33,962 nt of DNA, taken from IMG/VR virus record IMGVR_UViG_3300013104_000057, positions 1 to 33,962 of that record. One strand, 5' to 3'. Positions 1 to 33,962 of this stretch are shown one piece after another; the stretch's first letter is position 1; each line of letters opens with the position of its first letter. Under the pieces are notes generated by a model that saw only the letters and a list, made by a program, of their open reading frames with translations, ran no database searches and was not told the DNA's origin. The DNA comes from a virus. The translations under genes were made by a program, and so were the position numbers.

Positions 1-456
1 GGCGCCATCACCAACGCAGCAACCACCCAAGCACAGGAAGAAGAGGACGACGACATGCTTGTCATCGCACGCGACACCGCTTCCGCTGACCCGGACAAGA
101 TCTGGATCGGCAACACCATCAGCCGCCGGCACATCCCCGACCCGGACACCCTGAAAGCGATCCAGGACATGGCCGGCTGGGGCGTGTACCGGATCTACAA
201 GAACGGCGAGGTGCAGAACTTCCCAGAGGAAGCACTCGGCGCCGAGATCGCCGGGCCCGTCCTCTCCGGCGGGGAGAAGGGCTTCGTCCTCAACGTCCTC
301 GCCTCCCTGACGAACAACGTGGCCACCAAGAGCGACCTAGCCAGCGCGACGGCCAGCATCCTCGACGCCCGCACCGTCGTGGCGTCCATCCCGGACGGCA
401 TCGCCCAGGAAGTCTTGGACGGCCTGGCGGACCGGCTGAAGAAGGCTGCCAACTGA
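1..456 (+). CDS. C-terminal part of a probable endolysin (5' end outside window)
   Basis: The frame is open from base 1, so the gene starts upstream; 151 residues are visible. An internal ATG at 55 exists, but the preceding codons (acidic stretch EEEDDD) read as coding and no good ribosome site precedes that ATG. The visible part has a compact region with WIGN and GWGVYRIY motifs, then an Ala/Asp/Leu-rich helix (SDLASATASI, then VASIPDGIAQEVLDGLADRL) like the C-terminal tails of actinophage cell-wall hydrolases. No catalytic domain is visible. The call rests mainly on the next gene, a holin that overlaps it by one base. It could instead be the end of a tail-associated protein. Confidence 0.5.
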   Translation, partial: GAITNAATTQAQEEEDDDMLVIARDTASADPDKIWIGNTISRRHIPDPDTLKAIQDMAGWGVYRIYKNGEVQNFPEEALGAEIAGPVLSGGEKGFVLNVLASLTNNVATKSDLASATASILDARTVVASIPDGIAQEVLDGLADRLKKAAN

Positions 457-764
457 TGGGCGACCACATCGCCGCCGTGTCCTCGCAGGAGCGCAGCCCA
501 TGGGCGGCCGTCCGCCGCACCCTCGCTGCGATCGTGTCTGCCATTGCCGTCGTGAACGGCATCGTGGCCGTCGTGATCGACGTCCTTGAACCGTACGACG
601 GCCAACTCCCTGCATGGGTGTTCCCGGCCCTGAACGGCATCCTTGTTGCCACCGCGCTGCTGGCCACCATCGTGACCCGTGTGTTGGCGATGCAGAAGGT
701 CAACGACTGGCTCCGGCAGTACCTGCCATCCCTCGCGCCCGAGGGTAAGAACACCACCGCTTAG
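456..764 (+). CDS. Holin
   Basis: Encodes 102 aa with two hydrophobic segments: about residues 20-42 (rich in Ala, Ile, Val) and 55-76 (WVFPALNGILVATALLATIV), separated by a short polar loop with a DVLEPYDG turn. The C-terminus is polar. Size and topology are those of two-helix phage holins, which form inner-membrane lesions that release the lysin at the end of infection. The start ATG overlaps the preceding stop by one base, supporting a lysis cassette with translational coupling. Assignment is by topology and position; sequence alone does not give the holin subclass. Confidence 0.75.
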   Translation: MGDHIAAVSSQERSPWAAVRRTLAAIVSAIAVVNGIVAVVIDVLEPYDGQLPAWVFPALNGILVATALLATIVTRVLAMQKVNDWLRQYLPSLAPEGKNTTA

Positions 765-773
765 GAGGGCCGC

Positions 774-1064
774 ATGGCCATCACGACAACTCCCCGAGGG
801 TTCCTGAAGCCGGATGGCAATGAGCGGGTCAAGGATGGCGAGAACGTCATTGCCGCCAACGCACAGAAGGCTGAGGATCTCATCGCCGCACGCGAAGCGG
901 CGGAGATCGCACTGTCCGGCCGTGTCGGTGTGGCCGAAGCGAAGATCGACGCGGGCGCCGGCGGCGTCGGGCTGTCCGCGGATCCTGACCGGCCGGGCCT
1001 CTATTACTTCGCCGGGCCCACGTTCGCCCCCGACCCGGCCCACCCCGGCCTGTTCACCTTCTAG
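774..1064 (+). CDS. Minor tail / tail-tip protein, N-terminal type
   Basis: Encodes 96 aa after a strong ribosome site (AGGAGG, 5 bases from ATG). The N-terminus (TTPRGFLKPDGNERVKDGENVIAANA) resembles the opening of actinophage minor tail proteins, where a TTP-x-G-x-x-PDG motif precedes a short helix. The end holds two similar turns, DPDRPGLYYF and DPAHPGLFTF. The next protein ends with a related DPDNPGFYLI turn, so the two products share a C-terminal motif. Part of the five-gene block 774-2985. Probably a structural protein of the tail tip; exact role unknown. Confidence 0.55.
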   Translation: MAITTTPRGFLKPDGNERVKDGENVIAANAQKAEDLIAAREAAEIALSGRVGVAEAKIDAGAGGVGLSADPDRPGLYYFAGPTFAPDPAHPGLFTF

Positions 1065-1072
1065 GAGCCAGC

Positions 1073-1444
1073 GTGACCATAGTGAACATCAAGGTGCAGG
1101 TCCCGTCGAACGGGTCCCCTGCATCGGCCGAAGGCGTGCTCCGCTGGGAGCCTTCCGGGCGTCGTATCGGCGCGGACGGGACTCTGATCCTGCCCGCGCC
1201 GTTCGCCGTGCCGCTCGTGAACGGTGCCGCGGCCGTCAACGTCGACCCCTCCACGGAAGCTTGGGCTTGGCGGGTCACGGAGTTCTTTGAGGGCCAGTTC
1301 CCCAAGACCAGGATTTTTGCCGTGCCTGACATCGGCCCGGTCAATTACACGGATCTGCTTGAGGTTGACCCGACCACCCTCGACCTCGCATTCAACGTTT
1401 CCCCCGACCCGGACAATCCCGGGTTCTACCTGATTGGAGCATGA
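1073..1444 (+). CDS. Tail-tip associated structural protein
   Basis: Encodes 123 aa from a GTG start; the TAGGAG overlapping the previous stop serves as ribosome site. The sequence is beta-rich with few charged helices (VQVPSNGSP, LRWEPSGRR, LILPAPFAVPL), as in small jelly-roll-like tail proteins. The C-terminus DPDNPGFYLIGA echoes the DPxxPGL(Y/F) turns of the upstream gene. That shared motif and the tight spacing suggest the two products act in the same assembly. No enzyme motif is visible. Function is inferred from position only. Confidence 0.5.
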   Translation: MTIVNIKVQVPSNGSPASAEGVLRWEPSGRRIGADGTLILPAPFAVPLVNGAAAVNVDPSTEAWAWRVTEFFEGQFPKTRIFAVPDIGPVNYTDLLEVDPTTLDLAFNVSPDPDNPGFYLIGA

Positions 1445-1447
1445 CCC

Positions 1448-1831
1448 ATGACGCAAAGACTTGTCTCCGTCGGGGACGATTTCAAGCTGCCCACTGCCGT
1501 GAAAGTGGACGAACCGAACCTGCCTGACCGGCTTTCAGCCGCGGCACAAAATGCCACTTATGCCAGCTACGCGAACCTGGCAAAGGCCCCGGATTCGATC
1601 ATCGCCGGGGCCGTGAATGTGGACGGGAACAACCTGGTTACGAGTGCCGCCGTGCTGTGGCCGGACGGTAAGCCGGGGACGCTCACCATCACCAGCCGGG
1701 ACGCGAACAACGCTGTCACCGCGTACAACATCACTTACGGTTCGCCGGTCATCAAGACCTTCACGCAGCCGACCATCACCCGGAACGCTGCCGGCGCGGC
1801 GACCAACGTACCTCAGATTGTGGTGAGCTAA
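1448..1831 (+). CDS. Putative tail fibre protein
   Basis: Encodes 127 aa, start ATG 1448, with GGAG just upstream inside the end of the previous gene. The N-terminal third is helical and may trimerise (LPDRLSAAAQNATYASYANLAK). The rest is Thr/Asn/Val-rich and beta-like (TLTITSRDANNAVTAYNITY, FTQPTITRNAAGAATNVPQIVVS), in the style of phage fibre shafts. It sits directly before the SGNH esterase gene and is separated from it by only 2 bases, so it may be the fibre stalk that carries it. No recognised domain. Confidence 0.5.
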   Translation: MTQRLVSVGDDFKLPTAVKVDEPNLPDRLSAAAQNATYASYANLAKAPDSIIAGAVNVDGNNLVTSAAVLWPDGKPGTLTITSRDANNAVTAYNITYGSPVIKTFTQPTITRNAAGAATNVPQIVVS

Positions 1832-1833
1832 CT

Positions 1834-2985
1834 ATGGGAAGCATCCTTGACGCACCTGTAACCCCGGCCAGCATCGGCGCTGCACGCGCCACCCGTGTCG
1901 CCGCAGCGCCTTCCGACGTGACCTCGCTGGGCCGCTACGAACCGAACCGGCAGGGCTACAACCTGCAACCCGCAGCGACCCGCAGGCTCCGGGCGAAGCT
2001 CGCACAGGCCAAGGCCGGTACCGGGCTCTGCAAGATCGCAGTGGGGGGTAACTCCATCACCGCCGGGCAGTCCGTGAACTTCGGCACCCAGGCATGGCCG
2101 GTAGTCCTCCGTGACTTCCTCGCTGCCAAGGGCTACACGAAGACCGGGACCGGCGTGGTCTATTGCTCCAACTCACAGGCAGGCACGGACAGCCGCTGGG
2201 CGTTCAGTTCGGGCTGGTTCAACTACGTACCGTCCAACATCAAAACCCCGGCCAAGGCGCACAACGCCAACGGTGCCACTGCGACATTCACCAGCGACCA
2301 GACAGGGACTGTGGCGAGCGTCTACTACGCCAACAACTCGGGCACCTTCACCGTCTCTATCGACGGCGGCGCGGCAGTAGCGGTGACGCCTACCGGATCC
2401 AGCACCACCACGGGCGTCTACACTGTCACAGGACTCAGCAACGCCACACACACGGTCGTTGTTACCCTGACCAGCACCAGTTACGTCTACCTGATCGGCG
2501 CGGAGGTGCGCGGCACCACGGGTGTCACCGTCACGGGCTGCGGGATCGGCGGGGCGACCTCCACGGATTTCGTAACGACCAACAACGCGGGCGGACGCAA
2601 GGCCGTCCTCGCCTGGACGCCCGATGTTGTCCTGATCGACCTGCTCACCAACGACGCGAACACCCTGACGAACATCTCGGTGGCAACGTCCAAGGCGAAC
2701 ATCCAGACGCTTATCACGGAATACTCAGCAGCGTCGGACGTGATCCTGGTGGCCAGCATCCCCGGCTATGACAACACGGCCGCAGCGCCGGTCGCCTTCA
2801 CCGCCTACAGGCAGGCGCTCTACGACCTCGCAGACAGCAACAACCTGCCCGTTCTGGACCTGTATGACAGGTGGGGAACCTACGCCAGCGCCAACGCCTT
2901 GGGTCTCATGACGGACAGTCTGCACCCGAACGCGGCAGGGTATGCGGACATCGCCGCCGCGGCAAGCGCGCTACTGGCACCCTAG
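1834..2985 (+). CDS. SGNH/GDSL hydrolase, probable receptor-depolymerising tail protein
   Basis: Encodes 383 aa. SGNH-family blocks are visible: block I GGNSITAG (71-78, nucleophile Ser74), a TND of block III type (272-274) and block V D361-S-L-H364. Residues 145-230 form a Thr/Val/Ser-rich beta insert between blocks I and III, like a carbohydrate-binding module placed inside the fold. The family removes acyl esters, often from polysaccharides. Residues 1-60 lack a signal peptide and may attach to the tail. Lying last in the tail-tip block, it probably deacetylates the host surface glycan during adsorption. The neighbouring leftward gene encodes an O-acyltransferase, the opposite activity. 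An enzyme role is well supported; tail location is inferred. Confidence 0.8.
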   Translation: MGSILDAPVTPASIGAARATRVAAAPSDVTSLGRYEPNRQGYNLQPAATRRLRAKLAQAKAGTGLCKIAVGGNSITAGQSVNFGTQAWPVVLRDFLAAKGYTKTGTGVVYCSNSQAGTDSRWAFSSGWFNYVPSNIKTPAKAHNANGATATFTSDQTGTVASVYYANNSGTFTVSIDGGAAVAVTPTGSSTTTGVYTVTGLSNATHTVVVTLTSTSYVYLIGAEVRGTTGVTVTGCGIGGATSTDFVTTNNAGGRKAVLAWTPDVVLIDLLTNDANTLTNISVATSKANIQTLITEYSAASDVILVASIPGYDNTAAAPVAFTAYRQALYDLADSNNLPVLDLYDRWGTYASANALGLMTDSLHPNAAGYADIAAAASALLAP

Positions 2986-3128
2986 GGGTTGTAAAAGCTG
3001 GCGCACTTGTTGCACATCGGTTCGGAGCCGTCGTGCTGACAAACGATGGCTCCGAACTTGGAGTCGATCTGGTCCCGCTCATAGAAGCGGCGGATACGCT
3101 CAAAGGCCTTGCGAAATGTCGTCCCCAT
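2982..3128 (-). CDS. Possible 48-residue Cys-rich protein
   Basis: A small leftward frame begins 22 bases beyond the acyltransferase stop. It has a basic N-terminal helix (FRKAFERIRRFYERDQ) and a possible metal site: C30, H32, C39, C42 (MCNKC). There is no ribosome site, but TATACT lies 7 bases before the ATG, so a leaderless transcript is possible. A 14-bp hairpin lies inside the frame, which argues that the DNA may only be a terminator between convergent genes. Not recognised; doubtful. Confidence 0.35.
   Translation of the reverse strand: MGTTFRKAFERIRRFYERDQIDSKFGAIVCQHDGSEPMCNKCASFYNP
3021..3056. terminator. Strong hairpin between convergent genes
   Basis: A 14-bp stem (one G-T pair) with an 8-base loop. 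The arms are 3021-3034 (TTCGGAGCC then GTCGT) and 3043-3056. There is no T tract on either strand. Its position between the rightward tail genes and the leftward acyltransferase fits a bidirectional terminator or transcript-end stabiliser. Confidence 0.6.
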
Positions 3129-3149
3129 GCGGCAAGTATAGGCGGCCAG

Positions 3150-5243
3150 TCAGAATCTGTTCCTCAGAGTGGCCTCGATTTGGCCATGGAGAGTTTCCGC
3201 ATAGGTTGCGGTCAGATGGTTTCCATCGCGGTAAACCATCACGCCACCGATAACCGCCGGGCACGATGATTCAGGGCAGATACCATCGGTCAGGTCCATA
3301 ACCGATACACCGGATAGATCCTTTGCTGCGGCAACCTCGGGCGGATTCTCCGGAAGAACGTCCTTTTTGAGGACAGCGCATTTGGTCAACGTCTTTTCGT
3401 TCTTGGCGACACAGTCCGGAACGAGAATCCGCGGGCTCGGAGCGTCGCGGACCGTGATGACCGGAACCTTCGCGTCGATGAACGGCTTCCATGCTGCTCG
3501 GAGGCCGGAAGCGATCAGCTCGTCACTAGCCGCAGGGTCGCCGCCTCGGCCAATCTCCGTCGCTGTGTACTTAGACATTGCGGTTACGAGGGCAGTCGGC
3601 GGCTGAGCCAGAAGCTTCTTGCTCACGGCGTCCCCCCAAGTACGGCACTTCTCAAAAGGCCGTTCATCCAGCAGGATGCTGGTCGTCGTGAACGGGCACT
3701 GCGCCTTGGCGTAGACATCCACGCGCCATTTCTTGTCCACCGCCATCTTCGCGAATCCAGGCGCCAACATCTCTGCGTGCGAATCCCCAACCAATGCCAC
3801 TACCGTCTTGGATTTAGGGTCACCGAACGTGCACGCCACCACCTCGACCGAATCATTGGGTTGGAGGCACGCATTCGGCAGATCCTTCGGCGCGGCGATG
3901 GCCGTTGGTGTGATGCTAGCGAATGAGTCTTTAGGTGTGCCTTGCGACTTGTCCTTGAGCAAGACCTCGGCGCCGATGGCAACCGCATCGGCCGCGGTCC
4001 CGGCGACAGGGGTAGGCGTGAATTTTACGGCTGAGGGCGGGGCGGTCACGGGTGTGGCCACCACGAGCATCACGGCGCAGGCCATACCCGTTAGCGTCAG
4101 GACGATTCCGATACCAATAGCTTCCGCGCTGGTCTTGAGCTTGATATACGCCTGTAGAGGGTTCTCGATGAACCGCTGGCTCAGCCAAGCAGGCAGCACT
4201 GCCAGCGCCACTACCACCAACCCGGCCCACATACCCAGCTCGCCATAGGCAGAAGCGGCGATGATGAGCAGGGGCCAGTGCCAAAGGTAGAGGGAGTACG
4301 ACAGTCCGCCAACGAAAGTCATCGGGCGCAGCCCGAGGACGGCGACAGGCCCGCCGACGCCAGCACTAGTGCCAGCCCAGATCACCGCAGCAGCGCCGAG
4401 TGTGGGTAGTAGAGCCGAGTAACCGGGGAAATGCGTTGCCGCAGTGAAGGTCGCTCCCGCGACGGCAATGGCGACCAGCCCCAGCCATCCAACCACTCGG
4501 GACGCAACGGCGGGGATGTGTGCTCCGCGGGCGACCAGGATCGCCAGCCCGGCCCCGATGGCAAGTTCCCATAGCCGTGTGGTCGTAACGAAGTAAGCCG
4601 CTCCTGGATTTGCCTCTGTGAGGTAGATCGACCACGCCAGTGAAGGCACGAGAACCAGCCCCATGGCAACGAGGAACGCATTGTTGCGGCTCCGGTGGAG
4701 CTTCCCCGCAAGGAACGCTACACCGGCTAGAAGCGCGGGCCAGAAGATATAGAACTGTTCCTCCACCGCGAGGGACCAAAAGTGTTGCACAGGGCTGGGC
4801 GCCGACGCCTTGGCCAGGTAGTCCACCGCGTCGCCCGCGAAGATCCAGTTCACAACGTAAAGGGAGCTCGCTGCGACATCAGTGCCCACCTTGGCCCACT
4901 GAGTTTGCGGAAGGATAAGCCACGCCAGAACTAGGGTGCCGAGCAGCGCTAGCGTTGCGGCTGGCAGGATGCGGGCGACACGTCGGGCGTAGAATCCGCT
5001 GATCGATAGCCGTCCCTTGCGGGACATCTCGCGGACGATGCCGCCAGTGATGAGAAATCCGGAGATCACGAAGAACACGTCCACACCGACGAATCCGCCC
5101 GGCAGCCAGGGCACTCCGGCGTGGTAAAGGACGACCAGCCCAACGGCGACTGCTCGCAGTCCTTGGATGTCGGCGCGGAAAGCCGATTGCTTTCCATCTG
5201 CTGGTGTCGAGGCACGCCTAGTGCCCGTCATGGTTGCTGCCAC
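3150..5243 (-). CDS. Membrane O-acyltransferase with C-terminal SGNH domain (OafA/YrhL type)
   Basis: Encodes 697 aa from a GTG preceded by AGGGGG at 6 bases; an in-frame ATG lies four codons later. Residues 23-370 are the acyltransferase-3 domain: DIQGLRAVAVGLVVLYHAG with conserved His41, then PGGFVGVDVFFVISGFLIT and about ten membrane helices. From about 481 an extracellular SGNH domain follows, with GDSH (486-489) and D673-x-x-H676. Such proteins pass acetyl groups across the membrane onto surface glycans. It is transcribed against the flanking phage genes, with its own promoter and a downstream hairpin, which marks it as a lysogenic-conversion moron. It probably O-acetylates host wall polymer to block re-infection. 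Confidence 0.88.
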   Translation of the reverse strand: MAATMTGTRRASTPADGKQSAFRADIQGLRAVAVGLVVLYHAGVPWLPGGFVGVDVFFVISGFLITGGIVREMSRKGRLSISGFYARRVARILPAATLALLGTLVLAWLILPQTQWAKVGTDVAASSLYVVNWIFAGDAVDYLAKASAPSPVQHFWSLAVEEQFYIFWPALLAGVAFLAGKLHRSRNNAFLVAMGLVLVPSLAWSIYLTEANPGAAYFVTTTRLWELAIGAGLAILVARGAHIPAVASRVVGWLGLVAIAVAGATFTAATHFPGYSALLPTLGAAAVIWAGTSAGVGGPVAVLGLRPMTFVGGLSYSLYLWHWPLLIIAASAYGELGMWAGLVVVALAVLPAWLSQRFIENPLQAYIKLKTSAEAIGIGIVLTLTGMACAVMLVVATPVTAPPSAVKFTPTPVAGTAADAVAIGAEVLLKDKSQGTPKDSFASITPTAIAAPKDLPNACLQPNDSVEVVACTFGDPKSKTVVALVGDSHAEMLAPGFAKMAVDKKWRVDVYAKAQCPFTTTSILLDERPFEKCRTWGDAVSKKLLAQPPTALVTAMSKYTATEIGRGGDPAASDELIASGLRAAWKPFIDAKVPVITVRDAPSPRILVPDCVAKNEKTLTKCAVLKKDVLPENPPEVAAAKDLSGVSVMDLTDGICPESSCPAVIGGVMVYRDGNHLTATYAETLHGQIEATLRNRF

Positions 5244-5271
5244 GGAATTCCCCCTATTGAGACCTGGCGTC

Positions 5272-5299
5272 ATTCTATCTGCCAGATAAGACCGGTTAA
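5272..5299 (-). promoter_or_regulatory. Promoter of the acyltransferase gene
   Basis: On the minus strand TTAACC (5294-5299) and TAGAAT (5272-5277) are spaced by 16 bases. The -10 matches TATAAT at 5 of 6 positions. It lies 29 bases before the GTG start at 5243. A dedicated promoter supports expression from the prophage. Confidence 0.5.
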
Positions 5300-5313
5300 G
5301 TTCCCCATCAGCG

Positions 5314-5350
5314 AAAGCCCCCACTCTCTTTATGAGGGTGGGGGCTTTTT
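5314..5350 (+). terminator. Intrinsic terminator upstream of the first integrase
   Basis: The left arm AAAGCCCCCAC (5314-5324) pairs with GTGGGGGCTTT (5338-5348), with four more inner pairs and a 5-base loop, and ends in five T on the plus strand. It would stop rightward transcripts, including any antisense to the acyltransferase, before they reach the integrase at 5472. Confidence 0.8.
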
Positions 5351-5471
5351 GTCGTACCCGGGGATTAGTCTGAGAGAGCACTACCAAAAACGACGGCGGC
5401 CCCGCCAGTGCTGTAACACCGACAGGGCCTATGCCGTCACCATCCACCTATCAGAGCAACATGGAGACGAC

Positions 5472-6392
5472 GTGCATAACACTACGCTCATTGGCGTACC
5501 CACGACCCGTATTACGACCCCTGCCGAACTCGCGGCGGCCGGCTACCTTGCCCGGTACCGCGGCGGCACCCGCGAGACCTACAAGGTGTCCCTGAAGCTG
5601 CTGTTCAACTGGTGCGCCGGCCTCGGCGTGGACCCGCTGGAGGGCATGCGGCGGCCGGTGCTGGAACTCTTCGCCCGCTACCTCGAGGACGAGCGGCACA
5701 ACTCTCCCGCAACCGTGGCCCACCACCTGTCCATCGTCCGCGGCTTCTACTCCTTCGCGGAGATCGACGGCTACATCGACCGGTCCCCCGCCGCGCACAT
5801 CCGGATGCCCCGCGTCTACCAGGACGAGTCCAAAACCCTGGGGCTGGACCGGATGGAGCTCGGCGCCCTGATCCAGACCGCCCGCGCATCCTCACCGTCC
5901 GACGCTGCCCTCGTGACCCTGATGGGCATGCTCGGCCTCCGCGTATCGGAAGCGTGCAGCGTGAAGATCGAGGACTACCAGGAGATCGAGCGCGGCCACC
6001 GCGTCCTCCGGATCGTAGGCAAGGGCGGGAAGCCGGCCGCCATCCCGCTGCCCGTGCCCGTCCTCCGCGCTCTGGACGCCGCTGCCGGGGAGCGCACGTC
6101 CGGGCCGCTGCTGCTCCGCAACAAGTCCGGCGAGCCGGTAAACCGGAAGTCCGCGGCCCTCACCATCACACGGCTGTGCAAGAAGGCTGGCATCAAGAAG
6201 AACGTCACCCCGCACGGGCTCCGGCACAGCTTCGTTACGGCCGCCCTGGATGCCGGTGTGCCGCTCCGCGATGTGCAGGTGGCCGCCCGGCACTCGGACC
6301 CGCGCATCACGGCCCGCTACGACCGCGCCCGGCACAACCACGACAGGCACGCCTCCCACGTAGTAGCGGCGTTCCTCGCCGGCGCCGCCTGA
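5472..6392 (+). CDS. Tyrosine recombinase, XerC/D-like actinobacterial type (first integrase)
   Basis: Encodes 306 aa. The GTG start at 5472 is set by GGAG five bases upstream. The N-terminal SAM-like core-binding domain (about 24-110, TRETYKVSLKLLFNWC) is followed by the catalytic domain with R157 (GLRVSE), K184 (VGKGGK), H248-G-L-R251, H274 (ARHSD) and nucleophile Y283 (ARYDRAR). All six key residues are present. There is no arm-binding domain. It resembles a widespread actinobacterial recombinase family with a VPLRDVQ-x-A-x-(R/S)H-x-DPR motif, found on plasmids and mobile elements. It ends about 480 bases before the attP-like repeats. It could be the phage integrase, or a resolvase carried in with the acyltransferase; a second integrase follows at 8680. 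Confidence 0.88.
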   Translation: MHNTTLIGVPTTRITTPAELAAAGYLARYRGGTRETYKVSLKLLFNWCAGLGVDPLEGMRRPVLELFARYLEDERHNSPATVAHHLSIVRGFYSFAEIDGYIDRSPAAHIRMPRVYQDESKTLGLDRMELGALIQTARASSPSDAALVTLMGMLGLRVSEACSVKIEDYQEIERGHRVLRIVGKGGKPAAIPLPVPVLRALDAAAGERTSGPLLLRNKSGEPVNRKSAALTITRLCKKAGIKKNVTPHGLRHSFVTAALDAGVPLRDVQVAARHSDPRITARYDRARHNHDRHASHVVAAFLAGAA

Positions 6393-6478
6393 GTTTGATC
6401 ACGAAGCCTACCAGCGAGTAAGTTCTACTCGGCCGGTTCGGGCTTTCCCCCAAGGACCCGAGACGTAGCCAACGGCGG

Positions 6479-6510
6479 CCCTGCACCTATTCCCCCGAAG
6501 TCGTGCAGGG
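6479..6510 (+). terminator. Hairpin after the first integrase
   Basis: CCCTGCAC (6479-6486) and GTGCAGGG (6503-6510) form an 8-bp stem with a 16-base loop, followed by a C/T-rich run. It lies in the 144-base gap between the integrase stop and the next gene. Likely a weak terminator or attenuator; no clear promoter was seen in this gap. Confidence 0.45.
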
Positions 6511-6536
6511 CTGCCCCTCTTGGGTAGGTGGATCCT

Positions 6537-6854
6537 GTGGGACTCTTCGACACACCAATCAAGTTCGTACTGCATGGCGCTGAGTACGAGCATGCTGACC
6601 TGCGGCCGGAGCTGGCCCCTGGGAGCGTGCGCAGGTTCGTCTACGGCGGCGAGCCCAAGGTAATCGCCCAAGTCCCCCTAGTGGCCGGCGGGACCGTTGA
6701 GGTCCACGGGTACGCCACCCACTACTCCCAAGAATGGGTCAGCGTTGAGTGGACTGACGACGTCTTCTCACACTGCACCTGCTGGGTACCGGCGGCCGAC
6801 GTCCGGCGCCCGCGGGAAGAATCCGAGTGGCACGGCCGCTACGTGCAGTTCTGA
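6537..6854 (+). CDS. Hypothetical protein between first integrase and attP
   Basis: Encodes 105 aa from GTG 6537, chosen because AGGTGG lies 5 bases upstream; an in-frame GTG at 6528 is less well placed. The sequence starts GLFDTPIKFVLHGAEYEHADLRPEL and is rich in Val/Glu/Trp beta-like stretches (VISV-type strands such as EWVSVEWTDDVF). It contains HCTCWVPAADVRRP near the C-terminus. No family recognised. Its place between integrase and attachment site is typical for small accessory or cargo genes. Confidence 0.55.
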   Translation: MGLFDTPIKFVLHGAEYEHADLRPELAPGSVRRFVYGGEPKVIAQVPLVAGGTVEVHGYATHYSQEWVSVEWTDDVFSHCTCWVPAADVRRPREESEWHGRYVQF

Positions 6855-6870
6855 CGGGACACGTCTGAAA

Positions 6871-7134
6871 ACGTCCCCCCAATGGGGGGATGCTCAGTCG
6901 AATCACCCCCAATCAAGCGGTTTCTGCGGTTTCGATAATCCGGCGCTGATGGGTCTATTTCCCTTTATTTGCAATGCGAAAGCGCTTCCTGACATGCTCC
7001 TGTTGATGGGGTTCAAATCCCCCCGTCTCCGCCCGCGGATGCCCGGTAACTCAAGGAAGTTGCCGGGCATCCCCCCAAATTCCTCGAAAATCCCCCCACG
7101 ACATGTTAAAGTCGGCTCATTAAATCCCCCGAAT
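6871..7134. other. attP: attP-like region: tRNA 3'-end core with flanking arm-type repeats
   Basis: In this 356-base gene-free gap, 7008-7033 reads as a tRNA 3' end: GGGG, loop TTCAAAT, CCCC, then acceptor CGTCTCC, discriminator G and CC. Acceptor and discriminator suit tRNA-Ser. The rest of the tRNA is absent, as expected for the core a phage shares with attB. Five copies of an ATCCCCC-type motif flank it: 6874-6883, 6902-6913, 7069-7080, 7090-7098 and 7124-7134. Two are left and three right, like integrase arm sites. A 15-bp hairpin (7037-7072) follows the core and could end the rebuilt host tRNA transcript. The host tRNA identity is inferred. Confidence 0.75.
7037..7072. terminator. 15-bp hairpin beside the attP core
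   Basis: GGATGCCCGGTAACT (7037-7051) pairs with 7058-7072 through 15 pairs, one of them G-T, around the loop CAAGGA. There is no T tract. It starts 4 bases after the tRNA-like core. After integration it would sit just 3' of the restored host tRNA and may replace its lost terminator. Confidence 0.6.
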
Positions 7135-7210
7135 CGTTGAGTTCCTGAGGATTTATCCGACGCCGGGGATATCCGCCAAAACCCCCGGACACACTTTCTG
7201 AGGGGGACAG

Positions 7211-7345
7211 ATGGCAAGCACAACCACCGAGCACACCCAGGGCGAAGACTGCGGCAAGTGCCGAGAGGTGCTAGACGAAGAGTTCTGCTACGTCTGCGAG
7301 TACCGCAGTTGCGAACGCGGCGAGGATTGCAAGGACGCCGCATGA
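7211..7345 (+). CDS. 44-residue double zinc-knuckle protein
   Basis: Starts at ATG 7211 after GAGGGGG (spacing 3-4). After a TTTEHTQGE leader it carries CGKC, then FCYVCEYRSCERGEDC: seven cysteines in all, including two C-x-x-C pairs. This suits one or two bound zinc ions. It opens the small-gene operon that runs to the second integrase; its stop overlaps the next start by 4 bases. Upstream, between attP and this gene, is an imperfect CCGGGG/CCCCGG hairpin and no clear promoter. Function unknown; small actinophage zinc proteins of this kind are common. Confidence 0.6.
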   Translation: MASTTTEHTQGEDCGKCREVLDEEFCYVCEYRSCERGEDCKDAA

Positions 7346-7632
7346 GCGCCCGCGATGAACTGACGACGCTGATCCTCGGCAAGACCGCTCCCCGCGCCGC
7401 TGACGCGATACTCGCCGCCGGGTACACCAAGCCACGGCAGATTGAGAACGTGGAAGAGCTCGACGCGCTGCCGGTCAGGAGCGTCATCCTAGACAACTAC
7501 AGCGACACATGCAGGAAGAACCGCTACGGCCGCTGGGAATCCCTCGACGAGCCTGACCAGACGTGGGACGGGCTGGGCATGACAGGCTCACTCCCCGCGG
7601 TTCTCCTGCATGAACCCGAGGCAGACGCGTGA
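7342..7632 (+). CDS. Hypothetical actinophage early protein
   Basis: Encodes 96 aa. ATG 7342 overlaps the previous stop (ATGA). The N-terminal half is helical (RDELTTLILGKTAPRAADAILAAGY). The second half has the pattern LPVRSVILDNYSDTCRKNRYGRWESL and ends LPAVLLHEP, a layout I recognise from small actinophage proteins in which LPVGSV-like and LPAxVLHEP-like motifs bracket a short Trp-containing loop. Function unknown. It is part of the 7211-8693 operon of overlapping genes. Confidence 0.6.
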   Translation: MSARDELTTLILGKTAPRAADAILAAGYTKPRQIENVEELDALPVRSVILDNYSDTCRKNRYGRWESLDEPDQTWDGLGMTGSLPAVLLHEPEADA

Positions 7633-7931
7633 GCGCCCGGGTAGAAGCCGCGGCGAAGGCAATCCACAAGCATGACGCACTTGAGGGCATCACCACTCGC
7701 TACGCCCCGACCGAGATCCATAAGGCTGAGGCCGCCGCCGCCCTCGCCGCAGCCGATGCATTCATGTTCGATAATGCGGCAGTCGAACGGGCAGCCATAA
7801 TTCTTGCGAGCTCCGAGGGATGGGACATGAACTCATTCGCAGATGAGGCTGCACGTAAAGCTTGGCTCGAAAAGCGCTACGCCGGGATCACCCGCGCCAT
7901 GATCGCCGCGCTCAAAGGAGACGAAGCGTGA
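7629..7931 (+). CDS. Hypothetical alpha-helical protein
   Basis: Encodes 100 aa from GTG 7629, which overlaps the preceding stop. It is almost wholly helical and Ala-rich: RVEAAAKAIHKHDALEGI, HKAEAAAALAAADAFMF, and RKAWLEKRYAGITRAMIAAL. No membrane segment, cysteine motif or known domain is seen. Actinophages carry many such short helical proteins of unknown role. The strict GTGA overlap on both sides supports translation. Confidence 0.55.
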   Translation: MSARVEAAAKAIHKHDALEGITTRYAPTEIHKAEAAAALAAADAFMFDNAAVERAAIILASSEGWDMNSFADEAARKAWLEKRYAGITRAMIAALKGDEA

Positions 7932-8107
7932 AGTGCCGCAACTGCGAGCAGCAGCTAGCCGTCGGGGAGTTCGCGTCCCAATCCATCATGTTCGCCGGCA
8001 AGGTACTGACCACCGTTGAGCACCAGGACGGGACAGTGTACTGCGGCCACCCGTTCCAGCCGTGGGACAAACGCACCGCCCAGCTACCCGAAGGACACGA
8101 CAAATGA
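7928..8107 (+). CDS. Small zinc-ribbon protein
   Basis: Encodes 59 aa from GTG 7928, overlapping the previous stop by 4 bases, with AAAGGAG upstream. It begins MKCRNCEQQL and later has TVYCGHPFQPWD, giving C3-x-x-C6 plus C-G-H as possible metal ligands. The middle is beta-like (QSIMFAGKVLTTVEHQDGTVYC). This is the plan of a minimal zinc ribbon; partners are unknown. It precedes the DUF6221 gene with a 4-base overlap. Confidence 0.6.
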   Translation: MKCRNCEQQLAVGEFASQSIMFAGKVLTTVEHQDGTVYCGHPFQPWDKRTAQLPEGHDK

Positions 8108-8430
8108 CCATCACCGACTTCCTACTGGCGCGCATAGCGGAGGATGAGGCCGCGTTGGAGCGCACGGGCCCGTTCCCGCATTCCACCCATGGCCGAGACC
8201 TCGTCGGCACCTACCGGGCGGACTGCCCCGATTGCATCGGCGTCCCGTCCCGGAAGCGCGTCCTGGCTGAGTGCGCGGCGAAGCGGGCGATCGTGAGCGA
8301 ATGCAGACCCGGCACCTTGGACGACCTTGACAGCGGCGAAGATGCCCAGCCCGCGCCCATGTGGGTAGCTCGCGCACTGGCTGCCGTCTATGCCGACCAC
8401 CCGGACTACCGGCAGGAGTGGGCAGTATGA
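8104..8430 (+). CDS. DUF6221 family protein
   Basis: Encodes 108 aa. Features of DUF6221 can be read directly: the opening DFLLARIAEDEAALER, the central RVLAECAAKRAIVSEC (the Lys-Arg helix typical of the family) and the ending VARALAAVYADHPDYRQEW. The family is common in actinobacteria, their prophages and phages; its function is not known. An extra DCPDC pair (about 41-45) may bind metal. It overlaps both neighbours by 4 bases. Confidence 0.8.
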   Translation: MTITDFLLARIAEDEAALERTGPFPHSTHGRDLVGTYRADCPDCIGVPSRKRVLAECAAKRAIVSECRPGTLDDLDSGEDAQPAPMWVARALAAVYADHPDYRQEWAV

Positions 8431-8693
8431 GCTGGACCAGCGAGAACTACCAGAAGGTGCGCGAGCACCTTCGGCCGGAGGACGCTTCAGTTTTTGACCA
8501 GATGCAGAGCAGCGGCATCCGACTGCTCGAAGCCGCAGAGGTCCACGGGCGGTCTACCGCATGGCTCAGCCGGGCGTGGTCACGGGCCTGCGCGGCGGCT
8601 GGCGTCCAAAGGGCTCCAATCCACACACTCAGGCTCGACTATGCGCGGGCTAAGTTCGAGCGCAACAAGGGGGCCACACATGGCGACGATTGA
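8427..8693 (+). CDS. Probable HTH DNA-binding protein
   Basis: Encodes 88 aa, ATG 8427. The segment GIRLLEAAEVHGRSTAWLSRAWSRACAAAGV reads as a helix-turn-helix in which AAEVHGRSTAWLSRAW supplies the turn and recognition helix. The C-terminal tail is basic. Its end overlaps the second integrase start by 14 bases, so the two are probably made together. It might be a directionality factor or a regulator of the integrase; that is inference. Confidence 0.5.
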   Translation: MSWTSENYQKVREHLRPEDASVFDQMQSSGIRLLEAAEVHGRSTAWLSRAWSRACAAAGVQRAPIHTLRLDYARAKFERNKGATHGDD

Positions 8694-9804
8694 GGCGCGG
8701 AAGAACGCATCGGGCCGGGTCACCAGTTACCGCGTGGAGTGGTACGACAAAGGCCAGCGCCATCGGCAAACCCTCCCCACCGAGGTAGCCGCCATCCAGT
8801 GGAAGGCGCTGCTCGAGGCGGTCAAGCACGACACCCAGGCAGCGCAGACGGCCCTGCTCCGTCAGGTATCCCGTTCACCCTCGTTCGAGGAAGTCGCCCA
8901 CGGCCACATCGAACGCCTCATCAACGTACGCGAGTACACGATCAAGCGGTACCGCGGCTACATCAAGAACCACTTCGGCAGCCTCGCACACCTGCCAGTG
9001 GACCAGATCAAAGAAGACGACCTGATTCACTGGATCAAAGCCATGGTCAAAAAGGGTTGCTCCCCGAAGACCATTGCCAACGTCCACGGCTTCATCCACG
9101 CCGCCATGAACTCTGCCGTCCGCCGCGGTCTCCGCACAGACAACCCCTGCAACGGCCGGCTGCTGCCCAAGGACGATGCGACCGAAGACAAAGCAATGTT
9201 CCTCACCATGGAGCAGATGAACGCCATCATCGACCAAGCCGACGAATGGCACCGGCCTATGTGGCGGCTGCTCATCGGATCCGGGCTGAGGCTCGGGGAA
9301 GCAACCGCGCTCCTGGCGTCAGACTTCCAGCTGGACGCCGCGACGCCATCAGTCCGCATCATGAAAGCCTGGCAGGAAATGGAAGACGGCTGGGCAGTCG
9401 GGGCACCCAAGACCAAGAAGGCGCGCCGCACCGTGGCCCTCGCACCATCCACCGTCACCGCCATCCGGGAACGAGTAGAGGCCGCACCCAAAGGCAAGCC
9501 CGTGTTCTCCATCTCCCCCGGGACGACCGTCTACCCACAGCACCGGCAATGGCTCGACGCCTGGTACGCCGCGCTCAAAGCATCGAAGCTCGAACTGGAC
9601 CAGCGGCCCAGGATCCACGACATCAGGCACTCACACGCCTCCATGATGATCGCCGGCGGCATGAACCTATTCGAGCTCGCCAACAGGCTCGGCCACGAGT
9701 CGATCACCACCACCACCAACACATACGGCCACCTCGTACCCGACGCCCACTTCAGGGCGGCCGCCATGGTCGAACAAGCACTGCAAGGCGTCATCGAGAA
9801 CTGA
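8680..9804 (+). CDS. int: Phage tyrosine integrase with arm-binding domain (second integrase)
   Basis: Encodes 374 aa; ATG 8680 follows AAGGGGG. Residues 1-60 form the AP2-like arm-binding domain (TIEARKNASGRVTSYRVEWYDKGQRHRQ), 65-155 the core-binding SAM-like domain, and 175-374 the catalytic domain with R204 (GSGLRLGE), a Lys-rich beta-turn (KTKK, 244-247), H313-D-I-R316, H339 (LGHES) and Y349 (NTYGHL). All catalytic residues are present. This is the classic actinophage integrase plan, and an arm-binding domain fits the repeats flanking the attP-like core 1.6 kb upstream. It is the stronger candidate for phage integration, leaving the first recombinase unexplained. Confidence 0.9.
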   Translation: MATIEARKNASGRVTSYRVEWYDKGQRHRQTLPTEVAAIQWKALLEAVKHDTQAAQTALLRQVSRSPSFEEVAHGHIERLINVREYTIKRYRGYIKNHFGSLAHLPVDQIKEDDLIHWIKAMVKKGCSPKTIANVHGFIHAAMNSAVRRGLRTDNPCNGRLLPKDDATEDKAMFLTMEQMNAIIDQADEWHRPMWRLLIGSGLRLGEATALLASDFQLDAATPSVRIMKAWQEMEDGWAVGAPKTKKARRTVALAPSTVTAIRERVEAAPKGKPVFSISPGTTVYPQHRQWLDAWYAALKASKLELDQRPRIHDIRHSHASMMIAGGMNLFELANRLGHESITTTTNTYGHLVPDAHFRAAAMVEQALQGVIEN

Positions 9805-9810
9805 CAACAC

Positions 9811-9854
9811 AAAGAGGCCCCCGCTGTCACCACGACGGCGGGGGCCTCTTTTTT
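9811..9854. terminator. Bidirectional terminator between integrase and leftward regulator
   Basis: AAAGAGGCCCCCGC (9811-9824) pairs with GCGGGGGCCTCTTT (9838-9851) in a perfect 14-bp stem. Six T follow on the plus strand (9849-9854), and three or more T follow on the minus strand. It serves both the integrase and the convergent XRE gene that ends at 9860. Confidence 0.92.
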
Positions 9855-9859
9855 GTGGT

Positions 9860-10126
9860 CTAGTGGGCTCGCATGGCCCGAACTGCCGAGGTCAGCAGCC
9901 GAAGCAAATCCTCATCTAGGACTTTGCAGATTGCTTCAAGATCGTTCGCTGAAAAACTTGCCTCGCCGCGCAGCCTCTTAGACATGTAGCTCTGGGATCG
10001 ATCGATCAACCGGGCAAGCTGAGCCCCGCTCTTCCGATGCCGCGTCAAAGCCAGACGCACCTCATCTGCTACGGCGCGTGCGAACGCGCCAGGCTCTGGC
10101 TCTTTTCCTGCGGGCATGATCGCCAT
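9860..10126 (-). CDS. XRE-family regulator (second repressor-like gene)
   Basis: Encodes 88 aa; ATG at 10126 is set by AGGAG eight bases upstream. A HTH of the lambda Cro/XRE type spans about 34-70 (SGAQLARLIDRSQSYMSKRLRGEASFSANDLEAICKVL). No other domain is present. It is leftward, ends on a bidirectional terminator and is preceded by a 322-base gap that holds its own promoter elements and repeats. In phages such a lone small XRE protein may be an accessory repressor of integration or early genes. It is unlikely to share an operon with the next leftward XRE gene because of the gap. Confidence 0.75.
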   Translation of the reverse strand: MAIMPAGKEPEPGAFARAVADEVRLALTRHRKSGAQLARLIDRSQSYMSKRLRGEASFSANDLEAICKVLDEDLLRLLTSAVRAMRAH

Positions 10127-10166
10127 TGTAAGCACTCCTATAGGGCAAACTACCCCTTGACCAGCA

Positions 10167-10260
10167 GTTATACCGCAAGTGCGCATAACGAGTCTATATA
10201 AGGCGACGGAAGCCTACTGATTAGTAGGAAACGGGATTAAGCTATCGAGTCTATTTAGGG
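10167..10260 (-). promoter_or_regulatory. Promoter region of the XRE gene with repeats
   Basis: On the minus strand TATAAC (10167-10172) is a likely -10; TAGACT (10191-10196) 18 bases away may be the -35. A near-exact direct repeat, CGAGTCTAT(A/T)TA(A/G)GG, occurs at 10189-10203 (over that -35) and 10246-10260. Between them CCTACT-GATT-AGTAGG (10213-10228) is a perfect palindrome. Together they look like an operator set distinct from the TTAGTC sites at 10702-10858. Confidence 0.45.
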
Positions 10261-10293
10261 TAATCTGGCCGCGGATTCCGGCCCAAAAAGTAA

Positions 10294-10319
10294 CCGCGCC
10301 CCCGTTGTCGGGGACGCGG
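10294..10319 (+). terminator. GC hairpin upstream of a small rightward frame
   Basis: CCGCG and CCCCG pair with CGGGG and CGCGG around the loop TTGT, with a single C-A mismatch. There is no T run. It could end leftward or rightward transcripts or act as a leader structure for the frame at 10358. Confidence 0.4.
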
Positions 10320-10357
10320 TGTACTGTATCGGAATCGAACATACTTTCGAAGGAAAA

Positions 10358-10516
10358 ATGCTGGGGGCAGCCGACGTGCACAACAACTACATCCACATCG
10401 CCACCATGACCATTGGGGACCTCTTCACCCTGGCCGCGGCCCGAGGCCTTATGCCCTCCGAGCTCCTGGACGGGCGATTCTGGCTTCGGCGCGCTGCATC
10501 AGCAGACGAGGACTAA
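10358..10516 (+). CDS. Possible 52-residue protein overlapping a leftward repressor
   Basis: The ATG at 10358 follows AAGGA closely. The product reads MLGAADVHNNYIHIATM then IGDLFTLAAARGLMPSELLDGRFW, which looks like a small helical domain. Its last 68 bases run antisense to the 3' end of the XRE gene 10449-10709. Both could be translated, or this frame could be chance. No family recognised. Confidence 0.4.
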   Translation: MLGAADVHNNYIHIATMTIGDLFTLAAARGLMPSELLDGRFWLRRAASADED

Positions 10517-10709
10517 GGTCGAATGCGGCGGCGATATCGAAGAGGGTTGTGACCGGCATGGTGCGCTGGTTCTTCAGGTACTTGGTCATCGTCACCGGGT
10601 GGATGCCCACTCGCTCGGCCAGCGTCTTCTGATCCATGCCTCGCTCTACAAGCTCGACCTTGATCTGAGTTGAGAGAGCCTCTTCTAAACCCTCGAATGC
10701 GTTAGTCAT
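10449..10709 (-). CDS. Immunity repressor candidate, XRE-type HTH
   Basis: Encodes 86 aa. The HTH spans about 24-60: MDQKTLAERVGIHPVTMTKYLKNQRTMPVTTLFDIAAAF. The protein is single-domain, with no cleavage or dimerisation domain of LexA type. It is transcribed away from a Cro-like gene across a 141-base gap full of TTAGTC half-sites, the usual layout of a lysogeny switch. The start codon itself lies in one of these sites, and no ribosome site is evident, so the transcript may be leaderless. Best candidate for the phage repressor. Confidence 0.75.
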   Translation of the reverse strand: MTNAFEGLEEALSTQIKVELVERGMDQKTLAERVGIHPVTMTKYLKNQRTMPVTTLFDIAAAFDLSPRLLMQRAEARIARPGARRA

Positions 10710-10715
10710 GTGGCT

Positions 10716-10745
10716 AGCTTATGTTCATTCGGACACGGTTTGCAA
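10716..10745 (-). promoter_or_regulatory. Leftward promoter of the repressor
   Basis: On the minus strand TTGCAA (10740-10745) is followed after 18 bases by TAAGCT (10716-10721); a shifted CATAAG is an alternative -10. Transcription would begin at or within two bases of the ATG at 10709, giving a leaderless or nearly leaderless mRNA. The -10 match is weak. Confidence 0.4.
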
Positions 10746-10813
10746 TAGATCGACTAATTGGGTAAGTCGTTTGGGTACTCGAATGACACGGATGCAATTA
10801 CTTGTTTTAGGGG

Positions 10814-10843
10814 TTGCGCTTAGTCGGACGACTAAGCTACGGT
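10814..10843 (+). promoter_or_regulatory. Rightward early promoter with operator in its spacer
   Basis: TTGCGC (10814-10819) and TACGGT (10838-10843) are 18 bases apart. The 20-base perfect palindrome 10818-10837 fills the spacer, so a bound repressor would exclude RNA polymerase. The start would fall at the ATG at 10851, which has no ribosome site: a probable leaderless transcript. Confidence 0.6.
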
Positions 10844-10850
10844 TAGTCAC

Positions 10851-11111
10851 ATGGCTAAGACAAACGCTGGGAAGCAGCCTCGACACGTAAACGAAATCGA
10901 CCTCATCAACCAGGTACTCGCAGACAAGGGAGTCAGCAAAAACTCCCTCGCAGACCAAACCAACATCCCCTACAAGACGCTCTGCAGACGACTTGAAGGC
11001 GACGGACTCCTGACCCTCATCGAACTCCGCAAGATCGCCGCCGCTCTCGAAGTATCACCCTCCGACATCCACCCCGACGAACTCACCGTACAACGACAGG
11101 CAGCCGCCTAG
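10851..11111 (+). CDS. Cro-like XRE regulator
   Basis: Encodes 86 aa with HTH at about 29-62 (VSKNSLADQTNIPYKTLCRRLEGDGLLTLIELRKIAAAL), followed by EVSPSDIHPDEL. It is the first gene to the right of the operator array and lies divergent to the repressor candidate, as Cro does in lambdoid switches. Both proteins are 86 residues long, but their sequences differ. The lack of a ribosome site and the closeness of the -10 box point to leaderless translation. Confidence 0.75.
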   Translation: MAKTNAGKQPRHVNEIDLINQVLADKGVSKNSLADQTNIPYKTLCRRLEGDGLLTLIELRKIAAALEVSPSDIHPDELTVQRQAAA

Positions 11112-11113
11112 TC

Positions 11114-11353
11114 ATGGCCCGCATATCAGAGTCCTACGCAACGACGCAGGACATGGCCGCCAAGTACCGGATCGGAGACGACACCGTACGCAGGAAAGCC
11201 CAGACGGGCGAATGGCCCTGCGACAGAATCGGCAGACTCTACCGATTCTCCCCATCACAGCAAGACGAAATCGCACAGATCGTAGCCGGCACCAAGTCCG
11301 GCGGATACGACAAAGACCGCATCGCAGCAGCACTCCGCAAACTCTCCGCATAG
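11114..11353 (+). CDS. Excisionase-like HTH protein (recombination directionality factor candidate)
   Basis: Encodes 79 aa. The pattern TTQDMAAKYRIGDDTVRRKAQTGEWPCDRIGRLYRFSPSQQDEI is that of HTH_17/MerR-like excisionases: a two-helix reader, a wing with (W)PxxRIGRLYRF, then a terminal helix. Such proteins bend attP/attL/attR DNA and steer the integrase to excision. The gene is two bases after the Cro-like stop and would be expressed from the early promoter, as expected for excision upon induction. Either integrase could be the partner. Confidence 0.7.
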   Translation: MARISESYATTQDMAAKYRIGDDTVRRKAQTGEWPCDRIGRLYRFSPSQQDEIAQIVAGTKSGGYDKDRIAAALRKLSA

Positions 11354-11467
11354 CAATACCTTCAGCCGCAGCGCATGGCGCCGGCACCCCGCCCCAAGTC
11401 CGGGCAACCTCTCACTGAATCAACCACCACTCTCGTGTTCCTTGCGAGAAGAAGGGGCTTATTTGTC

Positions 11468-11728
11468 ATGCCCAAAAACACCGATTACCTGTCCATGCTC
11501 GCCACCTACAACAACGAAAACGGCATCACCGCCACGTTCTCTGAGATGAAAAAGACCGCCCGCCGGATGCAGAAGCATCACGAATCCATGCCGGACGGAT
11601 GGCGCCTCACTGTTGAGGACTATTTCCGCCAGGTCTCCGACCCGACCGGGGAAGAGGCTACGGACAACGTCATGAACGAACGCGCCAAGCAGAACAAGGC
11701 GAACGCGGCAAGGAGGCTGGCCGCATGA
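11468..11728 (+). CDS. Hypothetical early protein
   Basis: Encodes 86 aa from ATG 11468; AAGGGG lies 12 bases upstream, a rather long spacing. The sequence (YLSMLATYNNENGITATFSEMKKTARRMQKHHESM, then WRLTVEDYFRQVSDP) suggests a small helical, basic protein that may bind nucleic acid. The 114-base gap before it holds a small TCTCG/CGAGA hairpin (about 11432-11450) and no clear promoter. No family recognised. Confidence 0.55.
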   Translation: MPKNTDYLSMLATYNNENGITATFSEMKKTARRMQKHHESMPDGWRLTVEDYFRQVSDPTGEEATDNVMNERAKQNKANAARRLAA

Positions 11729-11997
11729 CGCAGGCGATGGCGCTCGAAGATACCGACTGGCACGAAGACGCCGTGGCCACCATCCTCGGCCTGGCAAACA
11801 AGAACCTCATGTTCACCGCCGACGACCTGGTCCGGGAGATGCGGAAACCTCCCCACCCGAACATGACGGGCGCCGCATTCACCGCTGCCCGGACGCTCGG
11901 CTACATCCGATCCGTCGGCTACCAGCAATCCACTACCAAGTCCCGAAACAAGGGCGTCATCCGAGTCTGGACGCGCTGCACCGAGAGGAAATCATGA
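11725..11997 (+). CDS. Probable winged-helix protein
   Basis: Encodes 90 aa, ATG 11725 overlapping the previous stop. The order DWHEDAVATILGLANKNLMFTADDLVREM, GAAFTAARTLGYIRSVGYQQSTTKSRNKGVIRVW reads as a winged helix: two helices, a recognition helix ending in LGYI, then a beta wing. Similar small proteins in actinophages are used as DNA-binding accessories. Function unknown. Confidence 0.55.
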   Translation: MTQAMALEDTDWHEDAVATILGLANKNLMFTADDLVREMRKPPHPNMTGAAFTAARTLGYIRSVGYQQSTTKSRNKGVIRVWTRCTERKS

Positions 11998-12155
11998 TCC
12001 AGCTTGCAAGCTTCGGCGTCCTGCTTTGCATCATCCTCGCGGCCGGATTCGCCGCGTACCTGCCGCTGGCAAGGGCCCACGATGCACATCTGCTGCATAA
12101 GCCCGGCGAATGCATCGACTGTGACGACGACCGGCCGGACGTCAGCTGGCTATGA
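11994..12155 (+). CDS. 53-residue single-pass membrane protein
   Basis: ATG 11994 overlaps the previous stop and has GAGAGGAA upstream. One hydrophobic segment (about 4-24, ASFGVLLCIILAAGFAAYL) is followed by a His-rich stretch (RAHDAHLLHK) and C-I-D-C. It would sit in the inner membrane with a short tail. Role unknown. Confidence 0.55.
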   Translation: MIQLASFGVLLCIILAAGFAAYLPLARAHDAHLLHKPGECIDCDDDRPDVSWL

Positions 12156-12268
12156 ACAGCGACTGGTTACTCGAAGAGCCCGACGACACCGACCACGACG
12201 AACTGGCCGACCTGGCCAACACCCGCGCCGAAGACGACGCGGACGCACACCGCAAGGGGGAGCAATGA
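12152..12268 (+). CDS. 38-residue acidic protein
   Basis: Starts at ATG 12152 and overlaps both neighbours by 4 bases. The product is strongly acidic (EEPDDTDHDELADL, RAEDDADAH). No motif is recognised. Such tiny acidic phage proteins sometimes mimic DNA or bind host enzymes; nothing in the sequence proves this here. Confidence 0.45.
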   Translation: MNSDWLLEEPDDTDHDELADLANTRAEDDADAHRKGEQ

Positions 12269-12651
12269 GCACCAAAGCCCGAATCAAACAGATCTTGAAC
12301 GACTGCTGCGCCGGGAACGCAAGCCTAGCAACAGACATCCTGCACACAGAGTTCGTCATCATTGACCGCGGCGATCTGCCAGATGTGAAGCATGGCATCC
12401 AGGAAGACATGTACTACGCGGACGGCCAGAACATCATCTACACCAGCCTTGAGAACGCCCGCACTTGGGTACTCCGAGACGTTGCCGTCTGGCAATTCAT
12501 GGAACACGCCGGTGAGCGTGCCGCTGAGAAGCTCCGTGCACGCCTCGACGAGCTGGCCGCAGAGTTCACGGCCGTCAACAGCTACAGCGGGCAGATGCCC
12601 TACACGCAGAAGCTAATCGATCGAATCATCGAACTTGAGGGCCAGTCATGA
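12265..12651 (+). CDS. Hypothetical protein, mixed alpha/beta
   Basis: Encodes 128 aa; ATG 12265 follows GGGGGAG. It has an N-terminal helix (TKARIKQILNDCC), a strand-rich centre (TEFVIIDRGDLPDVKHGIQEDMYYADGQNIIYTSLENA) and a long C-terminal helix (AGERAAEKLRARLDELAAEF). No catalytic motif stands out and no family is recognised. Confidence 0.6.
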   Translation: MSTKARIKQILNDCCAGNASLATDILHTEFVIIDRGDLPDVKHGIQEDMYYADGQNIIYTSLENARTWVLRDVAVWQFMEHAGERAAEKLRARLDELAAEFTAVNSYSGQMPYTQKLIDRIIELEGQS

Positions 12652-12788
12652 GAAGCAAGAACAGCGCGGAATCGTGGATGGCCCAGTGCCTCCGCGACGA
12701 AGCCAACCAACTGGCCATCGCAGTCCGGATGCTCGAATGGCAGGCCGGATACTCGACGGGCGTGGCTGAAGCGCAGGTGGCAGCATGA
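12648..12788 (+). CDS. 46-residue helical protein
   Basis: ATG 12648 and TGA 12786 overlap both neighbours (ATGA). The product is nearly one long amphipathic helix (AESWMAQCLRDEANQLAIAV, then RMLEWQAGYSTGVAEAQVAA). It may act through dimerisation or by binding a larger protein. Not recognised. Confidence 0.5.
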   Translation: MRSKNSAESWMAQCLRDEANQLAIAVRMLEWQAGYSTGVAEAQVAA

Positions 12789-13177
12789 GCGCCGGGTTTG
12801 CTTCCGAGCGGACTGTCACCGCCAAGAAGGAACACCAGTGCGGGGAATGCTGGCGAACCATCGACAAAGGCGAGACGTACGAGCGCCTGGCTGGCAAGTG
12901 GGAAGGCGACTTCTGGGATATGAAGTCCTGCACCCACTGCTCGGCATTCCGAAAGATCATCGACGCCGTAGACAACGACTTCTGGGAAGGCGCGTACGGC
13001 GGCATCCACGCATGGGTGGACGACATCGGATCTTCCCCCGCCGAGCTCGCCTACTGGCACAGCAAAGGCAAGTACAGCGCGCTCTCCCTGTACCGCTGGT
13101 CCACATGGTTCGGCGGCCAATGGCGGAACCACGATGGCGATCTTCGCGCCGTCCCCCAGCTGGAGGCCAAGCCGTGA
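12785..13177 (+). CDS. Zinc-binding actinophage protein
   Basis: Encodes 130 aa. A four-Cys site is visible: C-G-E-C (19-22, HQCGECWRTIDKGETY) and C-T-H-C (about 49-52, KSCTHCSAFRKII), with an intervening GKWEGDFW strand. The C-terminal half is Trp/Tyr/Gly-rich (EGAYGGIHAWVDDI, LYRWSTWFGGQW). This arrangement of CxxC-WRxIxxGExY with a second CxHC is common in phages of actinobacteria. Its partner is unknown; it is probably an RNA/DNA or protein adaptor. Confidence 0.65.
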   Translation: MSAGFASERTVTAKKEHQCGECWRTIDKGETYERLAGKWEGDFWDMKSCTHCSAFRKIIDAVDNDFWEGAYGGIHAWVDDIGSSPAELAYWHSKGKYSALSLYRWSTWFGGQWRNHDGDLRAVPQLEAKP

Positions 13178-13260
13178 CCGCGCACAACCCCGTCGAAGTC
13201 ACGGGGAACATCATCGTCCACCACCCCACCCGGCCCACCCAACAAGGCGGCAACAAATGA
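13174..13260 (+). CDS. 28-residue peptide
   Basis: GTG 13174 and TGA 13258 overlap both neighbours by 4 bases, and the frame fills the gap between them exactly. It reads TAHNPVEVTGNIIVHHPTRP and a short polar tail. No homology is recognised; support comes from the unbroken overlap chain. Confidence 0.4.
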   Translation: MTAHNPVEVTGNIIVHHPTRPTQQGGNK

Positions 13261-13538
13261 AAGCGCCCGAGTACTACCCGCGCATCCCGGCTTGCCCTGA
13301 GCAGTCAGGCTGGGGCTTTGCCCGTGACGACTGGTTTGATGACCGCGCCGCCGAACGCAAGCTGATCCAGCAGAAGCGCCTCACGGACGCCGAACTCGCC
13401 GCCGAGGTGCATGCGGCAAACTCCGCCGCATGGCGGGCGCACAGCACTAAAGGTGGGGGCCTACCACTGCTGGAAGACCGCTTCGAAACCTTGTACCGCT
13501 TCGCCGCCCTCCCGCACTATGACGAGGCTGCATCGTGA
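13257..13538 (+). CDS. Hypothetical protein
   Basis: Encodes 93 aa from ATG 13257. After KAPEYYPRIPACPEQSGWGF it has a helical centre (DRAAERKLIQQKRLTDAELAAEVHAANSAAW) and a C-terminal FETLYRFAAL helix. No motif or family is recognised. Overlaps its neighbours on both sides. Confidence 0.55.
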   Translation: MKAPEYYPRIPACPEQSGWGFARDDWFDDRAAERKLIQQKRLTDAELAAEVHAANSAAWRAHSTKGGGLPLLEDRFETLYRFAALPHYDEAAS

Positions 13539-13708
13539 GGGGCTGGTTCCGGTCACTGCGCTGGCGCCGTCCGTCTCCCCCACCTGTGACGTCCAAACCC
13601 TCTCCGGGCGAGGCAATCATCATCAGCAAGTCAGGGCACACGGAAGAGTCCTGGGCCCGGCTCACTGACCTGCAACGGGCGGATATCAGATGGAGGATCG
13701 GCGCATGA
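13535..13708 (+). CDS. Small basic protein
   Basis: Encodes 57 aa from GTG 13535. It opens with a very basic stretch (RGWFRSLRWRRPSPPP), followed by EAIIISKSGHTEESWARL and DLQRADIRWRIGA. The basic start suggests nucleic-acid or membrane-surface binding. Not recognised. Overlaps of 4 bases on both sides support it. Confidence 0.5.
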   Translation: MRGWFRSLRWRRPSPPPVTSKPSPGEAIIISKSGHTEESWARLTDLQRADIRWRIGA

Positions 13709-13833
13709 GCCCCACGATGGCACTATCCCTGGCACTGTCCGTTCCGGAGACGCCCGAGAACTACAGAGTGTTGCGCGAGCTCGTCTCGGTCCTTCAGGCC
13801 CTCGTCAACCGCGAAGAAGACTCCGACGACTGA
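13705..13833 (+). CDS. 42-residue protein
   Basis: ATG 13705 overlaps the previous stop. It contains MALSLALSVPETPENYRVLRELVSVLQALVN (seen as a short hydrophobic helix and an amphipathic helix) and an acidic tail, EEDSDD. Unknown function. Confidence 0.45.
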   Translation: MSPTMALSLALSVPETPENYRVLRELVSVLQALVNREEDSDD

Positions 13834-13863
13834 GGCGAACCACCTAACCGAGAGGGGGCAGCG

Positions 13864-14133
13864 TTGCTCCAAGACGACAAAGGCCGACCCATCCCATACG
13901 TCGGCACCGGATACGAATCGCTCTGGCACAGACCGATCAACCGGTACCCGGGCTGCAGCTGTCCACCATGGCGATACCACCCCGCCCACCCAAAACCTAC
14001 CAACCCGGAATGCGAGCAACACGGCATGAGCCAAACATCCCAGCCGCCACGACGCGACCTCTACGAGATCGAGCAAGAAACCAAAGCCGCCAGTGAGCGG
14101 CTTTTTTCATGCCCAGACAAGGACGACGAATGA
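13864..14133 (+). CDS. Cys/His-containing protein ending in an embedded terminator
   Basis: Encodes 89 aa from TTG 13864, the first start codon after an in-frame stop, with GAGGGGG five bases upstream. PGCSCPPWRYHPAH and NPECEQHG may form a metal site. The unusual point is its 3' end: codons from 14083 to 14107 form a complete intrinsic terminator, 26 bases before the stop, which overlaps the next gene's ATG. Translation of this gene would run through the hairpin, so it may act as leader for the recombination operon. Function of the protein is unknown. Confidence 0.5.
   Translation: MLQDDKGRPIPYVGTGYESLWHRPINRYPGCSCPPWRYHPAHPKPTNPECEQHGMSQTSQPPRRDLYEIEQETKAASERLFSCPDKDDE
14083..14107 (+). 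terminator. Intragenic terminator before the recombination operon
   Basis: AAAGCCGC (14083-14090) pairs with GCGGCTTT (14097-14104) around CAGTGA; six T follow. The 18 bases GCGGCTTTTTTCATGCCC (14097-14114) recur exactly at 19039-19056. The element sits inside the preceding frame and 23 bases before the RecE-like start. Confidence 0.85.
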
Positions 14134-14939
14134 CCTACGCGCCCGGAGTGTACGCCGGCATCACCAACAAGGACTACCACGCGGATCCGGCGCTTGGCAG
14201 TACGTCCCTGAAGACGCTCGCGTTGCGGACGCCCGCCCATTGGAAGTGGGAGCGCGAGAACCCGGTCCACAAGGACGCCTTTGACATCGGCACCGCGGCG
14301 CACAGCCTCATCCTCGAGGACGACGATTCGCAACTGGTCCTTGTGGAAGCCAACGACTGGAAGACCAAGGCCGCCCAGGCGGAAAAGGCGAAGGCGCGCA
14401 GCGAGGGAAAGATCGCCCTGCTGCCCAAGGAGCTCGCGCAGGTCAAGGCGATGCGCGACTCGGCAATGGCCCACCCTTTGGCCCGCAACGCCTTCACCAA
14501 CCACCGGGCAGAAGAGTCCGTGTTCTGGGAAGAGGACGGGCAGATGTTCAAATGCCGGCCCGACGCCTGGAAGCAAGGCCTCGTCGTAGACCTGAAGACC
14601 AGCGCCGACGCCGACCCTAACGAGTTCGGCAAGGTCGCCTTCAACTTCGGCTATTTCATGAGCGCCCCGCACTACGTCGACGGGATCAAAAAGGTAACCG
14701 GGGAGGACGTGAAGTTCGCGTTCGTGAATGTCGAAAAGTCCCCGCCCTATCTCGTCAGCGTCACCGAGCTGACCGAGTCGGACATGAACCGCGGCCGCTA
14801 CCAACTCGACCGCGCAAAGCGGATCTACCGGGAGTGCGTGGCCTCTGGCAACTGGCCAGGCTACCCCGCCTTCACCACCGTATCCATGCCCACCTGGGCC
14901 CAGAACAACCTAGACGAAATGGAATTCACTGATGCCTAA
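14130..14939 (+). CDS. RecE-like exonuclease (PD-(D/E)XK, phage exonuclease VIII C-terminal type)
   Basis: Encodes 269 aa; AAGGACGACGA precedes ATG 14130. The core is readable: GTAAHSLILE near 50-60, CRPDAW (catalytic Asp) near 150 and VVDLKTS (D-x-K) about ten residues later, the PD-(D/E)XK signature of RecE/Cas4-like nucleases. The domain resembles the putative exodeoxyribonuclease VIII family (DUF3799). It degrades one strand of dsDNA ends to leave 3' single strands for the annealase made by the next gene, which overlaps it by 8 bases. First gene of the operon 14130-18093. Confidence 0.85.
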   Translation: MTYAPGVYAGITNKDYHADPALGSTSLKTLALRTPAHWKWERENPVHKDAFDIGTAAHSLILEDDDSQLVLVEANDWKTKAAQAEKAKARSEGKIALLPKELAQVKAMRDSAMAHPLARNAFTNHRAEESVFWEEDGQMFKCRPDAWKQGLVVDLKTSADADPNEFGKVAFNFGYFMSAPHYVDGIKKVTGEDVKFAFVNVEKSPPYLVSVTELTESDMNRGRYQLDRAKRIYRECVASGNWPGYPAFTTVSMPTWAQNNLDEMEFTDA

Positions 14940-15768
14940 CGAAGTCGCACTACTCGGCGCCAACAGCGCCCTCGCCGTCCACGGCGAACAGACGTTCTGG
15001 ACGCCCCAGCAAATCACCGTCCTCAAGTCGCTCGGCCTCGAAGATGCAACCGAGTCCGACCTCGGACTGTTCTTCCACCAGTGCACCCGTACCGGTCTCG
15101 ACCCGTTCGCAAAACAGATCTACATGATCGGCCGCAAGGCCAAGGAGAACGGCCAATTCGTCACCAAGTACACGATCCAGACGGGCATCGACGGTTACCG
15201 GCTCATCGCCCGCCGCGCAGCCGACCGCACCGGCCACAAGTACGGCATCGAGGAAACTCTCTGGTGCGGCGAGGACGGCACCTGGTGCGACGTGTGGCTG
15301 GGCAAGCAGCCTCCGGCGGCCGCCAAAGTCACCGTTTCCCGGGACGGCGAGACATTCACCGCGGTTGCCACCTACAACGAGTACGTGCAGCTCGCCAAGG
15401 ACTACAGCACGGGCGAGATGGGCCCGAACAGCATGTGGAAGAAGATGGCCGCCAACCAGCTGTCCAAGTGCGCCGAAGCGGCCGCTCTCCGCAAGGCCTT
15501 CCCGCAGGACCTGTCCGGCATCTACGTGGACGCCGAGATGCACCAGGCCGACAACCCTGCACCGGAACGCCCGGCATCCCCAACCCTCCGCCTGCTTCAG
15601 GAGGAAACGGTGCAGGACCTCGGCGAGCACCGCGACTGGCGAGCGGAAGCGGACAAGGACGCCGGCAACGTCCCGGCGCTCCAGGCCATCTACGTCGCCG
15701 CCGAACAATCCGGCGCCGACGCGGAAACCCTCGAATACATCAAGAGCAAGGCAGGAGCCAACGCATGA
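14932..15768 (+). CDS. RecT/Bet-type single-strand annealing protein
   Basis: Encodes 278 aa. The RecT/Bet family pattern is clear: TESDLGLFFHQCTRTGLDPFAKQIYMI, then YTIQTGIDGYRLIARR, AATYNEYVQL-like segment and MWKKMAANQLSKCAEAAALRKAFP. It coats single-stranded DNA and pairs complementary strands in phage recombination and concatemer formation. The tail after residue 210 (PERPASPTLRLLQEE onward) is variable and linker-like, ending in a helix that might bind SSB or another partner. Follows the nuclease, as in recE/recT. Confidence 0.92.
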   Translation: MPNEVALLGANSALAVHGEQTFWTPQQITVLKSLGLEDATESDLGLFFHQCTRTGLDPFAKQIYMIGRKAKENGQFVTKYTIQTGIDGYRLIARRAADRTGHKYGIEETLWCGEDGTWCDVWLGKQPPAAAKVTVSRDGETFTAVATYNEYVQLAKDYSTGEMGPNSMWKKMAANQLSKCAEAAALRKAFPQDLSGIYVDAEMHQADNPAPERPASPTLRLLQEETVQDLGEHRDWRAEADKDAGNVPALQAIYVAAEQSGADAETLEYIKSKAGANA

Positions 15769-16400
15769 CCATCGAGTTCAAGGAGTGGCCGAAAACCCCT
15801 CGGCTACTCCGCAACATCACCATCACCGAAAAGATCGACGGCACCAACGCCGCCATCGGGATTGTTCCGACGGAGAAGGTAGAAGCCGGCGACCCTGCCA
15901 TCATCGCGGAAGTCGTTAGTGACACCGGCGAAGACTTCGTCGTCTACGCGCAATCCCGCACCCGCCTCATCACCCCCGGCAAGTCCACCGACAACTACGG
16001 GTTTGCGGGATGGGTGGAGCGGAACGCAGCCGAACTCGTAAAGCTCCTGGGCGAAGGCCTTCACTACGGCGAGTGGTGGGGCAACGGCATCCAGCGCGGC
16101 TACGGAATGGCTGAGAAGTGGTTCTCTCTGTTCAACACCGACCGCTACCAAGGGATCAGCGAACAGACCGCGCTGAACATCGCCGCCGTGCCCGTCCTCT
16201 ACCGCGGACCCAACGACACCGAGGCCATCAACCTAGCAATGACCCAGCTGCGCGAATGGGGATCAGTAGCCGCGCCCGGATTCATCAAACCCGAAGGCGT
16301 CTGCGTCTTCCAACACGCATCCCGAACGATCGGGAAGGTCACCCTCGACAAGAACGATGCCGGCAAGTGGGAAGCAGAAACGAAGGAATCAGCAGCATGA
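15765..16400 (+). CDS. RNA ligase (T4 Rnl2-like nucleotidyltransferase)
   Basis: Encodes 211 aa. Motif I EKIDGTN has nucleotidyl-lysine K23; VVYAQSRTR suits the following strand; GEWWG suits motif IIIa; KPEGVCVF motif IV; and KVTLDKN motif V. Spacing is that of RNA ligase 2-type adenylyltransferase domains. It is shorter than T4 Rnl2, lacking a C-terminal domain. Such enzymes seal nicks in RNA, for example to undo host tRNA cleavage. It is unusual to find it locked by 4-base overlaps between a RecT gene and an SMC-like ATPase gene, where a role on DNA recombination substrates is also conceivable. Confidence 0.85.
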   Translation: MTIEFKEWPKTPRLLRNITITEKIDGTNAAIGIVPTEKVEAGDPAIIAEVVSDTGEDFVVYAQSRTRLITPGKSTDNYGFAGWVERNAAELVKLLGEGLHYGEWWGNGIQRGYGMAEKWFSLFNTDRYQGISEQTALNIAAVPVLYRGPNDTEAINLAMTQLREWGSVAAPGFIKPEGVCVFQHASRTIGKVTLDKNDAGKWEAETKESAA

Positions 16401-17611
16401 GCAGAATCGTCCGACTCGAATCCACCAACTACAAGCGCCTCAAAGCGGTACTGATCGAACCGGACAAGGACGGCAACCTTGTCATCGTGGCCGGGAAAAA
16501 CGGCCAGGGCAAGACGTCCGTTCTCGACAGCATCACCGCGGCCCTCGGGGGCGCCAACGCTAAGACCACACCGAAGCCGATCCGCGACGGCGAGGACCGC
16601 GCCGAGATCGTCCTCGAAACGGAAGACCTGATCGTTACCCGCCGCTTCACCGCATCGGGTTCCACACTGACGGTCAAGTCCCCGGACGGCGCTGTGTACC
16701 CCAAGGGCCAGGCCAAGCTCGATGACCTGCTGGGCAAACTCTCCCTTGACCCGCTGGCCTTCACGCAGCTCGATGACAGGGCCCAGCTGAAGACCTTGCT
16801 CGCGCTGGTAGATCTCCCGTTCGATCCCGCCGAGCTCGAGCGTGAACGTGCGGACGCCTTCGCCGAGCGCACAGCCGTCAATCGCGACCTGAAGAACGCG
16901 AAGGCTGCCCTCGACGCCATCCCAGTAACCAAGGAGATGGCCGACCTCGAACCGGTAAGCGTCACCGACCTACTCGCCCAGTACCGGGCCGGCCAAGAAC
17001 TCAACGACCGGATCGCCGAAGCTGACCGGGCAGTCATCGCTTGGCAGGCCAAGGTCGACCGGCTCACGGCAGAACTCGCGGAGGCCCAGGAAGCCCTTGC
17101 CAACGCTTCCGACTACTCCGCCAAAGCACCTGACCCCGTTGACCTCGAAGCCATTCAAGGCAAGATCGACAACGCGGAGCAGATCAATGCCGACGTCCGG
17201 ACCTTCGAGTCGTGGAAGACGGCGAGCGACGAGGTCAACGAACTTCAGGGCGAGGCCGCCGAACTGACCGAGAAGCTCGAAGCCATCGACAAGCAGAAGG
17301 CTGACGGTCTCGCCGCGGCCAAGTTCCCGATCGACGGGCTTGGCTTTGACGAGTCCGGCGTGACCTACAACGGTGTGCCGTTCAAGCAGGCATCGAGTGC
17401 CGAGCAGCTGCGCGTCTCGCTGGCCATGGCCATCGCACTCAACCCCAAGCTCCGCGTCATCCGCATCGCAGACGGATCACTGCTCGACACCGACAACCTG
17501 GCGCTGGTCGAATCCATCGCCCGAGAGAACGACTACCAAGTCTGGATCGAAATGGTAGGCGACGCCGACGGCCGCGGCATCGTCATCGAAGACGGAGGAA
17601 TCAAAGAATGA
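16397..17611 (+). CDS. RecF/SMC-like ABC ATPase
   Basis: Encodes 404 aa. Walker A GKNGQGKTS lies at about 33-41 with a preceding RLESTNYKRLKAV strand, as in RecF and Rad50/SbcC-type proteins. Two coiled-coil stretches follow (about 150-180, ERERADAFAERTAVNRDLKN; and 200-315, with ELAEAQEAL and ELQGEAAELTEKLEAID). The C-terminal lobe has a signature-like SSAEQLRVSLAMAIAL and a D-loop region (RVIRIADGSLLD), where the usual acidic Walker B end is only partly kept. It probably handles DNA ends with the nuclease and annealase. Overlaps SSB by 4 bases. Confidence 0.82.
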   Translation: MSRIVRLESTNYKRLKAVLIEPDKDGNLVIVAGKNGQGKTSVLDSITAALGGANAKTTPKPIRDGEDRAEIVLETEDLIVTRRFTASGSTLTVKSPDGAVYPKGQAKLDDLLGKLSLDPLAFTQLDDRAQLKTLLALVDLPFDPAELERERADAFAERTAVNRDLKNAKAALDAIPVTKEMADLEPVSVTDLLAQYRAGQELNDRIAEADRAVIAWQAKVDRLTAELAEAQEALANASDYSAKAPDPVDLEAIQGKIDNAEQINADVRTFESWKTASDEVNELQGEAAELTEKLEAIDKQKADGLAAAKFPIDGLGFDESGVTYNGVPFKQASSAEQLRVSLAMAIALNPKLRVIRIADGSLLDTDNLALVESIARENDYQVWIEMVGDADGRGIVIEDGGIKE

Positions 17612-18093
17612 GCGACGAAACGTACGTCACTATCAAGGGCAGGCTGACGGCGGATCCGGAACTCCGGTACGCGACGTCTGGATCGGCGGTCTCAAACTTC
17701 ACCGTTGCCACCCGGGCGCGACGGTTCGACAAGAACACCAATGAGTGGAAAGACCAGCCCACCAAGTTCTGGCGCTGTGCCGCATGGGACCAAGGGAAGC
17801 TCGTCCGGGCCCAGAACATCGCCAACCTCCTGAAGAAGTCAGACAACGTCATCGTTTACGGCGAACTGACCACCCGCGAGTACGAGAAAGACGGCCAGAC
17901 CCATAAGGCCGACGAGATCCGCGTCGAGTCCATCGGCAAAGACCTCACCTTCCACGGCCAGGCATACGCCGCCAATGAGCAGCAGGCCGCGCAGCAGGAT
18001 CAAGGCTGGGGCGGCCAGCAGGCCGGAGGCTGGGGCGACCCGCCCACCACTGACCAAGGCGGCTGGGGCAACAGCTCCGGCGCCACCTACTAA
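17608..18093 (+). CDS. ssb: Single-stranded DNA-binding protein
   Basis: Encodes 161 aa. The OB-fold occupies 1-112: YVTIKGRLTADPELRYATSGSAVSNFTVATR, FWRCAAWDQGKL and NVIVYGELTTREYEKDGQTHKADEIRVESIG. The tail is Gln/Gly/Trp-rich (GWGGQQAGGWGD, GGWGNSSGATY). The acidic tip common in bacterial SSBs (DDDIPF type) is missing, so partners that dock there may not bind. It coats replication and recombination intermediates; last gene of the operon that begins at 14130. Confidence 0.93.
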   Translation: MSDETYVTIKGRLTADPELRYATSGSAVSNFTVATRARRFDKNTNEWKDQPTKFWRCAAWDQGKLVRAQNIANLLKKSDNVIVYGELTTREYEKDGQTHKADEIRVESIGKDLTFHGQAYAANEQQAAQQDQGWGGQQAGGWGDPPTTDQGGWGNSSGATY

Positions 18094-18106
18094 CCAAGGA
18101 GCATTC

Positions 18107-18520
18107 ATGAAAGACGCCGTCAAAGTCGCATCGGCGGTCCTCGCCGTCATCCTCGGCATCGCCTTACTCGTTTGGGCAGGATTCGCCGTCAGCGTTCTAC
18201 TGTCCGGACCCAAGGGCCAGGGTGACGCCATCAAGCAGAAGAACAGCGCGCAGAACTGGACCACTGCGCAAGCCCGCTTCGAGAAGCAATACCAATCGGT
18301 GATCAGTGCGGACGAGAAGATCGCCGTGGCCACCGAATCATTGGCAGCCAAGCCCGACGACCTTACCCTCCAGCAGACACTCGCCGGCATCAAGAGCGCG
18401 TGCATCAGTGCAGTCGCCGACTACAACGCCGAGTCCCGCAAGTACCTGTCGGAAGAGTTCAAGTCCGCCGACCTCCCGTACCAGATCGACAAAACCAACC
18501 CAGCAACCGACTGTAAGTAG
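18107..18520 (+). CDS. Membrane-anchored hypothetical protein (possible exclusion factor)
   Basis: Encodes 137 aa from ATG 18107, AAGGAG at 7 bases. One strong N-terminal membrane helix (about 6-32, VASAVLAVILGIALLVWAGFAVSVLL) is followed by a helical outer domain (TTAQARFEKQYQSVISADEKIAVATESL, then CISAVADYNAESRKYL) with two Cys, one at the very end. Topology suggests the bulk is outside the cell. It lies directly before a lipoprotein gene, and the two may form a surface complex that blocks superinfecting DNA. The function is inference from topology and pairing. Confidence 0.6.
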   Translation: MKDAVKVASAVLAVILGIALLVWAGFAVSVLLSGPKGQGDAIKQKNSAQNWTTAQARFEKQYQSVISADEKIAVATESLAAKPDDLTLQQTLAGIKSACISAVADYNAESRKYLSEEFKSADLPYQIDKTNPATDCK

Positions 18521-18532
18521 GAGACCCGCAAG

Positions 18533-19006
18533 ATGAACTTCAAGAAGCACGCCACCACCTTTGTAGCCTCCATCGCACTCGCCAGCATCGCGCTTACGGG
18601 ATGCACCCCCACCCAGCGAGACACCCGGGAAGCGGCGCAAAAGGCGGCCACCAACAAGACCGGGGACTCCCTCGAAATCCGCAACCTGAAGGCCAAGCGG
18701 GACAAAGAGGAAGACCCGAACGCGACCCGCTACGTGTACCTCATGAACTACGGCAACGTAGTTGGCTACTACGTCGTCAAAGGCAAGGTCAGTTCCAGCG
18801 GTTCCCAGATCGGCCCCGAAACGGAGATCGTGAACGGCGGCGGGAACGGCAACGTTGTCGACTCTGCGCAGGACGACGGCAGCTACGGCGACGGTGATCC
18901 TGGAATCTTCTTCTTCACCACAGACGGCGTCATGGTCGAAACGAGCCTCGACTACGTCGTATCAGACCAGCCCATGCCGATTGACGTCCCACGCCTCCGC
19001 AAGTAA
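18533..19006 (+). CDS. Phage lipoprotein
   Basis: Encodes 157 aa. The N-terminus is a lipoprotein signal (KK, hydrophobic ATTFVASIALASIALTG, lipobox L-T-G-C23). After a charged linker (EAAQKAATNKTGDSLEIRNLKAKRDKEEDP) comes a small beta domain (RYVYLMNYGNVVGYYVVKGKVSSSGSQ) ending with IFFFTTDGVMVETSLDYVVSDQP, a motif I know from phage and prophage proteins of unknown function. Prophage lipoproteins often stop superinfection by binding incoming tape-measure or tail proteins. Together with the upstream membrane protein it is a candidate exclusion pair. Confidence 0.75.
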   Translation: MNFKKHATTFVASIALASIALTGCTPTQRDTREAAQKAATNKTGDSLEIRNLKAKRDKEEDPNATRYVYLMNYGNVVGYYVVKGKVSSSGSQIGPETEIVNGGGNGNVVDSAQDDGSYGDGDPGIFFFTTDGVMVETSLDYVVSDQPMPIDVPRLRK

Positions 19007-19024
19007 CCCAGGCGATCTAAACCG

Positions 19025-19049
19025 AAGCCGCGCACGTCGCGGCTTTTTT
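19025..19049 (+). terminator. Terminator after the lipoprotein gene
   Basis: AAGCCGCG (19025-19032) pairs with CGCGGCTT (19038-19045) around CACGT, ending in six T. The downstream 18 bases match the terminator at 14083-14107 exactly. It separates the lipoprotein from the NrdH gene 62 bases on. Confidence 0.9.
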
Positions 19050-19110
19050 CATGCCCGCGGCGCCCGGACCCTCCCCCGGCCGGGCGCCGCGTCCACACGA
19101 AAGAAGCACT

Positions 19111-19407
19111 ATGCCGAACCACGCACAGGAACTCCAGGCCCTTGAAGGCGTCGCCGTTGTCCTCTACAGCAAGCCCAAAGGATGCGTGCAGTGCGACGCC
19201 ACCAAGCGGAAGCTCAAGAAGCACAACATCCACTACACCGAAGTCGACGTAACGCAGGACGAAACTGCACTCAACTTCATCAAGGGACTCGGATACTCCG
19301 CCGCGCCCGTCGTCTACGTATCGACCATCGAAGGCGACGTCCACTGGACACAGTTCGACGTGAACAAGATCGCCGAACACATCACCGAGCGAGCGGACGC
19401 CGCCTAG
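19111..19407 (+). CDS. nrdH: NrdH-type glutaredoxin-like redoxin
   Basis: Encodes 98 aa from ATG 19111 (weak AAGAAG upstream); an in-frame ATG at 19051 would add a Pro/Arg-rich leader and is less likely because it lies in the terminator tail. Thioredoxin-fold features: VVLYSKPKGCVQCDATKRKLKK with the redox pair C-V-Q-C typical of NrdH, YTEVDVTQDE and SAAPVVYV with the cis-Pro. NrdH reduces class Ib ribonucleotide reductase. No reductase subunit occurs in the window, so it would serve the host enzyme to raise dNTP supply. Confidence 0.88.
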   Translation: MPNHAQELQALEGVAVVLYSKPKGCVQCDATKRKLKKHNIHYTEVDVTQDETALNFIKGLGYSAAPVVYVSTIEGDVHWTQFDVNKIAEHITERADAA

Positions 19408-19631
19408 TGGACCCGTGCTGCTTCCTTTGCCGGGGAGCGCACGGCATCTGCCTCTCCCGCGGCCAGTGCGAGCACCACAAGCTCGCGCAGGCCCAGGACG
19501 AGGCGGATGCCCGCGCCCGCCGCACGTACCGCGACCCGACCGCCGACAGGGCGATCCGGAACGCCACCCGCAAACCCAAACCCAAGGCCGCTCCCAAGCG
19601 GCCTTTCTCATACCCGAAGGAGGACAGATGA
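19407..19631 (+). CDS. Small Cys/His protein with embedded terminator
   Basis: Encodes 74 aa from GTG 19407, which shares a base with the NrdH stop. DPCCFLCRGAHGICLSRGQCEHH offers a zinc site; the rest is basic and helical (EADARARRTYRDPTADRAIRN, then KPKPKAAPKRP). It likely binds nucleic acid. Bases 19584-19606 near its 3' end form a hairpin with a short T run, only 23 bases before the stop, which overlaps the start of the large helicase-methyltransferase gene. Confidence 0.6.
   Translation: MDPCCFLCRGAHGICLSRGQCEHHKLAQAQDEADARARRTYRDPTADRAIRNATRKPKPKAAPKRPFSYPKEDR
19584..19606 (+). terminator. Intragenic terminator before the helicase-methyltransferase gene
   Basis: AAGGCCGCT (19584-19592) pairs with AGCGGCCTT (19597-19605), loop CCCA, followed by TTTCTCATACCCG. 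The T run is short, so this may be a partial terminator. Like those at 14083 and 27302 it lies inside the upstream frame and just ahead of the next gene's ribosome site. Confidence 0.65.
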
Positions 19632-22153
19632 CAGCCACCCTGGACTACCAAGACTTCCTACGCGCCAAAGCCGACTTCGAAAAGTCCTACGGCCAGCCCG
19701 TCCCGGCCATGGCCGTTAACCCCATCCTCAAAGAGCACCAGCGGGACATCGTTCGCTGGTGCGTCGAAGGCGGCCGCCGCGCCATCTTCGCCGCGTTTGG
19801 CCTCGGCAAGTCGATAATGCAGCTGGAGACACTGCGTCTCACCCTCGCCCACGCCGGCGGCCGGGCCCTGATCATCGCCCCGCTCGGTGTCCGCGGCGAG
19901 TTCATCCGCGACGGCAAGAAGCTGGGCATCGACGTCAGGTTCATCCGCCGCGCCGACGACATCGACGGTGAAGGCATCTACGTCACGAACTACGAATCAG
20001 TCCGGGACGGGAAGCTCGACGTCAATGGCTTCACCGCCGTCTCACTGGACGAGGCCGGGGTACTCCGCAGCTTCGGTTCGAAGACGTACCAGACGTTCCT
20101 CACCTTGTTCGAGAACATCCCTTACCGGTTCGTTGCCACGGCCACACCGTCGCCGAACAAGTTCAAGGAGCTCATCCACTACGCCGGGTTCCTCGGCGTC
20201 ATGGACACAGGCCAGGCGCTCACCCGGTTCTTCCAGCGAGACTCCACCCAGGCGAACAACCTGACCCTCTACCCGCACAAGCGCGATGAGTTCTTCATGT
20301 GGCTGAACTCGTGGTCGATCTTCCTCCAGAAGCCCTCCGACCTCGGGTACTCAGACGAGGGCTACGACCTGCCGCCGCTGACCGTCCGCTGGCACGAGGT
20401 ACCCGTGGATCATTCCACCGCTGAGGTTGAGCGGGATGGACAGGCCCGGCTCTTCCGCGGCGGCGCGAAGGACCTGCAGGGCACGGCACGGGAGAAGCGC
20501 GACAGCCTGGCCGCCCGCGTCGAGAAGCTCATGGGAATCGTCCACGAGCACCGCGATACGGACGGCTCCCAGATCATTCTCTGGTGCGACCTCAACGACG
20601 AACAGTCCGAGATCGAGAAGGCGCTCAAGGCCGCCGGCATCACATACTCATCAGTGCACGGCTCACTCGATCCTGACGAGGCCGAACGCCGCATCGATGC
20701 TTGGCGCGACCGCGAGACATGGGCGCTAATCGGCAAACCCGTCCAGCTCGGGCAAGGCCTGAACTTCCAGCAAGCCCACACCGCGGTCTTCGCCGGCGTC
20801 ACCTACAAGTTCAACGACACCTTCCAAGCCTGGCACCGCATCCAACGATTCGGGCAGACAAACCCCTGCACCATCCACATGGTCCACGCGGAATCAGAAA
20901 CCGAAGTCGTCCAGTCCCTCAAGGACAAATGGACGCAGCACAAGGAGCTCACCTCCACCATGACCGACATCATCAAAAAGTACGGGCTCTCCCGGAACTC
21001 CATCACCGAAGCACTCACCCGCTCCATGGGCGTCGAACGCATCGAAGCATCCGGCGACGGCTGGACAGTCGCCAACAACGACTGTGTAGACGAAACCACC
21101 CGCCACATGGACGAGAACTCGGTGGACCTCATCGTCACGTCCATCCCCTTCAGCAACCACTACGAGTACACGCCCAGCTACAACGACTTCGGCCACACCG
21201 ACGACAACGACCACTTCTGGGCCCAGATGGACTTCCTCACCCCGCAGCTACTCAAGGTGTTGAAGCCTGGCCGGATCTACGCCTGCCACGTCAAGGACCG
21301 CATCAACTTCGGTGCAGTCACCGGCGCCGGCATCCCGACCGTCTCCCCGTTCCACGCGGAGGCGCTCTTCCATGGCGTCAAGCACGGCTTCGACTACATG
21401 GGCATGATCACCGTCGTCACCGACGTCGTCCGCGAGAACAACCAGACTTACCGCCTCGGCTACACCGAGATGCGGAAGGACGGGACGAAGATGGGCGTCG
21501 GCTCCCCCGAGTACATCCTGCTATTCCATAAGCCCCAGACCGACCGGTCCAAGGGTTACGCCGACGACCGAGTAACCAAGGACGTCGAGGACTACTCGCT
21601 GGCTCGCTGGCAGGTCGACGCTCACGCGAACTGGCGGTCCAGCGGCAACCGCAACCTCACCCCAGACGAGCTCGCCGCACTGCCCGTCGAGCAGCGGTCA
21701 CAACTCTTCACCGAACAGACGCTCCGCGAGGTCTACGACTACGAGTCGCACGTCAAGATCGGCGAGGCGCTGCAGGGCAAGGGCGCGCTCCCGGCCACGT
21801 TCATGTCCCTGATGCCCGGATCCTGGGCGCCGGACGTCTGGCACGACATCAACCGCATGCTGACCCTCAACGGGGAGCAGAAGCGCCGCAACATCCAGCT
21901 CCACGTCTGCCCTCTGCAATTCGATATTGTCGATCGCCTGATTGAGCGGTACTCGAATCCAGGCGAGCTTGTGTACGACCCCTTCATGGGGATCGGGACG
22001 GTTGCACTGCGGGCGCTCAAGCTGGGGAGGAAAGGCCGCGGTTCGGAGCTCAACCCTGGCTACTGGGCAGACTCTGTCAAGTACCTCGAAGCAGAAGAGC
22101 GGAGCAAATCCCTCCCGACACTCTTCGACCTCGCGGAGCTTGAGGCGTCGTGA
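19628..22153 (+). CDS. SNF2-like helicase fused to a beta-class DNA methyltransferase
   Basis: Encodes 841 aa; GGAGG precedes ATG 19628. Helicase part: PILKEHQRDIV (31-41), FGLGKS (57-62), DEAG (141-144), TATPSPN (171-177) and QAWHRIQRFGQT (400-411), the SF2 motifs of an SNF2/Rad54-like translocase. After about 470 comes an N4-cytosine/N6-adenine methyltransferase: IVTSIPF at 502-508 (catalytic motif IV, with Ile for the first Pro) and DPFMGIGT (about 784-791, the SAM-binding motif I) near the end. Motif IV before I marks the beta class. The fusion resembles the motor-plus-methylase halves of single-chain restriction enzymes without their nuclease; an HNH gene overlaps its stop. Probably protects phage DNA while tracking on it. 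Confidence 0.88.
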   Translation: MTATLDYQDFLRAKADFEKSYGQPVPAMAVNPILKEHQRDIVRWCVEGGRRAIFAAFGLGKSIMQLETLRLTLAHAGGRALIIAPLGVRGEFIRDGKKLGIDVRFIRRADDIDGEGIYVTNYESVRDGKLDVNGFTAVSLDEAGVLRSFGSKTYQTFLTLFENIPYRFVATATPSPNKFKELIHYAGFLGVMDTGQALTRFFQRDSTQANNLTLYPHKRDEFFMWLNSWSIFLQKPSDLGYSDEGYDLPPLTVRWHEVPVDHSTAEVERDGQARLFRGGAKDLQGTAREKRDSLAARVEKLMGIVHEHRDTDGSQIILWCDLNDEQSEIEKALKAAGITYSSVHGSLDPDEAERRIDAWRDRETWALIGKPVQLGQGLNFQQAHTAVFAGVTYKFNDTFQAWHRIQRFGQTNPCTIHMVHAESETEVVQSLKDKWTQHKELTSTMTDIIKKYGLSRNSITEALTRSMGVERIEASGDGWTVANNDCVDETTRHMDENSVDLIVTSIPFSNHYEYTPSYNDFGHTDDNDHFWAQMDFLTPQLLKVLKPGRIYACHVKDRINFGAVTGAGIPTVSPFHAEALFHGVKHGFDYMGMITVVTDVVRENNQTYRLGYTEMRKDGTKMGVGSPEYILLFHKPQTDRSKGYADDRVTKDVEDYSLARWQVDAHANWRSSGNRNLTPDELAALPVEQRSQLFTEQTLREVYDYESHVKIGEALQGKGALPATFMSLMPGSWAPDVWHDINRMLTLNGEQKRRNIQLHVCPLQFDIVDRLIERYSNPGELVYDPFMGIGTVALRALKLGRKGRGSELNPGYWADSVKYLEAEERSKSLPTLFDLAELEAS

Positions 22154-22593
22154 AGTCGAAGTTCCGCGGCACTCCAGAAGAACGGTTCTGGCGAAAGGTT
22201 CCCAAGGCGGCCACCGACCAATGCTGGGAGTGGGATGGGCGCCGCGACAAGGACGGCTATGGAACTCTGCGCGTCGGCCCAACGCAGGTCCGGGCTCACC
22301 GGTTCTCTTACGAACTGCACCACGGCCCAACCGAACTGCTAGTCCGGCACCGCTGCAACAATCCGCCGTGCGTCAACCCCGCTCACCTCGTGCCAGGCAC
22401 GCACGAGGACAACATGGCCGACCGCAAGGCTGCCGGGAACTACCCGGCCAAGACGCACTGCAAGCTGGGGCACCCCTACACGAAGGACAACACGTCCATC
22501 TCGCATGATGGGCGCCGTTACTGCCGCACCTGCCGGGCCCGGCGATCTCGCGAACAGCGCGAGCGTCGGGCAAGGATCCGGACCGCGTCATGA
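22150..22593 (+). CDS. HNH endonuclease
   Basis: Encodes 147 aa from GTG 22150, overlapping the methyltransferase stop by 4 bases. RAHRFSYELHHGP, then VRHRCNNPPCVNPAHLVPGTHEDNMADR is the HNH_3 fold with its metal Cys-Asn-Pro-x-H core. An N-terminal FWRKVPK...CWEWDG strand and C-terminal CKLGHPYTKDNTSISHDGRRYCRTC zinc element are typical of phage HNH enzymes of the homing or mobile type. It could be a free-standing homing nuclease, or supply the cleavage activity missing from the helicase-methylase. Confidence 0.88.
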   Translation: MKSKFRGTPEERFWRKVPKAATDQCWEWDGRRDKDGYGTLRVGPTQVRAHRFSYELHHGPTELLVRHRCNNPPCVNPAHLVPGTHEDNMADRKAAGNYPAKTHCKLGHPYTKDNTSISHDGRRYCRTCRARRSREQRERRARIRTAS

Positions 22594-22898
22594 GCTACGT
22601 GTACCGGGACCCAACGCGAGCACGACGGCGCCCGGTACACGAACAAAGCCGGGCGCGGGAGGAAGCGCCACCGTCCTATCCATCAGTCCTTCCTGAAGCA
22701 TCGCCGCCCAAACCTGCCCGAGAGGCATGGGGCGGCCGTCTCGGGCTTGAACTCGCAACCCTCGAAATCGAGGACTTCAACGAACGACGACGCGACATCG
22801 ACATCGGACGAGACCGACTCCAAGCAGCTGCCGACGAGATCCGCGAATACAACCGCACCCGCGGTTGGAAACCACCACCCAGGAGCACAAAGAAATGA
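22590..22898 (+). CDS. Hypothetical protein before the beta clamp
   Basis: Encodes 102 aa, ATG 22590. The first half is Pro/Arg-rich and probably unfolded (RDPTRARRRPVHEQSRAREEAPPSYP). The second is helical (LELATLEIEDFNERRRDIDIGRDRLQAAADEIREYNRTRGW). The layout suggests an adaptor. Overlaps HNH and clamp genes by 4 bases. Not recognised. Confidence 0.55.
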   Translation: MSYVYRDPTRARRRPVHEQSRAREEAPPSYPSVLPEASPPKPAREAWGGRLGLELATLEIEDFNERRRDIDIGRDRLQAAADEIREYNRTRGWKPPPRSTKK

Positions 22899-23977
22899 AG
22901 TTCACCATCACCGCCGACGCGCTTGCAGACGCCGCAGGATATGCCGCCAAGGCCATCAGCCCCCGCCCGCCCGTACCGGTCCTGTCCGGCCTCCTCATCG
23001 AGGCGCAGCAGGGCGGCCTTCGTATCTCCGGCTTCGACTATGAAAAGTCCGCCCGCACCCAGGTCGCAGCCGACGTCGAGACGCCCGGCAATGTCCTGCT
23101 GCAGGGCAAGATGTTCACGGACATCATCCGGAAGTTCGGCAAGAAGCCAGTCACCGTCGCAGTCGATGGGACCAAGGCCAAGCTCACGTCAGGGTCCGCA
23201 GTCTTCACCATGCACGCCATGCCCGTGGCCGAGTTCCCGCCCATGCCCGACCTCCCCGCCATCGCCGGGACAGTGGACGGTGACACCTTCGCCGCGGCCG
23301 TCAACCAGATCATCGGCGCAGCCTCCACCGACGATTCAGTTGCGATCCTCATGAATGTCCAGCTGGTCACCGAAGGCGACACGCTGACCCTTCGCTCGAC
23401 CGACCGGTACCGTCTGGCCGAAGTGGAGATCCCATGGAAGTCGGCCGGCGCCGACCTGCAGATGATCCTGCCGGCAACCTGGCTGCAAGCGACCGTGAAG
23501 ACCATGGCCGGGGAAGCATCGATCCTTGCATCAGACAACGTCGTAGGTATCCGCACCGGCAACCGGGCCACCACATCCAACGTCGTTGACGGCGACTACC
23601 CGAAGATCCGGGCACTGTTCCCAAGCTCGTTCGACACGGAAGTGACCGTTGACCGCGGCCAGCTCGCGGATGTCGTCGGCCGTGTCTCGCTCGTCGCCGA
23701 ACGACAGACCCCCATCATGATCACAACGGCGGATGGACTGCTGACGGTCGACGCCGGGACCGGCGAGGACGCTCAGGGCAGCGAGAGTCTCCCCTGCTCC
23801 GTCACCGCCGCAGACGTCACGGTGGCCGTCAACCCGGCTTACCTCGCATGGTCACTCGCGGTGAGTCCTGCCGCTGAGGTCACTCTCGGCTTCCAAGAGA
23901 ACCTCGCCAAGCCCGTCCACCTCGGCGGCGCCGAGGGCCTCCGCCACCTCATCATGCCGGTAAGGCTCCCCAAGTGA
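22895..23977 (+). CDS. dnaN: DNA polymerase III beta sliding clamp
   Basis: Encodes 360 aa from ATG 22895 (AGGAG upstream), close to the usual length for the clamp. Three repeated domains are readable: MKFTITADALADAAGYAAKAIS and VLSGLLIEAQQGGLRISGFDYE (1), GDTFAAAVNQIIGAASTDDS with LTLRSTDRYRLAEVEI (2) and VDRGQLADVVGRVSLVAERQTP, ending in the conserved clamp terminus IMPVRLPK (3). A phage-coded clamp with no polymerase in view suggests it captures the host replicase or a polymerase coded elsewhere in the phage. Confidence 0.94.
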   Translation: MKFTITADALADAAGYAAKAISPRPPVPVLSGLLIEAQQGGLRISGFDYEKSARTQVAADVETPGNVLLQGKMFTDIIRKFGKKPVTVAVDGTKAKLTSGSAVFTMHAMPVAEFPPMPDLPAIAGTVDGDTFAAAVNQIIGAASTDDSVAILMNVQLVTEGDTLTLRSTDRYRLAEVEIPWKSAGADLQMILPATWLQATVKTMAGEASILASDNVVGIRTGNRATTSNVVDGDYPKIRALFPSSFDTEVTVDRGQLADVVGRVSLVAERQTPIMITTADGLLTVDAGTGEDAQGSESLPCSVTAADVTVAVNPAYLAWSLAVSPAAEVTLGFQENLAKPVHLGGAEGLRHLIMPVRLPK

Positions 23978-24411
23978 GCGGCACCCAAGAACATGCCGGG
24001 CAGGAAATGCTGCCCGGCGAGCGGCCGGAACCAGTCCTTACCTGCAACCACATCATCGAACGCGAGATCAAGGACGCCTTCACCCAGTGGGAACTGTGGA
24101 CGCATTACGCCCACGAACACCGGAAGGAGTTCGAGGTCGGTGACAAGTCGGACGCTGCCATGGCCGGCATGTACCGGTACCTCATGCACCTGCAGGCCTA
24201 CATCGGCGCCGCTGTAACCGTGGACCTGCTCCACACCATCCAAGGCATGGCGCCTGGTCTCGCCGACGGCATCGCCCGGCAGTTCGACTGGACCCACGAC
24301 TCCGGCGAATCCGGCGAACTGCTATGGGACTGGGCAACCGAACGCGGGCTTGACCCTGAAGAACTCATTGAAGCCGCGAAAGCGGAAATCTCCAAGAAAG
24401 AAGCGTCATGA
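23974..24411 (+). CDS. Hypothetical helical protein
   Basis: Encodes 145 aa from GTG 23974, overlapping the clamp stop. Mainly helical and acidic: IIEREIKDAFTQWELWTHYAHEHRKEFEVG, then KSDAAMAGMYRYLMHLQAYIGAAVTVDLL and GLDPEELIEAAKAEISKKE. No enzyme motif is seen. Its coupling to the clamp and the C5 methyltransferase hints at a replication-linked role only by position. Confidence 0.55.
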   Translation: MSGTQEHAGQEMLPGERPEPVLTCNHIIEREIKDAFTQWELWTHYAHEHRKEFEVGDKSDAAMAGMYRYLMHLQAYIGAAVTVDLLHTIQGMAPGLADGIARQFDWTHDSGESGELLWDWATERGLDPEELIEAAKAEISKKEAS

Positions 24412-25955
24412 GCCTATCCCTTACCGACATGTTCTGTGGCGCCGGCGGATCATCGACTGGCGCCACAATGGTTCCGGGTATCGAAGTCCGCACTGCGATG
24501 AACCACTGGGCCCGTGCGATCGAGACGCACAACACGAACCACCCCAACACCACGCACGTCCAGGCTGATATCTCGCAGACGGACCCGCGGTACGTGGCCA
24601 ACTCCGACATCCTCTGGGCATCGCCCGAGTGCACCAACCACTCGGTAGCCAAAGGGCGGAAGCGCATCACCAACCAGCCGGACCTGTTCGGCGAATCCAT
24701 CGCCGACGAGGCCGCCGACCGGTCCCGCGCCACCATGTGGGACGTCCCCCGGTTCGCCGAGCACCACGACTACCGGCTCATCATCACAGAGAACGTCGTG
24801 GACGCCGCACGGTGGGTGATGTTCGACGCCTGGCTGATGGCCATGAAGTCCCTCGGCTATGAGCACCACATCGTCTACATGAACTCCATGCACGCACAGC
24901 TCGGCGGCCTGCCCGCGCCGCAGTCCCGCGACCGCATGTACGTCGTCTTCTGGAAGAAGGGCAACCGCCGCCCCGACTTCGACAAGCTCCGCCCGCAGGC
25001 ATACTGCCCCGGCTGCGACAAGATGGTCACCGCCATGCAGGTCTTCAAGAAGTCCGAACGATGGGGCAGGTACAAGGCGCAGTACCGCTGGCGCTGCCCG
25101 AACACGGCATGCAAGAACCAGATCATCGAACCCGGATGGCTGCCCGCAGCGGCCGCCATCGACTGGTCACTGAAGGGGGAACGCATCGGCGACCGGTCCA
25201 AGCCCCTCGCTGACAAGACCATGGCCAGGATCCGCGCCGGACTCGAGAAGTACGGCCGCCAGCCGGTGGCCATCGACGCTGTCCGCGGCGCGCAGATCCT
25301 TTCGGCTGTCCGATCGGAGACTTTCCAGACGCAGACCACCAGCTACACCCGCGGCCTGCTCGTCCCCGTCGAAGGACGGCTGGGAAAGGAAGCCGCGCTG
25401 GCGGAACATGTCATGCGGACCCAGACCACCCGCAATGAAACCGCGCTGCTGGTGCCAGCTGGGGGAACGTGGAACGACGATGCCCGCCCCTCCACCGACC
25501 CGCTCCGTGCGCTCACCACCCGCGACGCTAATGCCCTCGTAGCCACTCCTGGGCACCACATGCTCATGGAGTACTACGGCAACGGCGGCATGCGGCACGT
25601 ATCAGATGCAATCCCGACCATCCCCACAGTGGACAGGTTCGCCATGATCACGTCCATGCGCGGCACCAGCAAGGAACACCTCAACGCCGCATCCAAGCCC
25701 ATCACGGAAGCCCTCGGCACCATCAGCGCCGGCGGCAACCACCACGGCCTGACCGAATGGACCGTCGCCGACATCGACGAGTGCTACTTCCGCATGCTGG
25801 AGCCCTACGAGATCAGCGCAGGCATGGCCTTCCCGAAGGACTACATCATGACCGGGAACAAGCGCGAGCAGGTCAAGCAGGCGGGCAACGCCGTATGCCC
25901 GCCAAACGCCCGCGACCTGATCACCGTCGGCGCCGAATCCCTGCAATCGTTCTGA
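24408..25955 (+). CDS. C5-cytosine DNA methyltransferase with zinc-ribbon insert
   Basis: Encodes 515 aa. Motif I DMFCGAGGSS (7-16); motif IV ASPECTN with catalytic C75, where Glu replaces the usual second Pro; motif VI ENV (128-130); motif VIII QSRDRMYVV (172-180); motif X QAGNAVCPP near the C-terminus. Between VIII and X lies C200-P-G-C203 with C230-P-N-T-A-C235, a zinc ribbon within the target-recognition region. Phages use such enzymes to hide from host restriction. NHSVAKGRKR after motif IV is another family variant. No matching restriction enzyme is adjacent. Confidence 0.9.
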   Translation: MSLSLTDMFCGAGGSSTGATMVPGIEVRTAMNHWARAIETHNTNHPNTTHVQADISQTDPRYVANSDILWASPECTNHSVAKGRKRITNQPDLFGESIADEAADRSRATMWDVPRFAEHHDYRLIITENVVDAARWVMFDAWLMAMKSLGYEHHIVYMNSMHAQLGGLPAPQSRDRMYVVFWKKGNRRPDFDKLRPQAYCPGCDKMVTAMQVFKKSERWGRYKAQYRWRCPNTACKNQIIEPGWLPAAAAIDWSLKGERIGDRSKPLADKTMARIRAGLEKYGRQPVAIDAVRGAQILSAVRSETFQTQTTSYTRGLLVPVEGRLGKEAALAEHVMRTQTTRNETALLVPAGGTWNDDARPSTDPLRALTTRDANALVATPGHHMLMEYYGNGGMRHVSDAIPTIPTVDRFAMITSMRGTSKEHLNAASKPITEALGTISAGGNHHGLTEWTVADIDECYFRMLEPYEISAGMAFPKDYIMTGNKREQVKQAGNAVCPPNARDLITVGAESLQSF

Positions 25956-25970
25956 CCCGAAAGGAGAGCC

Positions 25971-26405
25971 ATGGAGCCGGAAGATAAAGACCGGCGACTG
26001 TGGGCCAAGATCGACGTCGACTACTTCGACAACGCGAAGATCGACACTCTCTCCGACTCCGCCCAACTCCTGCACCTCGGACTCATCTTGAAGGCCAAGA
26101 AGCAGGGGAAGGGCGGAGTCATGTCGGCCAGGACGTGCAAGGCCCGCGGCGACGGGCCCTTGAAGGAGCTTGTAGATGGCGGTCTGATTCACAAGGTAGA
26201 CGCCCGCACCTACCAGCTGCACGACTACGGGAAACACCAGACAGACACCGCCGAGTTGTCGGAAAAGCGAGCGAAGGTCGGCCGTCGCGGCGCCCACGTT
26301 ACCAACCACGAAAAACGCCGGGTCTACGTCGAAGCCTGCGAGCACTGCCAGCAAGCGGCCGTGGACGGTGAAAGTGGGCTGAAACATGCGGAACTTGGGG
26401 CATGA
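25971..26405 (+). CDS. Replication-initiator-like protein (short)
   Basis: Encodes 144 aa, AAAGGAGAG before ATG 25971. The opening RLWAKIDVDYFDNAKIDTLSDSAQLLHLGLILKAKKQ matches the N-terminal winged-helix module of phage replisome organisers/DnaD-like proteins in actinophages. GLIHKVDARTYQLHDYGKHQT is the end of that module. A C-terminal CEHCQQA pair follows. It is shorter than many relatives, which carry a second domain. The gene lies immediately before the iteron array at 26422-26495, as expected for an initiator and its origin. Confidence 0.65.
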   Translation: MEPEDKDRRLWAKIDVDYFDNAKIDTLSDSAQLLHLGLILKAKKQGKGGVMSARTCKARGDGPLKELVDGGLIHKVDARTYQLHDYGKHQTDTAELSEKRAKVGRRGAHVTNHEKRRVYVEACEHCQQAAVDGESGLKHAELGA

Positions 26406-26421
26406 ATCGCCCAGTCCCGCG

Positions 26422-26600
26422 AGCGGCAAAAGCGGCAAACTGAGCGGCAATTGCCGCCAATTAGCCGCGGCAAAAGCCCGGCAACAGAGCGGCAGAGTTA
26501 AGAGTACCTACTTACGTAGGTAGCTCATCTCACCTTTATCAGTGGTTAAGAAAGAAGAGATTGAGACTTTTCAATCAATCGTCACCTAAGTAACGCGCAA
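26422..26600. other. ori: Candidate replication origin: iterons plus AT-rich stretch
   Basis: A 229-base gap after the initiator-like gene. AGCGGCAA-type units begin at 26422, 26431, 26443, 26466 (as CGCGGCAA), 26477 (degenerate) and 26488. The last steps are 23, 11 and 11 bases, matching helical turns. An inverted unit at 26451 makes the palindrome GCGGCAATTGCCGC (26444-26457). From 26496 the sequence turns AT-rich (agttaagagt, then ttgagacttttcaatcaatc) with an inverted repeat TACCTAC/GTAGGTA at 26505-26522. This is the layout of iteron origins with a melting region. Confidence 0.7.
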
Positions 26601-26634
26601 GACCGGGACGGCTGATTGATGGAAGGAAATCCCC

Positions 26635-27006
26635 ATGATGACGGAAAGCCAGGCCAAGGCGCTGGCCACCATGCTCCACGAGATCAGACCAAGGTGGAGC
26701 GCACCGTCGATGATGAAAGTCCTTGAACGGAACGCCAAGCATCCGGCGTCGTTCTCGGACACTGCACTAGCTGCCATCACCGCGGCCAGGGACCCTGCGG
26801 TGGAGACGCCCGGGTGCATCTTCACGGACCCAAGGTTCTGGCCCGAGGCAGCCAAGGGCCACCTGCCGAAGCCCACGCCTTGCCCTGACCATATCGGGGA
26901 AGCCGCCCACAACTGCCGATGCTGCAAAGCCGACGTCAAAGCCGGCATCCGCCCAGCCGAGATGATCGGCAAACACCACGAACCAGAAAGCGACAATGAG
27001 GACTAA
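26635..27006 (+). CDS. Zinc-motif actinophage protein
   Basis: Encodes 123 aa from ATG 26635 (a second ATG follows directly), AAGGAAA upstream. Helical N-terminal part (TESQAKALATMLHEIRPRWSAPSMMKVLERN) and C-terminal site C-P-D-H with N-C-R-C-C (about 94-112, PCPDHIGEAAHNCRCC) resembling C/H clusters common in phages of actinobacteria. First gene after the origin region. The N-terminal part may sense DNA near the origin. Function unknown. Confidence 0.6.
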   Translation: MMTESQAKALATMLHEIRPRWSAPSMMKVLERNAKHPASFSDTALAAITAARDPAVETPGCIFTDPRFWPEAAKGHLPKPTPCPDHIGEAAHNCRCCKADVKAGIRPAEMIGKHHEPESDNED

Positions 27007-27361
27007 GCCTTGGGCCAAGGGCCATAACCCGAGCGTCCGGCCTCTAGGGTGCAACGGCAAGCCCGGATATTCCGGGCGGAACCTGCACATCCGGCGCGGC
27101 GAACCCGTCTGCGGTAAGTGCAAGGCCGCCGTGAATCACGCCGACCGGGAACGGCGGCGCGGTCAAACCTACGGGCGCCCACCCGAACCATGCGGCACCC
27201 GGTCCGCAGCCGAGCGCCACCGAGTCAGAGGCGAACCACTCGACTTCGCATGCAAACTCGCCGAAGCCAAGTACCACGCCGACCTACGAGCAAAAACCAT
27301 TGAGGCCGTCCCAACCGGGGCGGCCTCTTCCATTCCCACCGACAAGGACCAAGCAGCATGA
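26996..27361 (+). CDS. Protein with two tandem Cys-containing modules and embedded terminator
   Basis: Encodes 121 aa, ATG 26996. Two similar modules are visible: GCNGKPGYSGRNLHIRRGEPVCGKCKAAVNHADRERRRG and the later PCGTRSAAERHRVRGEPLDFACKLAEAKYHADLRA. Both follow the pattern C-G-x-x-(A/S)-x-x-R-H-x-R-x-GE-x-x-x-x-C, used in many actinophage proteins and thought to bind nucleic acid. The final 60 bases hold a hairpin (27302-27327) before the stop, which overlaps the next gene's ATG. Confidence 0.6.
   Translation: MRTKPWAKGHNPSVRPLGCNGKPGYSGRNLHIRRGEPVCGKCKAAVNHADRERRRGQTYGRPPEPCGTRSAAERHRVRGEPLDFACKLAEAKYHADLRAKTIEAVPTGAASSIPTDKDQAA
27302..27327 (+). terminator. Intragenic hairpin before the MazG-like gene
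   Basis: GAGGCCG (27302-27308) pairs with CGGCCTC (27321-27327), with an inner T-G pair and CCC/GGG, loop AACC. It is followed by TTCCATTCCC, only weakly T-rich. Same position class as the elements at 14083 and 19584. Confidence 0.55.
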
Positions 27362-27852
27362 CCACCACCGACCAGACCAGTCACGTCCTCACCGACCTGC
27401 AGCAGCGCATCTTCGACATCAACGAGTCGAAGGGCTTCCACCTCGACCGGCCGAAGCCCATGCGTCCCGGATCGACGCTGACCGGCATCGCCGAACGCAA
27501 CCAGCGCCTCGCGAACTGGCAGGGCAACAAGCTCATGCTTATCGTCTCCGAAGTCGCCGAAGCCCAGGACGAGATCCGCAACGGCCACTTAGCCAACGAA
27601 ACCTACTACCCGGATCCGCAGCTGCCGAGTTCGCTCGTGGCAGAGGTTGGCGTGCAACGGGCCCGGGAACTAGTGGCGGAACGGGCAGACGGACTGCCGA
27701 AGAAACCCGAAGGCGTGCCGTCCGAGATCGCCGACGTCGTCATCCGATGCTTCGACTTCGCTGCCACCGAAGGGTTCGACCTCGGCGCCATCATCCTCGA
27801 GAAGATCGCCTACAACGAGACCCGCCCGTTCAAGCATGGGAAGAGCTTCTGA
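27358..27852 (+). CDS. MazG-like nucleotide pyrophosphohydrolase
   Basis: Encodes 164 aa, AAGGACC upstream of ATG 27358. The metal motifs are EVAEAQDEIR (E-x-x-E, about 64-73) and EIADVVIRCFDF (E-x-x-D, about 122-133), followed by KIAYNETRPFKHGKSF, the ending seen in phage MazG-like proteins. The family hydrolyses nucleoside triphosphates or alarmones, which can keep the host from stress shut-down or balance the nucleotide pool. It overlaps the next gene by one base. Confidence 0.82.
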   Translation: MTTTDQTSHVLTDLQQRIFDINESKGFHLDRPKPMRPGSTLTGIAERNQRLANWQGNKLMLIVSEVAEAQDEIRNGHLANETYYPDPQLPSSLVAEVGVQRARELVAERADGLPKKPEGVPSEIADVVIRCFDFAATEGFDLGAIILEKIAYNETRPFKHGKSF

Positions 27853-28268
27853 TGGCGAGCGCGTCGCGTTGGAAGCGCATCCCTGCATTCGCACGCAAGC
27901 ACCAGCTCGCATGCTTCGGGAAGCGACTCGACCCCGAGTCCTACACGCCAGGGCATGAGCTGTCCGACGAGATCAGCAAAGCCGACGTCATCACCTCGCA
28001 AGTGCGAGGCGAAGGGACGCACCGGCCCATCATCGACATCGACTTCCCCGCCGCGCTGCTCCCGTCCAGCACGGCCGGCCACTTCCATCTGTATCTCGAC
28101 AAAGAGATCACGTGGGACGCCTACGAGGAACTACTCAAAGCCCTCGGCCGGGCGGGCATCCTCGAATCCGGATACGTGGCCGCCAGCATCGCCCGCGAAT
28201 ACACCTCAGTGCGACTCCCTTGGATCAAGAAGAAAACCCCGACTGCCGCGAAGGAGGCCCAGCTATGA
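27852..28268 (+). CDS. Conserved actinophage hypothetical protein
   Basis: Encodes 138 aa. The stretch HRPIIDIDFPAALLPSSTAGHFHLYLD, then ITWDAYEELLKALGRAGILESGYVAASIAREYTSVRLPWIKK fits a family I have seen in actinophages: a strand with D-x-D, a G-H-x-H-L-Y pair, a helix and RLPW end. No enzyme activity is established to my knowledge; the conserved Asp and His might bind metal. Lies between MazG-like and DUF3310 genes, both nucleotide-linked. Confidence 0.65.
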   Translation: MASASRWKRIPAFARKHQLACFGKRLDPESYTPGHELSDEISKADVITSQVRGEGTHRPIIDIDFPAALLPSSTAGHFHLYLDKEITWDAYEELLKALGRAGILESGYVAASIAREYTSVRLPWIKKKTPTAAKEAQL

Positions 28269-28504
28269 CCGAAGCAGTAAACCATCCCGCGCACTACGGC
28301 GGCGAGGACGACCCGTACGAGGCAATCAAGGTAATCGAGGCATGGGGCCTCGGCTTTCACCTCGGCAACACCGTCAAGTACGTCAGCCGGGCCGGTAAGA
28401 AATCCGGGCAGTCACTACTGCAAGACCTCAAGAAAGCCCGCTGGTACATCGACCGGCTCATCCAGAAGATCGAAAAAGGAGAATCAACGTGGGACGCGAA
28501 CTGA
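28265..28504 (+). CDS. DUF3310 protein
   Basis: Encodes 79 aa. NHPAHYGGEDDPYEAIKVIEAWGLGFHLGNTVKYVSRAGKK followed by LLQDLKKARWYIDRLI is the full DUF3310 pattern. The family is common in phages and sometimes labelled nucleotide kinase, a label with little evidence. It likely binds a nucleotide or a host enzyme. It overlaps the next gene by 16 bases. Confidence 0.88.
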   Translation: MTEAVNHPAHYGGEDDPYEAIKVIEAWGLGFHLGNTVKYVSRAGKKSGQSLLQDLKKARWYIDRLIQKIEKGESTWDAN

Positions 28505-29391
28505 AGAGGGTTCCCCTCGACTTCGAATGGCCGATCGACAAGACATGGTGGGGCTACTTCCTGCCAGAGTCGCTGCACGAGGTCCGGTGCACGGAATGCG
28601 ATGGCGGCGGATACTCCAAGGAGGCCAAGCGCTTGCAGGACCGGTGGTACGGGTACGTTCCGTTCGACCCACGAGAGACCGGCTCCCAGTTCCTCCAAGC
28701 CTCAACTCCTGAAGTCCGGGCTTTCGCCGAGCGCAACGTGGCCAGCGCGCCAAGCTACTACCGATCGGGCGAAGACGCGATCGTTGAGGAAGCCCAACGC
28801 CTCGCCAACCACTGGAACGGCTCGTGGAGTCACCACCTCGCGCAGGAGGACGTTGAAGCACTGGTCGCTGACGGCCGACTCATGGACTTCACCCACACCT
28901 GGTCCAGGGAGGACGGCTGGCAGCCAAAGGACCCGGCTCCGCACGTAACGGCAGAGGAAGTCAACAAGTGGTCACTCCACGGCATGGGGCACGACAGCAT
29001 CAACGCGGCGGTCGTCATTAGAGCGCACTGCGAACGTGAGGGCCTGCCGCTCCTGTGCAGCAACTGCGGCGGCCATGGAAGTACCGAAGCCCACCCTGGC
29101 CAGCGGCAAGCAGCAGACGCGTGGACGCGACAGGAACCGCCAACTGGCGAGGGGTGGCAGGTCTGGGAGACCGTCAGCGAGGGGTCACCCATCACACCGG
29201 TCTTCGCCACAGCTGAAGGCCTCATCGATCACCTCGTAACGGTCGGCGCCTGGAACAAACGCTGGAGCCGCGAGTCAGCAGAAGCCTTCGTGAAGGGGTC
29301 CGGATGGGCACCAACCGGAGCCGTCATCGGCGGCAAGCACCACACCCCGGAGGACATGCCCGCAGACCTGGCGAAGCTGGAGGCCGAATAG
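28489..29391 (+). CDS. Large hypothetical protein with two zinc elements
   Basis: Encodes 300 aa from GTG 28489 (AAAGGAG upstream). CTECDGGGYSKEAKRL near 35-50 and LLCSNCGGHGSTEA near 185-205 look like DnaJ-type zinc repeats (C-x-x-C-x-G-x-G). Between them is SHHLAQEDVEALVADGRLMDFTHTW and WSLHGMGHDSINAAVVIRAHCEREG. The C-terminal part (GWQVWETVSEGSPITPVFATAEGLIDHL) is a smaller alpha/beta unit. This layout recurs in actinophage genomes. No known function. Confidence 0.65.
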   Translation: MGRELKRVPLDFEWPIDKTWWGYFLPESLHEVRCTECDGGGYSKEAKRLQDRWYGYVPFDPRETGSQFLQASTPEVRAFAERNVASAPSYYRSGEDAIVEEAQRLANHWNGSWSHHLAQEDVEALVADGRLMDFTHTWSREDGWQPKDPAPHVTAEEVNKWSLHGMGHDSINAAVVIRAHCEREGLPLLCSNCGGHGSTEAHPGQRQAADAWTRQEPPTGEGWQVWETVSEGSPITPVFATAEGLIDHLVTVGAWNKRWSRESAEAFVKGSGWAPTGAVIGGKHHTPEDMPADLAKLEAE

Positions 29392-29651
29392 TGAACCCGG
29401 ACTGCCGAGACGGCAAACACGACTCATGCTCCGGCGACGGCTGGGACAGTCGCCTCGACCAACCAGCGCCCTGCCCGTGCGCCTGTCGCGACCTACAGCC
29501 AGACCAGTGCAATGGCGCCGAAGAATGCGATGCCCCATGGCACTACCACGGCTGCTACAGCGACGCCGGCGCCTGCGACCGGCCTGAAGAACACACCATC
29601 GCGGCATCATCACCGCGACAACGACTCATAGGAGATCCGCGAGATGCCTAA
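29391..29651 (+). CDS. Cys-rich small protein
   Basis: Encodes 86 aa from GTG 29391, sharing one base with the previous stop. Nine Cys lie in the first 62 residues (PDCRDGKHDSCSG, APCPCACRDL, DQCNGAEECDAPWHYHGC, GACDRP), with several His. It likely binds more than one zinc. Similar C-x-x-x-x-H-x-x-C small proteins occur in actinophages. Unknown role. Confidence 0.6.
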   Translation: MNPDCRDGKHDSCSGDGWDSRLDQPAPCPCACRDLQPDQCNGAEECDAPWHYHGCYSDAGACDRPEEHTIAASSPRQRLIGDPRDA

Positions 29652-29742
29652 CCCGTTCCGCACCCCGAAGCCATCCAAACCGATCGCGCAGTGCACCTGC
29701 GCCGGGTGCAAGCCCGCCGAACCTGAAGCTGCCACGTCATGA
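29644..29742 (+). CDS. 32-residue peptide with C-x-C-x-x-C
   Basis: ATG 29644 follows GGAG and overlaps the previous stop; TGA 29740 overlaps RusA's ATG. It reads PNPFRTPKPSKPIAQCTCAGC and a Pro/Glu-rich tail. The three Cys suit one metal or redox site with a partner. The overlaps support expression. Confidence 0.45.
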   Translation: MPNPFRTPKPSKPIAQCTCAGCKPAEPEAATS

Positions 29743-30152
29743 TCCACGTCTTCGTGCCAGGCACGCCGGTGCCGCAAGGCTCGGTGGACGTCTTCCGTGG
29801 CCGCGTCGTCTCCGTGAAGGCGCCCCTCGCGAGGTGGCGCGCAGAGATTCGGCGGGCGACCGTTGCCAAGCTCGTGGGCGACCCTATGGACGGGCCCCTG
29901 ACCGTATCGCTGGTCTTCCAGCTGCAACCGCCACAGCGCCCACGCTGGCCCCTGCCAGCCGTCAAGCCCGATCTGGATAAGTTGACCCGCGCAGTCTTCG
30001 ACTCCCTGTCCACCGTCAAGGACAAGAAAACCAAAGCCACCATCAGGGGCGCCATCACCGACGACGCCCGAATCGTCAGCTTCACCGCCGCCAAGACCTA
30101 CCACGGCACACCCGGCGTCATGATCACTATCACCCAACAGGAGAGCCCGTGA
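29739..30152 (+). CDS. rusA: RusA-type Holliday junction resolvase
   Basis: Encodes 137 aa. VFVPGTPVPQGSVDVF starts the fold; PAVKPDLDKLTRAVFD supplies the catalytic Asp pair (K-P-D-L-D) and GAITDDARIVSF the third and fourth acidic residues (D-D). FEATURES of RusA from other phages match in order and length. It cuts four-way DNA junctions, clearing branched phage DNA before packaging and complementing the RecE/RecT system. Overlaps its neighbours by 4 bases. Confidence 0.9.
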   Translation: MIHVFVPGTPVPQGSVDVFRGRVVSVKAPLARWRAEIRRATVAKLVGDPMDGPLTVSLVFQLQPPQRPRWPLPAVKPDLDKLTRAVFDSLSTVKDKKTKATIRGAITDDARIVSFTAAKTYHGTPGVMITITQQESP

Positions 30153-30634
30153 AGCACTTCTACTACACCGAGTTCCACGAAGACGAAACCACCATCAACC
30201 TCATCAGCATCGGAATCGTGGCTGATGACGGCCGCGAATACTACGCGGTCAACGCCGACGCGGATTGGACGCGCATCGCGGACCATCCCTGGCTGATGGC
30301 CAACGTTGTCCCGCACCTGCCCCGGAGCGGTGAATGGAAACCCAAAAGCCAGATCCGGGACGAGGTACGCGACTTCCTGCTTGGCGGCGCCACCCTGCCC
30401 GAGCTCTGGGCTTGGTTCTCAGCCTATGACCATGTCGCCCTGGCACAGCTGTTCGGGACAATGATGGACCTGCCCGAAGGCGTCCCGATGTTCACCAACG
30501 ACGTCCGCTCCCTCGTGGACTGGACCGGCATACGTCACTTGCCGCGGCAGGCAAGCGGCGTTCACGATGCCTTGGCGGACGCCCGGCACGTGCAGCAGAT
30601 GTACACCCACATCGAATGCGAGCTCGATCAATGA
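30149..30634 (+). CDS. DnaQ-like 3'-5' exonuclease (Rv2179c type) with a missing catalytic Asp
   Basis: Encodes 161 aa from GTG 30149. The family starts F-x-D-T-E-F; here it is FYYTEF, so the first catalytic Asp (position 6) is Tyr, codon TAC at 30164-30166. E8 remains, as do D94 (AYDHVAL), H139 and D144 (HDALADARH). Rv2179c-like enzymes are metal-dependent exonucleases acting on RNA 3' ends. Losing one ligand of the DEDD set should cripple two-metal catalysis. The product may still bind RNA, or the change may be a sequence error. Confidence 0.82.
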   Translation: MKHFYYTEFHEDETTINLISIGIVADDGREYYAVNADADWTRIADHPWLMANVVPHLPRSGEWKPKSQIRDEVRDFLLGGATLPELWAWFSAYDHVALAQLFGTMMDLPEGVPMFTNDVRSLVDWTGIRHLPRQASGVHDALADARHVQQMYTHIECELDQ

Positions 30635-30864
30635 CGTTCTACGGCCAAGAGAATCTCAAGGTGCTTCCGCCCGAACCGCCACGGCCGATCCGGAACTTCG
30701 CGTACCGCGTCTACGACGGCGGCATCGAGCACCACATCAGCGCCCACGAAATCTACTTCTACGACGCCGGCCGCATCGGCTTCTGGAACTACACCCCAGA
30801 CGGTGAACGGGCCCTCGTGCTGGGCACCAAAGCCTTCCAAGTCCGCGAAGTCGTCACCGCATGA
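30631..30864 (+). CDS. Hypothetical beta-rich protein
   Basis: Encodes 77 aa from ATG 30631. Aromatic beta segments are visible (FAYRVYDGGIEHHISAHEIYFYDAGRIGFWNY, ALVLGTKAFQVREVV). It resembles a small OB- or SH3-like fold, but no family is recognised. Overlaps neighbours by 4 bases. Confidence 0.55.
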   Translation: MTFYGQENLKVLPPEPPRPIRNFAYRVYDGGIEHHISAHEIYFYDAGRIGFWNYTPDGERALVLGTKAFQVREVVTA

Positions 30865-31010
30865 AACTCGTAATCACCATCGAAGGCGACCCAAAGACAG
30901 GTGAAGACGACAGACTATTCGCCGCGCTCTGGAAAGCCCTCAAGAAGCATGCGACGAAGAAGACCAGGTCCCTGCGCATGGACTACGTCCGCGACCAAAG
31001 GAACCCATGA
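30861..31010 (+). CDS. 49-residue basic protein
   Basis: ATG 30861 and TGA 31008 overlap both neighbours by 4 bases. MKLVITIEGDP is a beta start; AALWKALKKHATKKTRSLRMDYVRDQR is a strongly basic helix, so it may bind nucleic acid. Not recognised. Confidence 0.5.
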   Translation: MKLVITIEGDPKTGEDDRLFAALWKALKKHATKKTRSLRMDYVRDQRNP

Positions 31011-31237
31011 CAGCCCGACGCAAACCAGGCGGCCACCCCGCCAAACAAGACCCCGACATAGCCAAGCTCTTCCGGACCATGCGCGCCACCGTCGAACTCG
31101 TCCGCGAGCTCGAAGCGAAGCTCAGCGAAGACGGGCTAATCCACCTCCGAGCCGCAGCACTCGGCCAGATGACCGCATACGCCGAACTCACCGGGCTACC
31201 CAACCCATACCAAATCATCGAAGGAGACAAGACATGA
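31007..31237 (+). CDS. Hypothetical helical protein
   Basis: Encodes 76 aa from ATG 31007. A basic disordered start (TARRKPGGHPAKQDP) leads into a long helix (IAKLFRTMRATVELVRELEAKL) and a second one (LRAAALGQMTAYAELTG), possibly a dimeric coiled coil. No family recognised. Confidence 0.5.
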   Translation: MTARRKPGGHPAKQDPDIAKLFRTMRATVELVRELEAKLSEDGLIHLRAAALGQMTAYAELTGLPNPYQIIEGDKT

Positions 31238-31491
31238 CGCGAGCAGCGGTCACCGTGTTCATCGAAACCGACCACGAAGGCGACTCGATCGACTCTGCCT
31301 TCCTGTTCCGGATGGCCCTCCGCAAAGCAACTGGAGACAGCCTCAGTATCCACCCCCCGGCTTGGGAGAAGCCGATCACCATTACAGTGCACGACGTCAT
31401 GGAAACCGGTATGGCGGCGGGAAACGGCTATCTCTGGATCGAACCGACCAGTAAGGCATTCCCGAGCAAGGACAACGAAGGAGGATCATGA
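31234..31491 (+). CDS. Hypothetical alpha/beta protein
   Basis: Encodes 85 aa from ATG 31234. AVTVFIETDHEGDSIDSAFLFRMALRKAT and KPITITVHDVMETGMAAGNGYLWIEP suggest a small split beta-alpha-beta fold. No motif or family recognised. Overlaps the downstream zinc/HTH gene, with GGAGG just before that gene's ATG. Confidence 0.5.
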   Translation: MTRAAVTVFIETDHEGDSIDSAFLFRMALRKATGDSLSIHPPAWEKPITITVHDVMETGMAAGNGYLWIEPTSKAFPSKDNEGGS

Positions 31492-32099
31492 CCCTCGAAT
31501 GCACCACCGAGGACTGCCGGAACATGACGAGTGACTACCTCTGCGGCCGGTGCACATCTGACCTGCAGCAGTGGTTGGACAAGGTGCCCGTCTTGATCGA
31601 GGCGCTCAACGTCACCATCGCCCGTCTCGACGTCGTCAGGCCGGCAGGCGGTGGAGGCGGCGGTGGAGGCCACAAACCCGGATCCGCAGCGCCCCTCAAC
31701 CTCGACGCCCTCCAGCTGCAAGAGAACCTCCGCAGCGTCGGCCGAGACGCCAAAGAGTACGCGAGGGACGACCGGGCAGCCGGCCTCGCCTGGCTGATCC
31801 AAGACTGGGTAACCAAAGCCGAGCTCTTGGTCAGCGGGCCTGACGAGCCACCCGTCAACCACCAAGCCAACCGCGAGCGCATCAAGAACATCGCGCCCGC
31901 CATGCCAACCCGCAAGCTGGTGCCATGGCTCAGGCTCAACGCCAAAGTCGTGGTCACGAGCAAGGACATCCGCAACTGGGCATTCCGGGGCAAACTCAAG
32001 CCAGTCGAGCGCGAACCGTCACCGACCTACCACCCACACGAAGTACTTGACGCCTGGTACGAAACACGCCGGGCCGAACGAGGTGCAGATGTTGGCTAA
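31488..32099 (+). CDS. Zinc-finger and MerR-like HTH regulator
   Basis: Encodes 203 aa; GGAGG before ATG 31488. N-terminal zinc site C5, C10, C19, C22. An eight-Gly run (about 53-60, a flexible linker) comes before a helical centre (LQLQENLRSVGRDAKEYARDD). The C-terminal part VVVTSKDIRNWAFRGKLKPVEREPSPTYHPHEVLDAWYETR reads as a MerR/excisionase-like HTH with wing. This protein type is common near the right end of actinophage genomes and is a plausible late-gene activator. It ends the long early operon. Confidence 0.7.
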   Translation: MTLECTTEDCRNMTSDYLCGRCTSDLQQWLDKVPVLIEALNVTIARLDVVRPAGGGGGGGGHKPGSAAPLNLDALQLQENLRSVGRDAKEYARDDRAAGLAWLIQDWVTKAELLVSGPDEPPVNHQANRERIKNIAPAMPTRKLVPWLRLNAKVVVTSKDIRNWAFRGKLKPVEREPSPTYHPHEVLDAWYETRRAERGADVG

Positions 32100-32192
32100 T
32101 GTGACAGAAGACCGGTAAAGTGTCTCAAAGCGGCGTATTCGTCGTCCCGTAAAGCGTTCAACATTCAGTTGGGCGCCTTTTTTATTGCCCAA
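32092..32192 (+). promoter_or_regulatory. Promoter-like and hairpin region after the early operon
   Basis: The gap 32100-32291 holds TTGGCT (32092-32097) and TAAAGT (32116-32121), 18 bases apart, a possible promoter that starts in the preceding gene. Further on TTGGGC/GCCCAA (32169-32192) encloses a T-rich loop (ccttttttatt), which may be a terminator or antiterminator. No other gene is seen before 32292. Confidence 0.4.
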
Positions 32193-32291
32193 AATCGGGA
32201 GGCCCCATCTCGCAGCCCAGCGACACGGGCATAGCCGCATGTCGAGAGACGCCGGCACATCACCACCACCAAAACCAGCAGGAGAACAACC

Positions 32292-32675
32292 ATGGCAATC
32301 ACCGTTCAGCACGGCAAAGACAACACCACCGTTCACACCAGCGCCACCAAGTGGCACGTGGACGACGACGAGCGTCTCCACATCATCGGTCCCAGCGGCA
32401 ACATCGCCTCCTACAACCGCGGATACTGGGCCAACGTCCATCGCGACGGATCGGGCGACACGCAGATCACGGCCGTCGCCACCCTGTTCTCAAAGGATGC
32501 CAAGGGTGACGACCAGACACTCCTCGGCTTCGGCGCGGACTACAACGACGAGCGCAACAAGGCATGGGCCAAGTACACGCCAGGCCTCAGCCTCCAGATG
32601 ACCGTCCTCGACAGCGTGGCCGACAACTTCGATCAAGGCGGACGCTACCTGCTGACCTTCGAGAAGCAGGACTAA
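32292..32675 (+). CDS. Hypothetical protein with isolated transcription unit
   Basis: Encodes 127 aa; AGGAG lies 9 bases before ATG 32292. It contains MAITVQHGKDNTTVHTSATKWHVDDDERLHIIGPSG and VLDSVADNFDQGGRYLLTFEKQ, beta-rich and without Cys. It stands alone between a promoter-like region and two tandem hairpins and is not overlapped, unlike its neighbours, so it may be expressed separately, perhaps in lysogeny. No function recognised. Confidence 0.6.
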   Translation: MAITVQHGKDNTTVHTSATKWHVDDDERLHIIGPSGNIASYNRGYWANVHRDGSGDTQITAVATLFSKDAKGDDQTLLGFGADYNDERNKAWAKYTPGLSLQMTVLDSVADNFDQGGRYLLTFEKQD

Positions 32676-32684
32676 GACCCCCGC

Positions 32685-32744
32685 GGGACGGCGGGCTAAG
32701 ACCGTCCCTCCGCCGGGCCCGGGAGACTGCAGAAACTCCCGGGC
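32685..32744 (+). terminator. Two tandem GC hairpins
   Basis: GGGACGG/CCGTCCC (32685-32691 with 32702-32708) and GCCCGGGAG/CTCCCGGGC (32717-32725 with 32736-32744) are both perfect stems. Neither has a T run, as is frequent for terminators of GC-rich actinobacteria. They close the transcript of the preceding gene and precede the tRNA-like cluster. Confidence 0.7.
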
Positions 32745-32799
32745 TTGGCACTAAGGACTCATCAAGTCACGTCGAGACAACGTGGCCGCTGTTGGGTGC

Positions 32800-32872
32800 G
32801 GGTCTGTAGCTCAATAGGTAGAGCATCCGGTTGAAACCCGGAAGGTTTCTGGTTCGAGTCCAGACGTTCCCA
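32800..32872 (+). tRNA. tRNA-Phe (GAA)-like gene with an imperfect acceptor stem
   Basis: A 73-base cloverleaf: D arm GCTC/GAGC, anticodon arm TCCGG-TTGAAAC-CCGGA with anticodon GAA, T arm TCTGG-TTCGAGT-CCAGA, all perfect. The acceptor GGGTCTG pairs with CGTTCCC at only five of seven positions, with T-T and C-T mismatches at pairs 4 and 5. GGGTGCG six bases further upstream fits that strand better (one mismatch), as if six bases had been inserted. No CCA is encoded. It may be active, edited, or decaying. Confidence 0.7.
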
Positions 32873-32876
32873 CGGA

Positions 32877-32965
32877 TGAGCATGAGTAACAGAAGGGTGC
32901 CGGGCGACGCATGACGCACCCCGGTTTGAATGGCCCGAGCGGCAGCCCGTCATGCTCAACCACCA
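32877..32965 (+). ncRNA. Structured tRNA-like element (second in cluster)
   Basis: TGAGCATGA (32877-32885) and TCATGCTCA (32950-32958) make a perfect 9-bp closing stem, followed by ACCACCA. Inside, GGGTGC (32895-32900) pairs with GCACCC (32916-32921). No proper anticodon or T arm could be built. It begins 4 bases after the tRNA-Phe-like gene. No protein frame fits here. Confidence 0.4.
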
Positions 32966-32994
32966 CAACTGAATAGCCCGCGGACATGAACGCG

Positions 32995-33080
32995 GGAGCG
33001 CTGAGGATTGCGGCCACTGGGCAGTGCCGCCTCTGACGACCTGAGATGGTCGAGCGGTTCGAGTCCGCCCCAGCGCACCA
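32995..33080 (+). ncRNA. tRNA-like element with canonical T loop and encoded CCA (third in cluster)
   Basis: GGAGCGCTGAGG (32995-33006) pairs with CCCCAGCGCACC (33068-33079) with two mismatches, and CCA ends at 33080. Inside are three arms: GCGGC/GCCGC (33010-33030), CGACC/GGTCG (33037-33052, loop TGAGAT) and GCGG-TTCGAGT-CCGC (33054-33068), a standard T arm. The 5' half does not give a normal D and anticodon arm, so it is tRNA-like or a decayed class II tRNA. A CCCGGT/ACCGGG hairpin follows (33092-33118). Confidence 0.45.
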
Positions 33081-33174
33081 ACAAGATGTACCCCGGTGAC
33101 CGACACGTAGGAACCGGGCGAAACGCTGTGCCGTGACTGAGCAGATCGAGCACAGCAGACTTCAGGAGGAACCC

Positions 33175-33417
33175 GTGAGCGATGCAACCATCCAGGCCAT
33201 CAACGATGCCATCGCCGCCCACATCGCAGCCGAGAGCGACGAAGCTCTACTGCTCACCGACTGGCAACTCACCGCGGCCGCAGCCATCGCCACAAACCAC
33301 GACCGCACCATGTACTTCAACATCGGCACCAACTCCCCCTACCACCACCGGCTAGGTCTCATGTACCGCGGCCTCGAACTACTCGAGAGCGGCAGCGACG
33401 AGGACGAAGACGACTGA
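33175..33417 (+). CDS. Hypothetical acidic protein
   Basis: Encodes 80 aa. GTG 33175 is chosen for the perfect AGGAGG at 33164-33169; an in-frame GTG at 33133 lies within the structured leader. The sequence is helical with a histidine- and tyrosine-containing centre (TNHDRTMYFNIGTNSPYHHRLGLMYRGLELL) and an acidic tail (SDEDEDD). First gene of the right-end block. Not recognised. Confidence 0.6.
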   Translation: MSDATIQAINDAIAAHIAAESDEALLLTDWQLTAAAAIATNHDRTMYFNIGTNSPYHHRLGLMYRGLELLESGSDEDEDD

Positions 33418-33572
33418 TGGACGGTCAGACCTGCGACAAGCACCCGAGCGCCAAGGCGCAAGCAAGAGTCACGCTCCCATCCGGTGGTGTGCTCTACCTC
33501 TGCGGCCACTGCGCCAACACCATCGACCTCGGCCCCGCCTTCCTCATCGAGTACGAAGCATTCGCAGTCTGA
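33417..33572 (+). CDS. DUF7455-like zinc protein
   Basis: Encodes 51 aa, ATG 33417 overlapping the previous stop by one base. QTCDKHPSAKAQARVTLPSGGVLYLCGHCANTI follows the DUF7455 pattern of an N-terminal Cys, an A-x-A-x-V-x-L-x-(S/P)GG-x-L strand pair and a C-G-H end. The family is common in actinobacteria and their phages; the role is unknown. The normal second Cys of the first pair appears as His or Ser here. Confidence 0.65.
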   Translation: MDGQTCDKHPSAKAQARVTLPSGGVLYLCGHCANTIDLGPAFLIEYEAFAV

Positions 33573-33901
33573 TGCCAAGAGCCAAACGCATCTGCGCCAA
33601 GCCAGGCTGCCCAGCCATAGCCAACAGCAGCTACTGCACCACACACCAACGCGAGAACGACAAGGCACGAGGGACACGCGAGCAACGCGGCTACGACCAC
33701 GCACACCGCCAACTCCGCAAAGCATTCATCCCCGAACACCAAGCCGGCACCCTCATCTGCTGGCGCTGCCGAGAGATCATCCCACCCAACGAACCCTTCG
33801 ACCTCGGACACGACGACGACGACCGCGCAGTGTACCGAGGACCCGAACACCGCAACCGCTGCAACAGAGCAGCAGCAGGACGCAAATCACATCGACAATG
33901 A
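33572..33901 (+). CDS. HNH endonuclease of the packaging module
   Basis: Encodes 109 aa, ATG 33572 sharing one base with the previous stop. An N-terminal zinc element CAKPGCPAIANSSYCTTH is followed by a RGYDHAHRQLRKAF helix, ICWRCREIIPPNEPFDLGHDDDD and VYRGPEHRNRCNRAA, the H-N-H metal core. Small HNH proteins beside the terminase genes assist cutting at cos in HK97-like phages. Its place at the window end, before GC-rich non-coding-like DNA, suggests that the terminase genes lie next. Confidence 0.9.
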   Translation: MPRAKRICAKPGCPAIANSSYCTTHQRENDKARGTREQRGYDHAHRQLRKAFIPEHQAGTLICWRCREIIPPNEPFDLGHDDDDRAVYRGPEHRNRCNRAAAGRKSHRQ

Positions 33902-33962
33902 GCCCGACCCCGACCATCCAAAGGGGTGGGGAGGGTCCCCCAAGGGCCACCCCCGGCACCAC
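33898..33962 (+). other. Probable cos region and start of next gene (partial)
   Basis: An ATG at 33898 overlaps the HNH stop and opens a frame to the window end (MSPTPTIQRGGEGPPRATPG), which could be a terminase small subunit. The same DNA is a run of G and C blocks (ggggtggggagggt and ccccc), typical of cos-flanking sequence in actinophages. Both readings are possible; nothing further can be seen. Confidence 0.4.

Follow-up and report, generated by a model that had tools for sequence, protein, structure and literature searches.

A putative Xer-like recombinase beside dif-like sites that border an exchangeable tail-enzyme module in Arthrobacter phages

Two tyrosine recombinase genes are located on the forward strand of the window, the whole 33,962-nt stretch of viral DNA that was analysed (IMG/VR record IMGVR_UViG_3300013104_000057). 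Int1 (5472..6392, +; GTG at 5472; 306 aa) is a simple, arm-less enzyme, as a Pfam domain search identified a Phage_integrase match (1.5e-26) and an N-terminal SAM-like core-binding domain, with no arm-binding domain seen. An alignment with nine relatives revealed that its residues R157, K184, H248, R251, H274 and Y283 are invariant. Int2 (8680..9804, +; ATG at 8680; 374 aa) contains a catalytic domain (3.1e-19) and the Phage_int_M central domain; its R, K, H-x-x-R, H and Y motifs were located by eye, and its N-terminal ~65 aa were assigned to the arm-binding type by eye only. These family matches bear out the preliminary description, which had considered both recombinases intact; its term "unrelated" was right in that the two are very distant (pairwise BLASTP, 24% identity over only 93 aa, E=0.009) and overstated in that they belong to the same superfamily. 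Scores for Int1 were below the curated cut-offs for XerC and XerD (117 bits versus 329.6 and 113 versus 335) and for integron integrases (53.3 bits versus 265); on this basis, neither a chromosomal XerC/D nor IntI was accepted as its identity. The AlphaFold model of Int1 is poor (pLDDT 45.9). Upstream of the gene, an intrinsic-terminator-like hairpin with a T run was read from the sequence at 5317..5351 (+), with similar hairpins in relatives, and a conserved hairpin occupies the Int1 leader at 5392..5438 (+), where a consensus fold showed both-side changes at 3 pairs. Downstream, a hypothetical protein (6528..6854, +) matches no family, and a similar-sized gene is found at the same place in related phages.

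Between the two recombinase genes, positions 7010..7032 (+) match the 3' terminus of the host tRNA-Ser(GCT) exactly (GGTTCAAATCCCCCCGTCTCCGC), and C6/G6 arm-like repeats surround this core; the matching tRNA end was present in 60 of 61 Arthrobacter genomes. The attP-like site that had been proposed between the integrases is hence real, and Int2 reads as an ordinary lysogeny integrase acting at tRNA-Ser(GCT). Two points of the preliminary description are thereby supported, the assignment of Int2 to this tRNA-type attP and the need for a different role for Int1. One lysogen, Pseudarthrobacter HLT1-5, bears on the second point through a related Int2 at a tmRNA: the Int2-like gene adjoins the tmRNA, the end of which is duplicated ~55 kb away, and Int1 with its intact site is internal, not at the prophage edge. 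Int1 probably does not serve to integrate the phage.

To the left of Int1, nucleotide matches to relatives were absent between 1564 and ~5271-5290, and the flanks are conserved. The segment thus delimited (1565..5289) comprises the rest of a tail gene (1448..1831, +), which is conserved to ~1564 in its N-terminal part and variable beyond, a GDSL-type esterase (1834..2985, +; Lipase_GDSL_2, 5.4e-18) that is a probable tail or receptor enzyme, and an AT3 acyltransferase fused to an SGNH domain (3150..5231, -; Acyl_transf_3, 3e-29; SGNH, 1.6e-27), a probable modifier of the host surface. The acyltransferase reading frame is open to 5447, and starting it at the ATG at 5231 would keep the site described below intergenic. 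Int1 had been suggested to have arrived with the acyltransferase; a junction lies between the two genes, and the acyltransferase is exchanged while Int1 stays, which leaves joint arrival unsupported.

The right junction coincides with a 28-bp Xer/dif-like sequence at 5279..5306 (+), CTGCCAGATAA-GACCGG-TTAAGTTCCCC, with an 11-6-11 layout, a spacer at 5290-5295 and a moderate dyad (7 of 11 matches). It recurs in ~43 named Arthrobacter phages, in many viral contigs and in 19 of 150 genomes of the genus, always in the same orientation; the GACCGG spacer is fixed and the arms vary, bearing in mind that the spacer served as the search anchor. A reversed-pattern control gave 0 matches in 32 viral records and 0 in the 150 genomes, and chance was therefore rejected; a looser pattern gave mostly chance matches and was excluded from the counts. 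Function as a leftward promoter of reverse genes was also rejected, since the left-hand gene is oriented towards the site both in contig L005 and at site 2 of QuinnAvery. In 21 of 22 loci, nearly all of which were located through Int1, the site lies no more than 450 bp upstream of this gene; it is present in 31 of 32 named phages with Int1, and accompanies Int1 also in prophages where the gene is elsewhere, between the tape measure/deacetylase and Dit genes. Loci with Int1 and without the site are contig L028 and Tiff81, the latter having lost the module too. Of the roles offered by the preliminary description, action on a second site and recombination near the tail genes are the best fits. 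One point against pairing Int1 with this site is its absence at the Int1 homologs of Gordonia, which are 44-45% identical and whose flanks diverge sharply ~86 bp upstream of the gene. Genes beside the site encode GDSL or carbohydrate esterases, polysaccharide deacetylases and beta-helix spikes.

The left junction falls within the tail gene, where homology to Anekin, BillyTP, contig L029, MidnightRain and Seahorse ends at 1562-1564. A second dif-like site is located here (1552..1564, +, within a site of ~1541-1564) with the sequence TGCCAC-TTATGCC, its spacer being TGCCAC at 1552-1557; it is in frame and codes for the end of N-ATYA at an ATYA hinge. The hinge nucleotides, synonymous positions included, are the same in 25 of the 27 hinges compared, which are flanked on either side by unrelated proteins; protein conservation may explain part of this. 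The motif was found within 5 kb to the left of the right site in 16 of 23 cases, usually at 1.2-4 kb, and in 0 of 23 on the right (control) side or on the other strand, and a separate scan starting from the hinge yielded 32 new loci, 17 of them with a right site. Two observations weigh against the reading preferred below: 7 of the 23 right sites lacked a recognisable hinge, and the three bases preceding TGCCAC (AAA, TTC or TAA) track neither flank cleanly. Both this site and the 28-bp site lie just outside the interval that the preliminary description covered (5472-9804).

Comparison of the phages showed that unrelated flanks meet at the GACCGG spacer, the left arm moving with the left flank and the right arm with the right flank. 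QuinnAvery site 2 matches Zucker completely in the right arm and flank but at 1 of 11 positions in the left arm; because the arms differ in this manner, the bases common at right junctions shrink to the 6-8 bp of the spacer. Starts and ends of homology cluster at the site, with 42 of ~112 starts in one 20-base bin (the pairs are not independent). Phages of clusters FF, AY and FA contain a 100% identical tail-esterase module of 2.88 kb (0 mismatches in most pairs), bordered by the hinge on the left and the 28-bp site on the right, where it is joined to at least six different right sides. Small HTH cassettes are precisely inserted between two identical direct repeats of the spacer in QuinnAvery, MidnightRain, Seahorse, BillyTP and contig L212, and the corresponding site is empty in Cole, Isolde and Hestia.

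Taken from sequence comparison, the reading we consider probable is that Int2 serves integration and that Int1, a simple Xer-like recombinase, acts on the short dif-like sites to swap a module that combines genes for modifying the host surface with genes for tail enzymes of a receptor-binding or envelope-glycan kind. Its left end bears the spacer TGCCAC and its right end GACCGG; with these unlike spacers, recombination between the two sites would not be expected, and the module would be kept in place. Were a second phage with the same pair of sites present in the cell, one crossover per like spacer would swap the whole module, as in recombinase-mediated cassette exchange (RMCE). Recombination at GACCGG alone could insert a small circular cassette, as with the HTH cassettes, the circular junction of which would read CTCCCCTGACA-GACCGG-TTAAGT. 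The crossovers were presumably made by a tyrosine recombinase, the same one at both sites, and Int1 appears to be the likeliest candidate; the exchange would be expected to affect host range or superinfection. As to the broader proposal, a natural phage RMCE in which one recombinase and two heterospecific dif-like sites, one of them in frame within a tail gene, form a cross-cluster port through which many Arthrobacter phages exchange receptor-binding and surface-modifying modules, we hold the chances to be about even.

The main rival, which we judge unlikely, is that host XerC/XerD recombine the sites and that Int1 is a passenger or has some other role. It draws on the resemblance of the inner half-sites to the host dif, which in most genomes reads GATAA-TCTACA-TTATGTAAA, a resemblance seen as ATAA-N6-TTA-GT at the right site and as TTATG at the hinge, and on ~12 named phages and many contigs in which the site and swaps at it occur with no Int1 nearby, a finding that goes against the Int1 model unless Int1 acts in trans or was lost. 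Modules of this kind, with dif-like 11-6-11 borders, exchange at the spacer and presumed Xer-type movement, are described for Acinetobacter plasmids (PMC7399989). The present ones differ in being carried by phages, in having a phage-coded recombinase beside the site, in their two different end spacers and in their tail and surface cargo; a search of plasmids for the 28-bp site gave two weak matches only, in Paenibacillus and Rhizobium. Against host XerC/XerD, the spacers are unlike that of host dif, and Int1 is intact, 80-95% conserved across clusters, and accompanies the site in different genomic places.

Slightly less credible again is the view that the conserved stretches are linkers (a promoter, an operator or a domain hinge) at which phage or host functions would recombine the DNA through general or short-homology pathways. 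The left border does fall inside a coding region, where two domains meet, the direction of the linkers is constant relative to the late genes, and the phages encode an exonuclease and a ssDNA-binding protein. However, short common spacers between differing arms, HTH cassettes between exact direct spacer copies and fixed synonymous positions in the hinge are not what linkers would predict.

We regard it as improbable that Int1 is a back-up lysogeny integrase that would recombine the 28-bp site, as attP, with an attB of the host. Phage integration by broadly similar arm-less enzymes is known from Brujita (PMC8138268), the site occurs in host-genus genomes as noted, and Int1 resembles the Brujita Int in being a simple (CB+CAT) recombinase of an actinobacterial phage. 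The identity is only 27%, however, and Int1 appears not to integrate its phage: it is internal with an intact site in the lysogen that has Int2 at the edge, its partner recombinases change between phages (a serine integrase in Maja), and the sites, whose flanks have been exchanged between phages, adjoin genes of the tail and the module. Resolution of multimers of the circular genome by Int1 would suit the dif-like layout and Xer-like protein but would leave the exchanged flanks, the two-copy cassettes and the paired left site unexplained, and is very improbable.

Engineered RMCE with lox or FRT variants swaps a cassette between two heterospecific sites by double crossover. The phage system differs in being natural, in frame at one end and operating between phages, and includes the two end sites, whose lack of cross-reaction we infer from their differing spacers. 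Shufflons and the inversion of phage tail fibres (Rci, Gin, Cin) likewise change tips or receptor-binding parts by site-specific recombination. Those systems invert DNA within one genome, whereas the exchange discussed here is between genomes and all sites have one orientation; Rci is covered in PMC8138268. Integrons (IntI, attI, attC) are similar in that a tyrosine recombinase adjoins a gene-capture site and many genes have the site at their 3' end; in contrast, Int1 is not IntI, there are no attC hairpin arrays, and the 28-bp site is of the double-strand type. No description of the sites was found in the open-access papers searched.

The statement that a phage normally needs only one integrase is right in general, but clusters AY and FF typically have two tyrosine integrases, and a pair has also been reported for an FA phage (PMC11993905, PMC13097055, PMC9670964). 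Phages with only Int2, or a separate inserted element around Int1, had been named as findings that would tell against a special role for Int1; relatives without Int1 do exist, but no separately bordered inserted element surrounds it in the window. Elesar, Faja, Eileen, EvePickles, TripleJ, Sarge, Pitbull and MrSmee have the site and one integrase, and Int1 is therefore dispensable. The proposed exchange offers a concrete answer to why AY, FA and FF phages of Arthrobacter have a second integrase; it would also account mechanistically for the identical, sharp-bordered receptor-binding modules common to phages of different clusters. If Int1 is the enzyme, the long-discussed tail-module mosaicism would in this group result from an evolved, site-specific mechanism instead of random recombination, which is testable in the isolated phages Cole, QuinnAvery, Isolde and BillyTP. 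Two recombinases are also carried by the G114 prophage, for which integration at a tRNA-Arg between them is a tentative explanation. The rejected candidates include a second 28-bp-type site of the window at 32108-32126, which with 3 mismatches was too weak to count.

ORF and domain analysis bore out the preliminary description of two intact tyrosine recombinases, the arm-less Int1 of 306 aa (5472-6392, + strand) and the arm-binding type Int2 of 374 aa (8680-9804, + strand). The window, a contig from an Arthrobacter phage, has Isolde, Hestia and Bauer among its nearest named relatives by DNA comparison, and phages of its kind (Raphaella, BillyTP) are assigned to cluster AY in the literature. 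Int1 is composed of a SAM-like core-binding domain and a catalytic domain, the architecture of a simple recombinase. XerD and XerC are its top curated models, at scores far under their cut-offs, and its closest solved relatives are XerC-like, XerD and XerA proteins, with Brujita Gp33 lower in the list; a predicted structure of Int1 was unusable. The closest solved chains to Int2 are 6en0 and 6emy, named Int protein. Approximately 32 named phages carry Int1 at roughly 80-95% identity, and the second recombinase varies: clusters AY and FA have an arm-type enzyme and FF an arm-less one, and Maja encodes a serine integrase. Two integrases in one phage are not unusual in this group; the pair has been remarked on and its function left open (PMC13097055, PMC11993905, PMC9670964), and Gordonia phages present the same puzzle (PMC4982277, PMC9584220). 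In Arthrobacter sp. efr-133-TYG-118 (L006, 10001-10919), the Int1 homolog reads as two fragments, residues 1-54 and 56-306, that lie in different frames. Another setting was observed in one viral contig (L027, 4591-5256), where a gene for a Mom-family DNA modification protein follows Int1.

Int2 serves as the lysogeny integrase. The core located between the two integrase genes, GGTTCAAATCCCCCCGTCTCCGC (7010-7032), was also found upstream of Int2 homologs in Bauer and in loci L031, L033, L034 and L035. A genome search returned the exact sequence in 60 of 61 Arthrobacter-genus genomes, and in all four genomes checked it forms the 3' end of tRNA-Ser(GCT). In Pseudarthrobacter HLT1-5, a lysogen of a related phage, an Int2-like gene directly adjoins the tmRNA, and 36 bp of the tmRNA recur at 91.7% identity ~55 kb away; an additional partial tmRNA copy lies ~2 kb past this repeat. 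Int1 is internal to that prophage, between tail genes.

Alignment of the DNA preceding Int1 revealed AAGACCGGTTAAGTTCCCC exactly where the upstream sequences turn unrelated. This right site (5279-5306), for which a profile of 29 distinct sites gave the consensus AGGGGCccATAAGACCGGTTAAGTTCCCCAAC, displays a 6-bp spacer, GACCGG (5290-5295), between two 11-bp half-sites with dyad matches at 7 of 11 positions. The host dif in the genomes analysed is GATAA-TCTACA-TTATGTAAA; its inner bases resemble those of the right site, whereas the spacer is different. The right site occurs in 50 phage records, every one from Arthrobacter and on the + strand, and a TTTTGT variant in additional phage records. It was present in 28 of 32 chosen viral records, most of which had been picked by the site (reversed-pattern control, 0), and in 19 of 150 genus genomes (control, 0); most right sites were located by patterns that include the spacer. 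A weak second match with three mismatches and an intact spacer (32108-32126) lies immediately beyond a gene's stop codon, close to the right end of the window. Arthrobacter genomes (e.g., G046, G040 and G044) possess extra dif-like sequences with other spacers, possibly plasmid-borne, beside the chromosomal dif (spacer TCTACA).

Similarity between site-bearing loci has start points that cluster at the right site, the pairs behind these counts not being independent. QuinnAvery contains a 1,067-bp cassette between two direct site copies, whereas Cole has a single copy and lacks the cassette. Cassettes of this kind are present in MidnightRain, Seahorse, BillyTP and contig L212, with differing left and right flanks and a fixed right end, CTCCCCTGACA-GACCGG, or CACCCCTGACA-GACCGG in L212; Auxilium has the right end together with a damaged left site. 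In the 21 junctions tabulated, each arm stays with its own flank, and all 21 share no more than the spacer and one further base.

A larger block of 2,877-2,890 bp, encoding a tail esterase, a membrane protein, a lipase and a hypothetical protein, is 100% identical in most pairs among Cole and QuinnAvery (FF), Hestia, Isolde, MidnightRain and Bauer (AY) and Bridgette (FA), while the adjoining DNA is either 85-90% identical or shows no relationship. On the right the block ends at the GACCGG site, and on the left at a hinge, ATYA, within a tail gene. In the window, where the hinge (TGCCAC-TTATGCC, 1552-1564) lies in frame within the tail gene at 1448-1831, homologous flanks stop at 1562-1564 and restart at ~5271-5290; therefore, a different module, carrying a GDSL esterase and an AT3-SGNH acyltransferase, occupies the same slot. 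At 25 of 27 hinges, ATYA is encoded by one invariant sequence, GCCACTTATGCC, and the proteins on either side are mostly unrelated. Judged from these sequences, the left border of the module is also a DNA site. The longer motif, GGCACT-NNN-TGCCAC-TTATGCC, was found within 5 kb to the left of 16 of the 23 right sites with enough sequence, and in none of the 23 on the right side or on the other strand. A viral contig scan with this motif alone yielded 38 stretches; 17 of 32 new loci had a right site within 6 kb, with some of the matches weak. Bauer (L040, 2903-2969) has 54 bp at the hinge duplicated in tandem, with ATYALKSEVPPTTLDGGN repeated, as if from an imprecise event at the left site.

The module would be held by two like-oriented sites with different spacers, and could be swapped with that of a partner phage possessing both sites through two crossovers, a process known to engineers as recombinase-mediated cassette exchange. 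A related event is illustrated by contigs L169 and L170, which are 99.9% identical to the right of one site and 98.3% identical from another site into the start of the spike gene, and differ between these two stretches. Int1 is the natural candidate enzyme, since the site accompanies it across different genomic places and a bare core site suits a simple recombinase. Sites also occur in phages without Int1, and hence action in trans, loss of Int1, or activity of the host XerCD at these sites must be considered. As for what the exchange would do, site-adjacent genes (the calls being rough in unannotated contigs) mostly encode esterases, deacetylases and beta-helix spikes, which are likely to be tail enzymes that bind receptors or cut glycans. 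Beside the site there are also genes for acyl-, acetyl- or glycosyltransferases on the reverse strand, whose products may alter the surface of the lysogen. We infer that module exchange could change host range or superinfection.

In the Gordonia phages Howe, WinkNick and Adora (L196, L197 and L199), DNA similarity is lost abruptly ~86 bp ahead of the Int1 homolog, while the 3.7-5 kb to the right match at 96-98% identity; regulators are among the swapped left genes. The GACCGG site is absent from these three loci, which may hold a different site. A conserved hairpin precedes Int1 in the window (5392-5438) and in L003, L005, L006, L024 and other loci, with changes on both sides preserving pairing at three positions, and a comparable sequence lies ahead of the Gordonia homologs; the hairpin may regulate translation or transcription of Int1.
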